From: Actinomycetes bacterium
GTDB taxonomy: Bacteria > Actinomycetota > Acidimicrobiia > Acidimicrobiales > Microtrichaceae
Direction of reading: 5' to 3'
Assembly: GCA_024222295.1 (NCBI GenBank)
Contig: JAAEPF010000034.1
Location: forward strand, 186,001-250,000
DNA length: 64,000 nt
The notes under the pieces were generated by a model. The model saw only the letters and a program-made list of their open reading frames with translations, was not told where the DNA came from and made no database searches. Each line of letters starts with the position of its first letter. The first letter of the stretch is position 1. A program made the position numbers and the translations under genes. Of the stretch, positions 1 to 64,000 are shown one piece after another.

Positions 1-26
1 AAGGCTGCCACTGGGCCGGCCGCCAT
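1..26 (-). CDS. Possible 5' end of a gene leaving the window at the left edge
   Basis: On the minus strand an ATG at 26 opens a frame that leaves the window after eight codons (MAAGPVAA). A good -10 hexamer, TACAAT, lies at 43-38, eleven bases before the ATG, so the transcript would have a very short leader or none. No convincing -35 is visible. The product cannot be identified from so few residues, and the call rests on the promoter-like sequence alone. Confidence 0.22.
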
Positions 27-91
27 GTTGAATCCACATTGTACTTGTGCCGCCAATCAGGCGATCCCCGCCAGCCCGCCCGGGCCGCGCG

Positions 92-340
92 TCAGCTCAG
101 GGCGCCGACTGCCACCACGGAAACGGGTTCGGCGACTTCGTGCGCCCGCGAATGGAACCTGCGGGTGAACTCGACCAGGTCGTCGATGCGGCGGAGGCCC
201 GCCCCGGTAGTCCACTGCACCAGGGACAGCGAGGTCGGCGGTGCAGGGTCGGCCTCGCCGCGTCGAGTGCCGTAGCGTTCGGCTCGAAGGACGGGAATGT
301 CGAGTTGTGAACGAGGAGCCAGTGTCAGGAGTCGATCCAT
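92..340 (-). CDS. Hypothetical 82-residue protein
   Basis: An open minus-strand frame starts at ATG 340 and stops at 92. The second half has protein-like composition (for example LVQWTTGAGLRRIDDLVEF, then a hydrophobic C-terminus VSVVAVGALS), while the first 25 residues look less natural. If both genes use their assigned starts, this one overlaps the start of the divergent BrkB gene by about 30 bases. I do not recognise a family. It could equally be a chance open frame, and the rest of the 1-306 stretch shows nothing else I can support. Confidence 0.28.
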   Translation of the reverse strand: MDRLLTLAPRSQLDIPVLRAERYGTRRGEADPAPPTSLSLVQWTTGAGLRRIDDLVEFTRRFHSRAHEVAEPVSVVAVGALS

Positions 341-1323
341 CCCGCTCGAGACGTCGCCGGGTTCGCGCTACCAGCGAGGTCACCGGCACCGTGCTGCGCG
401 GCGCTGGTGCCGACCGGGTCGGCGGGCTCGGTGCGGAGATCGCCTTCTTCGGGATGCTCAGCGTCTTCCCGCTCACCATCGCCGTGGCCGCGGCGATCGG
501 CTTTCTCGAGCCGCTGGTTGGCGTCGAGGCGGCCGGCGAGGTGCGGGACAACGTCGTGCAGGCCCTCGAGACCGCGTTGCCGTCAGACGCGGGCGGGGTG
601 GTTGAAGCGGTCGAGGATCTCTTCGCCGATACCCGCCCCGGCGTGTTCACCGTTGGCCTGTTGCTGGCGGTGTGGTCGGCGTCGCGTGGATTCCTGGCGA
701 CGGTGCGCGCCCTCGACCTCGTCTATGACCTCCGCGAACGGCGTAGCTACCTGGAGCTGCGGCTGCTGTCGCTCGGCCTGGCTGTGGCCACCGTCCCTCT
801 CGTGGCGCTCGCCCTGGTGGCGTTCGTCGTGGGTCCACTCCTCGGCGGCGGAGAGCAGGTCGCCGAGGTATTCGGTGCCTCGGACGCGTTTGCCTCGACG
901 TGGACATGGTTGCGATGGCCGGCAGCGGTCGGGGTGGTGGCGGCACTCATCACCACCCTGTACCACCTTGCTCCTGACCATCGCACCCCTTGGAGATGGG
1001 ACCTTCCGGGAACCGCTCTTGCGCTATCCGCAGCGGCTCTGGCGTCGGTGGGTCTGCGCGTCTACCTGCGATTTGGTGGGTCCTCCAACGTGTTGATCGG
1101 AAGCCTTGGCTCGGTGCTGGTCGTAATGATCTGGATGTACCTGTTGGCCATCGGTCTGCTGCTCGGCGCCGAACTGAACTCCGTGCTCGCGGATCGAGCC
1201 GGTGTGGAGCAGATTCCCCGCCGAAACCTGAGGATGCCCCGCCTCGAGCGTCTCACCCGGCGATGGGCCGAACTGGAGGGCGAGAATGTCCACGGCGTCG
1301 ACGAATCCGACGGGCCGTCCTGA
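307..1323 (+). CDS. YihY/BrkB-family inner membrane protein
   Basis: A 338-residue polytopic membrane protein of the YihY/virulence factor BrkB family, whose biochemical role is not settled (once described as ribonuclease BN; often regarded as a transporter-like protein). Visible hallmarks are the early helix GAEIAFFGMLSVFPLTIAVA, a helix ending in SRGFLATVRALDLVYD, and the C-terminal helices with GSLGSVLVVMIWMYLLA and LLLGAELNSVL. GTG 307 is preferred: a purine-rich GAAGGACGGGAA precedes it, and the residues before it are Arg-rich and not membrane-like. A further in-frame GTG at 241 exists. The gene stands alone on the plus strand and its end overlaps a possible small membrane protein. Confidence 0.85.
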   Translation: MNEEPVSGVDPSRSRRRRVRATSEVTGTVLRGAGADRVGGLGAEIAFFGMLSVFPLTIAVAAAIGFLEPLVGVEAAGEVRDNVVQALETALPSDAGGVVEAVEDLFADTRPGVFTVGLLLAVWSASRGFLATVRALDLVYDLRERRSYLELRLLSLGLAVATVPLVALALVAFVVGPLLGGGEQVAEVFGASDAFASTWTWLRWPAAVGVVAALITTLYHLAPDHRTPWRWDLPGTALALSAAALASVGLRVYLRFGGSSNVLIGSLGSVLVVMIWMYLLAIGLLLGAELNSVLADRAGVEQIPRRNLRMPRLERLTRRWAELEGENVHGVDESDGPS

Positions 1324-1505
1324 ACGTAGCGACAGCAGCGCTACCTGCCGGCGGCGCGATGTGGGTGGGTCCGCACCTGCTCCGCCAGCAGACGGGCACC
1401 GTGCGCATCGCCCGAGCGGTGGCAGCCGGCGTCGTCGTCGGAGCGGTCGTGACCGGGCTCGTCACCTTGGTTCGGGACCCATTCGCCAGCCGTGCGCTGA
1501 ACTGA
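1263..1505 (+). CDS. Possible small single-helix membrane protein
   Basis: A 80-residue frame starts at ATG 1263 inside the 3' end of the BrkB gene and runs on for 180 bases beyond it. The first 17 residues are Arg-rich. The part past the BrkB stop has a plausible hydrophobic helix (AVAAGVVVGAVVTGLVTLV) and GC-rich third positions. ATG 1359 is an alternative start giving a protein of about 48 residues. Its stop lies 22 bases from the convergent thiolase stop. No family is recognised, and it may be non-coding. Confidence 0.33.
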   Translation: MGRTGGRECPRRRRIRRAVLNVATAALPAGGAMWVGPHLLRQQTGTVRIARAVAAGVVVGAVVTGLVTLVRDPFASRALN

Positions 1506-1526
1506 GGCCAGGGCTCTGGTCCGTGC

Positions 1527-2747
1527 TCAGACCCGTTCGATGATGATGGCGGGAGCCATGCCGCCACCTGTGCACATCGTGGCGAGGCCGATCTGCCTGT
1601 CCTGGCGCTCCAGCTCGTCGAGCAGCGTCCCAATGAGGATGGCGCCGGTTGCCCCGATCGGATGGCCGAGTGCCATGGCGCCACCGTTGACGTTGACCTT
1701 GTTGCGGTCGAGCTCGAGGTCGCGCTGGAACTTCTCGGACACGACGGCGAACGCCTCATTGATCTCGAACAGGTCGATGTCGTCGATGGTCATTCCCGCG
1801 CGCTCGAGCACCTTGCGTGCAGCAGGCACCGGTGCGTTGAGCATCAGTGTCGGATCGTCGCCCGCGGTGGCGGTGGCAACCACGCGCGCCCGCGGCGTGA
1901 GGCCGTTGGCCTTCGCGTACTCGCCGCTCGCCATGAGGATGGCGGCCGCTCCATCGACGACGCCCGAGGAGTTGCCGGCGTGGTGCACGTGGTTGATCTC
2001 CACATCGGGGAACTTGCGGGCCACGAGTTCGCGGTAGGTGGGGTTGTCCTCGTGGCGGTAGTCGGCAACCACCTCGAAGCTGGGTGGCAGCTTCGCAAGC
2101 GACTCCGCAGTCGTGCCCGGCCGCGGGAACTCCTCGTGGTCGAGGGCGACGGTGCCATCCAGGTTCAGCACCGGGACGAGGCTGCGCTCGAAGCGACCTT
2201 CCTCGATGGCTACGGCGGCCCGTGCCTGGGACTCGGCGGCATGGGCGTCGAGCGCCTCGCGCGGTATGCCCTCGATCGTGGCGATTGTGTCGGCACACAC
2301 ACCCTGATGTGGCTGGGGGTGCAGATCCTGGAGGTGCTCGTTGTTGGCCCCGATGGGGAACATTCCCTTCTTGGGCAGCGACATCATCTCGGTGCCACCG
2401 GAAACCACCAGGTCCTCCATGCCGGCCATCACGCCGTTTGCGGCGAAGTTGGTGGCGGTGATCCCCGACCCGCAGAACCGGTCGAGGGTGACCCCGCTGG
2501 CGTTGGTGTGCCAACCCGCGTCGAGTGCGGCCATGCGGCCCAGGTCGCCGCTCTGCTCGCGCACCTGGGCGCTGGTGCCCCACACGATGTCGTCGACGTC
2601 GGCGGTGTCGAGGTCGTTGCGCTCGGCCAGCGCTGCGAGCACCGTGGCTCCCAGGTGCTGGGGGTGCAGGTGGGCGAGCGCGCCCTTACCCTGCTTGCCG
2701 ATTCCCCGGGGTGTGCGGCAGGCGTCGATCACGAATGCATCAGTCAT
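1527..2747 (-). CDS. Acetyl-CoA acetyltransferase (thiolase)
   Basis: A 406-residue thiolase that either cleaves 3-ketoacyl-CoA with CoA (degradative) or condenses acetyl-CoA (biosynthetic). The usual active-site set is present: the acyl-accepting Cys92 in DRFCGSGITA, the NEAFA motif, the GHPIGATGA histidine loop and the C-terminal CTGGGMAPA cysteine. Length is normal for the family. ATG 2747 is chosen because a -10 hexamer (TAGATT, 2760-2755) sits seven bases upstream, implying a leaderless mRNA. A palindrome shared with two other catabolic promoters lies just upstream of the -35. In this setting a role in beta-oxidation-like chain shortening is inferred; the substrate is not known. Confidence 0.95.
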   Translation of the reverse strand: MTDAFVIDACRTPRGIGKQGKGALAHLHPQHLGATVLAALAERNDLDTADVDDIVWGTSAQVREQSGDLGRMAALDAGWHTNASGVTLDRFCGSGITATNFAANGVMAGMEDLVVSGGTEMMSLPKKGMFPIGANNEHLQDLHPQPHQGVCADTIATIEGIPREALDAHAAESQARAAVAIEEGRFERSLVPVLNLDGTVALDHEEFPRPGTTAESLAKLPPSFEVVADYRHEDNPTYRELVARKFPDVEINHVHHAGNSSGVVDGAAAILMASGEYAKANGLTPRARVVATATAGDDPTLMLNAPVPAARKVLERAGMTIDDIDLFEINEAFAVVSEKFQRDLELDRNKVNVNGGAMALGHPIGATGAILIGTLLDELERQDRQIGLATMCTGGGMAPAIIIERV

Positions 2748-2754
2748 GGTCCTG

Positions 2755-2782
2755 AATCTAGAGGTCCATTGCCCGCCGTCAA
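2755..2782 (-). promoter_or_regulatory. Leaderless promoter of the thiolase gene
   Basis: On the minus strand TTGACG (2782-2777) and TAGATT (2760-2755) are separated by 16 bases, a good match to an actinobacterial housekeeping-sigma promoter. Seven bases after the -10 comes the ATG of the thiolase, so transcription should start at or next to the start codon. Confidence 0.6.
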
Positions 2783-2784
2783 TT

Positions 2785-2800
2785 CTGACCGTAGGCTCAA
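2785..2800. promoter_or_regulatory. Operator-like palindrome, member of a shared motif set
   Basis: The sequence CTGACCGTAGGCTCAA matches 13 of 16 positions of the perfect palindrome TTGAGCCTAGGCTCAA. Closely related sites occur at 8968-8983 and 14740-14755, each in the promoter region of a catabolic gene. This one lies immediately upstream of the thiolase -35. A TetR-type repressor site is inferred. Confidence 0.45.
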
Positions 2801-2811
2801 AATCCAGTACA

Positions 2812-2997
2812 CGTGCCGGGGTGGCCCTGGTGCCCGACCACCGGGCCCTGTTCACGGGGCTGTCGACGATCGAGAACCTGAAGGTGGCTGACAACACGGG
2901 TGGCGACGATGCGAGCACGGGCCTCGCACCGCTGGTGGTGGAAGAGCTGGTGCAGAGGACCCGAGGGATCTGCGCGCGGGCCGCTTCCGAGGGGTGA
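2812..2997 (+). pseudogene. Collapsed remnant of a LivF-type ABC ATPase
   Basis: A 61-codon frame with no start codon reads RAGVALVPDHRALFTGLSTIENL, then after a short divergent stretch STGLAPLVVEELVQRTRGICARA, and stops. The first part is the Q-loop region of branched-chain amino acid ABC ATPases (LivF: VPEGRxLFxxLTVEENL). The second is the segment after Walker B (LSLGLAPLVVEQL; compare the intact LivF domain encoded near 45950). Everything between, including the ABC signature and Walker B, is deleted, and the Walker A half and the C-terminus are missing. It is probably the relic of a lost transporter gene. Confidence 0.7.
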
Positions 2998-3029
2998 ACT
3001 GTGCGACGAGCGATCAGTAGGAGATTCAC

Positions 3030-3788
3030 GTGAGTCTGGATGGACGGGTTGCGTTCGTGAGTGGTGGGAGCCGCGGCATCGGGCGTGCGATAGCCCTGGG
3101 CCTCGCGGCCGACGGCGCGGATGTGGCGATCAGCTACCGGCGTGACGCCGGTGCGGCAGCCGAGGCGGTGGCCGAGATCGAGGGACTGGGTCGGAAGGCG
3201 TATGCGCATGCGGCGGATGTCTCGTCGCACGACGACAACTCGGAGGCCGCCGAGGCGACAGCCGTCGAGCTCGGCCCGGTCGACATCCTGGTGCACTGCG
3301 CAGGAGTGGCCTCGCATGGATCCGACGTGGTGCGCACAGATCCCGCCGAGGTCGGGAGGCTGTTCGAGACCCATGCGTTTGGCGCCTGGTCGCTTGCGAA
3401 CCTGTTCCTGCCGGCCATGCGCCAGCAACCCCGCGGCGACATCGTGATGATCAGCTCCGCAGCGGTCCTCCTGATGGCCCCCAGGGCCGCTCCCTACAAC
3501 ATGGCGAAGGCGGCGCTGGAGGCGCTCGCCTGGTCGCTGGCCAAGGAGGAACGACGGCACGGCATCCACGTGAACGTTGTCGCCCCCGGCCTCGTGGACA
3601 CCGAGATGGGGCGCCGCCTGGTCAAGGGTGCCATGGGGGTCGATGACATCCGATCCCTCGATGAGGGCTCAGCGTTCGGACATGTGTGCACCCCCGAGGA
3701 GGTGGCCGATGCGGTCCGGTTCCTGGTGAGTGACAGGGCCGCCTACATGACCGCCCAGCGCCTTGGGGTCGACGGAGGACCGTTCTGA
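3030..3788 (+). CDS. SDR-family oxidoreductase (FabG-like)
   Basis: A 252-residue classical short-chain dehydrogenase. It has the nucleotide-binding GGSRGIG near residue 12, a CAG motif in place of NAG, a serine-rich strand (MISSAA) and the catalytic YNMAK. The C-terminal GVDGGPF is typical of FabG-like enzymes that act on 3-oxoacyl or hydroxyacyl thioesters or on alcohols. GTG 3030 is preceded by AGGAG at a good distance. The stop overlaps the next SDR start (TGATG), so the two are translationally coupled. The real substrate is unknown. Confidence 0.9.
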   Translation: MSLDGRVAFVSGGSRGIGRAIALGLAADGADVAISYRRDAGAAAEAVAEIEGLGRKAYAHAADVSSHDDNSEAAEATAVELGPVDILVHCAGVASHGSDVVRTDPAEVGRLFETHAFGAWSLANLFLPAMRQQPRGDIVMISSAAVLLMAPRAAPYNMAKAALEALAWSLAKEERRHGIHVNVVAPGLVDTEMGRRLVKGAMGVDDIRSLDEGSAFGHVCTPEEVADAVRFLVSDRAAYMTAQRLGVDGGPF

Positions 3789-4567
3789 TGGGCGAGCAGC
3801 CGGATGACGAGCGGCCGCTGAGCGGAGAAGTGGCGTTGGTCTCGGGTGGCAACTCCGGGATCGGGCTCGGAATGGCGGTGGGTCTGGCCCGCGCCGGAGC
3901 CTCGGTGTGCATCTGGGGCCGCCGCGCGGAACGAAACGAACAGGCCGTGGCATCGCTCACCGCCCTCGGTGTCGAGGCGCATGGTGTGCAGTGTGATGTG
4001 GGATCCGAGGACGGGATCGTGGCCGCCTTCGCCCAAACGGTGGAGCGCTTCGGTCGTGTCGACTCCTGCTTCGCGAACGCCGGCATGGGGCCGGGATTCG
4101 TGCCGTTTGTCGACCTGGAACTCGACACCTGGCGCCGTTCGATGCAGGTCAACCTCGATGGCGTGATGCTGACCCTGCGCGAGGCTGCCCGACACATGGT
4201 CGAGCGCGATGAGGGCGGCGCGCTCGTGGCGGTGTCGTCCACCTCAGCACTTCAGGGCGCGCCGATGAACCAGTCGTACTCGGTCGCCAAGACGGGACTC
4301 GTCGGGCTCACCCGCGGGTTGGCGGTCGAGCTTGCCCGCCACGGCATTCGCGTCAACGCGCTGCTACCTGGCTGGACCGATACCGACATGCTGGCGATGG
4401 GGAAGGAGAACGAGAAGTTCCGCAACAACACGATCTCGCGCACTCCGGTACGTCGCTGGGCGGACCCGGACGAGTTCGGCCCTGTCGCCGCCTACCTCGC
4501 TCGGCGCGACCTCACCTTCCACACCGGTGACGAAGTCGTCGTCGACGGCGGCTACACCAAGTTCTGA
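3788..4567 (+). CDS. SDR-family oxidoreductase
   Basis: A 259-residue SDR with GGNSGIG near residue 20, the NAG motif, catalytic Ser in VSSTSALQG and YSVAK, and a standard C-terminus (VVVDGGYTKF). It is the second gene of a two-SDR operon, coupled to the first by a TGATG overlap. Paired SDRs of this kind usually oxidise hydroxyl groups on hydrophobic substrates or CoA esters. Here they sit between a thiolase and a P450 operon, so a shared degradation route is inferred. The gene is followed by a strong two-part hairpin. Confidence 0.9.
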   Translation: MGEQPDDERPLSGEVALVSGGNSGIGLGMAVGLARAGASVCIWGRRAERNEQAVASLTALGVEAHGVQCDVGSEDGIVAAFAQTVERFGRVDSCFANAGMGPGFVPFVDLELDTWRRSMQVNLDGVMLTLREAARHMVERDEGGALVAVSSTSALQGAPMNQSYSVAKTGLVGLTRGLAVELARHGIRVNALLPGWTDTDMLAMGKENEKFRNNTISRTPVRRWADPDEFGPVAAYLARRDLTFHTGDEVVVDGGYTKF

Positions 4568-4583
4568 GCGGTCTCGGCAAGGC

Positions 4584-4616
4584 ACCGGGTTCCGGGACAT
4601 CTCCCGACTACCCGGT
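4584..4616. terminator. Bidirectional hairpin between convergent genes
   Basis: ACCGGGT (4584-4590) pairs with ACCCGGT (4610-4616), and inside it CGGGA pairs with TCCCG around a CATC loop. The hairpin lies 16 bases after the SDR stop and overlaps the stop of the convergent P450 gene. It has no U-tract, as is common in high-GC actinobacteria. It could terminate both transcripts. Confidence 0.6.
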
Positions 4617-5762
4617 CTGCACGGGCATGGAGGCGACACCGGCCACCAGGCCGCTCGCCCGATGCACCGGCTCGGTGCCCGGCACCAGACCCAGCTCGGG
4701 GTGCCGTTCGAGCACAGCGCCGAGGATCACGTCGAGTTCCATGCGGCCGAGGTTGGCCCCGATGCAGTAGTGCGTGCCGATGCCGAAGGCCAGGTGTGGG
4801 TTGGGGTCGCGTCCGATGTCGAACGCGAACGGCTCGTCGAACACGGCCTCGTCGCGGTTGGCCGACGGATACAGCAATACGAGGCGGTCCCCCACGGACA
4901 GCTCGGTGCCGGAGAGCACGGTGTCCGATGCGATCGTGCGCATGAACGCGCGTACCGGTGTTGCCCAACGGAGGATTTCCTCGACTGCTGCGGGCCGGCA
5001 CGACGGGTCCTGGCTGAACCTTGCGCGCTGCTCCGGATGTGCGCCCAGCACCTCGATGCCGCGGGAACTGGTGTGCCGGGTGGTTTCGTTGCCTGCCACC
5101 ATCAGGGCCGTGGTGAACAGGGCGAGTTCTTCTCGATCCAGCCTCTCGTCGTCTGCGTGCGCGAGCCTCGACAGCAGGTCAACGCCGGGCGATTCGAGCC
5201 TCAGCTCGATCTGTGCGTCCACATACGCCGCCCAAGCCACGTATGCCCCAGTTGCCTGTTCGAGCATTCCGGGTTCCTCGAGCCGGCCGCTGGCATCCAT
5301 CATCTGGTCGGTCCAGGTCTTGATCTGGGGAAGGTCGTGTGCGGGCATGCCGACCATTTCTGCGATCACCCGCAATGTGACGGGTGCTGCAATGCTCTCG
5401 ACGAAGTCGAATTCGGCCTTCCCTTCCACGGTGTCAAGGGCCGCCTCGGTCCAGAGTCGGGTCTGCTCGCGCAGCTCCTTCACCATCCGCGGCGTGAACT
5501 GGCGCGACACGATGCGTCGAAGCCGGCCATGCTCCGGTGGGTCCATCGTCACGAACGACAGCGGCACCGCATCGAAGTAGGTCACACCTCCGGCATTCGA
5601 GAACGTCGTCGGGTCCGAGGATGCGGTGCACACATCTGCATGGCGGGCGACCAGCCACAGGTCGTTGCGATCGTCGTAGGGAACCCCAGGTGTCGCGCGG
5701 AGCTCGGTCAGCTGCTCGTCCCGCTCCGAGTGCGGCAACTCGAGGTCGGCGATGTCGTACAT
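4608..5762 (-). CDS. Cytochrome P450
   Basis: A 384-residue soluble bacterial P450, a heme monooxygenase. Visible signatures are the I-helix VAGNETTRHTSS, the K-helix EEILR (ExxR), and the heme loop FGIGTHYCIGANL with the axial thiolate at Cys333. The N-terminal part shows the usual VTMDPPEHGRLRRIV before the C helix. ATG 5762 opens a frame of normal length. It is the last gene of a minus-strand operon (thioesterase, P450, crotonase, PPOX protein, this gene). The substrate is inferred to be a hydrophobic acyl or terpenoid/steroid-like compound because of the neighbours. Redox partners are not encoded nearby. Confidence 0.93.
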   Translation of the reverse strand: MYDIADLELPHSERDEQLTELRATPGVPYDDRNDLWLVARHADVCTASSDPTTFSNAGGVTYFDAVPLSFVTMDPPEHGRLRRIVSRQFTPRMVKELREQTRLWTEAALDTVEGKAEFDFVESIAAPVTLRVIAEMVGMPAHDLPQIKTWTDQMMDASGRLEEPGMLEQATGAYVAWAAYVDAQIELRLESPGVDLLSRLAHADDERLDREELALFTTALMVAGNETTRHTSSRGIEVLGAHPEQRARFSQDPSCRPAAVEEILRWATPVRAFMRTIASDTVLSGTELSVGDRLVLLYPSANRDEAVFDEPFAFDIGRDPNPHLAFGIGTHYCIGANLGRMELDVILGAVLERHPELGLVPGTEPVHRASGLVAGVASMPVQTG

Positions 5763-5785
5763 CCCGAGATCGTACGCACAGCGGA

Positions 5786-6253
5786 CTACGTGTCGCGGAG
5801 CCGGATGCGGGCGTTGTCCCAGCTGACGGGTGGGCCTGCGGGGTCGAGGCGGATGATCCTCTGGGAGCTGTAGTGCTCCGCGGTGGACTTGGGCATCGAC
5901 TTGGCGGAGGTGCGCGATCCCGAGTACTTCTCCGCGAACAGCCGGCCAGCCTCCCCGGCCTCGGCGGAGTCGTCCTCGGCATCGAGCACGGTGGCCTTCA
6001 CCGGGATGTGGACTGCCGCGAGTTCGGCCCACCTCTCACCTGTTTCCACCAGGAAGCTGCCGCGGTCGTCGTGGGCGATCCGCTTGAGCTTCGCCGACTG
6101 GCTCGGGGTGCCCAGGTAGATGCGGCGATCGTGCACGGCGAACCACAGCGGCAGTGCCACAGGCCATCCGTCGCGCTTGAGCGTGGTGAAGATCCCCGTA
6201 TGGCCCTTCGCGATGAAGTCCCAGGCCTCGTCGTCGGACATGGCAACGCCCAT
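5786..6253 (-). CDS. Pyridoxamine 5'-phosphate oxidase-fold (PPOX) flavin protein
   Basis: A 155-residue split-barrel protein of the PPOX class, which binds FMN or F420. The N-terminal region reads GHTGIFTTLKRDGWPVALP and WFAVHDRRIYLGTPSQSAK, the standard beta-barrel start. Actinobacterial members include F420-dependent reductases and heme- or bilin-related proteins, and I cannot tell which applies here. Its ATG overlaps the stop of the upstream crotonase (TGATG), and 23 bases separate it from the P450 start, so it belongs to the same transcript. A role in reduction of an unsaturated intermediate is possible but unproven. ATG 6241 is an alternative start. Confidence 0.82.
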   Translation of the reverse strand: MGVAMSDDEAWDFIAKGHTGIFTTLKRDGWPVALPLWFAVHDRRIYLGTPSQSAKLKRIAHDDRGSFLVETGERWAELAAVHIPVKATVLDAEDDSAEAGEAGRLFAEKYSGSRTSAKSMPKSTAEHYSSQRIIRLDPAGPPVSWDNARIRLRDT

Positions 6254-7092
6254 CAGCGGTCCTCCGTCGCATCGTCGAAGTCGGGCACATCCCCGGCACC
6301 GAGTTTCCACTCGGGCCGGCGCTTCTCGACGAACGACATCACGCCTTCGACGGCATCGGGCTGCTTCGCGGCCCAGAAGAAGCGCTTCTCCTCCGCCTTC
6401 TGCATCTCCGCGACGCCGAGCCTGCTCCACAGCAGCTCCTTGGACAAGGCGACAGCCGCCGGCGCTGCGTGCTCCGCTATGTCGCGGGCCTTGTCGAGTG
6501 CGGCGGGCAGCACCTCGTGCGCAGGCAGGGCGCTCGAGGCGAGACCGATCTCGGCGGCCTCGGCTCCGCGGATCGTGCGGCCCGAGAACATCAGGTCCGC
6601 TGCATTGGACAGCCCGATCACCGACGGGAGGATCGCGTGCGAGCCGAGTTCGGGGATGAGGCCGCGCCGCACGAACACGAAGCCGAGCTTCGCCTCCTGC
6701 GCGACGATGCGGATGTCGCACATGAGCGGGTACGTCAACCCGCCGCCGATGGCGTGACCATTGATCGCGGCGATCACCGGCTTGCGGCACTGCCACGGTT
6801 CGAGTCCCGGCGGCGCAGCCGAGGGTTCGCCGCCCGAGTCTCCGCCTGACCCGCCGCCGGAGCCCCCGAATGTGTCTGCCCCGCCCTCGAGGTCCGCACC
6901 CGCGCAGAACGCCTTGCCTGCACCGGTGAGCACGACGGCGCGCACGGAGTCGTCGCCGTCGGCGCGGGCGAAGGCATCCTCCAGCTCGCGGAGCATGCGC
7001 CAGGTGATGGCGTTCATCTGCTCGGGACGGTTGAGCGTGACGGTCGCGACCGCGCCGTCGACCTCGTAGAGGATCGTCTGGTGCTCCGTCAT
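6253..7092 (-). CDS. Enoyl-CoA hydratase/isomerase (crotonase) family protein
   Basis: A 279-residue crotonase. Both oxyanion-hole regions are clear (GKAFCAGADL near residue 60 and AIGGGLTYPLMCD). The usual first catalytic Glu of GGGxEL is replaced, and the second region reads RRGLIPELGS, the form common in actinobacterial crotonases that use a Glu a few residues later. An unusual low-complexity Gly/Ser run (GGSGGGSGGDSGGE) is inserted after the first oxyanion loop, near residues 75-88. It overlaps the PPOX gene start and lies 10 bases downstream of a P450 gene. Hydration or isomerisation of an enoyl-CoA is the expected chemistry. Confidence 0.9.
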   Translation of the reverse strand: MTEHQTILYEVDGAVATVTLNRPEQMNAITWRMLRELEDAFARADGDDSVRAVVLTGAGKAFCAGADLEGGADTFGGSGGGSGGDSGGEPSAAPPGLEPWQCRKPVIAAINGHAIGGGLTYPLMCDIRIVAQEAKLGFVFVRRGLIPELGSHAILPSVIGLSNAADLMFSGRTIRGAEAAEIGLASSALPAHEVLPAALDKARDIAEHAAPAAVALSKELLWSRLGVAEMQKAEEKRFFWAAKQPDAVEGVMSFVEKRRPEWKLGAGDVPDFDDATEDR

Positions 7093-7102
7093 GGCCCGCG
7101 CC

Positions 7103-8359
7103 TCAGACCGTCGCCGGGCGGACCTTGTAGCGCATCGGCAGGTGCTTCAGCCCGACCACGAAAGACGACTGGATCTGCTCCGGCTCGCCCGCCAGCTCCG
7201 CCCACTCGAGGCGCCTGCCCAGCTCCAGTAGCAGGGCCCGCTGCGAACGCCGGGCAAGGTTGGCGCCGAGGCAGAAGTGCTCGCCGATGCCGAAGCCGAG
7301 GTTGCGGCTGTGGTCGCGGTCGACCCGGAAGTCGAAGGGGTCGTCGAACACCTCCTCGTCGCGGTTGGCCGACGCGTAGAACATCACGACGCTGTCGCCC
7401 TCGGAGATCTCCTGGCCACGGATCACCGTGTCGGCGGTGGCGGTGCGCTTCATGTAATTGACCGGCGAGGTCCACCGCACGATCTCCTCGACCGCCTTGT
7501 CGACGTTCTCGGGGTGTGCGCGGATCTTCTCCATCTCCTCGGGGTTCTCGATCAATGCGCGCATGCCGCCCACCAGCGCGTTCTTGGTGGTGTCGTGGCC
7601 TGCGGTGAAAACGATGAGGAAGTAGCCCACCGTCTCCAGTGGGCCCATCGGCTCGCCGCCCACCATGCCGTTGGCGAGAATGCTGGCGAGGTCGTCGCGG
7701 GGACAACCGCGACGGTCCTGGATGATCCCGTCGAACAACTGGTAAAGCTCCTGGGCGAGCTCCATGATCGCCTGGCCCCGATCGTCACCCTCCCGTTGGA
7801 GTTCGGGATCCTCGTTGGCGAACAGCTGGTTGGTGAGCCGCAGGATGTCGGGCTCCTGCTCACGGGGCACGCCGAGCATCGTGGACAGGATCCGCAGTGG
7901 GTGCGCTGCCGCCACGTCGTTGGCGAAGTCGCACTCGCCCTCACCGTCGTCACCGACCATTGCGTCCACCACCTCGCGGGCGCTGCGCTCGATCACCTCA
8001 TCCATCTCCCTGATGGCACGCGGCGTGAACACCGGACTTGCCACCTTGCGCACCTCACGGTGCTCCGGTGGGTCGATCTGGATGATCACCCGCATGGTGG
8101 AAAAGGCGCTGGCCGCAAGCTCTGCCTCCTGCACCTCCGGTAGCACCACGATTCCGGGTTCGGAGCAGAACAGGTCGGGTTGGGTGGAGATCTCGCAGAT
8201 GTCGGCATGCTTGGTGACAGCCCAGAAGGGCTCGAAGTCCTTCGACTCGCAGCGGTGCACCGGCGACTCGGCCCGCAGCCGGGTCCAGATGTCGTGCGGC
8301 GGCCCGTTCTCCGCGTAGTACTTCGACGCGATCAGCTCGTGGCCGTCGGTGATCGTCAT
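7103..8359 (-). CDS. Cytochrome P450
   Basis: A 418-residue P450 with the B-C region IIQIDPPEHREVRKVASPVF, the I-helix FTAGHDTTKNALVGG, ExxR in EEIVRW, and the heme loop GFGIGEHFCLGANLARR with Cys363. The overall form resembles actinobacterial P450s of the CYP124/125/142 type that oxidise the terminal methyl of branched lipid side chains, but subfamily assignment by eye is weak. ATG 8359 has GGGGGAA nine bases upstream. It follows the thioesterase by 62 bases and precedes the crotonase by 10 in the same operon. The combination fits oxidation of a hydrophobic chain followed by CoA-linked degradation. Confidence 0.93.
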   Translation of the reverse strand: MTITDGHELIASKYYAENGPPHDIWTRLRAESPVHRCESKDFEPFWAVTKHADICEISTQPDLFCSEPGIVVLPEVQEAELAASAFSTMRVIIQIDPPEHREVRKVASPVFTPRAIREMDEVIERSAREVVDAMVGDDGEGECDFANDVAAAHPLRILSTMLGVPREQEPDILRLTNQLFANEDPELQREGDDRGQAIMELAQELYQLFDGIIQDRRGCPRDDLASILANGMVGGEPMGPLETVGYFLIVFTAGHDTTKNALVGGMRALIENPEEMEKIRAHPENVDKAVEEIVRWTSPVNYMKRTATADTVIRGQEISEGDSVVMFYASANRDEEVFDDPFDFRVDRDHSRNLGFGIGEHFCLGANLARRSQRALLLELGRRLEWAELAGEPEQIQSSFVVGLKHLPMRYKVRPATV

Positions 8360-8421
8360 GTGGTTCCCCCTGTGGTCGTGCTCGTTGTGTGTCTCTGGTC
8401 TGTCGTTGTGCCGCGGTCCCC

Positions 8422-8886
8422 TCAGCGGGACAGTCCGAAGTAGGCGGCATGCGATGTGGCGACCACGGTGCCCTGCTCGTCCACCAACTCCTGGTCGACG
8501 GCCCACTTCGACTTGCCGGTGGACTCCAGTTCGGCTGCGACACGCTCGATCTCGTCCTCTGTCATCCGGCCCTCGACCAGGACCGACGTGGTCGCGGGCG
8601 CGAGGTAGCGCAAGCTCAGTTCGCCGACGACCGGGTAGAAGCGCTTCAGGTCGAATGCCGAGACGAAGAGCGATCCTCCCGGGGCCTCCGCGAGCGTGCA
8701 CAGCGCACCCGCGTACATTCCGCCCACGTGGTTGACGTTGGGCTCGAGTGGCAGTCGCAGGACCGCACGGCCGCGAACGCTGAGCAGTTCCTCGAGGCCG
8801 ATGCGTTCCACGAACGGGAACACCTTCACCCGCCGTCCCTCGGCGTAGGGCGGGAACTCCTCTACGAGCTCCTCGCCGCGGGTCAT
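8422..8886 (-). CDS. Hotdog-fold acyl-CoA thioesterase-like protein (DUF4442/PaaI type)
   Basis: A 154-residue hotdog-fold protein. Characteristic parts are NVNHVGGMYAGALCTLAEAPGG, corresponding to the central hotdog helix, and the strand KRFYPVVGELSLRYLAPATT. Such proteins hydrolyse acyl-CoA or act as housekeeping thioesterases. It is the first full-size gene of the minus-strand P450 operon. Its ATG overlaps the stop of an upstream 26-codon frame (ATGA) and has only a weak Shine-Dalgarno match, so coupled translation is likely. An acyl-CoA substrate is inferred; the exact one is unknown. Confidence 0.8.
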   Translation of the reverse strand: MTRGEELVEEFPPYAEGRRVKVFPFVERIGLEELLSVRGRAVLRLPLEPNVNHVGGMYAGALCTLAEAPGGSLFVSAFDLKRFYPVVGELSLRYLAPATTSVLVEGRMTEDEIERVAAELESTGKSKWAVDQELVDEQGTVVATSHAAYFGLSR

Positions 8887-8963
8887 CGCGCCGTTCCCGT
8901 GGACTCGTGCGCGCCCGAGCGTGCCGCGGTGATCCGGCGGTCGAGTCCCCCTTGTCGAGCCAT
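8883..8963 (-). CDS. Possible leaderless 26-residue leader peptide
   Basis: An ATG at 8963 lies exactly seven bases after a TAGACT -10 hexamer, the same spacing as in the thiolase promoter. The frame it opens encodes MARQGGLDRRITAARSGAHE plus six more residues and ends at a TGA overlapping the thioesterase ATG. The peptide has no recognisable motif. The geometry suggests that ribosomes loading on the leaderless ATG re-initiate at the thioesterase. Confidence 0.35.
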   Translation of the reverse strand: MARQGGLDRRITAARSGAHESTGTAR

Positions 8964-8967
8964 GTTT

Positions 8968-8999
8968 TTGAGTCTAGGCTCAATTCCGTCGTCGGCCAA
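8968..8999. promoter_or_regulatory. Divergent promoter region with the best TTGAGCCTAGGCTCAA-type operator
   Basis: TTGAGTCTAGGCTCAA (8968-8983) matches 15 of 16 bases of a perfect palindrome. On the minus strand TTGGCC (8999-8994) and TAGACT (8976-8971), spaced 17 bases apart, form a promoter for the thioesterase-P450 operon, and the palindrome covers the -10. The same interval is the only space from which the plus-strand LLM gene could be controlled, about 140 bases upstream of its start. Repressor binding here would affect both directions. Confidence 0.55.
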
Positions 9000-9123
9000 G
9001 GGCCTGTGATGAATGGCCAGTCCGAGCGGGCTGGTTCGCACAGCAGCGCGTCGGCGGGGGAACACACGGCGGCTGCGGGGGGACCGAGCCCATGGACCTT
9101 TACGACACGCCGAGGAGTGTGTG

Positions 9124-10182
9124 ATGAAGCTCGGACTGGCCATCGGGTACTCCGGCGCCGAGATGCGGCTGCCGCTCGAGCTGATCAAGAGCGCTGAAGA
9201 CCTCGGATTCGATTCGCTGTGGACCGCCGAGGCCTATGGCTCCGACGCCACGTCGCCGCTGGCCTACCTGGCTGCCATCACAGACCGCATCCGCCTCGGC
9301 ACCTCGGTGATGCAACTCGCCGGCAGGCCGCCCGCCATGGCCGCGATGCAGGCCGCCACCATCGACGCGCTCGCCGGCGGTGACCGGTTCATCGCCGGCA
9401 TCGGGGTGAGCGGCCCGCAGATTGTCGAGGGCTGGTACGGCCAGCCCTGGGGCAGTCCCTACTGGCGTATCCGCGACTACGTGGAGATCATGCGCAAGGT
9501 GCTGGCCCGCGAGGAGCCGGTGACCCACGACGGGCGCGAGATCTCACTGCCGTATGAGGGCGAAGGGGCGATGGGTATCGGCAAGCCCCTCAAGTCGATC
9601 CTGCACATGAACCCCGACATACCCATCTGGCTCGGAACCGGCGGCGAGGCCAACGTGGCGCTCACCGCCGAGATCGCCGATGGGTGGTTCCCGCTCAACT
9701 TCGTGCCCGGGATGATGGACACTTACCGCCCGTGGCTGGACAAGGGCTTCGCCCGTGCCGGCGGTGGCAAGTCGCTGGCGGACCTCGAGGTACAGCCCAT
9801 GGTGTCGGTGGCGGTCACCGACGACATCGAAGGCACGCTCGCCCGCATGAAGCCGGGCGTTGCGCTGTACGTGGGTGGCATGGGCCACCGCGAGAAGAAC
9901 TTCCACAACGACATGATGGTGAAGCGCGGCTACCCGGAGGCGGCTGCGGAGATCCAGGAGCTCTACCTGGCCGGCCGCAAGGACGAGGCGATTGCAGCCG
10001 TGCCTGATGACTACTGCGACGAGGGCGCATTGATCGGTCCGCCCGCGCGGATCAGGGAGCGCTTCGCGCAGTGGGAGCGCTCCGGAGCGACCGGGCTGAC
10101 GCTGCAGTGCCGCCAACCGGAGGCATTGGAGCTGATGGCGGAGATTTCGGGAAGTCTCGACAAAGTGAGGGAATCCACATGA
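9124..10182 (+). CDS. LLM-class (luciferase-like) flavin/F420-dependent oxidoreductase
   Basis: A 352-residue TIM-barrel enzyme of the luciferase-like monooxygenase superfamily, similar to the F420-dependent methylenetetrahydromethanopterin reductase-like branch. Typical elements are LGLAIGYSGAE at the N-terminus, DSLWTAEAYGSDATSPLAYL, the RIRLGTSVMQLAGRPP strand and GDRFIAGIGVSGPQIVEGWYG. ATG 9124 is preceded by GAGGAG. The stop overlaps the following acyl-CoA ligase start (ATGA). Actinobacterial relatives often belong to F420-dependent lipid or xenobiotic oxidation, and cofactor F420 rather than FMN is inferred. The gene diverges from the P450 operon and shares its operator region. Confidence 0.9.
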   Translation: MKLGLAIGYSGAEMRLPLELIKSAEDLGFDSLWTAEAYGSDATSPLAYLAAITDRIRLGTSVMQLAGRPPAMAAMQAATIDALAGGDRFIAGIGVSGPQIVEGWYGQPWGSPYWRIRDYVEIMRKVLAREEPVTHDGREISLPYEGEGAMGIGKPLKSILHMNPDIPIWLGTGGEANVALTAEIADGWFPLNFVPGMMDTYRPWLDKGFARAGGGKSLADLEVQPMVSVAVTDDIEGTLARMKPGVALYVGGMGHREKNFHNDMMVKRGYPEAAAEIQELYLAGRKDEAIAAVPDDYCDEGALIGPPARIRERFAQWERSGATGLTLQCRQPEALELMAEISGSLDKVREST

Positions 10183-11723
10183 CCGACGCTGGTACCGAAG
10201 CCGGGGGCACCCAGCAGCCCGAAGAGATCTTCCGGCGCCACGGCGACAACCCTGCGGTGATCATGGCCGGGTCGGGCCGCACGCTGTCCTACGCCGAGAT
10301 GGACGACCGCTCCACGCGGCTGGCCCGCGTGTTCGACGAGGCGGGCCTCACCCGCGGCGATCACGTTGCCCTCATGCTCGGCAACCAGCCCGAGTTCTTC
10401 GAGGTCGTGTGGGCGGCGCTGCGCTCCGGTCTCTACATGACGCCCATCAACTGGCATCTCGGCGCTGAGGAGGCTGGCTACATCATCCAGGATTGCGGCG
10501 CGAAGGCCTTCGTGACCTCGGCGGAGCTGTCAGCGGTGGCCGCCGAACTCGGCCCCTGGTGTGACGGTGTGACCAAGCGCCTCATGGTCGGTGGCGCGGT
10601 CGACGGCTACGAGGACTACGACGCGGCCCTCGCCGCCGCCTCTGGCGAGCCCCGCGGCGAGGAGCACGCAGGCACCTTCATGCTCTACTCCTCCGGCACC
10701 ACCGGAAAGCCCAAGGGAATCGTGCCCGAGCTGCCCACCTCCCGTTTCGGGGAGGTGGCGGACACAATCACGATGCTGATGGAGGCCCTCTACGGCGCGG
10801 ACGACTCCTCGGTGTACCTGAGCCCGGCGCCGATGTACCACGCGGCCCCACTCGGGTTCTCCACCGCCGTGCAGCGCCTCGGTGGCGCGGTGGTGGTGAT
10901 GGAGCGCTTCGACGCGGCCGCCGCCCTCGAGGCGGTCGAGTCACACAGCGTCACCCACGCGCAGTTCGTGCCCACCCACTTCATCCGCATGTTGCGCCTG
11001 CCCGACGACGTGCGCACCGGACGCGACCTCTCCAGCCTCAGAACGGTTCTGCATGCCGCGGCGCCCTGCCCGGTGCCTGTGAAGCACCAGATGATCGACT
11101 GGCTCGGCCCGATCATCGAGGAGTACTACGCGGGCTCCGAGGCGTTCGGCGTGGCACTCATCAATTCGGAGGACTGGCTGGAACACCCCGGCTCGGTGGG
11201 TCGTCCGGCGCTCAGCCCGGTGCACATCACCGGCCCCGACGGTGAGGAGCTGCCGGTCGGTGAGACCGGTCAGGTCTGGTTCGAGACCCAGCTGCGCTTC
11301 GAATACAACAACGATCCCGACAAGACCAGCAGCGTGTACGACGACCGTGGTTGGGCCACCTACGGCGACGTGGGACGGGTCGACGAGGACGGCTTTCTGT
11401 ACCTCACAGACCGAGCGTCCAACATGATCATCTCGGGCGGGGTCAACATCTACCCCCAGGAAGCCGAGAACGTGCTGAGCACACATCCCGACGTGCACGA
11501 CGTTGCCGTGCTCGGAGTTCCCGACGACGAGATGGGCGAGCGGGTGAAGGCGTTCGTGGAACTCGGCGATGGCGTCGGGGCATCCGATGCCAAGGCCGAG
11601 GAGCTGATCACGTTCTGCCGCGACGAGCTGGCCCACTACAAGTGCCCGCGCGAGCTCCAGTTCATGGAGGAGCTGCCCCGCATGGAGACCGGCAAGCTGC
11701 TGAAGAGGCGCCTCCTGGAGTAG
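10179..11723 (+). CDS. Acyl-CoA synthetase (AMP-forming ligase)
   Basis: A 514-residue ANL-superfamily ligase that adenylates a carboxylic acid and transfers it to CoA. Motifs are the P-loop-like YSSGTTGKPKG near residue 170, the adenylate-binding YYAGSEAFG, GWATYGDVGRVDEDGFLYL, the hinge DRASNMIISGGVNIYP and the C-terminal lysine region PRMETGKLLKR. Length is typical. The start overlaps the LLM gene stop, so the two are coupled and probably act consecutively. It is the entry point to CoA-linked catabolism in this cluster. The chain specificity cannot be judged from the sequence. Confidence 0.93.
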   Translation: MTDAGTEAGGTQQPEEIFRRHGDNPAVIMAGSGRTLSYAEMDDRSTRLARVFDEAGLTRGDHVALMLGNQPEFFEVVWAALRSGLYMTPINWHLGAEEAGYIIQDCGAKAFVTSAELSAVAAELGPWCDGVTKRLMVGGAVDGYEDYDAALAAASGEPRGEEHAGTFMLYSSGTTGKPKGIVPELPTSRFGEVADTITMLMEALYGADDSSVYLSPAPMYHAAPLGFSTAVQRLGGAVVVMERFDAAAALEAVESHSVTHAQFVPTHFIRMLRLPDDVRTGRDLSSLRTVLHAAAPCPVPVKHQMIDWLGPIIEEYYAGSEAFGVALINSEDWLEHPGSVGRPALSPVHITGPDGEELPVGETGQVWFETQLRFEYNNDPDKTSSVYDDRGWATYGDVGRVDEDGFLYLTDRASNMIISGGVNIYPQEAENVLSTHPDVHDVAVLGVPDDEMGERVKAFVELGDGVGASDAKAEELITFCRDELAHYKCPRELQFMEELPRMETGKLLKRRLLE

Positions 11724-11764
11724 GCGCCCTGCGCTGGCTCGTCTACAACACCGCCGGAGGTGAT

Positions 11765-11899
11765 GTGAGCCCGACTGCCCAGGCGGTCGAGAGCGTCCCT
11801 GCGGACCGGCTGTTCACCGAGCCGCGCGACTTCACCGATCTGGACGCGTGGCACACCGTGGCGGCGGATCTCCGACGCAACGGTGAAATGCACCACTGA
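11765..11899 (+). pseudogene. N-terminal remnant of a cytochrome P450
   Basis: A GTG at 11765 is preceded by an excellent ribosome-binding site (GGAGGTGAT). The frame encodes 44 residues ending FTDLDAWHTVAADLRRNGEM-HH and then stops. The segment from DFTDLDAW resembles the N-terminal entry of actinobacterial P450s (D-F/L-x-D-x-D-x-W-H...LRxxxPVHR), and the frame stops just where PVHR would be expected. No downstream P450 sequence is visible before the convergent TetR gene at 11919. A decayed gene is the best reading, but a genuine 44-residue protein cannot be excluded. Confidence 0.45.
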
Positions 11900-11918
11900 T
11901 CCGATCATGCCTGCGCTT

Positions 11919-12560
11919 TCAGCTGGTCTGACCGATCTGCCAGTCGAGGCGGAGCAGCGACCTGGTGAGGTCGCGCATCACGTCGGAGAAGGCGTGGACG
12001 AGCTCCGGGGACCGCGGGTCATAGGAGTTGTCGCCCGCCAGGCTCGGCGGGCCCACGAAGTAGAAGCACACCGCGCCCACGATGATGTTCGCCACCATCA
12101 CCGGGTCGACGCCCTTCACCTTCGACTGGGACGCGAACACGTCCATGATCGACGCGATCACCCCCGTGCGGGCCTTGGCCTCGATGATGGCGCGGGCATC
12201 GCCGCCCGGCGACGCCGTCTCGCGCAGCAGCAGGCGCGCCGCATTGGGGCGCTCGCCTGCGTAGGTGACGATGGCTCCCACAGCTGCATCGAGGCGGACC
12301 TCTACAGGACCGTCGCTCGTGAGGATCTCGTTGAGCTCGGCGAAGAGCGGGTTGAAGATGCGCTCGAGTGTGGCTTCGTAGAGGACCTGCTTGCTGGAGA
12401 AGTGGTACAGGATCGCCGTGCCCTGGATGCCGGCCCGGTCGCCGATCGCGTCCAGTGACGCTCCCTCGTAGCCGTTGGCCGAGAACAGCTCCTCCGCGGC
12501 GTCGAGGATCGACTTGCGGGTGCGTTCGGACTTGGTGAGCCCGGTCGATTCAGCAACCAA
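11919..12560 (-). CDS. TetR/AcrR-family transcriptional regulator
   Basis: A 213-residue TetR regulator. The N-terminal helix-turn-helix is clear (SILDAAEELFSANGYEGASL, then AIGDRAGIQGTAILYHFSSK), followed by a helical ligand-binding domain with a hydrophobic segment around VANIIVGAVCFYFVG. The start must be TTG 12560 or later because an in-frame TGA lies four codons upstream; an AGG precedes it. It is the third gene after the amidohydrolase and a crotonase on the same strand. The promoter of that operon carries the TTGAGC-type palindrome, so this protein is the leading candidate to bind that motif here, at the thiolase and at the P450 operon. Confidence 0.9.
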   Translation of the reverse strand: MVAESTGLTKSERTRKSILDAAEELFSANGYEGASLDAIGDRAGIQGTAILYHFSSKQVLYEATLERIFNPLFAELNEILTSDGPVEVRLDAAVGAIVTYAGERPNAARLLLRETASPGGDARAIIEAKARTGVIASIMDVFASQSKVKGVDPVMVANIIVGAVCFYFVGPPSLAGDNSYDPRSPELVHAFSDVMRDLTRSLLRLDWQIGQTS

Positions 12561-12596
12561 CGCGAGTCCTCATGGGAGCAACCCGTCGCGGCTGCC

Positions 12597-13490
12597 TCAC
12601 TGGCCACCCCCGGGCAGCCGACCATCGGGTTCGTTCACGCTCGCGGTGCCGTCGCCGAAGGGTTCGTCGCGGCGCCGCAGCACTTCCTTGAGCCCGAGGT
12701 CGCGCACGGTGCGACCGAAGCCTCGCACCACATCAGCGCGGTGTGCGCGGGCGTCGTTCTCCGCAGCGAGCCGCTGCAGGACCTGTGCCCCCATGAGTTC
12801 CATGCCGAGGTTGGTGATCCGCTTGTTGGCGGCCAGCAGGTCGGGGTCGATGAGGGCGAGGCGGTCGGCGATCCCCTCGACCTCGTCCTCGAGCAGGTCG
12901 GCGGGAACCGACTTGAGTGCGAGGCCGATCTCGGCGGCGTCGCTTCCCGAGACCGTGTCGCCGGTGAGCTGGAGGCGCTTGGCCCACTGTGGGCCGCAGT
13001 TGTAGAGCCACAGGTTGCTCGGCAGCGCACCCATGCTCCGCGCCGCAGGGAATCCCATCCGCGCGTCATCGGCGATCACCACCATGTCGCACACCATGGC
13101 CAGGTCGGTGCCACCGGCAAGGCAGTTGCCGTGCACCTGCGCGATGGTCGGCTTGTGCATCTCCCACAGCGCACGGATGCGGCGGTTGTTGCGCTCGATC
13201 AGCCAGATGTCGTCGTCGAAGCTCCGCCCCGACCGTTGGCCCTCCTCGGGCTTCCGGCCGAGCGCGGTGAGGTTGTAGCCCGCACAGAACGATGGTCCGT
13301 CACCGCGCAGGATCAGGCAGTGCACCGATGTGTCGTCGTCGGCGCGCCATGCGGCGTCCTCGAGCTCGACGAGCATCGCTTCGGTGATGGCGTTGTGTGT
13401 GTCGGGCAGGGCGAGGGTGACGCGTGCCCGGCCGTCGGACACGTCGTATCGGATGGCTGAGTAGTCGGCTGGGTCCATCGCCTCGCTCAT
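12597..13490 (-). CDS. Crotonase-family protein with altered active site
   Basis: A 297-residue enoyl-CoA hydratase/isomerase-family protein. The first oxyanion loop is GPSFCAGYNL and the second CLAGGTDLAMVCD. The usual catalytic Glu of GGGxEL is Asp here, and the second catalytic position lies in AARSMGALPSNLW, with no Glu where PE is normal. Simple hydratase chemistry is therefore doubtful, and isomerase, hydrolase or other crotonase activities are possible. ATG 13490 overlaps the amidohydrolase stop (ATGA); MDPADY at 13478 is an alternative start. A TetR gene follows 36 bases downstream. Confidence 0.88.
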   Translation of the reverse strand: MSEAMDPADYSAIRYDVSDGRARVTLALPDTHNAITEAMLVELEDAAWRADDDTSVHCLILRGDGPSFCAGYNLTALGRKPEEGQRSGRSFDDDIWLIERNNRRIRALWEMHKPTIAQVHGNCLAGGTDLAMVCDMVVIADDARMGFPAARSMGALPSNLWLYNCGPQWAKRLQLTGDTVSGSDAAEIGLALKSVPADLLEDEVEGIADRLALIDPDLLAANKRITNLGMELMGAQVLQRLAAENDARAHRADVVRGFGRTVRDLGLKEVLRRRDEPFGDGTASVNEPDGRLPGGGQ

Positions 13491-14680
13491 GCCGGCCGGG
13501 GCGTGTTGAGCGCAGCCGCGTTGTCGTGCAGCACCAGGCGCTGGTCGGCCTCGGAGATCCCGTCGAGCTCGGACAGGATGTCCCGCGGGTGCTCCATGCC
13601 TTCCATGTGCGGCCAGTCGGAGCCGTAGGTGACGTGGTCGGCGCCCATGAGTTCGATGATCTCGACCATGTCGTCCTCCCAGAACGGGTTGATCCACACG
13701 TGCTCGCGGAATGAGTCCACCGGGTCGTCGGTGTAGTGCTTCGGCGTGCGGTGCTTCGACTTGCCGAGCGCACGCAGCAGGCCGGGCAGGAACTCCGAGC
13801 CGTTCTCCACCGACACGATCCGCAGGTTGGGGAACCGCTCGAAGAGCAGGTCGAACACGAGGCTGGCGAGGAAGTCGTTGATGTTGCGCGAGCGGTGGAA
13901 GTTGGCGATGGTCGGCCGGGGCCCGAGGGCCAGCATGTCGTGGCTGCGGCGGTCATAGCCGTTGTTGTCGTGCTTGGTCGAGCCGATGTGGATGGCGACC
14001 GTGATGCCGGCCTCGTTGACCCGGGCCCAGAACGGATCGAACATCGGGTCACCCGGGTTGCGCGGACCCTGCCGCGTGAACACCGCACTAGGTCGCATGA
14101 CCACGAGGCGGGCATCTTGCTCGAGGGCCTTGTCCAGCTGATCGCAAGCCCAGTCGACGTCGGCGAGTGTGATGTAGGGCGCCGTGAAGATCCGGTCCTT
14201 GAAGTTGAAGCCCCAGTCCTCCGAGACCCACTTGTTGAACGCGTCGAACATCACCAGCGCAGCGCCTGTGTCGTGCTGGATCTGCTGTTCCATCAACACG
14301 GCCTGGGTGGGGAAGATCCATGCACCGTCGAGGCCCTGCTCGTCCATGACCGCGAGGCGGGCCTCGCGGTCCATGTACTCCGGGCGCAGCGGTTCGAGCG
14401 ACGAGCGGATCAGCTCCATCCCGGTACGCCCGTCGGGATTGCCCTGGAACAACTCGCGCAGCACACCGGGCTTGGAGATCGGGTCGAACGTCGGGTTGCC
14501 GTTGGTGCCCTCCGGGTCCATCCGACCCCCGACCAACTGGTACTGCCGCCCGTTGCGCTCGAGCTCGACCCACTGCACACAGCGCGCCTGCATCTCCTTG
14601 GGCACGTGGCGTGTGAACGCGTCGTGTGCCTCATAGAAGTGGTTGTCGGCGTCGAAGATCGGACCTTCGTAGTTGGCCAT
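13487..14680 (-). CDS. Amidohydrolase-2 family metal-dependent hydrolase
   Basis: A 397-residue TIM-barrel protein of the amidohydrolase 2 family (PF04909 type), which includes decarboxylases and C-C or C-O hydrolases. The metal site motif at the N-terminus is DADNHFYE, in place of DxHxH. Later strands give AIHIGSTKHDNNG and the C-terminal metal Asp in VTYGSDWPHMEG. Actinobacterial homologues are frequent in steroid and aromatic degradation clusters. ATG 14680 is preceded by GGGGGAA. It is the first gene of the amidohydrolase-crotonase-TetR operon. Confidence 0.9.
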   Translation of the reverse strand: MANYEGPIFDADNHFYEAHDAFTRHVPKEMQARCVQWVELERNGRQYQLVGGRMDPEGTNGNPTFDPISKPGVLRELFQGNPDGRTGMELIRSSLEPLRPEYMDREARLAVMDEQGLDGAWIFPTQAVLMEQQIQHDTGAALVMFDAFNKWVSEDWGFNFKDRIFTAPYITLADVDWACDQLDKALEQDARLVVMRPSAVFTRQGPRNPGDPMFDPFWARVNEAGITVAIHIGSTKHDNNGYDRRSHDMLALGPRPTIANFHRSRNINDFLASLVFDLLFERFPNLRIVSVENGSEFLPGLLRALGKSKHRTPKHYTDDPVDSFREHVWINPFWEDDMVEIIELMGADHVTYGSDWPHMEGMEHPRDILSELDGISEADQRLVLHDNAAALNTPRPA

Positions 14681-14739
14681 GCCGTTCCCCCATGGTCGAC
14701 GGCGTGGCTTGTACGCCGTTCAGGCCTTCACGATCAGTT

Positions 14740-14755
14740 TTGAGCGTACACTAAA
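14740..14755. promoter_or_regulatory. Operator-like palindrome at the amidohydrolase promoter
   Basis: TTGAGCGTACACTAAA matches 12 of 16 positions of TTGAGCCTAGGCTCAA with one half-site (TTGAGC) intact. On the minus strand a -10-like TAGTGT (14753-14748) is embedded in it, leaving a leader of about 60 bases before the ATG with its Shine-Dalgarno. This is the third copy of the motif in the window. Confidence 0.42.
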
Positions 14756-14845
14756 AACTGTGGAGGCGTCGAGTGGGTGTTCGGGGCTCGCACCGCAGCA
14801 GCGCCAACGATGGCCGTCCGAGCCGACTTGGCGCCAGTCACCCGG

Positions 14846-15676
14846 TCAGCGGATGACGAGTCCGGAGACCAGCACGCTGGCCGCCAGCACGGCGATGCTG
14901 AGTGCGGCCATGGACCGGATGGCCGTCGCCGAGGGCCGCTCCATCTGCATTGCCGGCGCAGCGGGGACCTCCGGTTCTTCGTGCTCCGGGTGGCGCACAG
15001 TCATCATCCCGTGCTTCAGGTGGTGGGTGACCAGCCACCAGTTCATGGGGTATGCGCAGATGAACCCGGCCATCAGCGCCATGCACATGACCCACCAGAA
15101 CTCGGGGTTGGCCGGGTCGTCCGCTGCGGCGATCTGCTGCAGCAGCACCGTGCGCACGAAGATCATCCCCGCCATCAGGATGTTCATGGAGAGCAGCTCG
15201 GGAATGAAGGTGGAGGTGAGCGACTTGCGGTACGTGCCCGCCATCGCCTTCATGAACAGCGCCTGGAAGATCGCCCACCCGAACGCGAAGCCGAGCAGGT
15301 ACTCCACGGCCACGTCGGCCAGCCACGACAGCGCGAGGGCCGATCCGATGGCGGCGCCGACGATGATTCCGACACCGTCTCCGGCGACACAGTGCATCGT
15401 GGAGCCGAGCACCTGACGCCAGGTGGCGGAGACGTATTGCTCGTGCAGGCCGGGCAGCGGCTCACGGCACCCCAGTACGTAGAGGAATGCTCCGAGCGGC
15501 CCCGTGTAGAGGGTCAGCAGGATGAATCCCCACTTGAGCACCGGCGACTCGGGGGTGTTTCGGATGTCGATGGCCACGAACAGCACGGACAGCGCCGTGA
15601 GGATGAACCAGAGGAGCATGACACCGTCGAGCACCACGCCATCGACGATACCCACGACAATGTGGTGACCGGTCAA
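14846..15676 (-). CDS. DUF4396-type membrane protein
   Basis: A protein of about 276 residues with roughly seven hydrophobic helices. It contains MHCVAGDGVGIIVGAAIG and, near the C-terminus, YPMNWWLVTHHLKHGMMT, a conserved histidine-rich helix typical of DUF4396 proteins. These are of unknown function and are often suspected to bind copper or other metals. The start is uncertain: TTG 15676 is the first in-frame option, and shorter starts exist at GTG or ATG codons further in. The gene stands alone, divergent from the MBL-fold gene. Confidence 0.72.
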   Translation of the reverse strand: MTGHHIVVGIVDGVVLDGVMLLWFILTALSVLFVAIDIRNTPESPVLKWGFILLTLYTGPLGAFLYVLGCREPLPGLHEQYVSATWRQVLGSTMHCVAGDGVGIIVGAAIGSALALSWLADVAVEYLLGFAFGWAIFQALFMKAMAGTYRKSLTSTFIPELLSMNILMAGMIFVRTVLLQQIAAADDPANPEFWWVMCMALMAGFICAYPMNWWLVTHHLKHGMMTVRHPEHEEPEVPAAPAMQMERPSATAIRSMAALSIAVLAASVLVSGLVIR

Positions 15677-15858
15677 GCGTTCGGGTCGGGTGCGGTCGTG
15701 TATTCACCCTCGCCGTACTCGAGCCGATCACGGACCGTGCGCGTGGCCGGAGTCCGCGGCGCCACTCATCGTCGACTCCCCGTGTGCGACAGTGTCGACT
15801 TGTGATCGGATCGGCGATCCGCCGGTGGTCGTGAGCGCGGGGCCCGAGTGTCGTACTC

Positions 15859-15921
15859 ATGCCCGATGAACTGCGGATCGGTCTGGACGAGCGCACCTAC
15901 CAATCACGCAGTCGCCGATGA
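15859..15921 (+). CDS. Possible 20-residue upstream ORF
   Basis: ATG 15859 opens a frame (MPDELRIGLDERTYQSRSRR) that stops at 15921, where its TGA merges with the AAGGGAA ribosome-binding site of the MBL-fold gene. The codons look protein-like. No clear promoter or ribosome-binding site precedes it. It may be a coupling leader or chance; nothing else is evident in 15677-15931. Confidence 0.25.
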   Translation: MPDELRIGLDERTYQSRSRR

Positions 15922-15931
15922 AGGGAATCCG

Positions 15932-16753
15932 ATGGAGATAGTGCTGACAGGAACCGGCTCACCCCTGCCCGACGCGAACCGGGCAGGGCCATCGACGCTG
16001 GTCAAGGCGGGCGATGCCCAGATCCTCGTCGACGCCGGTCGCGGTGTGGTCATGCGGATGGCTGGAGCCGGAGCACTGCCCGGATTCCTCACCGCCGTTC
16101 TGGTGACCCACCTGCACAGCGACCACCTGTGTGCGCTCAACGACGTGATCACGACCCATTGGGTGATGACGCAGGGCAACGGAACCCTGGCGGTCTATGG
16201 ACCGCCGGGAATCGCCCAGTTCGTGCAGCGCCAGCTCCACGCCCTCGAGCCCGACATCGGCTACCGGATCGCGCACCACGAGGAACTGACGGACGGGCCG
16301 AGGGTCGACGTCACCGAACTTGCCGCCGGCGACACGTTCGACGTCGGCGGAGTTTCCGTTGCCACGGCGGCCACGGAACATGCGCCCGTTCGGCCGACCA
16401 TCGGATTCCGGATGACACATGACGGCTCGGTGGCAGCCCTGGTGGGCGACACCATCCCCTGCGACGGCGTCGACGCACTGGCCGCAGGGGCCGACGCGTA
16501 TGTGCAGACCGTGATCCGTCGCGATCTGGTCGAGGCGATACCCATCCAGATGGTCCAGGACATCCTCGACTACCACTCCGGAGTCGACGATGCCGCTCGC
16601 ACCGCGGCACGCGTCGGGGTCAAGAAGCTGGTGCTCACGCACATGGTGCCTGCGCCCACGGAGGACCAGTACCCGCAGTGGCGGGCGATCGCGGCGGAGC
16701 ACTTCGATGGCGAGGTGGTCATCGGCGGTGACCTGACGCAAGTGACCGTGTGA
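15932..16753 (+). CDS. MBL-fold metal-dependent hydrolase (RNase Z-like)
   Basis: A 273-residue metallo-beta-lactamase-fold protein. The zinc-binding motif THLHSDHL is near residues 59-66, and the N-terminal strand MEIVLTGTGSPLPDANRAGP is typical of the RNase Z/arylsulfatase-like branch. Later metal ligands are plausible in ALVGDTIP and LVLTHMVP. Proteins of this branch include tRNA processing enzymes and lactone or phosphodiester hydrolases. The solitary context and the moderate length favour a small-molecule hydrolase. ATG 15932 follows AAGGGAATCCG. Confidence 0.88.
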   Translation: MEIVLTGTGSPLPDANRAGPSTLVKAGDAQILVDAGRGVVMRMAGAGALPGFLTAVLVTHLHSDHLCALNDVITTHWVMTQGNGTLAVYGPPGIAQFVQRQLHALEPDIGYRIAHHEELTDGPRVDVTELAAGDTFDVGGVSVATAATEHAPVRPTIGFRMTHDGSVAALVGDTIPCDGVDALAAGADAYVQTVIRRDLVEAIPIQMVQDILDYHSGVDDAARTAARVGVKKLVLTHMVPAPTEDQYPQWRAIAAEHFDGEVVIGGDLTQVTV

Positions 16754-16762
16754 ATTCACCCC

Positions 16763-16820
16763 TTGGGCCGGGAATGTGACCGAAGCTACAATCGGACCCA
16801 TGCCGGCGTGGCTCGCCGGC
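16763..16820 (+). promoter_or_regulatory. Promoter and 5'-UTR hairpin of the PKD lipoprotein gene
   Basis: TTGGGC (16763-16768) and TACAAT (16787-16792) are spaced by 18 bases. Just after the predicted start site the leader contains GCCGGCG (16802-16808), loop TGGCT and CGCCGGC, a perfect 7-bp stem, followed by GGAGGGG before the start codon. Confidence 0.55.
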
Positions 16821-16845
16821 GTCCAAGGCGATGGAGGGGCGAATG

Positions 16846-18240
16846 ATGCGTACCAGGTGGGGAACCCTGTTGGGTTTGGTGGCGGTTGCGGCACTGGTGG
16901 CTGCGGCCTGTGGCTCGAAGCCGGGCTCCAAGAACATCAACACGCCGCCGACGGCGCTGATCTCTGCTGCTCCGCTCTCGGGGCCGGCGCCACTCACGGT
17001 CGACTTCTCGGGGCTGCTGAGCTCCGACGCGGGCGGCGAGATAGTCGCGTACGACTGGGACCTCGGTGAGGGCACGACCTCGGACCAGGTCGATGTGAGC
17101 CACACCTACACCGTCGAAGGCATCTACGACGTGGTCCTCAGCGTCACCGACAACAAGGACGGTGTCGGCACGGACACGGTCCAGGTCGTCGTCAACACCG
17201 ACCCGACCGTCACAGCAGGCTCGGATGCCACCTCAGGTGCGACGCCACTTGCCGTCAACTTCACTTCGACATCCAATGACGTCGGCGGGAGCATCGTCTC
17301 CACGGAGTGGGACTTCGGAGACGGCGCCACCTCGACCGACGCCAACCCCACCCACACATACCTGGCTGCCGGCAGCTACGACGCAACCGTTAAGGTCACC
17401 GACAACCTCGGCGGCATTGCCTCGGACTCGGTGCCCATGACGGTAACCGGGAACGCGGGCCCGGTGGCCTCGGCGAGCTCGGACGTGACCTCGGGGAAGA
17501 CCGCGCTGACGGTCACCTTCGACGGCTCCGGGTCTACCGATGCGGATGACGGCATTGCCAGTTGGTATTGGGACTTCGGTGATGGCGACAACGCCACCGG
17601 CGCCACCCCGGCTGCTCACACATACGCAACCGCCGGCACCTACTCGGCCACGCTGACCGTCACCGACGTGCTGGGCGCGACCGACACCGACACCGTTGTC
17701 ATCTCGGTCGTCGACAATGTCGCGCCGGTGTCGGCACCGGCGCTGGCCACGGCCCATCCGAAGCCGGGGCTCGTGGTGAGCTTCGACGGCTCGGCTTCCA
17801 CCGACTCCGACGGCACCATCGTCTCCTACGACTGGGTGTTCGGGGACGGCAACGCCGGCACCGGGGTCTCACCGACCCACACCTATGCAGCCACCGGCAG
17901 CTACCCGGCCAACCTGACCGTCACCGACGACAACGGAGCCAAACACGTCGAGACGGTGCTCGTGCAGGTTGCCAACAATGTCGATCCGGTTTCCGTTGCT
18001 TCGTCGGACCTGACCAGCGGGGTGGCACCGCTCGAGATTGCGTTCGAAGGCACCGGGTCGAGCGACTCCGATGGCTCGATCGTTTCGTACTCGTGGGACT
18101 TCGGTGACACCAACACCTCCACCGACGCGTCGCCCACCCACACCTACGCCGCCGCCGGCAACTACACGGCAACCCTCACGGTCACCGATGACAACAGTGC
18201 AACCGCAGTCGACACCATCGCGATCACCGTCGACCCATAG
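16846..18240 (+). CDS. PKD-repeat lipoprotein
   Basis: A 464-residue exported lipoprotein. The signal peptide ends at lipobox VAAAC (LVAVAALVAAAC), and the mature chain consists almost entirely of five PKD domains of about 85-90 residues. Each has the core Y/W-x-W/V-D-F/L-G-x-G followed by H-T-Y and a TVTD-like strand (for example VAYDWDLGEG, IVSYSWDFGD). PKD domains are beta-sandwich spacers involved in protein-protein or protein-glycan contacts. ATG 16846 has GGAGGGG seven bases upstream. Its first PKD domain is strikingly like that of the Gly-rich lipoprotein at 20075-22675 (shared NTPPTAxISAAPLSG and FSGLLSSDAGG), so the two are paralogous. Adhesion or surface display is inferred. Confidence 0.88.
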   Translation: MRTRWGTLLGLVAVAALVAAACGSKPGSKNINTPPTALISAAPLSGPAPLTVDFSGLLSSDAGGEIVAYDWDLGEGTTSDQVDVSHTYTVEGIYDVVLSVTDNKDGVGTDTVQVVVNTDPTVTAGSDATSGATPLAVNFTSTSNDVGGSIVSTEWDFGDGATSTDANPTHTYLAAGSYDATVKVTDNLGGIASDSVPMTVTGNAGPVASASSDVTSGKTALTVTFDGSGSTDADDGIASWYWDFGDGDNATGATPAAHTYATAGTYSATLTVTDVLGATDTDTVVISVVDNVAPVSAPALATAHPKPGLVVSFDGSASTDSDGTIVSYDWVFGDGNAGTGVSPTHTYAATGSYPANLTVTDDNGAKHVETVLVQVANNVDPVSVASSDLTSGVAPLEIAFEGTGSSDSDGSIVSYSWDFGDTNTSTDASPTHTYAAAGNYTATLTVTDDNSATAVDTIAITVDP

Positions 18241-18249
18241 GCAGCGGCC

Positions 18250-19152
18250 TCAGCGCTTCGCCTGGGGATCGAAGGGGCCGAGGCCCATCTGTTCGCGCAC
18301 ACTCACGACCGGTGGGTTGGTCAGTGTGCGGCGCTGCCAGTTGGCACCGTCGACCACGAGCGTGTGACCGGAGATGAATCTGGCATAGGGGCTGGCGAGG
18401 AACGTCGCAGCCCACCCGAGTTCCTGGCGTTCGCCGACACGCAACGCCGGCTGGCACGCATCCTTTTCGTGAGTGCGCTCGAGGTTGCCCTTGATGTCAT
18501 CGGTCATGTCCTCGTGGGGGAACAGCCCCGGCACGAGCCCGTTGACCTGGATTCCGTAGGGGCCCCACTCGACCGCCAGGGTCTCCACCATGTTCTTCAC
18601 GCCCGCCTTGGCGGCCGCGGAATGGGCGAACCCGGGTCCGCCGGTCCACGCGTAGGACGCACCGATGTTGACGATCGAACCCGGGGTGCCGGCTTCGATG
18701 TGCCTGCGCGCGAACTCCCGGGCCACGAAGAAGGTGCCGTTGAGCGTGATGTCGACCACGGTGCGCCATGCGTTGGGCGACATGTCCTCGGCAGGGACGG
18801 GGAAGTTGGCCGCGGCGTTGTTGATCAACACGGCGGGCAGCCCGAGAGCGTCCTCTGCGGCGTCGAACGCGGCGCTGATGCTGTCGGGATCGCGGATGTC
18901 GCACTCGGTGGTGGTGACCGTCGCGCCCAGGGCCTCGAGCGCCTCGCGCCCGGCGTCGAGGTGCTCCGGCTTGCGAGAGGCCACCGCCACGTCGGCTCCG
19001 AGGCGGGCGAACTCGGAGGCGATCGCCTTGCCGAGCCCGGTGCCGGCGCCGGTGACGAATGCGGTGGTGCCGTCGTAGGTGCCGGCGGGAAGGGCCGAGG
19101 CCCCCACCGCCGGGGGTGCAGGCAGCCCGCTCGGTGAGTCGCTGTCAGTCAT
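18250..19152 (-). CDS. 2,4-dienoyl-CoA reductase-like SDR
   Basis: A 300-residue SDR. The nucleotide site is VTGAGTGLGKAIA near residue 34. The stretch NNAAANFPVPAEDMSPNAW and then LNGTFFVA, together with YAWTGGPGFAHSAAAKAG, is characteristic of 2,4-dienoyl-CoA reductases. Those enzymes lack the classical YxxxK tyrosine and keep the lysine, exactly as seen here (HSAAAK). The reaction expected is NADPH-dependent reduction of a dienoyl-CoA during unsaturated fatty acid breakdown. The crotonase lies 25 bases upstream on the same strand, suggesting an operon. The gene converges with the PKD lipoprotein with only 9 bases between stops. Confidence 0.9.
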   Translation of the reverse strand: MTDSDSPSGLPAPPAVGASALPAGTYDGTTAFVTGAGTGLGKAIASEFARLGADVAVASRKPEHLDAGREALEALGATVTTTECDIRDPDSISAAFDAAEDALGLPAVLINNAAANFPVPAEDMSPNAWRTVVDITLNGTFFVAREFARRHIEAGTPGSIVNIGASYAWTGGPGFAHSAAAKAGVKNMVETLAVEWGPYGIQVNGLVPGLFPHEDMTDDIKGNLERTHEKDACQPALRVGERQELGWAATFLASPYARFISGHTLVVDGANWQRRTLTNPPVVSVREQMGLGPFDPQAKR

Positions 19153-19177
19153 GGCGTTGTCTCCCTGTGTGCGGGGG

Positions 19178-19960
19178 TCACGAGCCGCGGTAGTGAGGCT
19201 CGCGCTCCTCGGCCCGCGACGCCTTGAACTCCGCGAAGTCGTCCGAGCGGTTGAGGAATGTCTGGTAGATCAGTTCGTCTTCCATGGAGCTGCGCACCTG
19301 CGGCCGACTGAGATGGCTGATCACCCTGCGGGCCAACTTGACTGCCACCGCCGGGGAGGAGGCGATCTTCTCCGCCATCTCGCGGGCGGTGTCGTCGAGC
19401 TCGCCCGGAGCGACGATCCTGCTCACGATGCCGTGCGAGAGTGCCTCTTCGGCTGACAGCCGGCGGCCGGTGAGCACCATGTCGCTCACGAGGCCATGGC
19501 CGCACATCTCGTAGAGCACTCCCATGCCGCCCGTGTCAGGGATCACTCCATGGCCGACTTCGGGGAGCATGAACTTCGCGCCTTCGGCTGCGATCCGGAC
19601 GTCGCACAGCAGTGCCCGCTGAAACGAACCGCCGATCGCCCACCCCTGGATGGCGACGATCACCGGAGCCTCGAGGTCCCATAGCTGCTGGATGCCGCGA
19701 TGCCCCCGCGTCATGAGTTCGTGGTGTGTGAGCTCGGTGGCGTTGTTGCCGATCACCGACACGTCGCGCCCAGATGACCAGCTCTTTCCCTCGCCGCGCC
19801 ACACGACGGCCCGCACCGATGGTGTTTCCTTCAGCTCCGCGAGTATCTCGAACAGCCGGGCGTCCATCTGGTCGTCGAACGCGTTGTGCTTGTCGGTGTT
19901 GTTGTTGGTGATCGTCGCAACGCCGCCGTCGATCTCGAGTGTGACCTTGTCCGTGCTCAT
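19178..19960 (-). CDS. Enoyl-CoA hydratase/isomerase family protein
   Basis: A 260-residue crotonase. The first oxyanion region is GKSWSSGRDV, and the helix motif is AIGGSFQRALLCD with Gln where the first catalytic Glu would be. LPEVGHGVIPDTGG keeps the second Glu and has Asp eight residues later. The Glu plus Asp(+8) arrangement matches delta3,5-delta2,4-dienoyl-CoA isomerases, which would fit with the dienoyl-CoA reductase encoded just downstream. This is an inference from motif spacing only. ATG 19960 has GGGGAG upstream; TTG 19975 is the alternative. Confidence 0.88.
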   Translation of the reverse strand: MSTDKVTLEIDGGVATITNNNTDKHNAFDDQMDARLFEILAELKETPSVRAVVWRGEGKSWSSGRDVSVIGNNATELTHHELMTRGHRGIQQLWDLEAPVIVAIQGWAIGGSFQRALLCDVRIAAEGAKFMLPEVGHGVIPDTGGMGVLYEMCGHGLVSDMVLTGRRLSAEEALSHGIVSRIVAPGELDDTAREMAEKIASSPAVAVKLARRVISHLSRPQVRSSMEDELIYQTFLNRSDDFAEFKASRAEEREPHYRGS

Positions 19961-20001
19961 TGCGGGGCTCCCCAACTGTCTGCTGGCTCGCCACCGTATT
20001 G

Positions 20002-20050
20002 GCTTTGTTGGTGCTGGATCACGCTAGGCGTGATCCAGCATCAACAAAGC
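20002..20050. terminator. Long near-perfect inverted repeat downstream of the Gly-rich lipoprotein gene
   Basis: Arms of 23 bases (20002-20024 and 20028-20050) pair with one mismatch across a three-base TAG loop. The outer part of the stem is GCTTTGTTG/CAACAAAGC and the inner part GCTGGATCACGC/GCGTGATCCAGC. It lies 25 bases beyond the minus-strand stop at 20075 and 41 bases before the crotonase start at 19960. A terminator or mRNA 3'-end stabiliser is the simplest role. No U-tract follows. A cruciform or a protein-binding palindrome is an alternative. Confidence 0.55.
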
Positions 20051-20074
20051 GAGTGCTCGAAGCAGTCGATCGAC

Positions 20075-22675
20075 TCAGACGATCGAAGTCGTGCTGAGGA
20101 TCGGGTTGCTCACGTTTGCGTAGCAGTACGAGGTCGTGGTGATCGAACCGAGCAGTGGCACACCGCTGACCCTGGTGCTGAAGATCAGCGAGGCATCTTC
20201 GTGGCTGGTGCCCGCGTACTGGGTCTCGATCGTGCTGCCCACAGAGCCGGTGGCTTGCAGAGTTGCCGTGATCGTCGGGAAGTTCGCGGTGACGCCGGGG
20301 GCCAGGGAGCCGGGGACCAGCAGCACTATCTCGCCGCCGCTCTCCGACACTGTCGGAGTGCCTGCCCCGATGTTGCTGCCGCCGGCAACGGTTGCGTTCA
20401 CGAAGGTCGTTCCAGCCGGAACCGTGTACTTGAAGTACACGTTCGCGATGTAGGAGATCGGGTAGCCCCCGCCTGAGGTGGGCACTGCCATCGGGTCCGG
20501 CGTCAACTCGATGTCGAACGTCGAGCCCTGGGCCACCGTGGCCGGTGCGAGCACCGAGGCACCGGTGGCGTTGGCGTCAAAGGACGTCTGGCCGACTGCG
20601 CTGGTGCGGCACAGCTTGTCGACCGCGGTGTGAACCGGTGCCGGCGGAGCCGTGGTCGTGGTGGTCGTGGTGGTGCCCGGGATCGTCGTGGTGGTCGTGG
20701 AGCCGCTCGGCGCCGTCGTGGCGCCGTTGTCCCAGGCGCCCAGCGTGAGGCCGTCGGCGCCGTTCGAACCTGCACCGCCGCCGTTGCCGGTGCCGGAGCC
20801 GCCGCCCGCGCCCGGGCCACATGAACCGATCAGCGCACAGTCGCCACCGGCGCCGCCAGAGCCTGCAGCTCCCGAAGCGCCGCCTGCGCCCCCCGCGCCG
20901 CCTGCAGCCACTGCGGAGGCGTTGAGTGTGCCGCCGTTGAGCGAAGCCGTTCCCGAACCAGTGTTGAGAACTGCGATCGACGGGCCAGCGGCACCGCCGC
21001 CAGCGCCGCCGCCACCACCGCCGGACCCGCCGGCGCCGCCGCCGCCGCCGCCAGAGGCCTCGCAGCAGGACTTGTTGCCGCCGTTGCCGCCGTTGCCGCC
21101 GTTGCCGCCGGCTCCGCCGGCCTGGCCTGCGCCACCTGCGCCACCGGCACCGGCCGAGACAGAAACGCCGGTCAGGTTGATCGAGGAGTCGTGGCTGTAG
21201 ACACCGAACGAGCCGCCGCCTGCGCTACCACCGGTCGTGGCTGCAGCACCTCCTGCACCGCCACCACCGCCGGCGCCACCACCGCCACCGGAAGCAGAAG
21301 CGGACTTGCCGCCACCGCCACCGCCGCCGCCAGCGCCGCTCGAACCGTTGGTGCCGGCCGAGCCGGACTGGCCGATGTAGGTCTCCGTGCCGCCGACGGT
21401 GTCGCCGGCACCTGTGCCACCGACACCTGCGGCGCCGTTGGAGCCTGCCGATCCGCCGCCCGGGTTGGTGCCGCAGCCAAAGAGGCTGCCGCAGCCGCCG
21501 TTGCCGCCGGCGGCCCCGCCGCCGCCGACCGAACCACCGTTGCCGGAGCCGCTGTAGTCACCACCACGGCCGCCGGAGCCGGAACCGCTGGTGCCGGAGC
21601 CGCATCCTGCCCCACCATTGCCCGGAGAGGAGGGACCGCTTGCGTTGGCGCCACCGCTGCCGGTGCAGCCGGCAGGCGCTGCGGCCGGTGCGGCGCCACC
21701 AGCGGTGCCTGCAATGCCGTCAGCAGAACCGACCATGCCGCCGGTGGCGTTGACGGTCGCACCGTTGATAGCGCGGATTCCGTGGGCGCTGTTGCCGGCA
21801 CCGCTGGGGGTGCCGGAAGTGATCGCCGAGTCCTCGACCGAAACCGTTGCGCCGTCGACCAGCAAGCCGGTTGCATGGGTGCCGCTCTGGCCGCCCGCGA
21901 TGGTGAGGTTGTTGAGCGTGAGGCCGCTGCCGCCGCCGTCGACGTACACGCCGAGGGCCTCGCGGGCCTGGCCGGTTTCGTCGGCACCGCTTGCGGTGAG
22001 GTCCGAAACAGTGGTGGCCGAGGAGATGCCCTGGGCGATGACTGCTGCGGACACGCCGGCTGTGCCGTCGAAGGCGCCGTCCACGACCGTCGCGCCGCCG
22101 GCACCACCGAAGTCCGCGGCGTAGCCGCCGAGCACGCTGATCCCATCGGAGACGCTGAACGAGGCGTAGGTGCCTTCGGCAACCCACAGCTCGGTGTTGC
22201 CTTCTGCGGCTGCGCGGCCGTTGGCGTGGGAGATCGAGGCACAGGGCTCGGCCAGGGTGCCGCACGTCGCGGTGTCGGCGCCGCCGTCGTCATCGACGAG
22301 AGTTGCTCCCGAGGTGTCGATCTGAACGCTGACCGACTCGGTCGCAGTGTCGGTCGCCCCGCCGTTGTCGGTCACCGTGAGCGTGACCGTGAAGTCGCCG
22401 GCCGAGGAGTAGGTGTGCGAAGGCTCGGCGTCGCTGGAGCTGTTGCCGTCGCCGAAGTCCCAGTCATAGGCGACCACGGAGCCACCTGCGTCAGAGCTGA
22501 GCAGGCCCGAGAAGGACACGTCGAGCGGTGCCTGGCCGCTCAAGGGCGCAGCGCTGATGACCGCCGTGGGAGGAGTGTTGGTCGGGCCTCCACCTCCCGA
22601 GGGGGTCGTGCATGAGACGGCGATCAACGTGATCGCGGCGAGCATGACAAGGACAGCCGAAGCCTTGGTGCGCAT
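20075..22675 (-). CDS. Lipoprotein with one PKD domain, beta-helix-like region and long Gly-rich (PGRS-like) region
   Basis: An 866-residue exported lipoprotein. The signal peptide ends at lipobox LIAVSC. One PKD domain follows (about 35-115), then a region resembling right-handed beta-helix proteins (TLAEPCASISHANGRAA, ISVLGGYAADFGGAGGATVV; about 130-320). Next come about 300 residues of GGxGG-type low complexity, rich in Gly, Ala and Ser with scattered Cys and Asn. A Thr-rich linker (TTTTTIPGTTTTTTTTAPP) leads to a C-terminal beta-rich domain of about 190 residues that may be anchored or assembled on the surface. The Gly-rich part recalls PE_PGRS proteins without a PE domain. AGGGAG precedes ATG 22675. 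Confidence 0.85.
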   Translation of the reverse strand: MRTKASAVLVMLAAITLIAVSCTTPSGGGGPTNTPPTAVISAAPLSGQAPLDVSFSGLLSSDAGGSVVAYDWDFGDGNSSSDAEPSHTYSSAGDFTVTLTVTDNGGATDTATESVSVQIDTSGATLVDDDGGADTATCGTLAEPCASISHANGRAAAEGNTELWVAEGTYASFSVSDGISVLGGYAADFGGAGGATVVDGAFDGTAGVSAAVIAQGISSATTVSDLTASGADETGQAREALGVYVDGGGSGLTLNNLTIAGGQSGTHATGLLVDGATVSVEDSAITSGTPSGAGNSAHGIRAINGATVNATGGMVGSADGIAGTAGGAAPAAAPAGCTGSGGANASGPSSPGNGGAGCGSGTSGSGSGGRGGDYSGSGNGGSVGGGGAAGGNGGCGSLFGCGTNPGGGSAGSNGAAGVGGTGAGDTVGGTETYIGQSGSAGTNGSSGAGGGGGGGGKSASASGGGGGAGGGGGAGGAAATTGGSAGGGSFGVYSHDSSINLTGVSVSAGAGGAGGAGQAGGAGGNGGNGGNGGNKSCCEASGGGGGGAGGSGGGGGGAGGGAAGPSIAVLNTGSGTASLNGGTLNASAVAAGGAGGAGGASGAAGSGGAGGDCALIGSCGPGAGGGSGTGNGGGAGSNGADGLTLGAWDNGATTAPSGSTTTTTIPGTTTTTTTTAPPAPVHTAVDKLCRTSAVGQTSFDANATGASVLAPATVAQGSTFDIELTPDPMAVPTSGGGYPISYIANVYFKYTVPAGTTFVNATVAGGSNIGAGTPTVSESGGEIVLLVPGSLAPGVTANFPTITATLQATGSVGSTIETQYAGTSHEDASLIFSTRVSGVPLLGSITTTSYCYANVSNPILSTTSIV

Positions 22676-22984
22676 CTGAATGAACTCCCTGAGTCAGGGG
22701 GCACCGCACAACGCATCGCCCGATTCCCCCGCCTGTGTGCCCAACTTCGCCCCGGGCACGGGAAAAGGTATACCTGACGGGCCGTCGGGCGTTCAAGAAG
22801 CTGAACGACACTCACTTGCCTGACGACGTCGCATCCGAGGCGAGTCAGCGTGTTACCGGCGCGGTCGTGTCGGGCTCCGGAGCCCAGCCTGTCAGGTTCA
22901 GCCGCACCGGCAATGCCATCACGAGGCGCAAGCGATTCGACATCGCCCGGTTTCCAGCACGCGCGAGGCCGTATTGTCTCGTGT
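22676..22984. promoter_or_regulatory. Divergent intergenic region with two promoters
   Basis: This 309-base stretch holds no gene I can support. For the minus-strand Gly-rich lipoprotein, TTGAAC (22796-22791) and TATACC (22772-22767) are spaced 18 bases; the -10 lies in the perfect palindrome AGGTATACCT. The leader would be about 85 bases. For the plus-strand gene at 22985, TATTGT (22972-22977) sits seven bases before the ATG, implying a leaderless transcript; no good -35 is visible. Confidence 0.5.
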
Positions 22985-23791
22985 ATGGCCATCACGGAGC
23001 AGAGCCAGCCACCAGTTGCTGCCGGCGCAGCCGGCAGGTCGCAGCAGGAGGAAGGCGGCATCCTGTACGAGTGGGGTCCGCAGGCTTGGATCGACATGGT
23101 GATGTCGAAGCGCATGCTCGTCGACCGCGGCGGGCCGATGGTGCCCTACACGTTCCTGCCGATCCTGCGGATGAGCGCGGATCCGGCACAGATCGACCGT
23201 GACTGGGCCGAGATACGCGAGTGCCGCGAGAAGGTCCGGCTGCTCGACTCCCCCCGCCAACGGTGGCGCAAACGCTACGGCAACTTCGTGCGCGAGATCG
23301 AGTGGGCGTTGCTCGAGCTGCGCAAGCACTTCACCCAGGAGCAGTACGAGGAGATCGTGGTCGGCACCGCGGTTTCGCTGGCGCATGAGAACTCCTCCGA
23401 CTTCCTCGAGATGATGAACAAGATGACCGAGTCATCCGCTGGGAGCGCGGTGGTCGAGGGCGCCTCCAGCGAGCCATCGCGCCGCCAGAAGCTCGCCTTC
23501 GAGATGTTCAATCCCGCCGGGTTCCTGACCGGTCCGGCCGAGATCACCGAATATGACCCGGGTGGCGGCCAGGTCACGATGTTCATCCCCGACTGCGGCT
23601 GGCACTCGTGTGGCAAGCGCGAGGACCTGCCCAATCCTGACAAGCTTCCCGAGGAGGGCTGCCTTCTCATCTGCAAGGCCACGTTCGAGGAACTGTTCGA
23701 CGGCGAGGAGAGCCCGCTGACGATCAACTTCGAGCCACACCTGCCGGACACGTCCTGCACGGCACGGATGAGCTGGAAGCCGAAGGCTTGA
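22985..23791 (+). CDS. Conserved-looking hypothetical protein
   Basis: A 268-residue soluble protein I do not recognise with certainty. It has no signal peptide. The middle is helical and charged (REKVRLLDSPRQRWRKRYGN), and the C-terminal half contains three cysteine-bearing motifs, DCGWHSCG, EEGCLLICKATFEELFDG and PDTSCTARMSW. These could bind a metal or mimic the fold of L-2-amino-thiazoline-4-carboxylic acid hydrolase-like proteins; that comparison is a guess. The transcript is probably leaderless (TATTGT seven bases upstream of ATG). It is followed by an overlapping small coiled-coil gene, so the two products may form a complex. Confidence 0.7.
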   Translation: MAITEQSQPPVAAGAAGRSQQEEGGILYEWGPQAWIDMVMSKRMLVDRGGPMVPYTFLPILRMSADPAQIDRDWAEIRECREKVRLLDSPRQRWRKRYGNFVREIEWALLELRKHFTQEQYEEIVVGTAVSLAHENSSDFLEMMNKMTESSAGSAVVEGASSEPSRRQKLAFEMFNPAGFLTGPAEITEYDPGGGQVTMFIPDCGWHSCGKREDLPNPDKLPEEGCLLICKATFEELFDGEESPLTINFEPHLPDTSCTARMSWKPKA

Positions 23792-24030
23792 TCCGCGACC
23801 TGCTGGCCCGGGTCGGCGGGGCCGGGGCCGATGCCGAGTCGGTGAGTGCGCTTCGGGCGGAGATCGAGCGCCTCGAAGCGCAGAACGACAAGCTTCGCCG
23901 GGCGATGCGCCAGTGCATCGATTGCGAGTACCGCATCGAGGTGATCGGACGCCGCACCAGCGAGGGCCTTGCTGCCGACGGGGGCGACGTGGAAGGCCTG
24001 GACCCGGACAACGCCGGCTCAGCCGACTGA
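23788..24030 (+). CDS. Small coiled-coil protein, coupled to the upstream gene
   Basis: An 80-residue protein starting at TTG 23788, whose start overlaps the upstream TGA (TTGA). Residues 17-38 form a short coiled coil (SVSALRAEIERLEAQNDKLR), followed by MRQCIDCEYRIEVIGRR with a CxxC pair and an acidic tail. The CxxC plus coil suggests metal-dependent or redox-sensitive dimerisation. Translational coupling to the preceding gene suggests the two products work together. No family is recognised. Confidence 0.55.
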   Translation: MIRDLLARVGGAGADAESVSALRAEIERLEAQNDKLRRAMRQCIDCEYRIEVIGRRTSEGLAADGGDVEGLDPDNAGSAD

Positions 24031-24037
24031 CCCCGGT

Positions 24038-24844
24038 TCAGGCGGTCGTCACGACGGCGCGCAGCATGGGCCGACCGTCCGCCAGGTCGAAGGCTTCGGT
24101 CTGCCACACGCCGTCGCGATGGCCGGCGAAGCGCGAGGCCGTCGAGCGGAACGGTCCGTTGCGCCCGGGCGACAGGAACTGGACGCTGGCGCTCGCAGCC
24201 GGTGCAGTGGCGGCGAGTTCGGCCGGGGAGATGGCGAGCGCTGCGGCGACACCGCCATGCAGGATCCCTGCGCTGTTGGCCACATAGCCGTCGAACCCGA
24301 GCTCGATAGCGGCTGGCTGGTCTCCGGGTGCCGCGGACTCCAGGCCGAGGCTGGCGGGGAACGGCTGGGTGAGCGCGCAGGCGTCACCGCCCATGCGCCA
24401 CACGGCGTCCGGATCTACGCCAGGCATCTCCATCTCGCGGTTCGCCCCGGCCCGGGGGACACGGGCGAACTGCCCCTCGGCATGGGCCACGAGCACGTCG
24501 CCGCATTCGACCCGGCACTCCACGAAGATGAGGCGCTTGCCGGCCTTGACCACCCGGCCGTGGACCATGAGGTCGCCAGAAGGCTCTGCAACGTTGTTGG
24601 TGAACCCGAACGACAACGCTGCGGTTGATCCCCAGTCGGGCTGTGCTTCCATCACCGACACGAAACCGACCGCTTCGTCCACGATTGCGCAGACGACCTC
24701 GGAGTACACAGTCCCGTCAGGGCGCAGCACAGCGTCGCCGACAGGTGCCGTCAGTCGGATGTGGCCGGGTCGGGGGAGGCGGTATGCGAGACCGAGGTCG
24801 CGGCCGAGGTGGTGCTCTGGCGGGTAGTCGTCCCAGGCGGGCAT
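24038..24844 (-). CDS. Tandem-hotdog acyl-CoA thioesterase-like protein
   Basis: A 268-residue protein with two hotdog-like halves. The first contains VVCAIVDEAVGFVSVMEAQPDWG, with the central-helix Asp/Glu, and VKAGKRLIFVECRVE. The second contains VANSAGILHGGVAAALAISPAE and ends with a strand about QFLSPGRNGPF. Double-hotdog proteins of this size are acyl-CoA thioesterases. ATG 24844 is chosen because a TATCCT -10 element (24856-24851) lies six bases upstream, implying a leaderless mRNA. It converges with the small coiled-coil gene, only seven bases between stops. Confidence 0.78.
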   Translation of the reverse strand: MPAWDDYPPEHHLGRDLGLAYRLPRPGHIRLTAPVGDAVLRPDGTVYSEVVCAIVDEAVGFVSVMEAQPDWGSTAALSFGFTNNVAEPSGDLMVHGRVVKAGKRLIFVECRVECGDVLVAHAEGQFARVPRAGANREMEMPGVDPDAVWRMGGDACALTQPFPASLGLESAAPGDQPAAIELGFDGYVANSAGILHGGVAAALAISPAELAATAPAASASVQFLSPGRNGPFRSTASRFAGHRDGVWQTEAFDLADGRPMLRAVVTTA

Positions 24845-24949
24845 CCGGGCAGGATACGCGTCTCCCGACACCGGGCCGGCGCCGGCGGTAGCCGCATGGG
24901 CGGGTGCCGCGGCTGTGGTCCATGGGCGACACAACCGAACGGGACTCCC

Positions 24950-25630
24950 ATGAGGACCACGAAGCTCGCGTTCCTGATCGCTGCCTTCCTGTTGCTCGTC
25001 GGTGCATGCTCCAACGACGACTCAGACTCGACGTCGACAACCGCCGGCGATTCCACCGAAGACAGCGGTTCCGATTCGGGGGACTCCGCATCCGAGGATG
25101 CGCAAGACAACGAGTCCCAGGACCGAGACGCTGCGGGCGGGGCCGCTGACGCGGTCATGATCGAGTCGACGACCGTGAAGGCTCCGGTCGATCAGCTCTA
25201 CCCGGGCACCGATGCGATCACTTCCGGCGAGGTGACCGCCAACTGGTACCAGTTGGGCGGCAACTACGTGGTCGTGTACTCGGGACTCGATCTGGACTCG
25301 ATCGGCCCGGCGTGCCCGGGCAACTCGATCCGGCTGGCAGACGGATCGTTCTCGTCGGTGTCCAACGCCCCGACGGCCGACGGCGGGTGTGAGGGTGCAA
25401 CCACGCCCGAGCCGCCCGCACCCCCTACCGTCTGCGACGGGATCGTCGTGTACACCACCGCAATCTCGAGCTCCGATGAGGGCACCCTCTACGGCAGCTT
25501 CGAGATACCAGCGGCCGATGGCAGCTTCACGGGCGGCACCAGCACGGTCGCGGCCGACGCATCCGCCGCTCCCGAAATCGACACCAGCGGAGCCAGCTAC
25601 GAGTTCGAGGGAACTGTCTACACCTGTTGA
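24950..25630 (+). CDS. Exported lipoprotein of unknown function
   Basis: A 226-residue lipoprotein with a clear signal peptide ending at LLVGAC. A Ser/Asp/Glu-rich linker of about 45 residues (SNDDSDSTSTTAGDSTEDSG and beyond) is followed by a compact domain of about 150 residues with several cysteines that could form disulfides (GPACPG, GGCEGA, TVCDG, VYTC at the extreme end). No family is recognised. ATG 24950 is the start compatible with the signal peptide. It diverges from the thioesterase gene and converges with the acyltransferase-like gene. Confidence 0.78.
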   Translation: MRTTKLAFLIAAFLLLVGACSNDDSDSTSTTAGDSTEDSGSDSGDSASEDAQDNESQDRDAAGGAADAVMIESTTVKAPVDQLYPGTDAITSGEVTANWYQLGGNYVVVYSGLDLDSIGPACPGNSIRLADGSFSSVSNAPTADGGCEGATTPEPPAPPTVCDGIVVYTTAISSSDEGTLYGSFEIPAADGSFTGGTSTVAADASAAPEIDTSGASYEFEGTVYTC

Positions 25631-25720
25631 TCGGTTGGCTTGCCTGCGGCGGTCGCGGGCGAACTCAGAGCCCGTGCCCCGATGCCGCCTGGTCGAGTTG
25701 ATCCGACATTGCCCCGATGC

Positions 25721-26311
25721 TCAGGTCGGCCGAGGTGTCGGGCTCCGGCGCGACCGTGGAGAGGTCGGCGGTGTCTTCCGCGGCGAGTCGGCTGACAGCA
25801 CGACGGCCTGTCGTCGCCTGGCGTGGTTGCGTCGCCGCGAGTTGATGGTCCTCCGAAGACGGATGCGGTTGTAGCGCTGGATCGCCACGAAGGGCACGTG
25901 GACCACGAGGGCGAACACAGTCATCACGATCCCGCCCCACAGCGGCAGCACCAGCAGGAATGCCGGTCCGGCGAGCACGTTGGCCCAGTGCACGTACTCA
26001 GCACGTCGGGTCTCTGCGACGAACCGTTCGAGGTTCTCCGAGCTTCGGTCGGCCAGGCGATCCTTCGCGAAGCCGCCTCTGAAGAGGGCGCCGGCCTCCG
26101 GAAGGCTGTCCTTCCAGTTCCGGATCCGCAGGCGTCGTTCATAGAACCTGCCACCATGCTCGAACTGTCGCGGGTTGGTCAGCCAGGTGTCTCGTGACAC
26201 GAATCCCAGCGGCAGGCGATGACCCGCCCAACCGGTGACGAATCCGATGCCGAGCCAGACGGCAGAGAGGACCAGGACCGCGATCGGCGCGGCGGCCTCT
26301 GCAATGTTCAA
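25721..26311 (-). CDS. Membrane protein resembling CrtO glycosyl-carotenoid acyltransferase; C-terminus uncertain
   Basis: A protein of about 196 residues with two or three hydrophobic helices. It has the motifs RLRIRNWKDSLPEAGALF, GGFAKDRL and EYVHWANVL, which match the glycosyl-4,4'-diaponeurosporenoate acyltransferase (CrtO) family. That family esterifies a fatty acid to a glycosylated lipid. The TTG start 26311 overlaps the stop of the upstream glycosyltransferase (TTGA), so the pair is coupled. The last 45 residues are Arg/Pro-rich. A different frame of the same strand continues with a more natural acidic tail (LAAEDTADLSTVAPEPDTSA) and ends at 25665, so a frameshift near 25830-25860 is possible. 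The lipid substrate here need not be a carotenoid. Confidence 0.72.
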   Translation of the reverse strand: MNIAEAAAPIAVLVLSAVWLGIGFVTGWAGHRLPLGFVSRDTWLTNPRQFEHGGRFYERRLRIRNWKDSLPEAGALFRGGFAKDRLADRSSENLERFVAETRRAEYVHWANVLAGPAFLLVLPLWGGIVMTVFALVVHVPFVAIQRYNRIRLRRTINSRRRNHARRRQAVVLSADSPRKTPPTSPRSRRSPTPRPT

Positions 26312-27423
26312 GCGTTGCTCCCGAGGGTGAGCGGTACCTCTCGGCCGCGCCACTGGACTGCACGACGCACCCGGGTCGCCCACAGGGAGCGGAAGAACAC
26401 GGCGAAGAACACGGCCAGCCAGAGCGGGTAGAGCACGCCGGCCAGACGCGAGAAGTTGCCCAGCCTCGAGAACATGGACCCGACCTGCCAGGCGAACAAC
26501 CCGCACAACGTGAGGGCGCCGGCGGCCTGGCCGAGTTGGCCCATCGAGCCGGCGAGCATCGAGATCGTCGTGCCCATGGCTGCGAGCCAGAGCACCGCTG
26601 CGGCCAACCTGGGCTTCGGTGTGCTGCCCGCACCGGTGGCGAAGTTCTTGGTCCAACCCTCGACCATCGAGCGAGGGCCGTCCGGATACATGCGGAACCG
26701 GAGTTCCGGTCCCCCGACCATCACGCTGACCGAGCGGTCTGCAGCCGAGTAGCGCCGGGCGAGGGCGATGTCCTCCACTATCTCGGCCCGCACGGCCCGG
26801 TGGCCACCCACCAGGTCGTAGTCGGCGCGCGTGGTGGCCATGACGGGGCCGAACGCTCCCATCGGCTCTCCGCTGCGACCCGCACCGATGCCCATGACCG
26901 AGACGGTTGCGAACAGCGCCGATGCGTCCTCCCAGTGCTGTTCGACCTCGTGGTAGGGCTCCACCGACACGAGTCCACCCCGTGACTGGAGCTCGCGGAT
27001 GACCGCCTCGATGGCACCGGGCTCCACGCGGACATCTGCATCGAGGAAGATGAGCACTTCGGACCGGGCGGCGTGGGCGCCGATGTGGCATGCCCACGAT
27101 TTGCCGAGCCATCCGTCAGGTGTGGGGCCTGCGTCGAACACGCTGACTCCGTCGAAGCCCAGAGCGATCGCCCTGGTGTCGTCGGTGGAGCAGTCGTCGA
27201 CGACGATCACCTCGGAACCGATCGGCCGCGCCCTCGAGAGGTCGCCCAGCAAGTTGGGCAGGGATGCCGACTCGTTGCGTGCCGGGATGACGATCGAGAT
27301 CGGCGGCACCTCGTAGACCGTGGATGGATGGACGTCACCGGGTCTCACACCGAGGAGCCGTGGCGAGCCGAACAGCCACCACCCGGCAGACCAGCCGACC
27401 AGCGCCAGCACTGCACTCCACAT
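26308..27423 (-). CDS. Membrane glycosyltransferase, family 2 (CrtQ-like)
   Basis: A 371-residue GT-A fold glycosyltransferase. An N-terminal helix is followed by SIVIPARNESASLPNLLGDL, VDDCSTDDT and the metal-binding DAD in LIFLDADVRVEPGAIEAV. The acceptor region GWLGKSWACHIGA is typical of CrtQ-like and sterol/carotenoid-type glycosyltransferases. The C-terminal third has three or four hydrophobic helices. With the CrtO-like acyltransferase directly downstream, the pair recalls the glycosylation-acylation steps of staphyloxanthin synthesis. No carotenoid backbone genes are in the window, so a different glycolipid is possible. ATG 27423 has GGAG upstream. Confidence 0.85.
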   Translation of the reverse strand: MWSAVLALVGWSAGWWLFGSPRLLGVRPGDVHPSTVYEVPPISIVIPARNESASLPNLLGDLSRARPIGSEVIVVDDCSTDDTRAIALGFDGVSVFDAGPTPDGWLGKSWACHIGAHAARSEVLIFLDADVRVEPGAIEAVIRELQSRGGLVSVEPYHEVEQHWEDASALFATVSVMGIGAGRSGEPMGAFGPVMATTRADYDLVGGHRAVRAEIVEDIALARRYSAADRSVSVMVGGPELRFRMYPDGPRSMVEGWTKNFATGAGSTPKPRLAAAVLWLAAMGTTISMLAGSMGQLGQAAGALTLCGLFAWQVGSMFSRLGNFSRLAGVLYPLWLAVFFAVFFRSLWATRVRRAVQWRGREVPLTLGSNA

Positions 27424-27516
27424 GTTTCGCTCCGGTTCTGCTTGCCGCTGTTGCTTCGTGTTGTTCTTCGCCGGTTGCGGCTGCGACGGATGCGGCAGCG
27501 CCTGCAAACGCCGCGA

Positions 27517-27546
27517 TCTGACGCTCCGTCAGAAGCTGGATATCGT
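27517..27546 (+). promoter_or_regulatory. Palindromic operator overlapping the acyl-CoA ligase promoter
   Basis: TCTGACG (27517-27523), CTC, CGTCAGA (27527-27533) is a perfect inverted repeat. The -35 CTGACG (27518-27523) lies in it and the -10 TATCGT is at 27541-27546 with 17-base spacing. This TGACG-N3-CGTCA arrangement is typical of TetR-family operators at fatty-acid genes. No cognate regulator gene is adjacent. Confidence 0.6.
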
Positions 27547-27574
27547 CTCGGGATCCGCGAAACGGGGGAATGAA

Positions 27575-29182
27575 ATGCCTGACGAGATCACGCTCGACCC
27601 GGAGACCGTTGCCCGCTACCAGTTCAAGGGACAGGACGTGCCTTGGCTTCTCGACCACCGTGCCGAGCACCGCGGCGAGCATCCCTTTCTCATCTGGGAA
27701 CCGAAGTCGGGTGAGGCGAAGACCTGGACGTGGGCCGAATTCGCGCAGGCAACCAAGGAGGTTGCAGGCGGGCTCGCTGCCCGTGGAATCGGAGACGGCG
27801 ACACAGTCCTCATCCACGCCGAGAACTGCCCCGAGGCCGTCATCGCGTGGTACGCCGTTGCGCGCCTTGGTGGCGTAACGGTCACCACCAACACCCGAAG
27901 CGTCGCAGCCGAACTCGAGTACTTCCTCGAGCACTCCGCAGCCAAGGCCGTCATCACCCAGCCGCAGTTCGCATCAGTAGTGGCCGACACGAGCGCCGAA
28001 CTCGATTGGGTGGTCGTGACGGGCGACAACTCCGGTGAGGCTGCTCCTGCGGACCAGCTCGACCACGGCCACGACGGCTTCGATTCCCTCTACGGCGACC
28101 CCGACGCCGTTCCCGAGCTCGAAGCAGACCCGCTGCGGCCAGTCGGCATCCTGTTCACGTCTGGCACCACCTCGAAGCCGAAGGCCGTCGTGCACACGCA
28201 CGGCAACGTGCTGTGGGCCGCCAAGGTCAACCCCTCCAACATCGACTTCACTCCCGACGACACCTACCTCTGCTACCTGCCGTTCTTCCACGTCAACACG
28301 CAGGGCTGGGCGATCTGGACCGTTCTCGGCACCGGCGGCACCGTGGTGCTGCAGCCGAAGTTCTCGGCGTCGCGGTTCTGGGAGGTCATCCACGCCCATT
28401 CGGTCACGCACATCTCGCTGATCCCGTTCGTGATCAAGGCGATGATGGCCGAACCGATCCCGGAGCACTCCGTGCGCGTCGGTGTGTTCGGGCTGATCAT
28501 GCCGATCCTCGACGAGATGCTTGGCATGCGGGTCATCGCTGCCTATGGCATGACCGAACTGGTCGGCCACTGCATCCGTTCCAACCCCTATGAGTCGTAC
28601 CCCGACATGGCGATGGGCAAGTTCGCACCCGGGTATGACTGGATGCTCGTCAACCACGAGACCGGCAAGCCCGCCGAGGTCGGAGAGATGGGCGAGATCT
28701 GGATCCGCGGAATCCGCGGGATATCGGTGTTCCTCGAGTACCTCAACAATCCCGAGGCCAATGAGAAGATGTTCACCGGCGACGGCTGGTGCCGCACCGG
28801 CGACATCGCCCGCCTGGAAGCCGACGGCAACATCTTCTACTGCGACCGCGACAAGGACGCCCTCAAGGTCGGCGGCGAGAACGTGTCGGCCCGCGAGGTC
28901 GAGGACGTCTGCCGCACCGTTGCCGGCATCGACGACATCGCTGTGGTCGCCAAGAGCCATGAGATGCTCGACATGGTCCCGGTCGCGTTCGTGATCCGCA
29001 ACGAGATGGGCGAGCCCGAGGAGCAGATGGGCGCGGCGATCATCGAGGCGTGCAAGGCCAACCTGGCCGACTTCAAGGTTCCCAGGGCCGTCTACTTCCT
29101 CGATGAGTTCCCCACCGCGGAGCTCGGCAAGATCGCCAAGAAGGACCTGCGCGACCTGGCTGACACGTACGACCAGGTCTGA
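27575..29182 (+). CDS. Acyl-CoA synthetase (AMP-forming ligase)
   Basis: A 535-residue ANL ligase. The P-loop-like motif is FTSGTTSKPKAVVHTHG (Ser replaces the second Gly, as in CaiC-type crotonobetaine/carnitine ligases). Other motifs are AAYGMTELVGHC, GDGWCRTGDIARLEADGNIF, the hinge DRDKDALKVGGENVSAREVE and the catalytic lysine region TAELGKIAKK. GGGGGAA lies five bases before ATG 27575; an out-of-frame ATG at 27570 is rejected. It has its own promoter with a palindromic operator. The last 80 bases overlap the earliest possible start of the next gene. The acid activated is not known. Confidence 0.93.
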   Translation: MPDEITLDPETVARYQFKGQDVPWLLDHRAEHRGEHPFLIWEPKSGEAKTWTWAEFAQATKEVAGGLAARGIGDGDTVLIHAENCPEAVIAWYAVARLGGVTVTTNTRSVAAELEYFLEHSAAKAVITQPQFASVVADTSAELDWVVVTGDNSGEAAPADQLDHGHDGFDSLYGDPDAVPELEADPLRPVGILFTSGTTSKPKAVVHTHGNVLWAAKVNPSNIDFTPDDTYLCYLPFFHVNTQGWAIWTVLGTGGTVVLQPKFSASRFWEVIHAHSVTHISLIPFVIKAMMAEPIPEHSVRVGVFGLIMPILDEMLGMRVIAAYGMTELVGHCIRSNPYESYPDMAMGKFAPGYDWMLVNHETGKPAEVGEMGEIWIRGIRGISVFLEYLNNPEANEKMFTGDGWCRTGDIARLEADGNIFYCDRDKDALKVGGENVSAREVEDVCRTVAGIDDIAVVAKSHEMLDMVPVAFVIRNEMGEPEEQMGAAIIEACKANLADFKVPRAVYFLDEFPTAELGKIAKKDLRDLADTYDQV

Positions 29183-31604
29183 CCTCCGCTTCCGGGGCCC
29201 GCAGCCTCATTACGCTCGGGCCATCGACGATGGCGAGCCCGCAGCGGCACCCCCGAACGCGCGGGGCAACCGATACTTCGTAACCCAGGAGCGCCCGCCT
29301 CGTCGGCGTCGGGCCTCGGATGCCCTCGTACTCATCGTCGCCCTCCTTGCGGTGCTGGTCACCGCCACTGCGAGTCGCCGGCCGCGGGCGATCGAACGAT
29401 CGATTGCTGACACGATGGCGGAGTTGCCCGAACTCATCGCGTCGTTCGCCGGGATCTGCATGTTCGCGGCGACTGCCACCGCAGCCGTTCTCGTTGTCGG
29501 GGTGGTCCTCAACGGCCGGCGCGCCCTCGACTTGCTGCGCGACATGGCGGTCGCAGCGGTAGCGACGATCGGCCTCACGCTCCTGCTGTCACGGATCGTG
29601 GAGGGCGAGTGGACCTCTCTGGTGGATCAGTACCGCGGCAGCGAGGACGGATTCCCGGTGCTCCGGGCGGCGGTCATCGCTGCGTTGGCCGTGGTGTCGG
29701 CGCCCCACTTCACACGCCCATTGCGCCGGCTCGGCTACACCGCGGTCGCCGCGGCGGCGATCGCGGCGGTTGTGCTCGGCGAGGGGTCCACAAGCGATGC
29801 CCTCGGTGGTGTGGCCCTCGGGTTCGCTGTCGGCTCGGCCGTGATGCTGGCCTTCGGATCACCGCTCGGATTCCCCGACCTGTCGGCCATCTCGGAGGGT
29901 CTGGACCGCTTGGGGCTGCGGGTCACCGGGCTCGAGGTCCGCAACGACCGGTCGTGGGGCCAACGCGTCGTGTTCGGTCATCTCGATGGGGCGCCGGTGG
30001 AAGTGAAGGTGCTCGGCCGCGACGCCGAGGGTGCCGCAGCTCTCGCTCGTTTCTGGAGGACCCTCTGGTACCGGGGGGCGAGCGGCTACGGCGACACGTC
30101 GCGGGTGCGCAACGTGGAACACGAGGCCCTGATGACCATGGTGGCGGCGGACCGGGGCGTGCCGGTACCGGCGGTGCGCGGTTTCGGTCTCGCTGGCGAC
30201 GACCTCGCGGTGATCGTGCTCGATCATCGGGGTGTGTCGCTCGCCGAGCTCGACAATGCCGGTGACGACACCATCGACGCCATGTGGGCCGCTCTGGCCG
30301 GTGCCCACGAAGCGGGGCTCGTGCACGGCGCGGTGTCTGCTTCGGCGGTGCTCGTCTCCGACGGTTCAGCCCGGCTGACCAACTGGGCCGATTCGACGGC
30401 ATTCGAAACCTCCGGTGACGTGGCGGGCCGGGCCGACGACGTGGTCGCAGCTCTGTATGCGAGTGCCAATCGGGTCGGCACGCAGCGGGCAATCGAGTCC
30501 GCGCGAAGGGTGCTGGGAGACGATGCCCTGGTCGAGGCGATGCCGTGGATGCAGGCACCGGCGCTGCCATCGGCGACCAGACGCGAGGCGGACGACCCGA
30601 AGGCGCTGATGAGCAGCCTCCGCGAGGGACTGGTCGAGGCACTCGGAGTCGATCCCCCGGAGCCGGTGAAGCTGCGTCGGGTCACATGGGGTCAGCTCGG
30701 GATGCTCGTGCTGGTGTTCATCGCAGCGAACGCGCTCGTGGGGATGCTCGGCGGCATCGACTTCGCCGCAGTGTGGGACGTACTGAGGACCGCAGACTGG
30801 GAGTGGATCGTCGTCGGGTTCGTGATCGGCCAGCTCGTGTTCCTGCCCGAGGCCACCGGCATGCTGTTCGCCGTCGGCCACCCGATGCCGCTGCTGCCGC
30901 TCACGGTGTTGCAGGTGGCGGTGAAGTTCATTGGCCTTGCGGTGCCGAGCGCAGCGGGGCGGGTGGCAATGAACGCCGCGTTCCTTCACAAGTACGGGCT
31001 GTCGGTCACGATCGCCACCACCCAGGGAGCCGTCGACGGACTCGCCGGGTTCACCGTGGAGTCCGGGATCCTCGTGCTCGCCCTCATCTTCGGGGACCTC
31101 TCGTTGCAGCTCGAGACCGGCGACCTGCCCTGGGGGCTCATCCTCGCCGCCGTGGTGTTGCTGGCGCTGGGCGCAGTGGTCGCATTCACACGGGTCCAGA
31201 AGCTCAAGGAGATGGTGTTGCCGATCCTCAAGGAGGCGTGGGGGCTCTTCGGCGACGTACTCAGGGACCCCCGCCGCTCAGCTGGGTTGCTCGGCAGCAA
31301 CCTGGCGTCGCGGGTGGTGCTCGGCATCACCCTGTGGCTGGTCCTGGAGGGCATCGGGACACCCCTGCCGCTGGTGACAGCGGTGGCCGTGACAGTCGCC
31401 ACGAACCTGCTGGCCGGACTGGTTCCGATCCCGGGCGGCATCGGTGTGGCCGAGGCGACGCTCACAGCGCTGTTGGTGATCCTGGGGCTCCAGGAGGATG
31501 CCGCGTTCGCCGCGGCGGTGACATTCAGGGTCTGCACCTTCTATTTCCCGGCAGTGGCGGGCTTCTTCGCCACGGGCTGGCTGCGCAAGCGCGAGTACCT
31601 CTGA
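29103..31604 (+). CDS. Membrane protein: N-terminal helices, pseudokinase-like domain, lysylphosphatidylglycerol synthase-type flippase domain
   Basis: A protein of up to 833 residues. Its N-terminal part has about six helices ending in GEGSTSDALGGVALGFAVGS, slightly like the end of a PAP2 phosphatase. The middle resembles a kinase lobe: VEVKVLGRD (possible Lys), then HGAVSASAVLVSDGSARL and LTNWAD. The catalytic Asp of HxD and the DFG Asp are missing, so it looks like a pseudokinase. The C-terminal 300 residues form the UPF0104/MprF N-domain (FIGLAVPSAAGRVAMNAAF, VPIPGGIGVAEATLTALL), which moves lipids across membranes. The true start is uncertain: ATG 29103 overlaps the ligase gene, and no ATG, GTG or TTG follows for about 300 bases. 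Confidence 0.8.
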   Translation: MSSPPRSSARSPRRTCATWLTRTTRSDLRFRGPQPHYARAIDDGEPAAAPPNARGNRYFVTQERPPRRRRASDALVLIVALLAVLVTATASRRPRAIERSIADTMAELPELIASFAGICMFAATATAAVLVVGVVLNGRRALDLLRDMAVAAVATIGLTLLLSRIVEGEWTSLVDQYRGSEDGFPVLRAAVIAALAVVSAPHFTRPLRRLGYTAVAAAAIAAVVLGEGSTSDALGGVALGFAVGSAVMLAFGSPLGFPDLSAISEGLDRLGLRVTGLEVRNDRSWGQRVVFGHLDGAPVEVKVLGRDAEGAAALARFWRTLWYRGASGYGDTSRVRNVEHEALMTMVAADRGVPVPAVRGFGLAGDDLAVIVLDHRGVSLAELDNAGDDTIDAMWAALAGAHEAGLVHGAVSASAVLVSDGSARLTNWADSTAFETSGDVAGRADDVVAALYASANRVGTQRAIESARRVLGDDALVEAMPWMQAPALPSATRREADDPKALMSSLREGLVEALGVDPPEPVKLRRVTWGQLGMLVLVFIAANALVGMLGGIDFAAVWDVLRTADWEWIVVGFVIGQLVFLPEATGMLFAVGHPMPLLPLTVLQVAVKFIGLAVPSAAGRVAMNAAFLHKYGLSVTIATTQGAVDGLAGFTVESGILVLALIFGDLSLQLETGDLPWGLILAAVVLLALGAVVAFTRVQKLKEMVLPILKEAWGLFGDVLRDPRRSAGLLGSNLASRVVLGITLWLVLEGIGTPLPLVTAVAVTVATNLLAGLVPIPGGIGVAEATLTALLVILGLQEDAAFAAAVTFRVCTFYFPAVAGFFATGWLRKREYL

Positions 31605-31660
31605 CGACACTGCTGCGCTCGAGCGCATCCGGGCGAGGGCCCCTTGGCGAACCCACGGCC

Positions 31661-32584
31661 ATGGCGACCGACAATCCGCTCAGCACCGAATCCCCGAACC
31701 CTTTGCATGGCCGGCGGTTTCCCCGCGTTGTCGGCAGGGACCTCAACGGCAAGGAGCGGCAACTGCCCGGTGCTCTCAGCGGCGAACGGAACGTGGTCGT
31801 AGTCGCCTTCCGTGCCGAACAGCAGGCAATGGTCGACACCTGGGCGCCGTGGTGCGAATCCCTCGGAACCGACGACGGTGGTTTCGCCTGGTACGAGATC
31901 CCTACCGCTTCGCTCACCTGGGCGCCCCTGCGAGGCTTCATCGACGGGGGGATGGCGGCAGCAGTCGACTCGGCTGGGCGACGTCGCACCATCACGGTCT
32001 ACGGCGACCGTCGGCGCATGACCGAAGGGCTCTGCATAGACGACACATCGACCGTGACCGTGGCCGTGGTCGACGGGGAGGGAATGGTCCGGGAGACGGT
32101 GACGGGGCCGTACTCGCTGGCGGCAGCAGCACGGCTGGAGGCGGCGATCGGCAGAATAGGGACCATGGCCCCGGAACCCGACAGCAGCGACGAGCAGGTG
32201 TTCGACTTTGACTTCGAGGATCGATTCAAGCCGCTGCTGCGCATCCTCGGCGTCGCTCCGAGCACATCGAGGGTGGTGGTGGGCAATGGACGCCTGCGGG
32301 CCTACTTCGGTCCCTGGACGTTGGACACGCCTCTCGACAACATCACTTGTGTGCAGCGCACCGGCCCCTACAAGGCCCATCGGGCGATCGGGGCCAGGGG
32401 CTCGTTCGCCGACTCCGGCGTGACCTTCGGCAGCACGACTGCCGGCGGGCTGTGCGTGCGCTTCCGTGAACCTGTGCCCGGCCTGTTGCCGGTTGCGGTC
32501 GCGACGCACCCGGGGGCGACCTTCACGGTGAAGGACCCCCGGGCGCTCGAGGAGTTGCTACTGGAGCTCTGCGAGCTCGACTGA
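31661..32584 (+). CDS. Redoxin/ATP10-like domain fused to an unknown C-terminal domain
   Basis: A 307-residue protein. Residues 1-160 resemble peroxiredoxin/ATP10-like proteins that open with a FPxVxGxxLxGxxxxLP pattern (RRFPRVVGRDLNGKERQLPG), but I see no CxxC or peroxidatic cysteine at the usual place. Residues 170-307 (FDFEDRFKPLLRILG, GNGRLRAYFGPWTLD, ITCVQRTGPYKAHRAIG) form a separate beta-rich domain of a type seen as stand-alone actinobacterial hypothetical proteins, perhaps PH-like. An internal ATG at 32165 is preceded by CAGAAT and seven bases, the leaderless geometry used elsewhere in this window, so the C-terminal domain may also be made alone. It follows the flippase gene by 56 bases. 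Confidence 0.7.
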   Translation: MATDNPLSTESPNPLHGRRFPRVVGRDLNGKERQLPGALSGERNVVVVAFRAEQQAMVDTWAPWCESLGTDDGGFAWYEIPTASLTWAPLRGFIDGGMAAAVDSAGRRRTITVYGDRRRMTEGLCIDDTSTVTVAVVDGEGMVRETVTGPYSLAAAARLEAAIGRIGTMAPEPDSSDEQVFDFDFEDRFKPLLRILGVAPSTSRVVVGNGRLRAYFGPWTLDTPLDNITCVQRTGPYKAHRAIGARGSFADSGVTFGSTTAGGLCVRFREPVPGLLPVAVATHPGATFTVKDPRALEELLLELCELD

Positions 32585-32597
32585 GCCGCATGGAACC

Positions 32598-33302
32598 TCA
32601 GCCCTCGCAACCCTGGCCGACTGACCGGACCGCCCTCTGCTCACCGACGTGGATGTCCACCACGGCACCGGGCACCTGGCTGGTGATGGTCTGGCAGGCA
32701 GCCGTCGCATCCTCGGCGGTCGCATCGGGCCACATCGAGATCGATGCCCGGCCGTTGATGATGGAGGTGGCGGCCACGGCGTCGACCCATGGGGCATCGC
32801 CGGCTGCTTCCTCTGCTGCATCGAGGTCATCGAGCGACAGTTCGACGACGTTGTCCTCGCACATCTCGCTTTCCCAGGCGACGATCGTCATGGCGGCGCT
32901 CATCTCGTCTGCCCCGAAGGACTCGGAGTAGTCCGCCGAAGGGTCCGCGGCCAGCTTCTCGTAGGCCCGTCTGACCACCTCCACCTCCCTGGCCACCAGA
33001 TCAGGTGCGGAGGCCTCGAGCCTCTTGAGGGTGTCGATGCTCCCGCCCGGATCGTGGAAATCGACCGAGGACGCCTCGAGGAGGAGTTCACACAAGCCAG
33101 GGTCGGGAACCTCGTCGCCCGGAGCGGCAGCGGCTGCCTCCTGAGCTGCGGCTGGTGCGCCGTCGCCCGCCGCGGAGGCATCGACCTGCTGGTCCGAGCC
33201 CACCGAGCAGCCGAGTCCCGCCAGCGGGAGTGCGAGGGCAAGGGCAAGGCCGATCAGTGCCCTGCGGGGGTTCCGTGTCGTTGTGTTCGATGAGTTGGAC
33301 AT
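32598..33302 (-). CDS. Exported lipoprotein of unknown function
   Basis: A 234-residue lipoprotein whose signal peptide (RALIGLALALALPLAGLGC) ends in a lipobox. An Ala/Gly-rich linker is followed by a mainly helical domain with cysteines at LCELLLEAS, SEMCEDNVV, TAACQTI and GQGCEG that may form two disulfides. A C-terminal strand pair (ATSIINGRASISMWP, AVVDIHVGEQRAV) resembles a small alpha/beta fold. No family is recognised. The start ATG 33302 has an AAGGAA upstream. The gene diverges from the xylanase gene, and 33303-33461 should hold both promoters. Confidence 0.75.
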   Translation of the reverse strand: MSNSSNTTTRNPRRALIGLALALALPLAGLGCSVGSDQQVDASAAGDGAPAAAQEAAAAAPGDEVPDPGLCELLLEASSVDFHDPGGSIDTLKRLEASAPDLVAREVEVVRRAYEKLAADPSADYSESFGADEMSAAMTIVAWESEMCEDNVVELSLDDLDAAEEAAGDAPWVDAVAATSIINGRASISMWPDATAEDATAACQTITSQVPGAVVDIHVGEQRAVRSVGQGCEG

Positions 33303-33461
33303 GTCCTGTGGTTCCTTCGGACGGGCGGCCCGTTGCCGCCGTTCACCTTCCAGATCCCGACGGACGGCGGTTCTTCCAGTTCCTCGCCGGATTCTTCGGC
33401 AACACCCGTCGATTGCATGGATTGGTGCCGCGAGGTGGGTGACTGTGTGACGCTGTCTGCC

Positions 33462-34607
33462 ATGAACGTTCGCCGTTGCATGCGGTTCACCGTCTTCGCG
33501 CTGTTTGCCGTCGCTGTGGTGTCGGTCGTCGCTGGATGCAGCACCGGTACCGGCGAGGAGGCGGCAACAGAACCGGCTTCGAACGCTGAACCGCGCACAG
33601 AAGGCGCGGAACCCCCCGTCGACTGCCTGGCCAGGCCGGACGAGTGCTCCCTTGCCGATGTCGCGAGGCAGGCCGGCTTCCTTGTCGGTGCCGCCACCGA
33701 CTCGGACCTGATTGACGACCCCGCGTACGCCGATGTGCTGGCCGCGGAATTCAACTCGCTGACCGCCGAGCGCGAGATGAAGTGGCAGGACCTCCAACCG
33801 GCCCGCGGCGAGTTCGACTTCGCGGGCGCCGACGAGGTCGTCGACTTCGCACGGGCCAACGAAATGGAAGTCAAGGGCCACACCCTTCTATGGGCGCAGC
33901 AGTTCATCGATGCCACCCCCGACTGGGTGGAGGAGATCACCGACCCGGCAGAGCTGCGGGCGGTGATGCGTGCGCACTTCGCAGAGGTGCTGGGCCACTT
34001 CGGTGATTCGGTGGATCGATGGGATGTGGTCAACGAGCCGCTCGAGACGCTCGGAACCGGGGTCTACGACAACCATTTCCGCCAGGTGCTGGGTGACGGC
34101 TACATCGACGAGGCGTTCCTCCTCGCCGACGAGTTGGCGCCCGACACGAGGTTGTTCATAAACGAGGCGGCAGTCGAGAACTCGCCGCAGAAGGCGGAGG
34201 CGCTGTACCAGCTCGTATCCGCGATGGTGCAGCGTGGCGTGCCGATCGACGGGGTGGGCCTGCAGGGCCACTTCCTCGGAGACCTGCCGGCGCCGGGCTC
34301 GATCGAGGCCCTCTTGTCAAGGTTCGGGGATCTCGGCCTCGAGGTGGCGATCACCGAGCTCGACGTGGTCACGCCGCCATCGGGACCCGACCCACAGGCG
34401 CAGGCCGGCCACTACGAACAGGTGGTGTCGGAATGCATCGCGGCCGGGTGCCGCGAGGTCACGGTCTGGGGTGTGCACGACGCCCAGAGCTGGCTCGACG
34501 ACTTCCTGAACCGTGACAACACGGATCCGCTGCTGTTCGACGACGAGTTGGAGCCCAAGGCTGCTTACGACTCGACCAAGCGGGCCATTGCCGGGTCAGC
34601 AGGCTGA
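33462..34607 (+). CDS. Endo-1,4-beta-xylanase-like glycoside hydrolase family 10 lipoprotein
   Basis: A 381-residue GH10 protein that should hydrolyse xylan or related beta-1,4-glycans outside the cell. The signal peptide ends at lipobox VVAGC, so the enzyme is cell-anchored. The barrel shows the family strands: TAEREMKWQDLQP, VKGHTLLWAQQ, RWDVVNEPLE with the acid/base Glu192, and AITELDVVTP with the nucleophile Glu299. WGVHDAQSWL near the C-terminus is also typical. Length is normal for a single-domain GH10 plus linker. ATG 33462 or ATG 33480 would each give a full signal peptide. No other glycan genes are nearby. Confidence 0.93.
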   Translation: MNVRRCMRFTVFALFAVAVVSVVAGCSTGTGEEAATEPASNAEPRTEGAEPPVDCLARPDECSLADVARQAGFLVGAATDSDLIDDPAYADVLAAEFNSLTAEREMKWQDLQPARGEFDFAGADEVVDFARANEMEVKGHTLLWAQQFIDATPDWVEEITDPAELRAVMRAHFAEVLGHFGDSVDRWDVVNEPLETLGTGVYDNHFRQVLGDGYIDEAFLLADELAPDTRLFINEAAVENSPQKAEALYQLVSAMVQRGVPIDGVGLQGHFLGDLPAPGSIEALLSRFGDLGLEVAITELDVVTPPSGPDPQAQAGHYEQVVSECIAAGCREVTVWGVHDAQSWLDDFLNRDNTDPLLFDDELEPKAAYDSTKRAIAGSAG

Positions 34608-34623
34608 GCTTCCGGGCGCAGGA

Positions 34624-35961
34624 TCAGACAAGGACCTCGACCCAACCGTGGATCACCCGGGTCTTCACCGGTTCAAGTTTCAGCGCATCGATGCTGCCTG
34701 AGCGCCGCTTCGGGTTGCGGCCGATGCAGTTGCCGTCGGAGTCGAAGTGAAGGGCGTGGAACGGACAGCGCACGCAACCTGACTCAACGGTGCCGCCGTG
34801 CCCGAGGTGGGCGCCCTGGTGGGGGCAGTAGGCGGGTAGCACCACAGGACGTCCCCGCTCGTCGAGGTGAGCGGCCATCTGCAACTCGTCAACGGTGAAT
34901 GCCCGCACCTCCACCGCGTCGAGGTCCGTTACCCGGGCGAGGACCCGCCACCGCGGCTGCGGCACCGGGGCGTCATCGACAGCCTGCGTTGGGTCGGCCA
35001 GGTCGAAGCCGGGTGGATAGAAGCTCTCTCCCCAGCGCATCACGGCGTCGAGGTGGCTCTCGGAGGGCAACAGGTTCGGGCTGCGGGTGTAGCGGCGGTT
35101 GCGCCAGATGATGGCGTCGATGTCGAACTCGTTCTGGATGTAGCCGGCCATCACGCCGGCCGCCACGTCGGCGATCGCCTTGCCCCGCGACACCCGGCTG
35201 AAGACCTGCTCGGCGCGGTCGGGAAACGTGTCGGGTGCCAGCGCGATCGTGACGTAGACCCTGGTGCGGTTCGGGCCCTCCGGTGTCAGGCTGACCAGGG
35301 AGTGCATGTCGGGGGAGCCCTTGCCCGTAGCGCCGACGACGGCGAGGCAGGGGCCGTGGTACACGTAGTCCTGGATCAGCTCCAGTTCGGGGATCACCTT
35401 CGAGAGCGCCCGGATGTGTGCCTTGGTGGAGCACTTGCCGTAGCGGAACCGGGTCTCCTGTTCGAGGGTGATCTCCGTCTCGCTGACCTCGTGGTTGTAG
35501 ATGCGCGAGTGGTCCCAGAGGTGCACCGCGGAGAAGTGCAGGTTGTCCGAGCCGTTCTCCACGAAGTCCATCACGTGGGTGTCCTCGAACACCGAGGGCG
35601 GGCTCGAGCGGTACTCGGTGGGGTAGAGGTCACTGAATAGGTCCGGGAACGGCCGATCGGGCGCGGACAGGTCATCGCCGTACCAGACGAAGACCAGCCC
35701 TATCCGTACCACGACGGTCATCTCGGTCTCACCCTCGAACAGCACCCGGTACGGGGCCACCGCATCGCCCGTCGGCTCCACGGTCACGAATGTGTCGAGA
35801 AACAGAATCTCGCGCGGGCGGTCCCGCTCATACTCGGCAACCGGGATGAGGTTCATCCAGGTGTGCAGGCGCTGCGGCCTCGCGGCGGCCGGACGGGAGG
35901 TCGTCCGCACGTGCTCCCCTGCCACCGCCGCGACGGCGTCGTTGTCGACATCGGTGCTCAT
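34624..35961 (-). CDS. Rieske-type non-heme iron oxygenase with C-terminal Rieske domain
   Basis: A 445-residue protein whose order of domains is reversed from the usual. The catalytic domain comes first and has the mononuclear-iron signature FVENGSDNLHFSAVH (His142 and His147), close to that of sterol-type oxygenases (ExxxDxxHFxxVH). The [2Fe-2S] Rieske site is at the C-terminus (YCPHQGAHLGHGG with Cys379 and His381; CVRCPFHALHFD with Cys399 and His402). The N-terminal 135 residues contain no cysteine, so no second cluster is hidden there. Oxygenation of a sterol-like or other hydrophobic substrate is inferred. A TAGAGT -10 lies eight bases before ATG 35961, suggesting a leaderless mRNA. Confidence 0.88.
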   Translation of the reverse strand: MSTDVDNDAVAAVAGEHVRTTSRPAAARPQRLHTWMNLIPVAEYERDRPREILFLDTFVTVEPTGDAVAPYRVLFEGETEMTVVVRIGLVFVWYGDDLSAPDRPFPDLFSDLYPTEYRSSPPSVFEDTHVMDFVENGSDNLHFSAVHLWDHSRIYNHEVSETEITLEQETRFRYGKCSTKAHIRALSKVIPELELIQDYVYHGPCLAVVGATGKGSPDMHSLVSLTPEGPNRTRVYVTIALAPDTFPDRAEQVFSRVSRGKAIADVAAGVMAGYIQNEFDIDAIIWRNRRYTRSPNLLPSESHLDAVMRWGESFYPPGFDLADPTQAVDDAPVPQPRWRVLARVTDLDAVEVRAFTVDELQMAAHLDERGRPVVLPAYCPHQGAHLGHGGTVESGCVRCPFHALHFDSDGNCIGRNPKRRSGSIDALKLEPVKTRVIHGWVEVLV

Positions 35962-35969
35962 CGGCACTG

Positions 35970-36010
35970 ACTCTATTCAGTCCGGCCCGGTCGCTGACGG
36001 CTGTGTCAGC
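35970..36010 (-). promoter_or_regulatory. Rieske gene promoter with palindromic operator
   Basis: On the minus strand GTCAGC (35998-35993) and TAGAGT (35975-35970) are spaced 17 bases. The -35 lies in a perfect inverted repeat, GCTGAC (35993-35998), six bases, GTCAGC (36005-36010). A second short repeat, GACGC/GCGTC (36059-36074), lies in the leader of the divergent ABC gene. Regulator binding between the two genes is inferred. Confidence 0.5.
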
Positions 36011-36093
36011 TGGGCGGTGGGCTCCGACTCCGTCGTGGCGATTAGAAAGGACGGACCCGACGCGTTGTTGCGTCAGCGCGCGACAGGAGGCAC

Positions 36094-36987
36094 ATGGCAA
36101 CTGCGATCGAGACAGATGCGCTCACCAAGAAGTGGGGGGAACTGGTGGCCGTCAATTCGCTCGACCTGTCCGTGAGGGAGGGTGAGTGTTACGCCTTCCT
36201 CGGCCGCAACGGCTCCGGCAAGTCGACCACGGCGAGGATGCTGCTCGACTTCCTGCGCCCCACCTCGGGCACCTCGAAGGTGCTGGGCGGTTCCGGGGCC
36301 GACCCGTCGATCCGTTCCAGGGTCGGGTACCTGCCGGGCGACCTGAACCTGCCGAGGACCATGGACGGCAACGACGCCTTCGACTTCTTCGGTGGGTTGT
36401 CGGGCAGCGCCCACGATCCCGAGCGCGACTCACTCGTCGAGCGCTTCGGCCTCGATCCCACGAGGCCGTTCCGGGAGTTGAGCACCGGCAACCGCCGCAA
36501 GGTCGGGCTCGTGCTGGCCTTCATGGGCGACCCCGAGCTCCTGATCCTCGACGAGCCGACCAGTGGGCTCGACCCGGTGCTGCAGGAAGAGTTCCGCGAC
36601 CTTCTCGCCGAGCGGAAGGCACGCGGGGCCACCATCTGGCTCACCTCCCATGTGATGGCCGAGGTGGAGCGCGTCGCCGACCGTGTCGGGCTCATCCGCG
36701 ATGGCGTCATGGCCGAGGAACTGGAGATGGCCGATGTGGCCCGACAGGCGGCCAGCCGGATCAAGCTCACCTTCGACGGTGCTGTCACGGCATCCGCGTT
36801 CGATGGGGTGCCCAACGTCGCCGAAGCACGCGATGAGGGTGGCGCTGTCCTGTTGTCCATGGACGGACCGGTCGCCGACATGCTCACCCGGGCAGGGGAA
36901 TTGGGTGCCACCGGCATAGAGACGGAGCACCAGGACCTCGACGATGTGTTCCTCGACCTGTTCGACAAGAAGGGGGGTGGGTCATGA
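36094..36987 (+). CDS. ABC transporter ATP-binding protein (ABC-2 exporter type)
   Basis: A 297-residue ATPase. Walker A is GRNGSGKST near residue 40, the Q-loop region GYLPGDLNLP, the signature is LSTGNRRK (in place of LSGGQ), Walker B with D-loop is LLILDEPTSGLDP, and the H-loop is TSHVMAEVERVADRVG. The C-terminal extension of about 80 residues is typical of drug or antibiotic-type exporters of the ABC-2 family. AGGAGG sits six bases before ATG 36094. Its stop overlaps the permease start (ATGA). The exported compound is unknown. Confidence 0.93.
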   Translation: MATAIETDALTKKWGELVAVNSLDLSVREGECYAFLGRNGSGKSTTARMLLDFLRPTSGTSKVLGGSGADPSIRSRVGYLPGDLNLPRTMDGNDAFDFFGGLSGSAHDPERDSLVERFGLDPTRPFRELSTGNRRKVGLVLAFMGDPELLILDEPTSGLDPVLQEEFRDLLAERKARGATIWLTSHVMAEVERVADRVGLIRDGVMAEELEMADVARQAASRIKLTFDGAVTASAFDGVPNVAEARDEGGAVLLSMDGPVADMLTRAGELGATGIETEHQDLDDVFLDLFDKKGGGS

Positions 36988-37838
36988 AGGCTGCTCTGAG
37001 CATCTATGTGCGCTGGATGCGCGACCGTCGCCGTTCCACGATCATGTGGACCCTCGGCATGGTGCTGATCATCGTCGCCACAGCGGCGTTCTATCCCAGC
37101 CTGTCATCGGCCACCGGCGAGTCCCTGGAAGACAGCAGCGGTGCCATGAGCTCCCTGCTGGGCCTCTCCGCGGGGATCGACCCTTCCACCCCGCTCGGGT
37201 TCCTGTGGATCGGGCTCTACGCAAACATCGTGCCCTGGGTGCTGATGGCGCTCGGCATCGCACTCGGCAGCGCTGCAATCGCGGGCGACGAGGAATCGGG
37301 GGCGCTCGAGTACCTGCTCTCGCGGCCGATCACGCGCAACGAAGTGGTGGCGGGCCGCTTCGCGGCAGCATTCACGATCCTGCTCGTGGTCTCGCTGCTC
37401 TCGGCTCTGTCCTTGGTGGCCTCGATCCCGTTGTTCGATCTCGCTGATTCCGTAACCACGACAGCCCTCGACGGCACCACGTCAACCGCGCCCGGAGCAA
37501 CGGCTGGGGATGTGGCGGCCGGCACCTTCGCTGCCTTCGCCGTGGGACTCGGCACGATGGGGTTGGCTTTCCTCATAGGCGGGATCAGCGGGCGCAAGGG
37601 GATCACACTCGGTGCGTCGTCCGCGATCGCAATCGCCGGCTACGTGCTCTACACCCTCTCGGAGATGACCGGATCGCTCGACTTCCTCACCTGGGTGTCG
37701 CCGTGGCGCTGGTACATCGACGACGCGATGCTCATCAACGGCCTTAGCTGGGATGTCCTGTTCCCGTTCGGCATGGCCGTCGTCGGCCTGCTCGTAGGGT
37801 GGTTCGCGTTCCTGCGGCGCGACCTGCAGAACTCATGA
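36984..37838 (+). CDS. ABC-2 family permease
   Basis: A 284-residue membrane protein with six predicted helices. The N-terminal helix is WMRDRRRSTIMWTLGMVLIIV, followed by the pattern AGDEESGALEYLLSRPITRNEV characteristic of ABC-2 permeases (DxxxGxLExLLxxPxxR). It then has the C-terminal helices and a short basic tail. It is coupled to the ATPase gene by an ATGA overlap, so the two form a half-size exporter that probably works as a dimer of dimers. Nothing in the sequence identifies the substrate. Confidence 0.9.
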   Translation: MKAALSIYVRWMRDRRRSTIMWTLGMVLIIVATAAFYPSLSSATGESLEDSSGAMSSLLGLSAGIDPSTPLGFLWIGLYANIVPWVLMALGIALGSAAIAGDEESGALEYLLSRPITRNEVVAGRFAAAFTILLVVSLLSALSLVASIPLFDLADSVTTTALDGTTSTAPGATAGDVAAGTFAAFAVGLGTMGLAFLIGGISGRKGITLGASSAIAIAGYVLYTLSEMTGSLDFLTWVSPWRWYIDDAMLINGLSWDVLFPFGMAVVGLLVGWFAFLRRDLQNS

Positions 37839-38125
37839 CCACCGAGGTTCCGTGCCTGCGCGTCGGGCCCGGGTTCTCCCTTGTCGAGATACTCGTCATG
37901 TTCCCGACCAGCAGGTTCGTGCCGGCACACGAAGCGCCCGACCAACTGGCAGAGGCACCGTACGAGGTCGGGCCCCGACCTCGGATACCGAGCCTCACCG
38001 CGCGAACCAGCTGCGAACACTTGATGCAGAGCGCGCATCCGCGCGCAGGCCTCCGGGCGAAGTGATGGGCAGTCGGGCGATCCCCAGCCCGCACCCCCCA
38101 ACCCCCCAACCCCCCGGAGGAGATC
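37839..38125. promoter_or_regulatory. Intergenic stretch with C-tract next to the fasciclin ribosome-binding site
   Basis: No gene is supported in these 287 bases; both strands have open frames but without recognisable protein or clear starts. It contains a small perfect hairpin GCGCGC (38031-38036), ATCC, GCGCGC (38041-38046). From 38094 to 38115 there are three runs of six C separated by AA, directly followed by GGAGGAG and the fasciclin ATG. The complementary strand has matching G-runs. The promoter is not obvious. Confidence 0.45.
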
Positions 38126-38770
38126 ATGAAGAAGTTCATCGGAGTACTCACAGCATCGCTCATGGTGGCACTGCTCGGCACGAGCGCTGTTGCGTCGGCG
38201 CAGGAAGAAGAGCCCACACAGAACATCGTGGAGATCGCTTCGGGCAACGAGGACTTCTCGACGCTCGTGACCGCAGTCAGCGAGGCTGGTCTGGTGGACA
38301 CCCTGAGCGGCGAAGGCCCCTTCACCGTGTTCGCCCCCACCAACGAAGCGTTCGCAGCACTGCCAGAAGGCACGCTCGAGACCCTTCTCGCCGACCCCAG
38401 CGGTGCGCTCACTGACATCCTGACCCTGCACGTCGTGTCCGGAGCCGTCGATTCCGCGGCTGCCATCGCAGCAGCCGGTGGCAACGTCGAGACACTTGGC
38501 GGACCCGTGGCGGTCGAGCTGCGTGGCGATGACCTCTACGTCGGCGGCGCCAAGGTCGTGACCACGGACATCAAGGCCACCAACGGCATCATCCACGTGA
38601 TCGACGCCGTCATCACGGAGCCGGCGACCCCCGAGGTCATCAACGCAGGCGGCACCGGCGTGCCGACCAACCCGGCATCGCCCGTCGTGCTGGCCATGCT
38701 GGTCGGACTTGGCCTGTTCGGCCTCGCCATCTCCGGTCGCTCGCTCGCCCGGGCACGCAACCAGGGCTGA
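38126..38770 (+). CDS. Fasciclin (FAS1) domain surface protein
   Basis: A 214-residue secreted protein. The signal peptide (KFIGVLTASLMVALLGTSAVASA) is cleaved before QEEE. One FAS1 domain follows, with the conserved H1 motif GPFTVFAPTNEAFAAL and H2 motif NGIIHVIDAVI. FAS1 domains mediate adhesion. After the domain a short segment (GGTGVPTNPASP) leads into a single hydrophobic helix and a basic tail (RSLARARNQG), the layout of a sortase sorting signal without a textbook LPxTG. GGAGGAG precedes the ATG. A sortase gene lies 24 bases downstream. Confidence 0.9.
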   Translation: MKKFIGVLTASLMVALLGTSAVASAQEEEPTQNIVEIASGNEDFSTLVTAVSEAGLVDTLSGEGPFTVFAPTNEAFAALPEGTLETLLADPSGALTDILTLHVVSGAVDSAAAIAAAGGNVETLGGPVAVELRGDDLYVGGAKVVTTDIKATNGIIHVIDAVITEPATPEVINAGGTGVPTNPASPVVLAMLVGLGLFGLAISGRSLARARNQG

Positions 38771-38794
38771 GTCATCCGACGCAGCACTGCAACA

Positions 38795-39502
38795 GTGACG
38801 ATGACGGTCTCGGCGCTCATGTTGGGCGCCGGGATCGTCGTCGCGCTGCCGGTGTCAGGCGAAGAACGGGTCGACCTCCAGGGCCAGGCGACCGCCCCCG
38901 CGGTCGGATCCTCGTGGCAGTCAGCGGCCGGCGTCGCCGGGCTGGCGGACGTGGCGGACGGGATCCAGCCGTCCGCTCCCGAGCCCTGGCTCGCCGGTGC
39001 CTTCGACGAACCGGAACCTTCGGAGCCGAGCGTGCAGGCCTCCGGTTCACCGGTGGCGAGCGCCGCAGACCCGGTCGGGTTGGCGATCCCCTCGATCGGT
39101 CTGGTCGCCCCGGTCGTGCCGACCGGCATCACAGAGGATCGCGAGATGGAGATCCCCCAGGTGAGGGAATCGGGTTGGTATCGCTACGGCGCCTCACCGG
39201 GCGACGGTCGTGGGTCCGCCGTCATCGCGGCCCATGTCGACTTCAACGGTGAAACGGGTGTGTTCCGCGACCTGGGTTCCGTGCAGCTCGGCGACGAGGT
39301 GATCGTGACAGACACGGATGGCACGGCACGCCCGTTCGTGGTCACCGAGCGCTACCAAGCGGCCAAGGCCGAACTGCGCACAGCAGAGCTGTTCCGCCGC
39401 GGTGGTGATCACGTGCTGACCCTGGTGACCTGTGGCGGCGGCTTCGAAAACGCCGATCGCAGCTACACGGACAACATCGTTGTGCGGGCCGTCCCTGCAT
39501 GA
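38795..39502 (+). CDS. Class F-like sortase
   Basis: A 235-residue membrane-anchored transpeptidase. An N-terminal hydrophobic helix is followed by an Ala/Pro/Glu-rich linker of about 80 residues and the sortase beta-barrel (LAIPSIGLVAPVVPTGI). The catalytic triad is visible: His147 in AAHVD, Cys213 in LVTCGG and Arg222 in ADRSYTDN. The shape fits actinobacterial class F/E sortases. It follows the fasciclin gene on the same strand with a 24-base gap, so the fasciclin protein is its likely substrate. GTG 38795 and ATG 38801 are both possible starts. It converges with a TetR gene, four bases apart. Confidence 0.88.
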   Translation: MTMTVSALMLGAGIVVALPVSGEERVDLQGQATAPAVGSSWQSAAGVAGLADVADGIQPSAPEPWLAGAFDEPEPSEPSVQASGSPVASAADPVGLAIPSIGLVAPVVPTGITEDREMEIPQVRESGWYRYGASPGDGRGSAVIAAHVDFNGETGVFRDLGSVQLGDEVIVTDTDGTARPFVVTERYQAAKAELRTAELFRRGGDHVLTLVTCGGGFENADRSYTDNIVVRAVPA

Positions 39503-39506
39503 CGCT

Positions 39507-40124
39507 TCACTCGAGCGACTTGATCACCGTGCGGACGAGCCATCTTGCGTTGTCGATCACATCGGGCTGTTCGAGGCCCAGGGAGATCCGCTGGTGCACC
39601 CACCCCGCCGGGGACAGGACCGTGCCGAGGTTGAGTGCTGCACTGCGCAGTGTGCCCACAGGAGCGGTCGGGTAGCGATCGCGCAGGGCCGTTGACATGG
39701 AGCCGGGTCCCGGCCCAGCGGCTGTGCCCGGCGGTGCGGTTGCCGGCAGTGTGGCAGCCCAGTTCGATCGTGCGAGGGCGATCGTGAGTTCGCGGTGCGA
39801 CTCGAATCGATTGAACAGGTCGCCGGCATAGTTCTCGAGTTCGTCGACGGAGTCACACACGGGCACCAGAACCATGGGCCCGATCCTGTCTGCAGTAGCC
39901 CGCAGCAGACCTTCGCGGCTGTGGAAGTGGCGGTAGATCGTGCGCTCACCCACGCCCGCCTGGGCCGCAACCGACCGCATCGTGGGCTCGCGCCCGCTCA
40001 GGACCACCTGGACCGAGGCTTCCAGGAGCCGCTCACCGGTTGGCGGAAGATGTCCTTGTGGCAGACTGTCTGTCGTGATGACAGACAGTCTGCCACAAGG
40101 AACGGAAGATTCCCGCCGGCGCAC
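39507..40124 (-). CDS. TetR-family transcriptional regulator
   Basis: A TetR regulator of up to 205 residues. The helix-turn-helix is clear (RLLEASVQVVLSGREPTMRS, then VAAQAGVGERTIYRHFHSRE). The C-terminal domain resembles the TetR_C type of regulators with a small hydrophobic pocket. GTG 40124 is the only normal start codon ahead of the DNA-binding domain. It lies 30 bases after the TMEM175 stop, and a 49-base palindrome then falls in the first codons. It is the last gene of a SDR-TMEM175-TetR set on the minus strand. Self-regulation through the palindrome is inferred. Confidence 0.85.
   Translation of the reverse strand: MRRRESSVPCGRLSVITTDSLPQGHLPPTGERLLEASVQVVLSGREPTMRSVAAQAGVGERTIYRHFHSREGLLRATADRIGPMVLVPVCDSVDELENYAGDLFNRFESHRELTIALARSNWAATLPATAPPGTAAGPGPGSMSTALRDRYPTAPVGTLRSAALNLGTVLSPAGWVHQRISLGLEQPDVIDNARWLVRTVIKSLE
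40053..40101. promoter_or_regulatory. Nested palindrome with two CAGACwGTCTG sites at the TetR gene start
   Basis: Perfect 22-base arms (40053-40074 and 40080-40101) flank a five-base GTGAT loop. Each arm itself contains an 11-base palindrome, CAGACTGTCTG (40062-40072) or CAGACAGTCTG (40082-40092). A direct repeat CGGAAGAT flanks the whole on both sides. The structure could bind two regulator dimers side by side. It sits within the first 25 codons of the TetR gene if that gene starts at 40124. Confidence 0.65.
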
Positions 40125-40154
40125 CCGTTGTGACCCGCCGGCAAGGGGCGGAGT

Positions 40155-40829
40155 TCACGAGAAGTCGTCAGCGCCTTCGCTGGTCTCGGGGTCGCTGCGC
40201 AGCACCGTGATCAGCAGGAAGTAGAGCAGCGGCAGGCACAGGTACAGCAGCAGGCTGAGTGTCGGTGACCAGTCGGCGACCGCCATGGCCAACAGGTAGA
40301 TCACGATCGGCGCGGCCGCCAGGTACCAGCCGACGCGCCGGTCCTCGCCGACAGTCGGCTCCCAGAGCAGGTCGGGATTGCGCACCACGTATCCGTACAG
40401 CGCGGTACGGGCGAGGCTGGCAGCGATGAGCACGACTCCGTAGACGTGCAGGGCGACGGGTTCGCCGTGGTATTCGCCGAGCAGTGCGGAGGCGAAGGGG
40501 ATCAACGCGGTGGGCAGCAGGAACAACAGGTTGAGCCACACGATTCCGCGGTCCGCGTAACGGATCTTGGCGAACAGGTCGCGATGCCACACCCAGTAGG
40601 TGCCGGTGATCCCGAAGCTGATCACCCATGCGATGAGCGTCGGGCCGACTTCGTCGAGGGCCTCGCGCAAACCGGTCGAGGGGAGGTCTGCCGGGACCGA
40701 GATCTCGAGCACGAGGATCGTGATGATGATCGCGAACACCCCGTCGGTGAACGCCGCGACCCGCGATGGATCGCGGTGCCGCGCGCGCCGGTCGGGAACC
40801 TGTGTCTGCGGGCCGCCGTCATCGACCAT
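40155..40829 (-). CDS. TMEM175-family (DUF1211) potassium channel-like protein
   Basis: A 224-residue protein with six predicted helices. The first carries the TMEM175 filter-helix signature RVAAFTDGVFAIIITILVLE (family pattern RxxxFSDGVFAI). Bacterial members of this length are tetrameric leak-type K+ channels. The rest of the helices (ISFGITGTYWVWHRDLF, LNLLFLLPTALIPFAS) also fit the family. It is the middle gene between an atypical SDR and a TetR regulator. Any effect of the regulator on channel expression is an inference from position only. Confidence 0.9.
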   Translation of the reverse strand: MVDDGGPQTQVPDRRARHRDPSRVAAFTDGVFAIIITILVLEISVPADLPSTGLREALDEVGPTLIAWVISFGITGTYWVWHRDLFAKIRYADRGIVWLNLLFLLPTALIPFASALLGEYHGEPVALHVYGVVLIAASLARTALYGYVVRNPDLLWEPTVGEDRRVGWYLAAAPIVIYLLAMAVADWSPTLSLLLYLCLPLLYFLLITVLRSDPETSEGADDFS

Positions 40830-40880
40830 CGCCGTCAGTCTCCCACGGCCGCTGCTGTGCGCGTTGGAGGTGACCGGCGG

Positions 40881-41663
40881 TCAGGACCAACCACCGTCGT
40901 GGGCCACGAACTGGCCGGTCACGAACCCGCAAGTACCGTCCAGATAGGCACAACAAAGGGCGGCGCACTCCTCGAGGGTGCCGAGTCGGCCGAGTGGGAC
41001 CTTGCTCTCCACGCGCTTGCGAACCTCGGGGTCATCCGCGCCCGAGGCGGCCAGGAAAGCATCGAAGTCCATGAAGTTGGTGCCGAGGGAGTTGACCTGC
41101 ACGCCGTTGGGGGCCATCTCTCGGGCCACGTTCTTGACCAGGTGCGTGGCGCCCGCCCGAAGCGCGGAGTAGATGGACGCCCCGGGGGTCACGCGGGCGC
41201 CCGATGAGCTGGTGACCACCAGCACCTGGCCGCTGCCCGCCTGCACCATCGGGGGGAGCACTGCCTTGAGGAACTGGTAGGGAGCGTCGATCAGGCCCTG
41301 TTCCAGCGTTGCCAGCTGATCCGCCGTCGAGTCGAGGAACGCGCCGCCGATGATCTGACCGGTGAATGCAACGGCTGAGTCCACACGACCGAAGGTGTCC
41401 AGCCCGACGTTGACGAGTTCACCTGCCTTGTCCGGGTCAGCGAGATTCCACACGTGCTCGGCGACGACAACGCGCGAACCGGCCGCCTCCAACTCCTCGA
41501 CCAACCCTTCGGCCGGATCGCCGATCACCAGATCGTGCCCTCGCCGCGCCAGCTCGCGGGCCAGCGGAGGCCCCAGGTAGAAGCTTGTGTTGGCGACGAG
41601 TGCAACACGTCGCCCGCCGTGATCGGTGCCGTCGTCTGTGCCTCTGTCTGTGCTGTCGGTCAT
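40881..41663 (-). CDS. Atypical SDR-fold protein with altered active site
   Basis: A 260-residue member of the SDR superfamily. The nucleotide-binding loop is replaced by VANTSFYLGPPLA where classical members have TGxxxGxG. The tetrad Ser is present in VTSSSGARV, but the catalytic YxxxK reads YSALR, with Arg in place of Lys. The C-terminal QFVAHDGGWS is still standard. Such proteins resemble the enoyl-ACP reductase (FabI) shape only partly. Catalysis by the usual mechanism is doubtful, and a regulatory or binding role is possible. ATG 41663 is the start that gives a normal N-terminus. Confidence 0.82.
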   Translation of the reverse strand: MTDSTDRGTDDGTDHGGRRVALVANTSFYLGPPLARELARRGHDLVIGDPAEGLVEELEAAGSRVVVAEHVWNLADPDKAGELVNVGLDTFGRVDSAVAFTGQIIGGAFLDSTADQLATLEQGLIDAPYQFLKAVLPPMVQAGSGQVLVVTSSSGARVTPGASIYSALRAGATHLVKNVAREMAPNGVQVNSLGTNFMDFDAFLAASGADDPEVRKRVESKVPLGRLGTLEECAALCCAYLDGTCGFVTGQFVAHDGGWS

Positions 41664-41805
41664 CGGCACATGCCATCCGCCTGCAGCGGGCGTGTCAACA
41701 CGTTGCCGCCGGGGATCCCTCATTTGGGCGATTCACATTCGGCTACCCTCTGGCCCACCACTCGGGTCGGGGGCCCGACGTGGCGACAGACGGGGGTAAT
41801 CAGGG

Positions 41806-44049
41806 GTGCAGCCACCCGGCGTGACGCTGAAGATGCCGGCATCGCTGCGCACTCCCGCGCGGGTGCTCGGACCGGCCCTCGCCGTGATGGCCTTCCAGCT
41901 GGTGGTGTTCTGGATCCCTCCGTTTGAGGAGCCGCAGGTCTACGTGCTCGGCCTCACCCAGGGACTGCTGGTGGCATTGATGGCGATGGGTCTCTCGCTG
42001 ATCCACCGCGCCAACCGGATCATCAACTTCGCACAGGCAGACCTGGGCATCGTGCCCGCCGCGCTGGCGGTGAATCTCCTGATGCTGTCGGGCATCAGCT
42101 ACCTGTTGGTGCTGTTCGGCGGGATTCTCCTGTCGCTGGTGGTCGGCGCCGTGGTCGAGCTCGCAGTGATGCGGAGGTTCTTCCGGGCCCCGCGACTGGT
42201 TGCCACGGTCGCCACCATCGGACTCGCCCAGCTGCTCGCGGTGACGGCGGTGTGGCTGCCGAGCGAGCTGTGGAACCGCCAGCCGGTCATTGAGCCCTTC
42301 CCCCGCGAGGTGTTCCCGTGGGACTTCACGGTCACCCTCAACGGCTTCCCGTTCCGCACGCCGTACACCATGGCCTGGATGCTGGCCCCGGCCGCCATGA
42401 TCGCAGTGGGAGCAGTGCTCCGCTACACCAACGTGGGCATAGCGATCCGGGCCTCGGCCGAGTCGGCCGACCGGGCACTGCTTCTCGGCATCCCGGTGAA
42501 ACGGATCCACACATACGTGTGGGCCATGGCCGGGGCGCTTTCGTTCATCTCGTTGTTCCTCTCGGCCGGCCTGTTCGGCCTGCCGGTCGTGGGGGCGCTG
42601 GGTCTCACCGTGTTGCTCGGTGCGCTCACGGCGGTGACCCTGGGCCGGCTCAACGACCTGCCGACGATCCTCGTGTCGTCGATCGCAGTCGGCATGCTCA
42701 TCCAGGCGGTGTCGTGGAAGAGCTCCACCTCGGTGCTCGGCCTGTTCGAGATCCCACTCAGCAGCCTCGCAGTGCCTGCGGCGCTGGGCGCCGTGATCGT
42801 GGCCACGCTGCTGCTGCGACGCGGCGGGTCCACCCGGCTCGACGCCGATACCTCGTCCACGTGGCGCAATGCCGAACAGGTACGCCCGGTGCCGCGGGAA
42901 CTGGCCCGCCTGCCCGAGGTGCGACTGGTGCGTTGGGCTGGGCTGCTGGTCGTGCTCGGCCTGGTCGTGGCCGCCCCCTGGCTGCTCGGCAGCACCGCCA
43001 ACGTCTCCAAGGCCGCAGCACTGGTCGCGTTCTCGATCATCGGCCTGTCGCTCGTGGTGCTGGTCGGCTGGGCCGGACAGGTCTCACTCGGCCAGCTTGC
43101 GTTCGCCGCGGTCGGTGGAGCGCTCGGCGCCAAGGCGATAGTCGACTGGGGCCTCGACCCTGCGATCGCAATCGGGATCGCTGCGCTGGCCGGCGCCGTG
43201 ACGGCCACGATCGTCGGGCTGCCGGCGTTGCGCGTGCGTGGCCTCTACCTGGCGGTTGTGACTCTGGCCTTCGCCCTGGCTGCGGTGGGCTACTTCCTCA
43301 ACCCCACGTTCTTCGAATGGGTACCCCAGGGCCGCATGTCGCAGCGCCCGGATGTGTTTGGTGTCTTCGGAATCGACTCGGCGCGGTCGTTCTACTTCCT
43401 GTGCATCATCGTGGGGGTGGTCGTGCTGGCCGCCCTCGAAGGCGTTCGTCGGTCGCGCACGGGCAGGGTGCTGGTGGCATTGCGCGACAACGAGGCCGGC
43501 GTGGCGGCATACGGCGTGTCGGTGGTACGCACCAAGCTGGTCGCGTTCGCCATGTCCGGGGCGGTGGCAGCTGTGGGTGGCGCGCTGTTGGTGCTTCTGC
43601 AGCGGGGCTACACCACCACCCTCTACCGGCCGTTCGACAACCTCGTCATCTTCTCCGCAGTCGTCGTCGGCGGTGTCGGTTCCCTCGTGGGTGGTGTCAT
43701 CGGGGCCGCGTTCCTCAAGGGAGGCGACTGGTGGCTACCCGGCAACTGGCGCCTGCTGGTGTCGGGAGCAGGTGTACTGATTGTGTTGCTGCTGCTGCCG
43801 GGCGGAATCGGTGGGGCCCTCTTCTCGCTTCGCGACTCCTTTCTGCGTGCGGTGGCGCGCAGGCGCGACATGGTCGTGCCGAGCCTGCTGGCGGACGTCG
43901 CGGAGACCGAGGCCGAGGTCGAGGAGGCGTTCGAGGAATCCGCCGCCCACATGGCTGCCGAGCAGCGCAGCGATGCGCCTGCCGGGACGGATTCTGCGGA
44001 GGCCGGTCCGGCGACCGATCCGGGTGATGAAGTGGGAGCGCCGCAATGA
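41806..44049 (+). CDS. Fused LivH-LivM permease of a HAAT-type ABC importer
   Basis: A 747-residue protein joining the two permeases of a branched-chain amino acid-type importer. Residues 1-345 are LivH-like (GLLVALMAMGLSLIHRANRI, then NFAQADLG, RASAESADRALLLGIPV). Residues 365-690 are LivM-like (LSLVVLVGWAGQVSLGQLAF, RGLYLAVVTLAFA, GRVLVALRDNEAGVAAYGV). A charged cytoplasmic tail of about 55 residues (TEAEVEEAFEESAAHMAAEQ) closes the chain. GTG 41806 is used; GTG 41821 or ATG 41833 are options. The stop overlaps the next gene (ATGA). Liv-type fusions of this kind occur in actinobacteria. The substrate may be an amino acid, amide or urea-like compound. Confidence 0.93.
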   Translation: MQPPGVTLKMPASLRTPARVLGPALAVMAFQLVVFWIPPFEEPQVYVLGLTQGLLVALMAMGLSLIHRANRIINFAQADLGIVPAALAVNLLMLSGISYLLVLFGGILLSLVVGAVVELAVMRRFFRAPRLVATVATIGLAQLLAVTAVWLPSELWNRQPVIEPFPREVFPWDFTVTLNGFPFRTPYTMAWMLAPAAMIAVGAVLRYTNVGIAIRASAESADRALLLGIPVKRIHTYVWAMAGALSFISLFLSAGLFGLPVVGALGLTVLLGALTAVTLGRLNDLPTILVSSIAVGMLIQAVSWKSSTSVLGLFEIPLSSLAVPAALGAVIVATLLLRRGGSTRLDADTSSTWRNAEQVRPVPRELARLPEVRLVRWAGLLVVLGLVVAAPWLLGSTANVSKAAALVAFSIIGLSLVVLVGWAGQVSLGQLAFAAVGGALGAKAIVDWGLDPAIAIGIAALAGAVTATIVGLPALRVRGLYLAVVTLAFALAAVGYFLNPTFFEWVPQGRMSQRPDVFGVFGIDSARSFYFLCIIVGVVVLAALEGVRRSRTGRVLVALRDNEAGVAAYGVSVVRTKLVAFAMSGAVAAVGGALLVLLQRGYTTTLYRPFDNLVIFSAVVVGGVGSLVGGVIGAAFLKGGDWWLPGNWRLLVSGAGVLIVLLLLPGGIGGALFSLRDSFLRAVARRRDMVVPSLLADVAETEAEVEEAFEESAAHMAAEQRSDAPAGTDSAEAGPATDPGDEVGAPQ

Positions 44050-47000
44050 CCGCGCCACTCCCGATGCAGGGACCCGGTCGGTGGGGGCGGGCTGCCAAAG
44101 CACTCGCCCATCCGGTGGACACGGCGCGGGCAATGCTCGACGACGGCCCGGTCATGGTGCTCGTCATCCTGTTCCTCCTCAACGGCGTCGATGAGCTCAC
44201 ACGCACCGCCTTCGGTGTCCTGGCACCCGACATCGCCGATGACTTCGGCGTCGGCCTGACCGGGATCTTCACGGTGCTCGCCTTCGTGGCTGCGGTGGCA
44301 CTCGGCCTGCAGGTACCGGTCGCCACCCTTGCCGACCGGTACAACCGGGTGCGCCTCGCCGTGTTCGGCGGAATGGTGATGGCCGTCTTCTCGACCCTTG
44401 TGGGCTTCTCGCCCAACATCTGGATCCTCGGCATCACGATGGGCGCCACAGGGCTGGGCAAGTCGTTCATCGACCCGACCCACAACTCGCTGCTGGCGGA
44501 CCACTTCTCGCCGGATGTCCGCGCCCGTGTGTTCGCCTTCCACCGGGCCGCCAACTCGGTGGGCCAGTTCGCCGGACCGCTGCTGGCCGGCTTCATCGCC
44601 TACTACTTCTCGTGGCGGGCCCCCTTCATCCTGTTCGGCCCGATCATCCTGCTGGTCGCGCTGCTGGCGCTGTTCATCAAGGAGCCCATCCGCGGCCGAT
44701 TCGAGCGCGAGGCCGCCGGAGCGAACGAGGAACTGCTCGACATCGAGGAGCCACCACCGTCGATGGCGGAGGCCTGGCGGATGTGCTGGAAGGTCGACAG
44801 CCTCCGGCGGATCTACCGCACCTTGCCGTTCCTGGCACCGGCGATCGTGGGGTTCGTCTCGTTCGCTTCGTTCCTCTACGCGGACGAGTTCGGGCTCGAC
44901 GAGCGGTCGCGTGGCGTCGCCGCCTCGTTCACCGAGCCGGCCCAGATCCTCGGGTTGGTGATCGGCGCCTCGGTCGGCACGCGCATGTACCGCAAGGACC
45001 CTCGCCTGGTGTTCAGGTTCCTCGGTACGGTCGCACTTGGGGTGGCGGTGCTCGCCGTGGCATTCGCGCTGTCACCCGCGTGGTTCCTGAGCATCGGCGA
45101 GATCAAGCTGCCCTGGGTGGCGCTGTTGATCAATGCCGTCATCTCCGGGTCGCTCGCGTTCCTGATTCCCGGGATCCTCGCCGCACTGTCGGTGGCGATC
45201 CCTCCCCGTGCCCGGGCGATGGGCTTTTCAATGATGTCGGTGTTCGTGATCCCGGGCCTGGTCCTGCTGCCGATCATCGGTGCGCTCGGTGACGCCTGGG
45301 GCATCCGTACCGGGATGATGCTCATGGCACCGATGTTCGCCATCGGTGGGTTCTCCATCCAGAGCGCAGGGGTGCTGATCAAGCGCGACATCGACGACGT
45401 GTGGACGGGTTCAGCGGCCCGCGCCGAAGTGCTCCACCAGCGCCGTGAGGGTGTGGCCAAGCTGCTGCTCGTGCGCGGTGCCGACGTTTCCTACGGCGAC
45501 GTGCAGGTGCTGTTCGGCGTGGACTTCGAAGTCGACGAAGGGGAGATCGTCGCCCTGCTCGGCACCAACGGTGCCGGCAAGTCAACCCTTCTGAAGGCGA
45601 TCTCGGGCATCGCCGAGGCGGACCGGGGTGCGGTGCTGTTCGACGGGGTCGACATCACACACGCGCCGCCCAACGAGATCGCGAGCAAGGGGATCGTGCA
45701 GATGCCCGGAGGAAAGGGCGTGTTCCCGACCCTGTCGATCGCCGAGAACCTGCGGGCCGCAGCCTGGATGAACCGCCGCGAGGCCGACGTGGTCGACGAA
45801 CGGATCGCCGAGGTCTACGAGATGTTCCCGGCGCTCAACTCGCGGCGCAGCGAGGCGGCGGCGAACCTGTCGGGCGGCCAGCAGCAGATGCTCGCGCTCG
45901 GCATGGCGTTCCTGTCGCGGCCACGCCTGCTGATGATCGACGAGCTCTCCCTCGGCCTGGCTCCACTCGTGGTCGAGCAGTTGCTCGGCACGGTGCGCGA
46001 GATCGCGAACCGGGGCACCACCGTGATCATCGTGGAACAGTCCGTCAACGTGGCGCTCAGCCTCGCCGACCATGCGTTCTTCATGGAAAAGGGCGAGATC
46101 CGCTTCAGCGGGCCGACCGCCGAGCTGCTCGAGCGCCCCGACGTGCTGCGCTCGGTGTTCATGGAGGGCGCTGCCAAGGGAGCAGGGTCGGCCAACGGCA
46201 ACGGCAGTGCCGACCGGTCGGACGGTGGCGGATCCACCGAGCCGGTCACCCGGCGCCGCGAGCGGGAACGCTCCGATGACACCGCACTGCGCCTCGCCGG
46301 AGTCACCCGGCGCTTTGGTGGCATCACCGCGGTGCATGAGGTCGACCTCGACATCCGCGCCGGGGAGATCGTGGGGATCATCGGTGCCAACGGTGCGGGC
46401 AAGACCACGCTGTTCGACATCATCTCCGGGTTCACGAGCCTCGACACGGGCCGCATCGAGTTGTGCGGTCACGACATCTCCCAGCTGTCACCGCACAAGC
46501 GAGCGGCTGTCGGGCTGGGCCGGTCGTTCCAGGACGCGGCGCTGTTCCCGAGCCTCACCGTGGAGCAGACGCTCGCGGTCGCGCACGAGATGTCGATGGA
46601 TGTCCGCAATCCCCTCATCGAGGGCCTGTGGCTGCCGGCCGCCTACGAGAGCGAGGAGGCGGTCGCGGAGTCGGTGGACAGACTGGTCGACCTGTTCGGC
46701 CTCGGTGCCTTCCGCTCCAAGTTCGTGCACGAGTTGAGCACCGGGTCACGGCGGATCGTCGACATAGCTGCGCTGGTGGCACACCGACCTGACGTCGTGC
46801 TCCTGGATGAGCCGAGCTCCGGAATCGCACAGCGCGAGTCCGAGGCACTGGTGCCGGTCATAAACCGCATGCGCGACGAGATGGGCCTCACGATCGTCGT
46901 GATCGAGCACGACATGGCGCTGCTCACCGGGATCGCTGATCGGCTCGTTGCCCTCGAGAGCGGTTCGGTGATCGCCCGGGGCGCACCCCACGAGGTCCTG

Positions 47001-47084
47001 GCAGACCCGGCAGTCGTGCAGTCATACCTTGGAGGCTCTCAGGTGGCGATCGCACGCAGCGGAAGCGGGGAGCCACAATCGTGA
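44046..47084 (+). CDS. MFS transporter fused to LivF- and LivG-type ABC ATPases
   Basis: A 1012-residue triple fusion in one uninterrupted frame. Residues 1-430 form a complete major facilitator domain with 12 helices and motif A (ATLADRYNRVR). Residues 460-690 form a LivF ATPase (Walker A GTNGAGKST near 507, signature LSGGQQQM near 608, LSLGLAPLVVEQL after Walker B). After a Gly/Ser/Arg-rich linker, residues 745-1000 form a LivG ATPase (Walker A GANGAGKTT near 780, degenerate signature LSTGSRR, Walker B VVLLDEPSSG). The gene lies between the LivH-LivM fusion (ATGA overlap) and the binding protein, so both ATPases must serve that importer. The role of the attached MFS domain is unknown. Confidence 0.92.
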   Translation: MTAPLPMQGPGRWGRAAKALAHPVDTARAMLDDGPVMVLVILFLLNGVDELTRTAFGVLAPDIADDFGVGLTGIFTVLAFVAAVALGLQVPVATLADRYNRVRLAVFGGMVMAVFSTLVGFSPNIWILGITMGATGLGKSFIDPTHNSLLADHFSPDVRARVFAFHRAANSVGQFAGPLLAGFIAYYFSWRAPFILFGPIILLVALLALFIKEPIRGRFEREAAGANEELLDIEEPPPSMAEAWRMCWKVDSLRRIYRTLPFLAPAIVGFVSFASFLYADEFGLDERSRGVAASFTEPAQILGLVIGASVGTRMYRKDPRLVFRFLGTVALGVAVLAVAFALSPAWFLSIGEIKLPWVALLINAVISGSLAFLIPGILAALSVAIPPRARAMGFSMMSVFVIPGLVLLPIIGALGDAWGIRTGMMLMAPMFAIGGFSIQSAGVLIKRDIDDVWTGSAARAEVLHQRREGVAKLLLVRGADVSYGDVQVLFGVDFEVDEGEIVALLGTNGAGKSTLLKAISGIAEADRGAVLFDGVDITHAPPNEIASKGIVQMPGGKGVFPTLSIAENLRAAAWMNRREADVVDERIAEVYEMFPALNSRRSEAAANLSGGQQQMLALGMAFLSRPRLLMIDELSLGLAPLVVEQLLGTVREIANRGTTVIIVEQSVNVALSLADHAFFMEKGEIRFSGPTAELLERPDVLRSVFMEGAAKGAGSANGNGSADRSDGGGSTEPVTRRRERERSDDTALRLAGVTRRFGGITAVHEVDLDIRAGEIVGIIGANGAGKTTLFDIISGFTSLDTGRIELCGHDISQLSPHKRAAVGLGRSFQDAALFPSLTVEQTLAVAHEMSMDVRNPLIEGLWLPAAYESEEAVAESVDRLVDLFGLGAFRSKFVHELSTGSRRIVDIAALVAHRPDVVLLDEPSSGIAQRESEALVPVINRMRDEMGLTIVVIEHDMALLTGIADRLVALESGSVIARGAPHEVLADPAVVQSYLGGSQVAIARSGSGEPQS

Positions 47085-47095
47085 ACATCGCAACG

Positions 47096-47117
47096 CCGAC
47101 CACCCGCGGGTGGTCGG
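47096..47117 (+). repeat. Perfect 22-base palindrome directly before the binding-protein start codon
   Basis: Eleven-base arms CCGACCACCCG and CGGGTGGTCGG are adjacent with no loop in DNA; in RNA a short loop would form. It begins 11 bases after the upstream stop and ends immediately before ATG 47118. It could slow mRNA decay, attenuate transcription between genes or block initiation. Confidence 0.6.
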
Positions 47118-48911
47118 ATGAAAACACAGGGGGTGTGTCCGTTGTTGCCTGAAGACGACACGCCGCGCAACGACGCGGCCAGGATGATCCGCAAGTGGGG
47201 GCCGTTCTCGGCGATCATGGCCGCGATCGCGCTCGTGGGCGTGCTGGTCCTGGTCAACGAGCCAAGCGACACCGAGCAGGTCGCCAGCCCCGGCGCGGGT
47301 GGCGAGTCCGCCGGCGCAGGCGAGGATGGGGAACCCGGAATCGGCGCCCCCGATCCCGTCGGGCAGATGCCCCTCACCTACGCGGAGGCCGAGGAGGAGG
47401 GCACGGTCGACGACTACGACTGGGGCGACAACTGTGACACCGAGCGCGGCACCATCAAGCTACCGAGTGTGTACGCAGCGCCCTGCGTGCCGGTGTGGGA
47501 GGGGGACAACGGCGGTGATACCTCCACCGGCGTGACGGGCGACTCGATCAGGGTCGTGTGGTACGACGCGTCCGAGTCCGGCGGCCTGGACTCACTGCTC
47601 GGCGACGCCGGGCTCAAGGACACCTCCGAACAGCAGTACGCGACGATCCAGGACTGGTCCGAGCTGTATGCATCGGTCAGTGAGACCTACGGCCGCGAGG
47701 TGGAACTCGTGCGCTACGCGGCGACCGGCGCATTCGACGATGCGGTCGCCGCACAGGCCGACGCCGAGCTGATCTCACAGGACATCCAGCCCTTCGCAGT
47801 CCTGGGCGGGCCACCCAGCGACGGTGGTGCCTTCGCGGACGAGTTGGCCCGCAACGGCATCATCTGCATCGGCTGTGCACTCGGCATGCCCGAGTGCAAG
47901 ATGCGCGAGAACGCGCCATACAGCTGGGGCAACTCCCCGGCGGTATCGCACTTCATCGATGGCCTGACTGCATGGGCGACACCGAGTGAGGGGCACACCG
48001 GCCTGGTCGGCAATGCGGAGTACGCCGGCGACCCGGCCTTGCAGGCCCAGGAACGGAAGTTCGGCGTGATCCACTTCGAACAGGATCCGCCGGTGATGAC
48101 CGTCTGTCCGGGGCCTTCGGCATGGGGCGAGGATTGGCTGGTCGAGACCTACCTGCTCGATTTCGCCACGATGCCCCAGGTGGGCACCGAGCTCGTGGCC
48201 AAGATGAAGACGGCGGGAGTCACGTCGATCTTCTTCGGCGGCGACCCGCTCATGCCCATCTACCTCACCAACGCCGCCGAGTCCCTCGACTACCACCCCG
48301 AGTGGATCTTCACGGGCACCGTGCTCACCGACACCAACTCGTTTGCCCGCCTCTACAACCAGGACCAGATGCGCCAGGCCTTCGGCGTTTCCCAGACCGG
48401 CGTGCCGGTCAACTCCGACAACGGAGGTGCCCTTGCGTTGTACCGCTGGTACTTCGGCGCGGACGCGTTCCCCGACGCCAGGGCGGGCTATGCGGTGCTC
48501 AATGCCAACATCCCCCGCCTCTACCGGGGCATCCAGCTCGCGGGGCCCGACCTGACACCCGAGACGTTCGAGTTGGCCATGTTCCGTATTCCACCGCTCG
48601 GTGGGGACCCCGTGTTCCCACAGCAGAGCCACGGTCGCTGGGGCTACTTCCCGGAGGTCGACTACAACGGCACCGACGACCTCGCCGAGATCTGGTGGGA
48701 CGCGGATGCCGAGGGTCTCGACGAGACCGACAAGCCCGGCAAGGGCATGTGGCGTTACGCCCGCGGCGGTGCCCGGTTCACCCCGGACAACCCGCCGGAG
48801 CCCGCCCCCTTCGTGGAGGAGGACACGGTGACGCGCTTCGAGGAACTGCCCGAGGAGAGCCGTGGCGGGACCTACCCGCCGCCGGCCGGGTCTCCGGCCG
48901 CATCTTCCTGA
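47118..48911 (+). CDS. Type I substrate-binding protein of the HAAT importer, membrane-anchored
   Basis: A protein of up to 597 residues. A single N-terminal hydrophobic helix (WGPFSAIMAAIALVGVLVLV) anchors it; no lipobox is seen. An acidic Gly/Glu-rich linker is followed by a periplasmic-binding fold of the Leu/Ile/Val receptor type (GDSIRVVWYDASESGGLDSL, AVLGGPPSDGGAFADELA, VTSIFFGGDPLMPIYLTNAA, VDYNGTDDLAEIWW). Several cysteines could form disulfides. ATG 47118 lacks a Shine-Dalgarno because a palindrome abuts it. TTG 47142, with AGGGGG nine bases upstream, and ATG 47184 are reasonable alternatives. It completes the importer encoded by the two genes upstream. Confidence 0.88.
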   Translation: MKTQGVCPLLPEDDTPRNDAARMIRKWGPFSAIMAAIALVGVLVLVNEPSDTEQVASPGAGGESAGAGEDGEPGIGAPDPVGQMPLTYAEAEEEGTVDDYDWGDNCDTERGTIKLPSVYAAPCVPVWEGDNGGDTSTGVTGDSIRVVWYDASESGGLDSLLGDAGLKDTSEQQYATIQDWSELYASVSETYGREVELVRYAATGAFDDAVAAQADAELISQDIQPFAVLGGPPSDGGAFADELARNGIICIGCALGMPECKMRENAPYSWGNSPAVSHFIDGLTAWATPSEGHTGLVGNAEYAGDPALQAQERKFGVIHFEQDPPVMTVCPGPSAWGEDWLVETYLLDFATMPQVGTELVAKMKTAGVTSIFFGGDPLMPIYLTNAAESLDYHPEWIFTGTVLTDTNSFARLYNQDQMRQAFGVSQTGVPVNSDNGGALALYRWYFGADAFPDARAGYAVLNANIPRLYRGIQLAGPDLTPETFELAMFRIPPLGGDPVFPQQSHGRWGYFPEVDYNGTDDLAEIWWDADAEGLDETDKPGKGMWRYARGGARFTPDNPPEPAPFVEEDTVTRFEELPEESRGGTYPPPAGSPAASS

Positions 48912-48952
48912 CGTGCGCCCGCCCCGGCGGCGTGCGCGCCCCGGGGCCGGTA

Positions 48953-49636
48953 TCAAGTCGGATTCGACAGTGGGTCGTCGGTGGGAGCGAGGCTCGCGAT
49001 CGCGTAGTCCACGACCGCCAGCTGGTCATCAACCAGCGAGTCACGTGCGCGCCCGTGCTCGAGCCAGCGATCCCACACAGCGGTGCGCCCTGCGACGAGC
49101 AGGGCGGCGACCATCGTGGAGTGCAGGTCGTCGGCCGCCGCACCGCGGTCGTGTGCGAGCGCCGCTGCGACGGCCAGCCGGAGTGACCGCTCGGCCTCGG
49201 CTCCCATGGCCACGAGAACCGGATCGCGGTCGACCCACTCCCGGAACCCGGCCAGGTTGTCGAGGTACTTGCGCGTCGTGGCCGACGTTGGCTCGGATGC
49301 CTCGGTGGCCTCGAGGGTCACGAACCGCCGCCAGGTCGCTATCGCGTCGACGCTCCGGTCCGGGTCGGCCAGGTAGGCCTTCAGCTGCTCCAGTGGCGAT
49401 GTCATCGGTGCCAACGCGAGCGCAGCCTTCGAATCGAAGTAGCGCAGCAGGGTCTGTGGAGTGATCTCGACCTCGGCACAGATTTCCTCGAGGGTCGTCT
49501 GCGCGTAGCCCTTTTTCTCGAACAGCCGCTGGGACACCTCGATGAGAGCGGTGCGCGTGCGTGCCTTCTTGCGTTCGCGCAGCGACGCGGACTCGGTGCC
49601 GTCGTCGACCAGTTGGAAGTGGTGGTCAGTCGTCAC
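48953..49636 (-). CDS. TetR-family transcriptional regulator
   Basis: A 227-residue TetR regulator. The helix-turn-helix reads ALIEVSQRLFEKKGYAQTTL and then EEICAEVEITPQTLLRYFDSK, followed by a helical ligand-binding domain and a C-terminal helix. GTG 49636 is the likely start; the frame stays open further upstream but loses protein-like composition. It diverges from a Baeyer-Villiger monooxygenase gene with 118 bases between the starts, and a palindromic operator lies in that gap. Control of the monooxygenase is the natural inference. It converges with the binding-protein gene; a loose CCCCGG/CCGGGG hairpin lies in 48912-48952. Confidence 0.9.
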   Translation of the reverse strand: MTTDHHFQLVDDGTESASLRERKKARTRTALIEVSQRLFEKKGYAQTTLEEICAEVEITPQTLLRYFDSKAALALAPMTSPLEQLKAYLADPDRSVDAIATWRRFVTLEATEASEPTSATTRKYLDNLAGFREWVDRDPVLVAMGAEAERSLRLAVAAALAHDRGAAADDLHSTMVAALLVAGRTAVWDRWLEHGRARDSLVDDQLAVVDYAIASLAPTDDPLSNPT

Positions 49637-49672
49637 AGGCCCTACTCCGACCATTGACCGTCTGTGAGCGTG

Positions 49673-49693
49673 AAGTGTTAACTGTGAACACTT
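49673..49693. promoter_or_regulatory. Operator-like inverted repeat between TetR and monooxygenase genes
   Basis: AAGTGTT (49673-49679), seven bases, AACACTT (49687-49693) is a perfect inverted repeat in the divergent promoter region. Repeated AGCGCT elements follow downstream near 49715-49729. A TetR-dimer binding site is the likely role. Promoter hexamers are not clear. Confidence 0.55.
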
Positions 49694-49754
49694 TGTTGAG
49701 CTGACGACTGTATGAAGCGCTGAAGCGCTGCACAACATCCGGGGTGGGGTACCG

Positions 49755-51578
49755 ATGGCCACAGACGGCGAAGCCGCAACCGATGAGCGAACGCAACACC
49801 GCGAGGAGTTGAGGGCGAAGTACGCCGCGGAGCGAGACAAGCGCCTGCGGTCCGACGGGAACGCCCAGTACCTTGCGCCTTCCGGTCGGTTCGCCCACCT
49901 CTTGGATGATCCGTACACGCCTCGGTCAGACCGCGACCCGGTCGACGACGAAGTCACCGTCGCCATCATCGGTGGCGGCTTCGCCGGGTTGTGCGCCGGA
50001 GCCCGGCTGCGCGAGGCGGGCATCGACGACCTGCGCATCATCGAGACAGGCGGCGACGTGGGCGGCGTCTGGTACTGGAACCGCTACCCAGGGGCGATGT
50101 GTGACACGGCGGCGATGATCTATCTGCCGCTGCTCGAGGAAACGGGCTACATGCCCACCATGAAGTACGTGTACGGCCACGAGATCTTCGAGCACGCCCA
50201 GCGCATCGCCGACAAGTGGGACCTGCGCCGCAACGGCCTGTTCTCCACCGAGGTCGAGACACTCGAGTGGGACGACAGCTCCGACCGGTGGGTGATCACG
50301 ACCGACCGCGGCGACACGGTACGGGCGCAGTTCGTCGCGATGGGCACAGGGCCACTGAGCATCCCGAAGCTGCCAGGGATCCCCGGCATCGAGGAGTTCA
50401 CCGGCCATACCTTCCACACGGCTCGCTGGGACTACGACTACACCGGCGGCGATCCCACCGGCAAGCCCATGGAGAACCTCGCCGACAAGCGGGTCGGGAT
50501 CATCGGCACCGGTGCCACCGCCGTGCAGTGCATCCCGCCGCTGGCACGCGACTCAAAGGAACTGAACGTGTTCCAGCGCACTCCTTCGTCCATCGACGTG
50601 CGCAACAACCATCCGATCGACCCGGAGGAGTTCTCGAAGCTTGAGCCCGGCTGGCAGCGCGACTGGCTGATGAACTTCGCCACGCTCCAGACCGGCGGTT
50701 TCGCGGATGAGGACTACGTGATGGACGGATGGACCGACATAGCGAAGCGCATCCGCGATCGCATCATCGAAGAGATGCAGACAAGCGGTGAAGCCGGCCT
50801 CGAGGTGATGCTGCGGGCCTTCGAGGACTCCGACGACGAGAAGATGGACGAGATCCGTGCCCGCGTCGACGAGATCGTCGAGGATCCTGCCGTCGCCGAG
50901 GCGCTCAAGCCGTGGTATCGCCAGCTGTGCAAGCGGCCGTGCTTCCACGACGAGTACCTGCAGGCATACAACATCTCGGGCACCCACCTCGTTGACACCG
51001 ATGGCCAGGGAGTGGAGCGCATCGACGCCGCCGGGGTATGGGCCAACGGCGAGCACTACGAGCTCGACTGCATCGTGTTCGCATCCGGCTTCGAGGTGAG
51101 CATCGCCCACAAGGCCAACTACGAGACCGTCGGCCGGGCTGGGCTGAAGCTGTCCCAGCACTGGGAGGACGGCATGCAGAGTCTGCACGGCACCCACGTG
51201 CACAACTTCCCCAACCTGTTCATCATCGGGCTGTCCCAGGGGGCCAACCTGATCTCCAACATCACCTCCAACCTTGATGAAGCCGGCAAGTCGATCGCGG
51301 CGGTCGTCGCACATGCCGGTGAGGTGGGTGCCGTGAGGGTCGAAGCCACCGAGGAGGCCGAGGCCGCGTGGGTCGCCCAGTTCGAGGGCCAGGAGGGCGG
51401 GTTCCTGGGCAACCCGGACTGCACGCCCGGGTACTACAACAACGAGGGCCAGCCCACTGGTCGCCGTGAGCGGCTCAACGCGAGCGGCTACCCGCAGGGC
51501 CCGGTCGCGTACTTCAACTACATCGACCGCTGGCGCAACGCCGGTGACTTCGACGGGCTGGAGTTCAGCGCCGGCTAG
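49755..51578 (+). CDS. Baeyer-Villiger-type FAD-dependent monooxygenase
   Basis: A 607-residue type I Baeyer-Villiger monooxygenase that inserts oxygen next to a ketone using NADPH and FAD. The FAD motif AIIGGGFAGLCAG is near residue 70, the fingerprint FxGxxxHxxxWD is FTGHTFHTARWD near 215, and the NADPH motif is GIIGTGATAVQCI. The N-terminal extension of about 60 residues and the C-terminal region (VAYFNYIDRW) fit the long form found in cyclic ketone and steroid monooxygenases. ATG 49755 follows a GGGGTGGGG stretch. It diverges from a TetR gene across a palindrome, suggesting substrate-induced expression. Confidence 0.93.
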   Translation: MATDGEAATDERTQHREELRAKYAAERDKRLRSDGNAQYLAPSGRFAHLLDDPYTPRSDRDPVDDEVTVAIIGGGFAGLCAGARLREAGIDDLRIIETGGDVGGVWYWNRYPGAMCDTAAMIYLPLLEETGYMPTMKYVYGHEIFEHAQRIADKWDLRRNGLFSTEVETLEWDDSSDRWVITTDRGDTVRAQFVAMGTGPLSIPKLPGIPGIEEFTGHTFHTARWDYDYTGGDPTGKPMENLADKRVGIIGTGATAVQCIPPLARDSKELNVFQRTPSSIDVRNNHPIDPEEFSKLEPGWQRDWLMNFATLQTGGFADEDYVMDGWTDIAKRIRDRIIEEMQTSGEAGLEVMLRAFEDSDDEKMDEIRARVDEIVEDPAVAEALKPWYRQLCKRPCFHDEYLQAYNISGTHLVDTDGQGVERIDAAGVWANGEHYELDCIVFASGFEVSIAHKANYETVGRAGLKLSQHWEDGMQSLHGTHVHNFPNLFIIGLSQGANLISNITSNLDEAGKSIAAVVAHAGEVGAVRVEATEEAEAAWVAQFEGQEGGFLGNPDCTPGYYNNEGQPTGRRERLNASGYPQGPVAYFNYIDRWRNAGDFDGLEFSAG

Positions 51579-51590
51579 GCCTCGTGTGGC

Positions 51591-52415
51591 TCAAACCTTG
51601 GGCCAGAAGCGCTCGATCAGGCGCTCGGCCATCCACTCGTTGAGTTCGTTGACGTCCGCGAACGGCTCCCCGGTGTGGGGGTCGGTGGGCTGGTAGGGGG
51701 GCGGGCCGAACTCCGGTGCCAGCGCCAGGTGTTCGGCACCTGCCTTGCTCTGCGTGTCCCAGATGAGCTGCCACCACGCCTCGAAGGTCGCGACGTTGTT
51801 CCTGAACCTGACCGACCGAGGATCGCCCACCTGTGGACCTTCCTCATGGCCTATCCGACAGTCGATCTGGGCCGTGGCGGCGGCTACGTCCGAGAGGATG
51901 TCCTCCGGCAGCCCGAGGGACTCGAGGACGCAGGTCCAGTGTGAGAGGTCGGCACAGAGCTCGAGCCCATCGATCTCCGCCAGTGCTCGCTGGGTGGTCA
52001 GCGGGTTGAAGAACGGCCGCATCCGGTGGGTTTCGTGCAGGATGCGAAGGCCGAGGTCGGCGGCGATGCGGTTGATCTCGGCGATGAAGCCGATGGCCAA
52101 CTCCGGTGGCCATCGATCGCTTCCGAGCTGTGCGACCACGTGCAGGGGCTCGAACTCCGCGGCCGCCACGAGGCCGGAGCGCGCCATCGTGGTGTGTTCC
52201 GCCACGCTGGAGGCGAACGAGAAGACCTGGGGTACATAGCGCAGGCCGGCCTGTTCGAGTGCATCGGCGAAGGGTTCGGGCTCGGGGATCATCTGCACCG
52301 GTGACGCAACCGCGGCCCAGGGAAGGCGAGATCCCCCGAGGTCACGGATGGCGTCGGGCTGGTCAGCGGGTTCGTCCGCCAACCCCCAGAGCGTCCGGAT
52401 CATCAGCGGCTGCAT
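51591..52415 (-). CDS. Xylose isomerase-like TIM-barrel protein
   Basis: A 274-residue protein of the sugar phosphate isomerase/epimerase (AP endonuclease 2-like) superfamily. Metal ligands are plausible in LRILHETHRMRPFF (Glu), LCADLSHWTC (Asp and His), IDCRIGHEEGPQ (His) and ALAPEFGPPPY (Glu). The family covers isomerases, epimerases and dehydratases, and nothing narrows the substrate. ATG 52415 is supported by a TAGGGT -10 element (52427-52422) six bases upstream, the leaderless geometry seen repeatedly here. It converges with the monooxygenase gene, 12 bases apart. Confidence 0.85.
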   Translation of the reverse strand: MQPLMIRTLWGLADEPADQPDAIRDLGGSRLPWAAVASPVQMIPEPEPFADALEQAGLRYVPQVFSFASSVAEHTTMARSGLVAAAEFEPLHVVAQLGSDRWPPELAIGFIAEINRIAADLGLRILHETHRMRPFFNPLTTQRALAEIDGLELCADLSHWTCVLESLGLPEDILSDVAAATAQIDCRIGHEEGPQVGDPRSVRFRNNVATFEAWWQLIWDTQSKAGAEHLALAPEFGPPPYQPTDPHTGEPFADVNELNEWMAERLIERFWPKV

Positions 52416-52595
52416 CTGCGAACCCTATTGCCGGCGTCCGGGGCTGGCTGTGACCTGATCCTGGGTCGCATCGCAGGCAATCGGCCTGGCTGGCCAAATG
52501 GCTGATCTTCTAAACGACCGCCCGCTGCGGCCGATATCCGAAGGGTCCGGAGAGTACTCAACATCAGTTGTGGTGCGAAGAGAATGGAAGGTGCT

Positions 52596-53789
52596 ATGAC
52601 CGAACCTGAGACCGCAATCCGGCAAGTCCCGGTTGACCGCTCGATCGGCGTGGGATCCTCGGTGTTGGCTGACGCCCGCTCAGCCGCACTGCAGGCGACG
52701 GAGCAGGCGATCGGACCACTCGAGCCCAAGCTGCTGGTCGTCCTGGCCAGCTCGAGGATCGACCAGGAGGCGCTGCTTGGCGGCATCCGTGAGGCCGCCC
52801 GTGGTGTGCCCATGATCGGATGCACCACCTCCGGTGAGATCTCCGGCGGAGGGCCGGCCCACAGCGGTGTCGTGGTCATGGCCATCGGAGGGGACGGATT
52901 CTCGATCGCCACCGGGATCGGTGAGATCGAGGGTGACGACCTGCGCGGTGCGGCAGCCCGGGCAGCGCGGTGCGCATCAGAGGTCGAGGACCGCGAGTCG
53001 AAGGTGCTGTTGCTGCTGTCCGACGGTCTGGCGGGTGATCAGCAGGAAGTGGTGCGTGGCGCCTACCAGCAGGTCGGAGCCACCTTGCCACTCGTGGGGG
53101 GCTGTGCGGGCGACGACATGGAGATGGAACAGACCTTCCAGTACTTCGGCGACAGGGTGGTGCGACGCTCCGTCGTCGCCGCAGCGATTTCCTCTGATGC
53201 TCCGATCGGGATCGGGGTGAATCACGGCTGGCAGCCCGTTGGCGTGCCCATGGTCGTGACCGAGAGCGAGGGTGTGGTCGTGCACCGCCTCGATGACAAG
53301 CCTGCTCTTGATGTGTACCTCGACCGATTCGATGCGCCAGCCGACGTGCGCAGCGATCCAGCGGCCTTCACCCGCTTTGCCGAGACCCGGCCACTCGGCC
53401 TCTCTCGTCGCAGTGGTGACGAGATCCGCTTCGTGGCGACCGCCAACTTCGAGCAGCGGTCGATCCAGTGCTTCGCCGAGGTTCCCCAGGGAGGCACGTG
53501 CAGCATCATGAACGGTGACGCAGAGTCGATTCTCCAGGCAACCGAGGATGCCTGTGGCGAGGCGCTCGCCCCCCTCGATGGATCCGAGCCGACAGGGATG
53601 CTGGTGTTCGACTGCATTGCGCGAAAGGGCGTCCTCGGCGACGAGGGAATCGAGCGCGAGGTCGGTCGGATCTCCTCGCACAGCAGGGGTGCCCCGGTGG
53701 CGGGCTTCTACACATACGGCGAGATCGCGAGGGTGTCGGGAGCCACGGGCTTTCACAACCAGACCCTCGTTGTGTTGGCACTCGGCTGA
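52596..53789 (+). CDS. FIST-domain sensory protein
   Basis: A 397-residue protein composed of a FIST N domain (GVPMIGCTTSGEISGGGPAH, VRGAYQQVGATLPLVGGCAG) and a FIST C domain (GILVFDCIARKG-like GMLVFDCIARKGVLG, GAPVAGFYTYGEIA). FIST modules are small-ligand sensors, proposed to bind amino acids or similar compounds. There is no output domain; the c-di-GMP enzyme encoded one base downstream of its stop is the likely partner. ATG 52596 with GGAAGG upstream is preferred over ATG 52584. The gap 52416-52595 is the divergent promoter region, with the palindrome GAGTACTC near its end. Confidence 0.92.
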   Translation: MTEPETAIRQVPVDRSIGVGSSVLADARSAALQATEQAIGPLEPKLLVVLASSRIDQEALLGGIREAARGVPMIGCTTSGEISGGGPAHSGVVVMAIGGDGFSIATGIGEIEGDDLRGAAARAARCASEVEDRESKVLLLLSDGLAGDQQEVVRGAYQQVGATLPLVGGCAGDDMEMEQTFQYFGDRVVRRSVVAAAISSDAPIGIGVNHGWQPVGVPMVVTESEGVVVHRLDDKPALDVYLDRFDAPADVRSDPAAFTRFAETRPLGLSRRSGDEIRFVATANFEQRSIQCFAEVPQGGTCSIMNGDAESILQATEDACGEALAPLDGSEPTGMLVFDCIARKGVLGDEGIEREVGRISSHSRGAPVAGFYTYGEIARVSGATGFHNQTLVVLALG

Positions 53790-53790
53790 A

Positions 53791-56085
53791 ATGGCAGACC
53801 AGAAGGCCCCTGCGACTGCGCATTCAGCTCCGTCGCTCGCGGCGTCCTGGTCCACCGAGCAGCTGGCCCAGTTCCTCGAGGTGTTCGGAGCGCTGGGCGA
53901 CACCCCCATCCGCCAGATGGCCATGGATCGGGTGGTCGAGTCACTCGACGCTGAAGTGGTCGCACTCGTCGAGGCCGGCCGCGTTTCCTGCTCGCGCGGG
54001 TTCGCCGCGGGCTCCGAACCGGCTGACAAGTTGATTCAGGCATGCAGGGTGCGCTCGCGTGAGGCCGAGCTGGGTGACCTGGGACCACTGCACACGTCGG
54101 TTGTGTCGGTTGACCGGTCCTCGCAGAGCTACCTGCTCGTCGCACGCCCGCAGCCCGCATTCGATCGCGAGGAAGACGCCCTGTTGCGGGTGATGGGCAG
54201 GGCGCTTGCACTGGCGCTGCACAACGCCGAACTCGTGGACCAGCTCGGTGAGCGCCAGCAGCTCTCAGAGAGGCTGTTCCGCATCGAGCAGTCGATCTCG
54301 CACCGGGCGCCGCTTCAGGAGGTGCTCGACACGATCACCCGGGGTGCTGCGGAGCTGCTCAACGCCGACGTGGTCGGCATCCGCCTCGTGCTCCATGACC
54401 CGCCCGGCGACTATTCCTCCATGTGGGGCGTAAGTGCTCCCCTCAAGGCGGCGTTCGCCGAAACGCAACTGACGGATGGGTTCAGCGGCCGTGCCTTTGT
54501 CCAGGACCAGCTCACGGTCACTGACAACTACGCGGCCGAGATCGACCGGACCGACGGGGACGGGGTGTATCAGACGCACGCTGCGATGGCCGCGCCCATC
54601 CACCGGGATGGCAACCCGACCGGCGTGATCTCGGTCGCATCCACCGACGTCGCCAGGAAGTTCAGCGACGCAGAACGCGAGGTGCTGCTGCTCTTCGCCC
54701 AGCATGTCTCCCTCGCGGTCAACGATGCCTCTGCGGCCGGCCGCATGCGTCGCTCGCTGGCTCAAACCACGCACATGGCCAGCCACGACGACCTGACCGG
54801 GCTACCGAACCGGTCCGCGATCATTGGCCAGCTCGACGTGGCGCTCGCCACCGCCTCCGAGCAGGCGCCTCTATCGCTGCTGTTCGTCGACATCGACCGG
54901 TTCAAGACGATCAACGACGTGTACGGCCACGCCGCAGGCGACGAAGTGCTGGTGCAGGTGGGAAGACGGCTCGCGTCGACCGTGCGGAGCGGCGACGTGG
55001 TGGCCCGTCTGGCAGGCGACGAGTTCCTCGTGATGGCCAGTGGCCTGCACCAGCGCCGCGCCGAGGAGTTGGCCGAACGCGTGGCGATGGCGGTGGCGGA
55101 ACCCGTTCACGTACAACAGCGCGAACTGGCACTCACGGCGAGCATCGGAGTGGCGCTCGCAGTAGAGCCCACCGGAGGAGAGGATCTGCTGGCAGACGCG
55201 GACGTGGCGATGTACCGGGCGAAGCAGTTCGGCCGATCGACGGTGGTGCACTTCGACAGCGCCATGCGCACCGAACTCCGTGAGCGGACCGAACTCGAGA
55301 GCCAACTGCACGCGGCGCTTAACACCCAAGGCCAACTCCGGGTCCACTACCAGCCGGTCTTCCGCGTCGAGGACCTGCAGGTGGAAGGTTTCGAAGCCCT
55401 CATCCGTTGGGAGCAACCCGAGATCGGGATGATCGCACCCGGCCAGTTCGTGCCGCTGGCCGAGGAGACCGGCCAGATCACCGAGATCGACAGGTTCGCG
55501 CTCAAGACCGCCGTGGCACAGCTGGCCGAGTGGCGGAGGTCTGCGGCGCGGCACGCCGATCTGACCATGGCCGTCAACGTCTCGGCCCGCCAGTTCGGCG
55601 ACGAATACCTCGTGCCTTCCGTCGCCGAGGTCCTCCAACGGTTCGACCTGCCGCCGGAGGCACTCGGCATCGAGATCACCGAGACCACCCTCATGGAGGA
55701 GACAGCCGAGACCCTCGTGTCACTCAACGCCCTCAGAGAACTCAGGGTGGGCCTGGCCATCGACGACTTCGGTACCGGTCACAGCTCCCTCGGCTACCTG
55801 AAGCGCTTCCCGGTCGACACGCTCAAGATCGACCGCAGCTTCGTGGCCGGTCTCTGCCACGACCGCGATGACGAGGCCATCGTGACCGCGACCATCCGGC
55901 TGGCCGATGCGCTCGGACTCAAGACGGTGGCCGAGGGAGTCGAGAGCGAAGAGCAGCTCGAGTGGCTCCGCGAGCAGGGGTGCCAGCTCGCCCAGGGCTT
56001 CGTGTTGGCCCGGCCTGGGCCGGCAAGCGAGATCGAGCGGCTCTACCTCGCGCCGTTATCCGCGCCCGGGCTCGCGAACCTCTGA
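53791..56085 (+). CDS. GAF-GAF-GGDEF-EAL cyclic di-GMP enzyme
   Basis: A 764-residue cytoplasmic signalling enzyme. The N-terminal 330 residues hold two GAF-like sensor domains. The GGDEF domain has AGDEF at 408-412 (a tolerated variant) and an intact inhibitory RxxD site (RSGD, 399-402). The EAL domain has EALIRW from 535, NVSARQF, DDFGTGHSSL, LKIDRSF and QGFVLARP, so phosphodiesterase residues appear complete. It could both make and hydrolyse c-di-GMP, with the sensor input setting the balance. It starts one base after the FIST gene stop, so FIST may act as its ligand sensor. Its last 30 bases overlap the convergent PH-domain gene. Confidence 0.93.
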   Translation: MADQKAPATAHSAPSLAASWSTEQLAQFLEVFGALGDTPIRQMAMDRVVESLDAEVVALVEAGRVSCSRGFAAGSEPADKLIQACRVRSREAELGDLGPLHTSVVSVDRSSQSYLLVARPQPAFDREEDALLRVMGRALALALHNAELVDQLGERQQLSERLFRIEQSISHRAPLQEVLDTITRGAAELLNADVVGIRLVLHDPPGDYSSMWGVSAPLKAAFAETQLTDGFSGRAFVQDQLTVTDNYAAEIDRTDGDGVYQTHAAMAAPIHRDGNPTGVISVASTDVARKFSDAEREVLLLFAQHVSLAVNDASAAGRMRRSLAQTTHMASHDDLTGLPNRSAIIGQLDVALATASEQAPLSLLFVDIDRFKTINDVYGHAAGDEVLVQVGRRLASTVRSGDVVARLAGDEFLVMASGLHQRRAEELAERVAMAVAEPVHVQQRELALTASIGVALAVEPTGGEDLLADADVAMYRAKQFGRSTVVHFDSAMRTELRERTELESQLHAALNTQGQLRVHYQPVFRVEDLQVEGFEALIRWEQPEIGMIAPGQFVPLAEETGQITEIDRFALKTAVAQLAEWRRSAARHADLTMAVNVSARQFGDEYLVPSVAEVLQRFDLPPEALGIEITETTLMEETAETLVSLNALRELRVGLAIDDFGTGHSSLGYLKRFPVDTLKIDRSFVAGLCHDRDDEAIVTATIRLADALGLKTVAEGVESEEQLEWLREQGCQLAQGFVLARPGPASEIERLYLAPLSAPGLANL

Positions 56086-57387
56086 AGCGCTGCGCGTGGC
56101 TGTCATCCACTTGTCCGGACCAGCGGAGCGTCGCGCCTCGCGGGCCCGGTCCATCTCGTCTTCGACCATCGCCCGCACGAAGGCGACGTCCATGTGGGGC
56201 ACTCGGACCCGTACGGGGCCCGGCACCGTGTCGAGGTGAACGGAGGCGAGCCGGAGTGGACGCTCCCAGGGTCCCTGGGTGATCCGAGCTGACTGCACGC
56301 GCCCGTGGGGCACCACGGTCCACCACTGCTCGATCCGGCCCCGCCGCGCCATGAACACCTGGCCGTTGGCGGCGGCGCCGATGTTGCGCCACTGGATCGG
56401 GGCCCGCCACCGCGCACGGCGGGGAACCGGGAGCCAGTCTGGCGAGTCGAGGTCCACGCCGGGTAGCACCCGGGCCACGACCTGTCGTGCCGTCGACCAG
56501 TTCGTGACGGGCAGCAGCACCGTGGAGCCCCGGTTGGCCCGATCACCGGAGTCCGGGTTGCCGCCGAGGTCCACCGTGACCCGCACCCAGCCGAGCATCC
56601 GCCAGATCGGACCCGAGGAGAACCCGACCGCGTGCACCCGCCCCGGCGGCACCGTGTTGGCCACCTTGCTGGTCAGTCCGTGGCGCACGCGCAGGCCGTC
56701 AGGGCTCTCCGCGACCGTGAAGTCATACCGGGTCAGGAACTCACTCACGACCTGGAACGCGGGCACGCCGCCCGTGACCAACGCGATGCCCAGAGCTCCC
56801 ACCCCACCGGTGAGGAACGCGGAGGTGAGCAGCACGCCCGTGAGCAGGAACAGTGAAATCGTCTGCACGCGCAGGAGCTGTGACAGGAGCAACTCGCCGT
56901 TGCCGACCGTGGCGAGCACCTGTTCGGGTGCCTGGGGGGCCGACTCGTCGACGCCGGCTGCGCGGGCGATGATCTCATTGCGCAGTTCGTGGGCCTCCGC
57001 CGAATCCAGGTAGCGCAGGATGACCCTGGACCCACCTCCGGCCACCTCGATGACCACCTCCGCCAGGCCGAACATCCTCGGCAACAGCGGCTGGCTCACC
57101 TCCACCGACTGAAGGCGCGACAGCTGCACCTTCTGGTGGTTGTGCTGGATCACCCCGGAGTCGACCCGGAAGTCACCGGCGTCGTCGAAGCCGAAGCTGA
57201 ACCTCTGCCATTGCAGGTAGCCGACTGCGGTCCCGATCCCCACCACGGCTGCGGTGGCCGCGGCGGCAGCGATCAGCCGCGTCTGTGCTGAGGCACCGCT
57301 GAACACGAGCGCGGCCAGCAGGATTCCAGGCGCAACACTGACGGCGCGTGCGAACGGCGTGAGCGGATGCAGCTTCCGGTCGGTCAC
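56056..57387 (-). CDS. Membrane protein with bacterial PH (DUF304/YdbT-type) domains
   Basis: A 443-residue protein with two pairs of hydrophobic helices (VAPGILLAALVFSG, RLIAAAAATAAVVGIG, then SLFLLTGVLLTSAFLTGG). Three bacterial PH segments are visible: DFRVDSGVIQHNHQKVQLSR with LQSVEVSQPLLPRMFGLAEV; DGLRVRHGLTSKVANTVPPG; and RIEQWWTVVPHGRVQSARIT. This is the YdbT-like layout. GTG 57387 overlaps the upstream stop (GTGA), coupling it to the smaller PH gene. Roles in membrane or antimicrobial stress are known for such pairs in Bacillus (YdbS-YdbT), and a similar role here is inferred. Confidence 0.88.
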   Translation of the reverse strand: MTDRKLHPLTPFARAVSVAPGILLAALVFSGASAQTRLIAAAAATAAVVGIGTAVGYLQWQRFSFGFDDAGDFRVDSGVIQHNHQKVQLSRLQSVEVSQPLLPRMFGLAEVVIEVAGGGSRVILRYLDSAEAHELRNEIIARAAGVDESAPQAPEQVLATVGNGELLLSQLLRVQTISLFLLTGVLLTSAFLTGGVGALGIALVTGGVPAFQVVSEFLTRYDFTVAESPDGLRVRHGLTSKVANTVPPGRVHAVGFSSGPIWRMLGWVRVTVDLGGNPDSGDRANRGSTVLLPVTNWSTARQVVARVLPGVDLDSPDWLPVPRRARWRAPIQWRNIGAAANGQVFMARRGRIEQWWTVVPHGRVQSARITQGPWERPLRLASVHLDTVPGPVRVRVPHMDVAFVRAMVEDEMDRAREARRSAGPDKWMTATRSASEVREPGRG

Positions 57388-57911
57388 AGTCCCGCGTTCC
57401 GTTCCTCGCCGCGCGCAGCGAGGCGGTCCCTGAGCGCAGCGGCCTCGTGCGGGGGCAGCCCCGGGATGGTCGCATCGGTGGTCGCAGCCGCTGTGTGCAA
57501 CTGCACCGTCGCAACGCCGAGAGCACGGTCCAGCGGTCCTGCGCGGAGGTCGACCAGCTGCATCCGTCCGTATGGAACCACCACTAGCCGACGGAACAGG
57601 ATGCCGCTGGTCACCAGCAGGTCATCCGCGCGCTCGGAGTAGCCGTAGGAACGTACGCGCCGGCCGATCAGCCACCACAGCCAGACCAACACAACGAGGG
57701 TCAGCGCTCCGACCACGATCGCCCACTCCGGCTGGCCGACAAGCGCGAGCACGCCAGCGCCGATCGCCGGGAAGGCGAGCACGATCACAAGGGTGATTCG
57801 CCTGGCTGTCGCCATCCGGTGCGAAACGGCGGTCCACTTGTCTCCAGGTGGCCTGAATGCGCTGTCCATCGAAGGAGCCTGATCCGTTGCCGTGCCGTCC
57901 TCTTCTGCCAT
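57384..57911 (-). CDS. Membrane protein with bacterial PH domain (YdbS-type)
   Basis: A 175-residue protein with two helices (ITLVIVLAFPAIGAGVLALV and AIVVGALTLVVLVWLWWLIG) and one bacterial PH segment with the family core DDLLVTSGILFRRLVVVPYG and RMQLVDLRAGPLDRALG. Together with the coupled downstream gene it forms a YdbS-YdbT-like pair. The ATG 57911 is preceded by TAGCGT (57923-57918) and six bases, so the mRNA is probably leaderless. Only 44 bases separate it from the divergent LLM gene. Confidence 0.85.
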   Translation of the reverse strand: MAEEDGTATDQAPSMDSAFRPPGDKWTAVSHRMATARRITLVIVLAFPAIGAGVLALVGQPEWAIVVGALTLVVLVWLWWLIGRRVRSYGYSERADDLLVTSGILFRRLVVVPYGRMQLVDLRAGPLDRALGVATVQLHTAAATTDATIPGLPPHEAAALRDRLAARGEERNAGL

Positions 57912-57955
57912 GACCCAACGCTACCGGCGCCCGCTCATCGCCGGTCGCGACCCGG

Positions 57956-59008
57956 GTGGAGCTTGACGGTGCTGTCGGGCGCCACTTCGCTGGTGCGATG
58001 CACGTGTCGATGACGGTTCCCACCGACGACCTGGCGCAGGCTCGCACCATCTACCGCGACCTCGAGGCCCTCGGGTATGACCGGGCATTCTCCTTCGAGG
58101 CGAAACACGACCCCTTCGTGCCACTGGCCGTTGCCGCTGAGCACACCACCCGTGTGCAACTGGGCACGGCCATTGCGATCGCGTTCGCGCGTACGCCGAT
58201 GACACTGGCCAATGTGGGCTGGGACCTGCAGACGATCACCGGCGGCCGGTTCACCCTCGGAATCGGTTCCCAGATCCGGCCCCACATCGAGCAGCGCTTC
58301 TCGATGCCGTGGTCGGAACCCGCCGGCCGGCTCCGCGAGATGGTGCTCGGCATCCGCGCCATCTGGGACACATGGCAAGACGGCGTGCCGCTCGACTTCC
58401 GCGGAGACTTCTACACCCACACGAGGATGGTTCCGGCATTCGACCCCGGGCCGAACGACTTCGGCCTGCCCCCGGTGTTCACCGCCGGTGTGGGGCCGAG
58501 AATGACCGAGGTGGCGGGTGAGGTCGCCGACGGATTCCTCGTGCACCCGGTGAACACACGCCGCTCGCTTCAGGAGATCACGGTTCCGGCAATCAAGGAC
58601 GGCGCAGAACGCGCCGGGCGCGACGCGTCGGACGTGGAGCTCGTGTGCGTGACGATCGTGGTCACCGGCCGTTCCGAGGAGGAGTTGGGGCGCAGCCGCG
58701 AGGCGGTCCGAGAGCAGCTCGCGTTCTACGGAACCACGCCCGCGTACCAGCGTGTGTTCGACCTGCACGGCTACGGGGAGCTCCATCCGGAGCTGAAGTC
58801 CATGGCGAAGGCCGGCCGGTGGGCAGAGATGCCACGGCTCATAGACGACGAATTGATCGAGACCATCGCAGTCGTTGGAGAACCACACGAGATCGCCCCG
58901 GCGATTCGCTCGCGCCTGGCCGGCATCAGCGACTCGGTGAGCCTGGTCAACAACCGCGCTCCCGACCCCCGGCACTTCGCCGAGGTCGTCGCCGATCTCC
59001 ACTCCTGA
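57956..59008 (+). CDS. F420-dependent LLM-class oxidoreductase (TIGR03617-like)
   Basis: A 350-residue TIM-barrel flavin/F420 enzyme. The N-terminus VELDGAVG and the segments LEALGYDRAFSFEAKHDPF, TRVQLGTAIAIAFARTPMTL and GGRFTLGIGSQIRPHIEQRF match the F420-dependent LLM family TIGR03617, common in actinobacteria. The GTG 57956 start fits that family's conserved N-terminus. Most of this family has no confirmed substrate; roles in xenobiotic or lipid oxidation are suspected. It shares a 44-base intergenic space with the PH-domain gene and precedes the sulfatase on the same strand. Confidence 0.9.
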   Translation: MELDGAVGRHFAGAMHVSMTVPTDDLAQARTIYRDLEALGYDRAFSFEAKHDPFVPLAVAAEHTTRVQLGTAIAIAFARTPMTLANVGWDLQTITGGRFTLGIGSQIRPHIEQRFSMPWSEPAGRLREMVLGIRAIWDTWQDGVPLDFRGDFYTHTRMVPAFDPGPNDFGLPPVFTAGVGPRMTEVAGEVADGFLVHPVNTRRSLQEITVPAIKDGAERAGRDASDVELVCVTIVVTGRSEEELGRSREAVREQLAFYGTTPAYQRVFDLHGYGELHPELKSMAKAGRWAEMPRLIDDELIETIAVVGEPHEIAPAIRSRLAGISDSVSLVNNRAPDPRHFAEVVADLHS

Positions 59009-59107
59009 ACTGCGGGGGATTCGGGGCCACCGAGCAGCAGGTTCGGGAGTTCTTGGTAGGTTCCGCAGGGCGAGGACGTGTTCGGTCGGACAGGACAGGA
59101 GTCATCT

Positions 59108-61474
59108 GTGCCAGATCTGGTGGAGTATCCCGAAGGATCGCCGTTTCCCGGCTTGATCGGGCGCACGCTCGAGTCATCCGAGCCGGCGTGGCCGGCGCCC
59201 AACCGGGCGCGTGAAGGCAGCCCCAACGTGCTCATCTACCTGCTCGACGATGTCGGCTACGGGCAGATGTCCGCGTTCGGGGGGCTCTGTGAGACCCCCA
59301 ACCTCGACCGTCTCGCCGATCGGGGACTGCGCTACTCCAACTTCCAGACCACGGCCCTCTGCTCACCGACCCGCGGCTGCGTGATGACCGGGCGCAACCA
59401 CCACCGCCTCGGCCTCGCCGCGATCACCGAGCTGTCGATGGGGTATCCGGCTCTCAACGGCATGATGGGCCCCGAGCACGGCTTCGTTTCCGAGATCCTG
59501 CTGGAGCACGGCTACAACACCTTTGCGGTGGGCAAGTGGCACATGACGCCTCCCCAGGAGACGTCGATGGCCGGGCCGTTCCATCGCTGGCCACTCGGCC
59601 GGGGGTTCGAGCGCTACTACGGGTTCCTCGGAGGTGACACGGACCAGTGGTTCCCCGATCTGATCCACGACAACCACCCGGTCCGCCAGCCGCAGACCCC
59701 TGAAGAGGGCTACCACTTCAACGCCGACATGGCGCAACACGCGATCGAGTTCATTCAGGACGCGCACGTGAACGCGCCGGACAAGCCGTTCCTGCTCTAT
59801 TACACGCCCGGCGCCGGCCACGCCCCGCACCACGTGGAGCCCGAGTGGATCGAGAAGTACGAGGGCCGTTTCGATGCCGGCTGGGACGCCTATCGCGAGG
59901 AGGTGCTGGCCCGCCAGAAGGAGATCGGCATCGTCGCCGCGGACGCGGAGTTGCCCCCGCGGGATCCCGACGTACCCGCATGGGACACCCTCGGCGACGA
60001 CGCGAAGCGCATGTACACCCGGCAGATGGAGGTGTATGCGGGCTTCATCGAACAGACCGACCACCACTTCGGAAGGGTGCTCGAGTTCCTCGAGCGCACC
60101 GGACAGCTCGACAATACGATCGTGATCGCGATGTCCGACAACGGCGCGAGCGCCGAAGGAGGGGTTCACGGCACCTTCAACGAGGGGCTGTTCTTCAACT
60201 TCATTGCCGAGACCCTCGAGGACAACCTGGGCCACTACGACGCCTGGGGTTCACCGGACACGTTCTGCCACTACGCATGGGGCTGGGCCTGGGCCGGTGA
60301 CACGCCGTTTCGCCGCTGGAAGCGCGAGACCTACCGCGGCGGCATCACCGACCCGTGCGTCGTGTCGTGGCCGGAGGGCATTCGGGCCGCCGGTGAGGTG
60401 CGCAACCAGTACACCCACGCGATCGACATCGTGCCGACACTGCTCGACGCGATCGGTATCGACCCGCCGGAGGTCATCAAGGGAGTGCCCCAGTCGCCGA
60501 TGGACGGGGTGAGCTTCGCCCACACCTTCGATGACGGGGATGCACCGTCGAAGCACCACACCCAGTACTTCGAGATGTTCGGGCATCGCTCCATCTACCA
60601 CGACGGATGGAAGGCGACGTGCCCGTTGCCGGGCCCGAGCTTCGCCGAGGCAGAAGAGCACGGCCGTCGGTTCGGCACACCGCTCACCGAGGAGCTGCTC
60701 GACGCGCTCGATGCCGACGGTTGGGAGCTGTACAACCTCACCGATGATCCATCGGAGCTGAACGACCTGGCTTCCGGGATGCCCGCCAAGTGCACCGAGA
60801 TGGTGCAGCGCTGGTACGCCGAGGCGGGTGCCAACGGCGCCTTCCCGATTGCGTCGGCAGAGCTGCAGCGCCTCGCCCAGAAGCGACCCAGGATCGCCCG
60901 GCCCAGGAAGTCGGTCACGCTGCACCAGGGCGGCTCACCGATCGCGTTCGCCGTGACTCCCCGGTTGCTGAACCGCCCGTTCAGCATTGCGGCAACCGTC
61001 GAGGTTCCCGAAGGTGGCGCCGATGGGGTGCTCCTGGCCCAGGGCAGCCGCCATGGGGGATTCGCGCTGTTCGTGAAGGACGGGCACCTCCACCATGTGC
61101 ACAACTACGTGGGACTCGAACGCTTCACGGTGTCCTCGGCGGAGCCCGTACCCACCGGTGAGGTCGAACTGCGCTACGAGTTCGAGCCGACGGCGGGTCC
61201 GGACCTGCTCGCCGGTCACGGCTCACCGGGTCACAGCCGCTTGTTCGCGGACGGGGAGTTGGTCGGCCACGCAGAGTTGCCCTACACCACACCGATCGTG
61301 ATGGGAGTGCTCGGCATGAGCTGTGGCTACGCCGCCTTCGACACGGCCGACCCCGACGCGTACTCGGCTCCGTTCCGCTACGGGGGTCACATCGCCCAGG
61401 TCGTGGTGGACACCTCCGGTGATCTGGTCGGCCACGATGAGGCCGACCTCCGCCGGATCCTGGCCAAGCAGTAG
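59108..61474 (+). CDS. Type I sulfatase (arylsulfatase-like)
   Basis: A 788-residue alkaline-phosphatase-superfamily sulfatase. The metal site is IYLLDDVGYG, the formylglycine signature is CSPTRG with Cys85 (Thr replaces Ser/Ala in CxPxR, which is allowed), followed by GKWHM and AMSDNGAS for the remaining ligands. The C-terminal 180 residues form a beta-rich domain (LLNRPFSIAATVEVPEGGAD, GVLLAQGSRHGGFALFVKDG) as in long bacterial arylsulfatases. No signal peptide is visible, so it is probably cytoplasmic. GTG 59108 is preferred for its AGGAG upstream; GTG 59078 lacks one. It needs a formylglycine-generating enzyme, not encoded here. Confidence 0.93.
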   Translation: MPDLVEYPEGSPFPGLIGRTLESSEPAWPAPNRAREGSPNVLIYLLDDVGYGQMSAFGGLCETPNLDRLADRGLRYSNFQTTALCSPTRGCVMTGRNHHRLGLAAITELSMGYPALNGMMGPEHGFVSEILLEHGYNTFAVGKWHMTPPQETSMAGPFHRWPLGRGFERYYGFLGGDTDQWFPDLIHDNHPVRQPQTPEEGYHFNADMAQHAIEFIQDAHVNAPDKPFLLYYTPGAGHAPHHVEPEWIEKYEGRFDAGWDAYREEVLARQKEIGIVAADAELPPRDPDVPAWDTLGDDAKRMYTRQMEVYAGFIEQTDHHFGRVLEFLERTGQLDNTIVIAMSDNGASAEGGVHGTFNEGLFFNFIAETLEDNLGHYDAWGSPDTFCHYAWGWAWAGDTPFRRWKRETYRGGITDPCVVSWPEGIRAAGEVRNQYTHAIDIVPTLLDAIGIDPPEVIKGVPQSPMDGVSFAHTFDDGDAPSKHHTQYFEMFGHRSIYHDGWKATCPLPGPSFAEAEEHGRRFGTPLTEELLDALDADGWELYNLTDDPSELNDLASGMPAKCTEMVQRWYAEAGANGAFPIASAELQRLAQKRPRIARPRKSVTLHQGGSPIAFAVTPRLLNRPFSIAATVEVPEGGADGVLLAQGSRHGGFALFVKDGHLHHVHNYVGLERFTVSSAEPVPTGEVELRYEFEPTAGPDLLAGHGSPGHSRLFADGELVGHAELPYTTPIVMGVLGMSCGYAAFDTADPDAYSAPFRYGGHIAQVVVDTSGDLVGHDEADLRRILAKQ

Positions 61475-61563
61475 GTCCTCCCCAGATGACCTGAGGCAGA
61501 GCAATCGTTCCCAACGCAGCGACGCGGCTCGCCAGTGTCACATCTCGGTGCCAACCTTGACGG

Positions 61564-62748
61564 ATGCCCCTCCGTGCAACCCTGGTGCTGTGCTGTGCAG
61601 TCCTTGCCGGCTGCGCGGGCACGAGCGCGGCCGATGTGACCGCTGGCGGCGCCGGCGGGCGGGCACCCTCCGAGCAGGTCGCGCCCGAGTCGACGACGTC
61701 GACGACATCGACCACCACGATCGCTCCGCGACCACCGGCCAACACACTCACCATGGAGAAGCTGAGGCGAATCACCGGCGACATCAGTCCCAAGTCGGTC
61801 GTGGCTTCGGGCGACGGCACCGTCACGGCACAGAACATGATGTACCGCCACACCGTCACCGCATACGACGCCGACGGGAACCTGATTGCCACAGTGCCCG
61901 ATTCAGTCACCCTGTCCGACTTCGGCTTCGAGGATGAGGGTGAGTTCCAGGGGGCGCCCGTCGAGGCGGCCTTCATGCCGGATGGCAGCGCCGTCTACGT
62001 GTCCAACTACTCGATGTACGGCCCCGGCTATGGAGAGGGCAGCGACAAGTGCAGCCCTTCGGATGACACTGCTCCCAGCTACCTGTACCGGATAGGCACC
62101 GACGACTGGCAGATCGACCAGGTGATCGCAGCGGGTGCGGTCCCGAAGTACGTGGCGGTCACCCCCGATGGCGAGAAGGTCATGGCCACCAACTGGTGCA
62201 CATATGACATGACCATCGCGGACACCGAGACGGGGGAAGTCCTCCAGACGCTGGACATCGGCCGCTATCCACGTGGCATCGCGGTGTCGCCCGACTCGTC
62301 AAGGGCATACGTGGCCATCATGGGAGGCTCCGAGATCGCAGTCGTCAACCTCGATGACGGTTCACTCAGCTCGTTCAGTGGCGTCGGCCAGGGTCCGCGC
62401 CACCTCGTGTTGAGCCCCGATGGTCAGTATCTCTACGCCACCCTCAATGCCGAGGGAAAGGTCGCCAAGATCGACGCCAACACGGGTGAGGTGATCGCCA
62501 AGGTCTCAACCGGCAGCCAGCCTCGCTCCATGGACATTTCGAGTGATGGCACTTCGTTGTACGTCGTCAACTACGAGAGTGACAACGTCACGAAGCTGGC
62601 AACCGACGACATGTCGACACTGCAGACCGTGCCGGCCGGTCACCACCCGATCGGGATCAGCTACGACCGCTCGACCGGGCGCGTGTGGGTCGCCAACTAC
62701 TCGGGTTCGATCGACGTGTGGGACGAAGTCGAGACCCCGGCGGGCTGA
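61564..62748 (+). CDS. YVTN-type beta-propeller lipoprotein
   Basis: A 394-residue lipoprotein. The signal peptide ends at lipobox VLAGC. A Thr/Ser linker (ESTTSTTSTTTIAP) is followed by about six or seven propeller blades of the YVTN/40-residue type, with repeated VSPDGxxxYV-like strands (VTPDGEKVMATNW, VSPDSSRAYVAIMGG, LSPDGQYLYATLNAEGK, ISSDGTSLYVVNYESD). Such proteins bind other surface proteins or ligands and are not expected to be enzymes by themselves. The 89 bases upstream show no clear promoter. Its relationship to the sulfatase upstream is only positional. Confidence 0.85.
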   Translation: MPLRATLVLCCAVLAGCAGTSAADVTAGGAGGRAPSEQVAPESTTSTTSTTTIAPRPPANTLTMEKLRRITGDISPKSVVASGDGTVTAQNMMYRHTVTAYDADGNLIATVPDSVTLSDFGFEDEGEFQGAPVEAAFMPDGSAVYVSNYSMYGPGYGEGSDKCSPSDDTAPSYLYRIGTDDWQIDQVIAAGAVPKYVAVTPDGEKVMATNWCTYDMTIADTETGEVLQTLDIGRYPRGIAVSPDSSRAYVAIMGGSEIAVVNLDDGSLSSFSGVGQGPRHLVLSPDGQYLYATLNAEGKVAKIDANTGEVIAKVSTGSQPRSMDISSDGTSLYVVNYESDNVTKLATDDMSTLQTVPAGHHPIGISYDRSTGRVWVANYSGSIDVWDEVETPAG

Positions 62749-62997
62749 CAGGGTCCGTCCCTCACGCTTCGAGCGGGCCTGTCACCATGAACCAGATCGG
62801 CGCCCCTTTGCTTGCGGGGTGTCACCGCGGTCGCCGACCACGAGCATTGGCTGGGGTTGCATCCGCACTCCGATCAGCTGGCCGGTCAGCTGGATTGTGC
62901 CCTGCGCGTCCACCGTGCTCGCCCGCCGATGGCAGCTCCGCGATACTTGCAGCACAACCGCTGCGCAGGCCCGATGCGCCGGCCGAAGGGGGACAGG

Positions 62998-63702
62998 ATG
63001 TCGATGACCGAGAGCAAGCACTGGGGCGAGATCGACGGGGTGTCCATCGACTTCCCGATGGAGGTGACCGACATGAACTCGGCCACGCTCACCTGGTCGG
63101 TTCCCATCGAACCCGCTCGTGCACTCATCCCCGGTGACGGCTTCGAGGTGGCCGACGTGGGCGAAGGCACCGCCATGCTGGTGCTGGCGCTGGTCGACTA
63201 CCGCGAGAACCCTTGGGGCGACTACGACGAGGTCAATTTCGGCATGCTCGTGCACCCCACCGGGCGGCCGGAGGAAATCGGAGCGTTCCAGTGGCGCATG
63301 CCGGTCAACCAGCAGATGACCACGACGGCGGGGCGCGAGGTGCTCGGCCTTCCCAAGACGGTTGAGGAGCTCTCGTTCTCCTACACGGATGACACGGTCA
63401 CGGTTGAGCTGGCGATGGGAGGCGAGCCCACGCTGACCGCCACGTTCCCGCGGCCGGAACCGCTTGGCGAACCCAGCGCCGAAGGCACCCTCACCTACTC
63501 ATACCTCGACGGGGTGCCCACCCTCGTGCCGCTCACCATCGAGCTGCCGACCGGCATGATCGACCCCGCCGATGTCCGCCTCGAGCTGGGGTCGTCGCCG
63601 GCAGCCGACGAATTGCGGAGCCTCGGGTTGCCTAAGTCACCCGACATCGCGATGTGGGGCGAAGGCCTCAAGGGCACCTTTGAGTGGCCCACGCCGGTTT
63701 GA
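62998..63702 (+). CDS. Acetoacetate decarboxylase-family protein
   Basis: A 234-residue protein of the acetoacetate decarboxylase (ADC) superfamily. The catalytic Schiff-base lysine region of the family, GREVLGLPKTVEEL, is present with Lys120. The surrounding barrel strands (AMLVLALVDYRENPWGDYDE, GAFQWRMPVNQQM) also fit. ADC-like proteins can decarboxylate 3-oxo acids or act in aldol-type reactions, so the exact activity is open. ATG 62998 follows AAGGGGG. The preceding 249 bases hold no supported gene and no obvious promoter. Confidence 0.88.
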   Translation: MSMTESKHWGEIDGVSIDFPMEVTDMNSATLTWSVPIEPARALIPGDGFEVADVGEGTAMLVLALVDYRENPWGDYDEVNFGMLVHPTGRPEEIGAFQWRMPVNQQMTTTAGREVLGLPKTVEELSFSYTDDTVTVELAMGGEPTLTATFPRPEPLGEPSAEGTLTYSYLDGVPTLVPLTIELPTGMIDPADVRLELGSSPAADELRSLGLPKSPDIAMWGEGLKGTFEWPTPV

Positions 63703-63715
63703 TCCGGAGCCGCTG

Positions 63716-64000
63716 ATGTCGGCGGAGAAGGCCTGGCAGCAGTCCCGGGCCGTGATCGACGACCCCGAAGCCGGCGAACAGCTGTCGCACAAGGAACAAC
63801 TGCTCGCGACCTGGGAATCGCGCACGACCCCGTTGATCGTGTTGGCAGCCGTGCTGCCGCTGGTCGGCCAGTTCGCCGAGACACCCACAAAGGACGTCTC
63901 ACCGGTAGTCGAGTGGGCTTGCTGGGCGGTGTTCGCGGTCGACCTGGTGGTGCACGTGGTCCTTCGGCGCCGCTACCTGCTGTCGCGAGACGGGGTCTTC
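63716..64000 (+). CDS. N-terminus of an ion channel-like membrane protein (cut by window edge)
   Basis: ATG 63716 opens a frame of 95 residues that runs to the window end. After a hydrophilic start (SAEKAWQQSRAVIDDPEAGE) come a first helix (TPLIVLAAVLPLVGQFA) and a second helix with charged end (ACWAVFAVDLVVHVVLRRRY), followed by LLSRDGVF. The pattern F-x-V-D-L-V/L-V-x-x-V-L-x-x-R-x-x-Y matches the S1-S2 region of voltage-gated-like potassium channels. The pore and filter would lie beyond the edge, so the assignment stays tentative. It is 13 bases after the ADC gene. Confidence 0.6.
   Translation, partial: MSAEKAWQQSRAVIDDPEAGEQLSHKEQLLATWESRTTPLIVLAAVLPLVGQFAETPTKDVSPVVEWACWAVFAVDLVVHVVLRRRYLLSRDGVF

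Follow-up and report, generated by a model that had tools for sequence, protein, structure and literature searches.

Primary transporters of the ABC type and secondary transporters of the MFS type are normally separate machines. Carriers that have gained an ATPase do exist, such as ArsA-ArsB, in which a carrier is paired with an ATPase as in the locus described here. However, ArsA is not a HAAT ATPase, and ArsA-ArsB has no binding protein and consists of separate chains, unlike the present fusion. TRAP and TTT transporters, on the other hand, are secondary permeases that use a binding protein and have unrelated permease folds, whereas the permease here belongs to the MFS and may use the binding protein encoded beside it. 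To our knowledge, no binding-protein-dependent permease of the MFS kind has been known so far. Among the closest described systems is the HAAT importer LivKHMGF, which shares with this locus a type I binding protein, two BPD_transp_2 domains, and LivF and LivG ATPases with intact motifs. The differences are that an extra MFS domain precedes LivF, that LivH-LivM and LivF-LivG are fused, and that the substrate-binding protein (SBP) measures ~600 aa and has a hydrophobic stretch towards its N-terminus. Single-chain LivH-LivM-LivF-LivG importers are also similar, with a related SBP and related ABC domains and a close LivF-LivG part, but they have no MFS.

We have analysed a stretch of 64,000 nucleotides (the window) from an actinomycete of the Microtrichaceae, in which one locus encodes a complete HAAT-type ABC importer plus an MFS permease placed N-terminally on the ATPase polypeptide. 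All its features lie on the forward strand. An open frame at 41806..44049 encodes a LivH-LivM fusion of 747 aa with both HAAT permease domains (PF02653, BPD_transp_2, 152.5 bits, two stretches). The next frame, at 44046..47084, starts with ATG, overlaps the former by 4 bases, and encodes the MFS-LivF-LivG fusion of 1012 aa. The MFS permease domain takes residues 26–455 (44121..45410; PF07690, MFS_1, 139 bits against a Pfam cut-off of 33.4), and a helical linker (residues 445–467, 45378..45446) leads from the last MFS helix to LivF. The LivF-type ATPase takes residues 469–720 (45450..46205), with NCBIfam LivF/UrtE models as its best matches and 38% identity to 1ji0 (Z 31.0). It is followed by a LivG-type ATPase at residues 745–1008 (46278..47069; Pfam, NCBIfam) with the BCA_ABC_TP_C tail at residues 975–997. 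Pfam ABC_tran covers two stretches of the protein, with 198.1 bits against a cut-off of 25. The structure model (pLDDT 82.2; 25 is added to its numbering, so that the linker helix is 420–442 in the model) contains the MFS helices, the helical linker and two ATPase folds. The best 50 Foldseek matches of the whole model are ABC proteins, and the MFS matches given below came from a separate look.

The frame at 47118..48911 encodes the SBP. The window SBP has no Pfam match of its own; among 22 aligned proteins of its family, 7 match Peripla_BP_6, and the SBP model matches LivK 3td9 with Z 20.0 and rmsd 3.9 over 325 aligned residues. Its hydrophobic stretch near the N-terminus was judged by eye, and the start may be at 47184. 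The first-pass annotation had described a single frame with a complete MFS followed by LivF and LivG ATPases, placed between a LivH-LivM fusion and the binding protein. The frame, Pfam and the model bear out the architecture, while the two BPD_transp_2 domains upstream and the LivK match downstream bear out the position.

The fusion family is widespread within one actinobacterial class. Of 80 loci from named genomes, 76 have MFS and LivF joined in one frame, and in the remaining four the contig stops within the MFS frame. The sequence also stops inside the MFS in L175, L177, L196 and L204, which are thus uninformative on the fusion. No hidden stop or sequencing error, a concern raised by the first-pass annotation, was found at the MFS-LivF junction wherever it could be read, nor are the homologues always split into MFS and LivF-LivG genes. 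In a sample of 198 genomes of the phylum, matches with E of 1e-100 or below occur in 13, the genome of the window among them; they span the whole protein in 10 and the MFS-LivF part in 3. The open junctions and these matches together rule out a chance frame or a sequencing error, and the picture of a unique hybrid is replaced by that of a conserved family. We have also observed a second arrangement, in which MFS-LivF adjoins LivH-LivM-LivG and which reaches Streptomycetaceae. No description of an MFS-LivF-LivG fusion was found in the open-licence literature, an absence that carries little weight. For the counts, it should be mentioned that loci L065–L144 and the G stretches partly overlap, and that L038 and L144 are identical LivF rows. 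In L178 an assembly gap (N) falls on the junction; the MFS of this locus is one of the 7 MFS-LivF rows, and its LivF frame was entered as a row without MFS.

Both ATPases have intact motifs. The Walker A motifs are located by motif alignment at residues 506–514 of LivF (45561..45587) and 780–788 of LivG (46383..46409), and the core residues of Walker A, signature and Walker B are invariant in both ATPases of all 19 aligned full fusions, in agreement with the earlier statement that Walker A and B are intact. The LivG signature in these fusions is LSTG-RR. TIGR03410 (UrtE) passes its cut-off, but since this whole-protein score spans the two ATPase stretches, we make no claim of a urea transporter. 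LivH and LivM are both found in the operon as partners of LivF and LivG, which excludes the MFS as a stand-in for a lost ABC permease. The distance across the MFS-LivF linker is 58 in 83 of 90 proteins measured, whereas the LivF-LivG linker takes 34 different lengths in 78; the internal loops of the MFS are equally constant (86/93). A fusion-specific contact motif was considered and rejected: the invariant D448 and the PxRG residues stay conserved when 7 free-standing relatives are included, and therefore give no interface signal.

The MFS domain resembles the Spinster carriers (HnSpns, Spns1, Spns2). Its best solved relative by profile is one sequence common to 6e8j and 6e9c (6e8j, E 6.1e-20), and 6E9C is HnSpns. 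In structure, the MFS part of the model is a complete 12-helix fold that matches OxlT with Z 40.0 and Spns1 (9boi) with Z 38.7 over 410 residues, though the Spns1 score lies within about 1 of OxlT, SLC37A4 and VMAT2. For residue conservation, 118 MFS domains were collected, of which 108 were left after removal of 10 at >97% identity; the 93 main-type rows include 3 that stop before LivF. As in Spinster, the TM1 Asp-Arg, TM3 Trp, TM4 Arg and motif A columns are conserved in most of the family: D97 and R101 of motif A occur in 93 of 93 rows and D152 in 92, and D52, R132 and W112 occur in 87, 85 and 76, respectively. Unlike Spinster, the family is fused to ABC ATPases, and the column of the TM4 Glu129 is mostly Lys (65/93, including the window) or Arg (13/93). 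The column of Asp60, which forms the periplasmic Asp60-Arg289 salt bridge in Spinster, is without Asp in the profile alignment, and Arg289 falls in a weak stretch of the alignment (3.1 bits). Proton coupling in the family is therefore not assured.

A further difference concerns the window protein itself, which carries Thr52 (44199..44201), Met112 (44379..44381) and Met132 (44439..44441) at the columns of HnSpns Asp41 (the proton switch), Trp102 and Arg122, so that the network is absent. Judging from the alignment, the window's clade has lost the counterparts of the Spinster proton-switch residues, while the protein of Ilumatobacter nonamiensis (L081) is one that bears the switch. When the joint loss of Asp and Arg was counted as independent events, 4 pairs changed the same way, 0 the opposite way and 2 were unchanged, which is not significant. 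Based on dN/dS values, the MFS is under purifying selection and stays constrained in the window's clade despite the lost switch. Between the window and L066, dN/dS is 0.10 for the MFS, 0.13 for LivF, and 0.21 for both LivG and SBP; against L065 it is 0.24 for the MFS and 0.20–0.27 for the other parts. Fast MFS evolution was seen in one pair, L104–L140 (0.44 versus 0.11 for LivF). Overall, the conserved residues, the fold match and dN/dS rule out a degenerate MFS for the family.

We have compared the divergence of the SBP with that of each other part over 55 loci. Calculated from distance matrices without full phylogenetic control, the correlation with SBP distance is highest for the MFS (r 0.83), followed by LivH (0.76), LivG (0.69), LivM (0.68) and LivF (0.66). 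The MFS is the best partner of the SBP in 496 of 500 bootstraps, and in 486 of 500 as partial correlation. When the MFS is divided into layers according to the model and the textbook topology of such proteins, the SBP is tracked by the periplasmic and central layers, while LivM is tracked more by the cytosolic layer and the C half. The layer contrast exceeds zero in all 1000 bootstraps for periplasmic versus cytosolic and in 996 of 1000 for N half versus C half. L067–L069 group with the window in the MFS tree and not in the SBP tree.

MFS-less relatives do exist. They are single-chain LivH-LivM-LivF-LivG importers of the same class, and in the loci read (L063, L201, L202) the SBP gene comes first in the operon. 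SBP profile scores are 210–397 for deep fused loci and 125–312 for MFS-less loci; since these ranges overlap, SBP type does not simply follow the presence of the MFS. At L176, in turn, an MFS and an SBP of the fused lineage occur with no ABC gene along the 9 kb read. L176 is a single observation from a draft genome (completeness 89%, contamination 8%, 860 contigs), and its contig stops directly behind the SBP, so that ABC genes further on are possible.

Based on the above analyses, we infer that the MFS functions as a second permease for the substrate of the SBP, tethered to the ATPase of a complete HAAT-type importer, with a probability of about 0.47. The first-pass annotation was right in architecture, operon place and ATPase motifs; it had offered an exporter coupled to uptake, a gating or scaffold subunit, or a true hybrid pump as functions, and the evidence leans instead to this second permease. 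A scaffold or gate, that is, an MFS which no longer transports and which, like a TMD0 or a regulator, places, stabilises or gates the importer as an accessory membrane domain, seems somewhat unlikely. It would fit the near-constant MFS-LivF linker, the tracking of LivM and LivF by the cytosolic layer and C half, the joint loss of the proton-switch residues in the window's clade, and the MFS-less relatives, which suggest that the ABC half transports without an MFS. Yet motif A and most TM1/TM4 charges are retained in most of the family, the central MFS layer tracks the SBP, and L176, as far as its contig reaches, shows an MFS and no neighbouring ABC gene. Export of a product, or exchange of a by-product, of the imported substrate by the tethered MFS is quite unlikely: no part tracks the MFS better than the SBP, a protein that acts on the outside and also accompanies the MFS in L176, and neighbour genes vary between loci, even if published accounts link Spinster relatives to lipid export or salvage and some loci have CoA-linked enzymes nearby.

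The helical linker of near-constant length, together with an MFS that is constrained without its proton switch in the window's clade, could also suggest a true hybrid pump, in which LivF hydrolyses ATP and, by way of the linker, powers or gates the transport cycle of the MFS. We consider this very improbable, as the operon already supplies LivH and LivM, with which LivF and LivG normally work, and we know of no precedent for an ATP-driven MFS. Equally small is the probability of a neutral gene fusion, in which operon genes simply came to be joined to keep their dosage equal, with the MFS acting on its own. This lineage does fuse HAAT genes freely, as LivH and LivM share a frame at 74 of 80 loci (most of the others being cut by the contig start) and another locus of the same genome has LivH-LivM-LivF-LivG as a single frame. 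However, the length of the MFS-LivF linker hardly changes while that of the LivF-LivG linker varies freely, and both arrangements found join the MFS to LivF.

As for how a tethered second permease might work, the MFS would be held against the ABC complex by the helix. Most likely it would take up substrate cheaply by secondary transport, in parallel with ATP-driven uptake through LivHM, and would either be fed by the same binding protein or share a substrate with it. In most of the family the MFS may be proton-coupled, while in the window's clade, since the proton-switch residues are gone, it may be a facilitator or may be driven or gated in another way. A stronger version, in which the MFS is a binding-protein-dependent permease on an ABC motor, with one SBP feeding two channels and LivF driving or gating the MFS via the helical linker in the window's clade, is improbable. 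Neighbour genes cannot name the substrate: according to gene calls, an AMP-binding (acyl-CoA-ligase-like) cluster lies near 15 of 80 loci and PhyH near 9 of 80, which is too scattered (family assignments were verified on a single member, and on two for AMP-binding). As a weak guess from Spinster kinship and the CoA-linked enzymes near some loci, an amphipathic or lipophilic carboxylate is the candidate substrate class.

Overall, this family provides a natural covalent ABC-MFS pair, retained by numerous members of one bacterial class, and thus a direct test of cooperation between two energy sources. It also comes with natural controls, namely importers that lack the MFS, a possible pairing of MFS and SBP with no ABC part, and clades that differ in whether the proton-switch residues are present. 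Should the SBP hand its substrate to the MFS, the MFS superfamily would join the binding-protein-dependent secondary transporters.

The MFS-LivF-LivG fusion (44046-47084, + strand) is a single open frame of 1012 codons, which shares its first 4 bases with the end of the 747-codon LivH-LivM frame. In Pfam it matches MFS_1, two ABC_tran stretches and a BCA_ABC_TP_C tail. In the fusion model (pLDDT 82.2, pTM 0.65, built with 19 aligned sequences), a helix at residues 445-467 connects the last MFS helix to LivF. In a second structure comparison the MFS part matches OxlT (Z 40.0, 384 residues aligned) and Spns1 (Z 38.7, 410 residues, 19% identity), and the LivF part matches 1ji0 (Z 31.0, 240 residues, 38% identity). 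In all 19 aligned full fusions, both ATPases have invariant core residues in Walker A, signature and Walker B. The first-pass annotation, which had read an MFS domain and two Liv-type ATPases with intact motifs in one frame, is borne out by these results. The substrate-binding protein (SBP) gene lies 3' of the fusion (47118-48911); no Pfam model matches it directly, and it has been identified from Pfam matches in its family (Peripla_BP_6 in 7 of 22 aligned members) and from its predicted structure (pLDDT 84.8), which matches LivK 3td9 at Z 20.0. Given the Pfam domains of the fusion and this identity of the SBP, the operon encodes an MFS permease in addition to a complete HAAT-type importer. 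Its genome has one copy of the fusion, which scores 537 bits on the MFS profile, against 209 for the next MFS protein.

We have then considered how widely this architecture occurs. At E 1e-100 or better, 13 of 198 genomes in the first phylum sample matched, own genome counted. The MFS profile at 1e-60 matched 20 of 396 genomes of the phylum sample, and 42 of the 43 MFS-profile matches listed there are frames of at least 648 codons, as judged by frame length alone, since not every one was read. At 1e-40 the MFS profile matched 93 of 296 genomes of the class, some free-standing relatives among them. Named genomes, when scanned, gave 141 relatives; the best 80 were retained and read, and 77 of these loci are titled Acidimicrobiia, members thereof, or broader actinobacterial names. 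Three metagenome-assembled genomes are titled Bifidobacterium breve, Acidobacteria and Euryarchaeota (L067, L089, L099); their operons group with Acidimicrobiia, and the titles are probably wrong.

Among these best 80 of 141, 76 join MFS and LivF in one frame and the remaining 4 run off the contig within the MFS, so the alternatives of a stop hidden at the junction, or of homologues always split, fall away. LivG shares the same frame in 69 of the 80; the contig ends after the LivF start in 5 loci, LivG is a separate gene in L069, and the frame of L092 stops after LivF, close to the contig end. LivH-LivM is one frame in 74 of the 80 and a downstream SBP is seen in 65, contig ends accounting for at least part of the remainder. 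Overall there are two arrangements, LivH-LivM beside MFS-LivF-LivG (the main type) and MFS-LivF beside LivH-LivM-LivG (the second type). Embleya sp. NBC_00888 (Streptomycetaceae) also carries the second, on a plasmid of 5.7 Mb (L205:5752-11170) that has two further MFS-profile matches in long frames.

The operon genes aside, no neighbour cluster recurs in more than 15 of the best 80 of 141 loci. Beside the window operon are TetR regulators, a short-chain dehydrogenase and an FMO-like oxygenase (49755-51578, + strand), with a TetR-type gene between the oxygenase and the SBP gene, and a TMEM175-family protein (a potassium channel family in Pfam; 40155-40829, - strand) adjoins the operon. An FMO-like gene upstream in L066 is weakly related (27%) to the one in the window. 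L067 and L068 have a full-length AMP-binding (acyl-CoA-ligase-like) gene 5' of the operon (family checked for L067), and L069 a broken-up stretch of this type.

The spacing between the invariant Asp448 and the LivF Walker A could be measured in 90 of 93 main-type rows, and is 58 in 83 proteins, 59 in 4, 54 in 1 and 49 in 2; in the second type it is 59 in 4 of 6 measured. The LivF-LivG linker takes 34 lengths, ranging from 59 to 140, in 78 measurable proteins. The internal loops of the MFS are about equally constant (loop 6-7 has one length in 86 of 93). As the MFS-LivF linker is near-constant and on a par with these loops, it behaves like part of a folded unit and not a loose tether, though it is no more constant than the fold. 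MFS proteins have both ends in the cytosol, which suits a join to LivF.

The best solved relative of the MFS in a profile search is one sequence common to 6e8j and 6e9c (E 6.1e-20), the latter being HnSpns according to PMC9440201, which also gives its functional residues. With columns placed from the HnSpns profile alignment, and 3 of the 93 non-redundant main-type rows ending before LivF, the Asp41, Arg42, Trp102 and Arg122 columns are conserved in 87, 82, 76 and 85 of the 93 rows, and those of motif A (Asp87, Arg91 and Asp142) in 93, 93 and 92. The seven free-standing relatives keep the Asp in 6, the Trp in 7 and the Arg in 7. On the other hand, the Glu129 column mostly has Lys (65 of 93 main-type rows) or Arg (13 of 93), and the Asp60 column lacks Asp in the HnSpns alignment. 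On account of these two differences the MFS is classed as a Spinster-like branch and not as an established Spinster. For a mycobacterial Spns, a preprint (PMC13192786) discusses a similar residue network.

The clade of the window departs from this pattern. In the window and L065-L068, Asp52 (the Asp41 column) is replaced by Thr or Ser, and Trp112 and Arg132 (Trp102 and Arg122) by Met or Leu; L069 retains the Asp with Trp and Arg replaced, and L139, elsewhere in the MFS tree, lacks all three. Rough dN/dS values (dS near or above 1) between the window and L066 are 0.10 for MFS, 0.13 for LivF, 0.14 for LivM, 0.18 for LivH, and 0.21 for both LivG and SBP; against L065, MFS (0.24) is level with the other parts (0.20-0.27). 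In 15 pairs, two without an MFS value, MFS is mostly constrained like the other parts, with the exception of L104-L140 (MFS 0.44 vs LivF 0.11). Low dN/dS despite the loss of the switch residues suggests that the domain has been kept working.

Distance-matrix correlations over the 55 loci having all six domains associate the SBP most closely with the MFS (MFS 0.83, LivH 0.76, LivG 0.69, LivM 0.68, LivF 0.66). With the other four held, the partial correlation is 0.50 for MFS and 0.20 for LivH, and MFS ranks first in 496 of 500 bootstraps of the raw correlation and in 486 of 500 of the partial one. Removing the window clade gives 0.86 raw and 0.55 partial, and with 150 random columns per domain MFS is still first (0.79 vs 0.71 for LivH). 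Evolutionary rate alone does not explain this, since the mean distances of LivM (0.83) and LivH (0.81) are nearer to that of SBP (0.88) than that of MFS (0.62) is. By layers, assigned from model helices and textbook MFS topology, the correlation with SBP is 0.80 for the central, 0.77 for the periplasmic and 0.66 for the cytosolic part, while with LivM it is 0.80 for the cytosolic layer and 0.84 for the C half. The SBP-vs-LivM contrast stays positive in all 1000 bootstraps when the periplasmic layer is set against the cytosolic one, and in 996 of 1000 for N vs C half. With SBP as the sole reference, 12 of 1000 bootstraps put the periplasmic-cytosolic difference at zero or lower and 116 of 1000 do so for the N-C difference, which is therefore not secure. 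Counting against this reading, L067-L069 cluster with the window by MFS, but the SBP tree separates them from it. The correlation is an association of distances in sequence and no proof of contact.

The MFS tree places the 93 main-type rows, 7 second-type rows and the L176 MFS in one group (support 100). This fits a single joining of MFS to LivF, although the program's warning of long branches and one free-standing protein inside the group, L179 (6526-7860, - strand; FAD-dependent oxidoreductase genes nearby), leave alternatives; L179 may have lost its ATPase part or be a relic of the donor. The nearest kin are ABC operons without MFS, SBP first, with LivF-LivG in its own frame or LivH-LivM-LivF-LivG in one, such as the 1375-codon frame 3' of a related SBP on contig C24 of the own genome (L063:3747-7874). 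Other genomes of the class have such single-frame versions too (L201, L202). The locus L056 has no MFS, yet its LivF nests among fused LivFs, beside that of L045 (support 94).

Its reverse is possibly L176 (L176:9-3397), a natural pair of MFS and binding protein. Here an MFS of the fused family (479 codons) stops at the linker, where LivF is expected to start, and the SBP follows 14 bases further on; a T2SSE-type ATPase gene lies upstream on the opposite strand, and none of LivH, LivM, LivF and LivG is found in the 9 kb read. The genome is a draft (89% complete, 8% contamination) that also carries a separate MFS-less ABC operon (L193). On the SBP profile the L176 protein reaches 532 bits, and it clusters with the fused lineage; SBPs of MFS-less operons score 125-312 and those of deep fused loci 210-397, so that the scores separate lineages and are no clean marker of MFS presence. 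Because the contig ends just past the SBP, and ABC genes may lie beyond, the case for an MFS without ABC parts is weakened, and our confidence in a second permease is lowered with it, while a scaffold role of the MFS and a neutral gene fusion become slightly more likely.

Overall, the fusion joins a complete importer to a complete MFS on a single chain, with a near-constant linker and under constraint. We consider it nearly an even chance (about 0.47) that this is a HAAT importer with a tethered second MFS permease working on the substrate of the SBP. The MFS would then transport the substrate that SBP and LivHM handle, most likely providing a second route of uptake, with proton coupling plausible in most of the family. 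In the window clade it may be a facilitator, or, as the boldest reading, the ATPase may gate it. That the MFS depends on the binding protein and, in this clade, is driven or gated by LivF through the linker we regard as quite improbable. Our search of open-licence papers returned no account of an MFS joined to LivF or another ABC ATPase. The main interest of the fusion lies in its natural controls, namely the MFS-less loci, a possible ABC-less locus, and clades with and without the switch residues.
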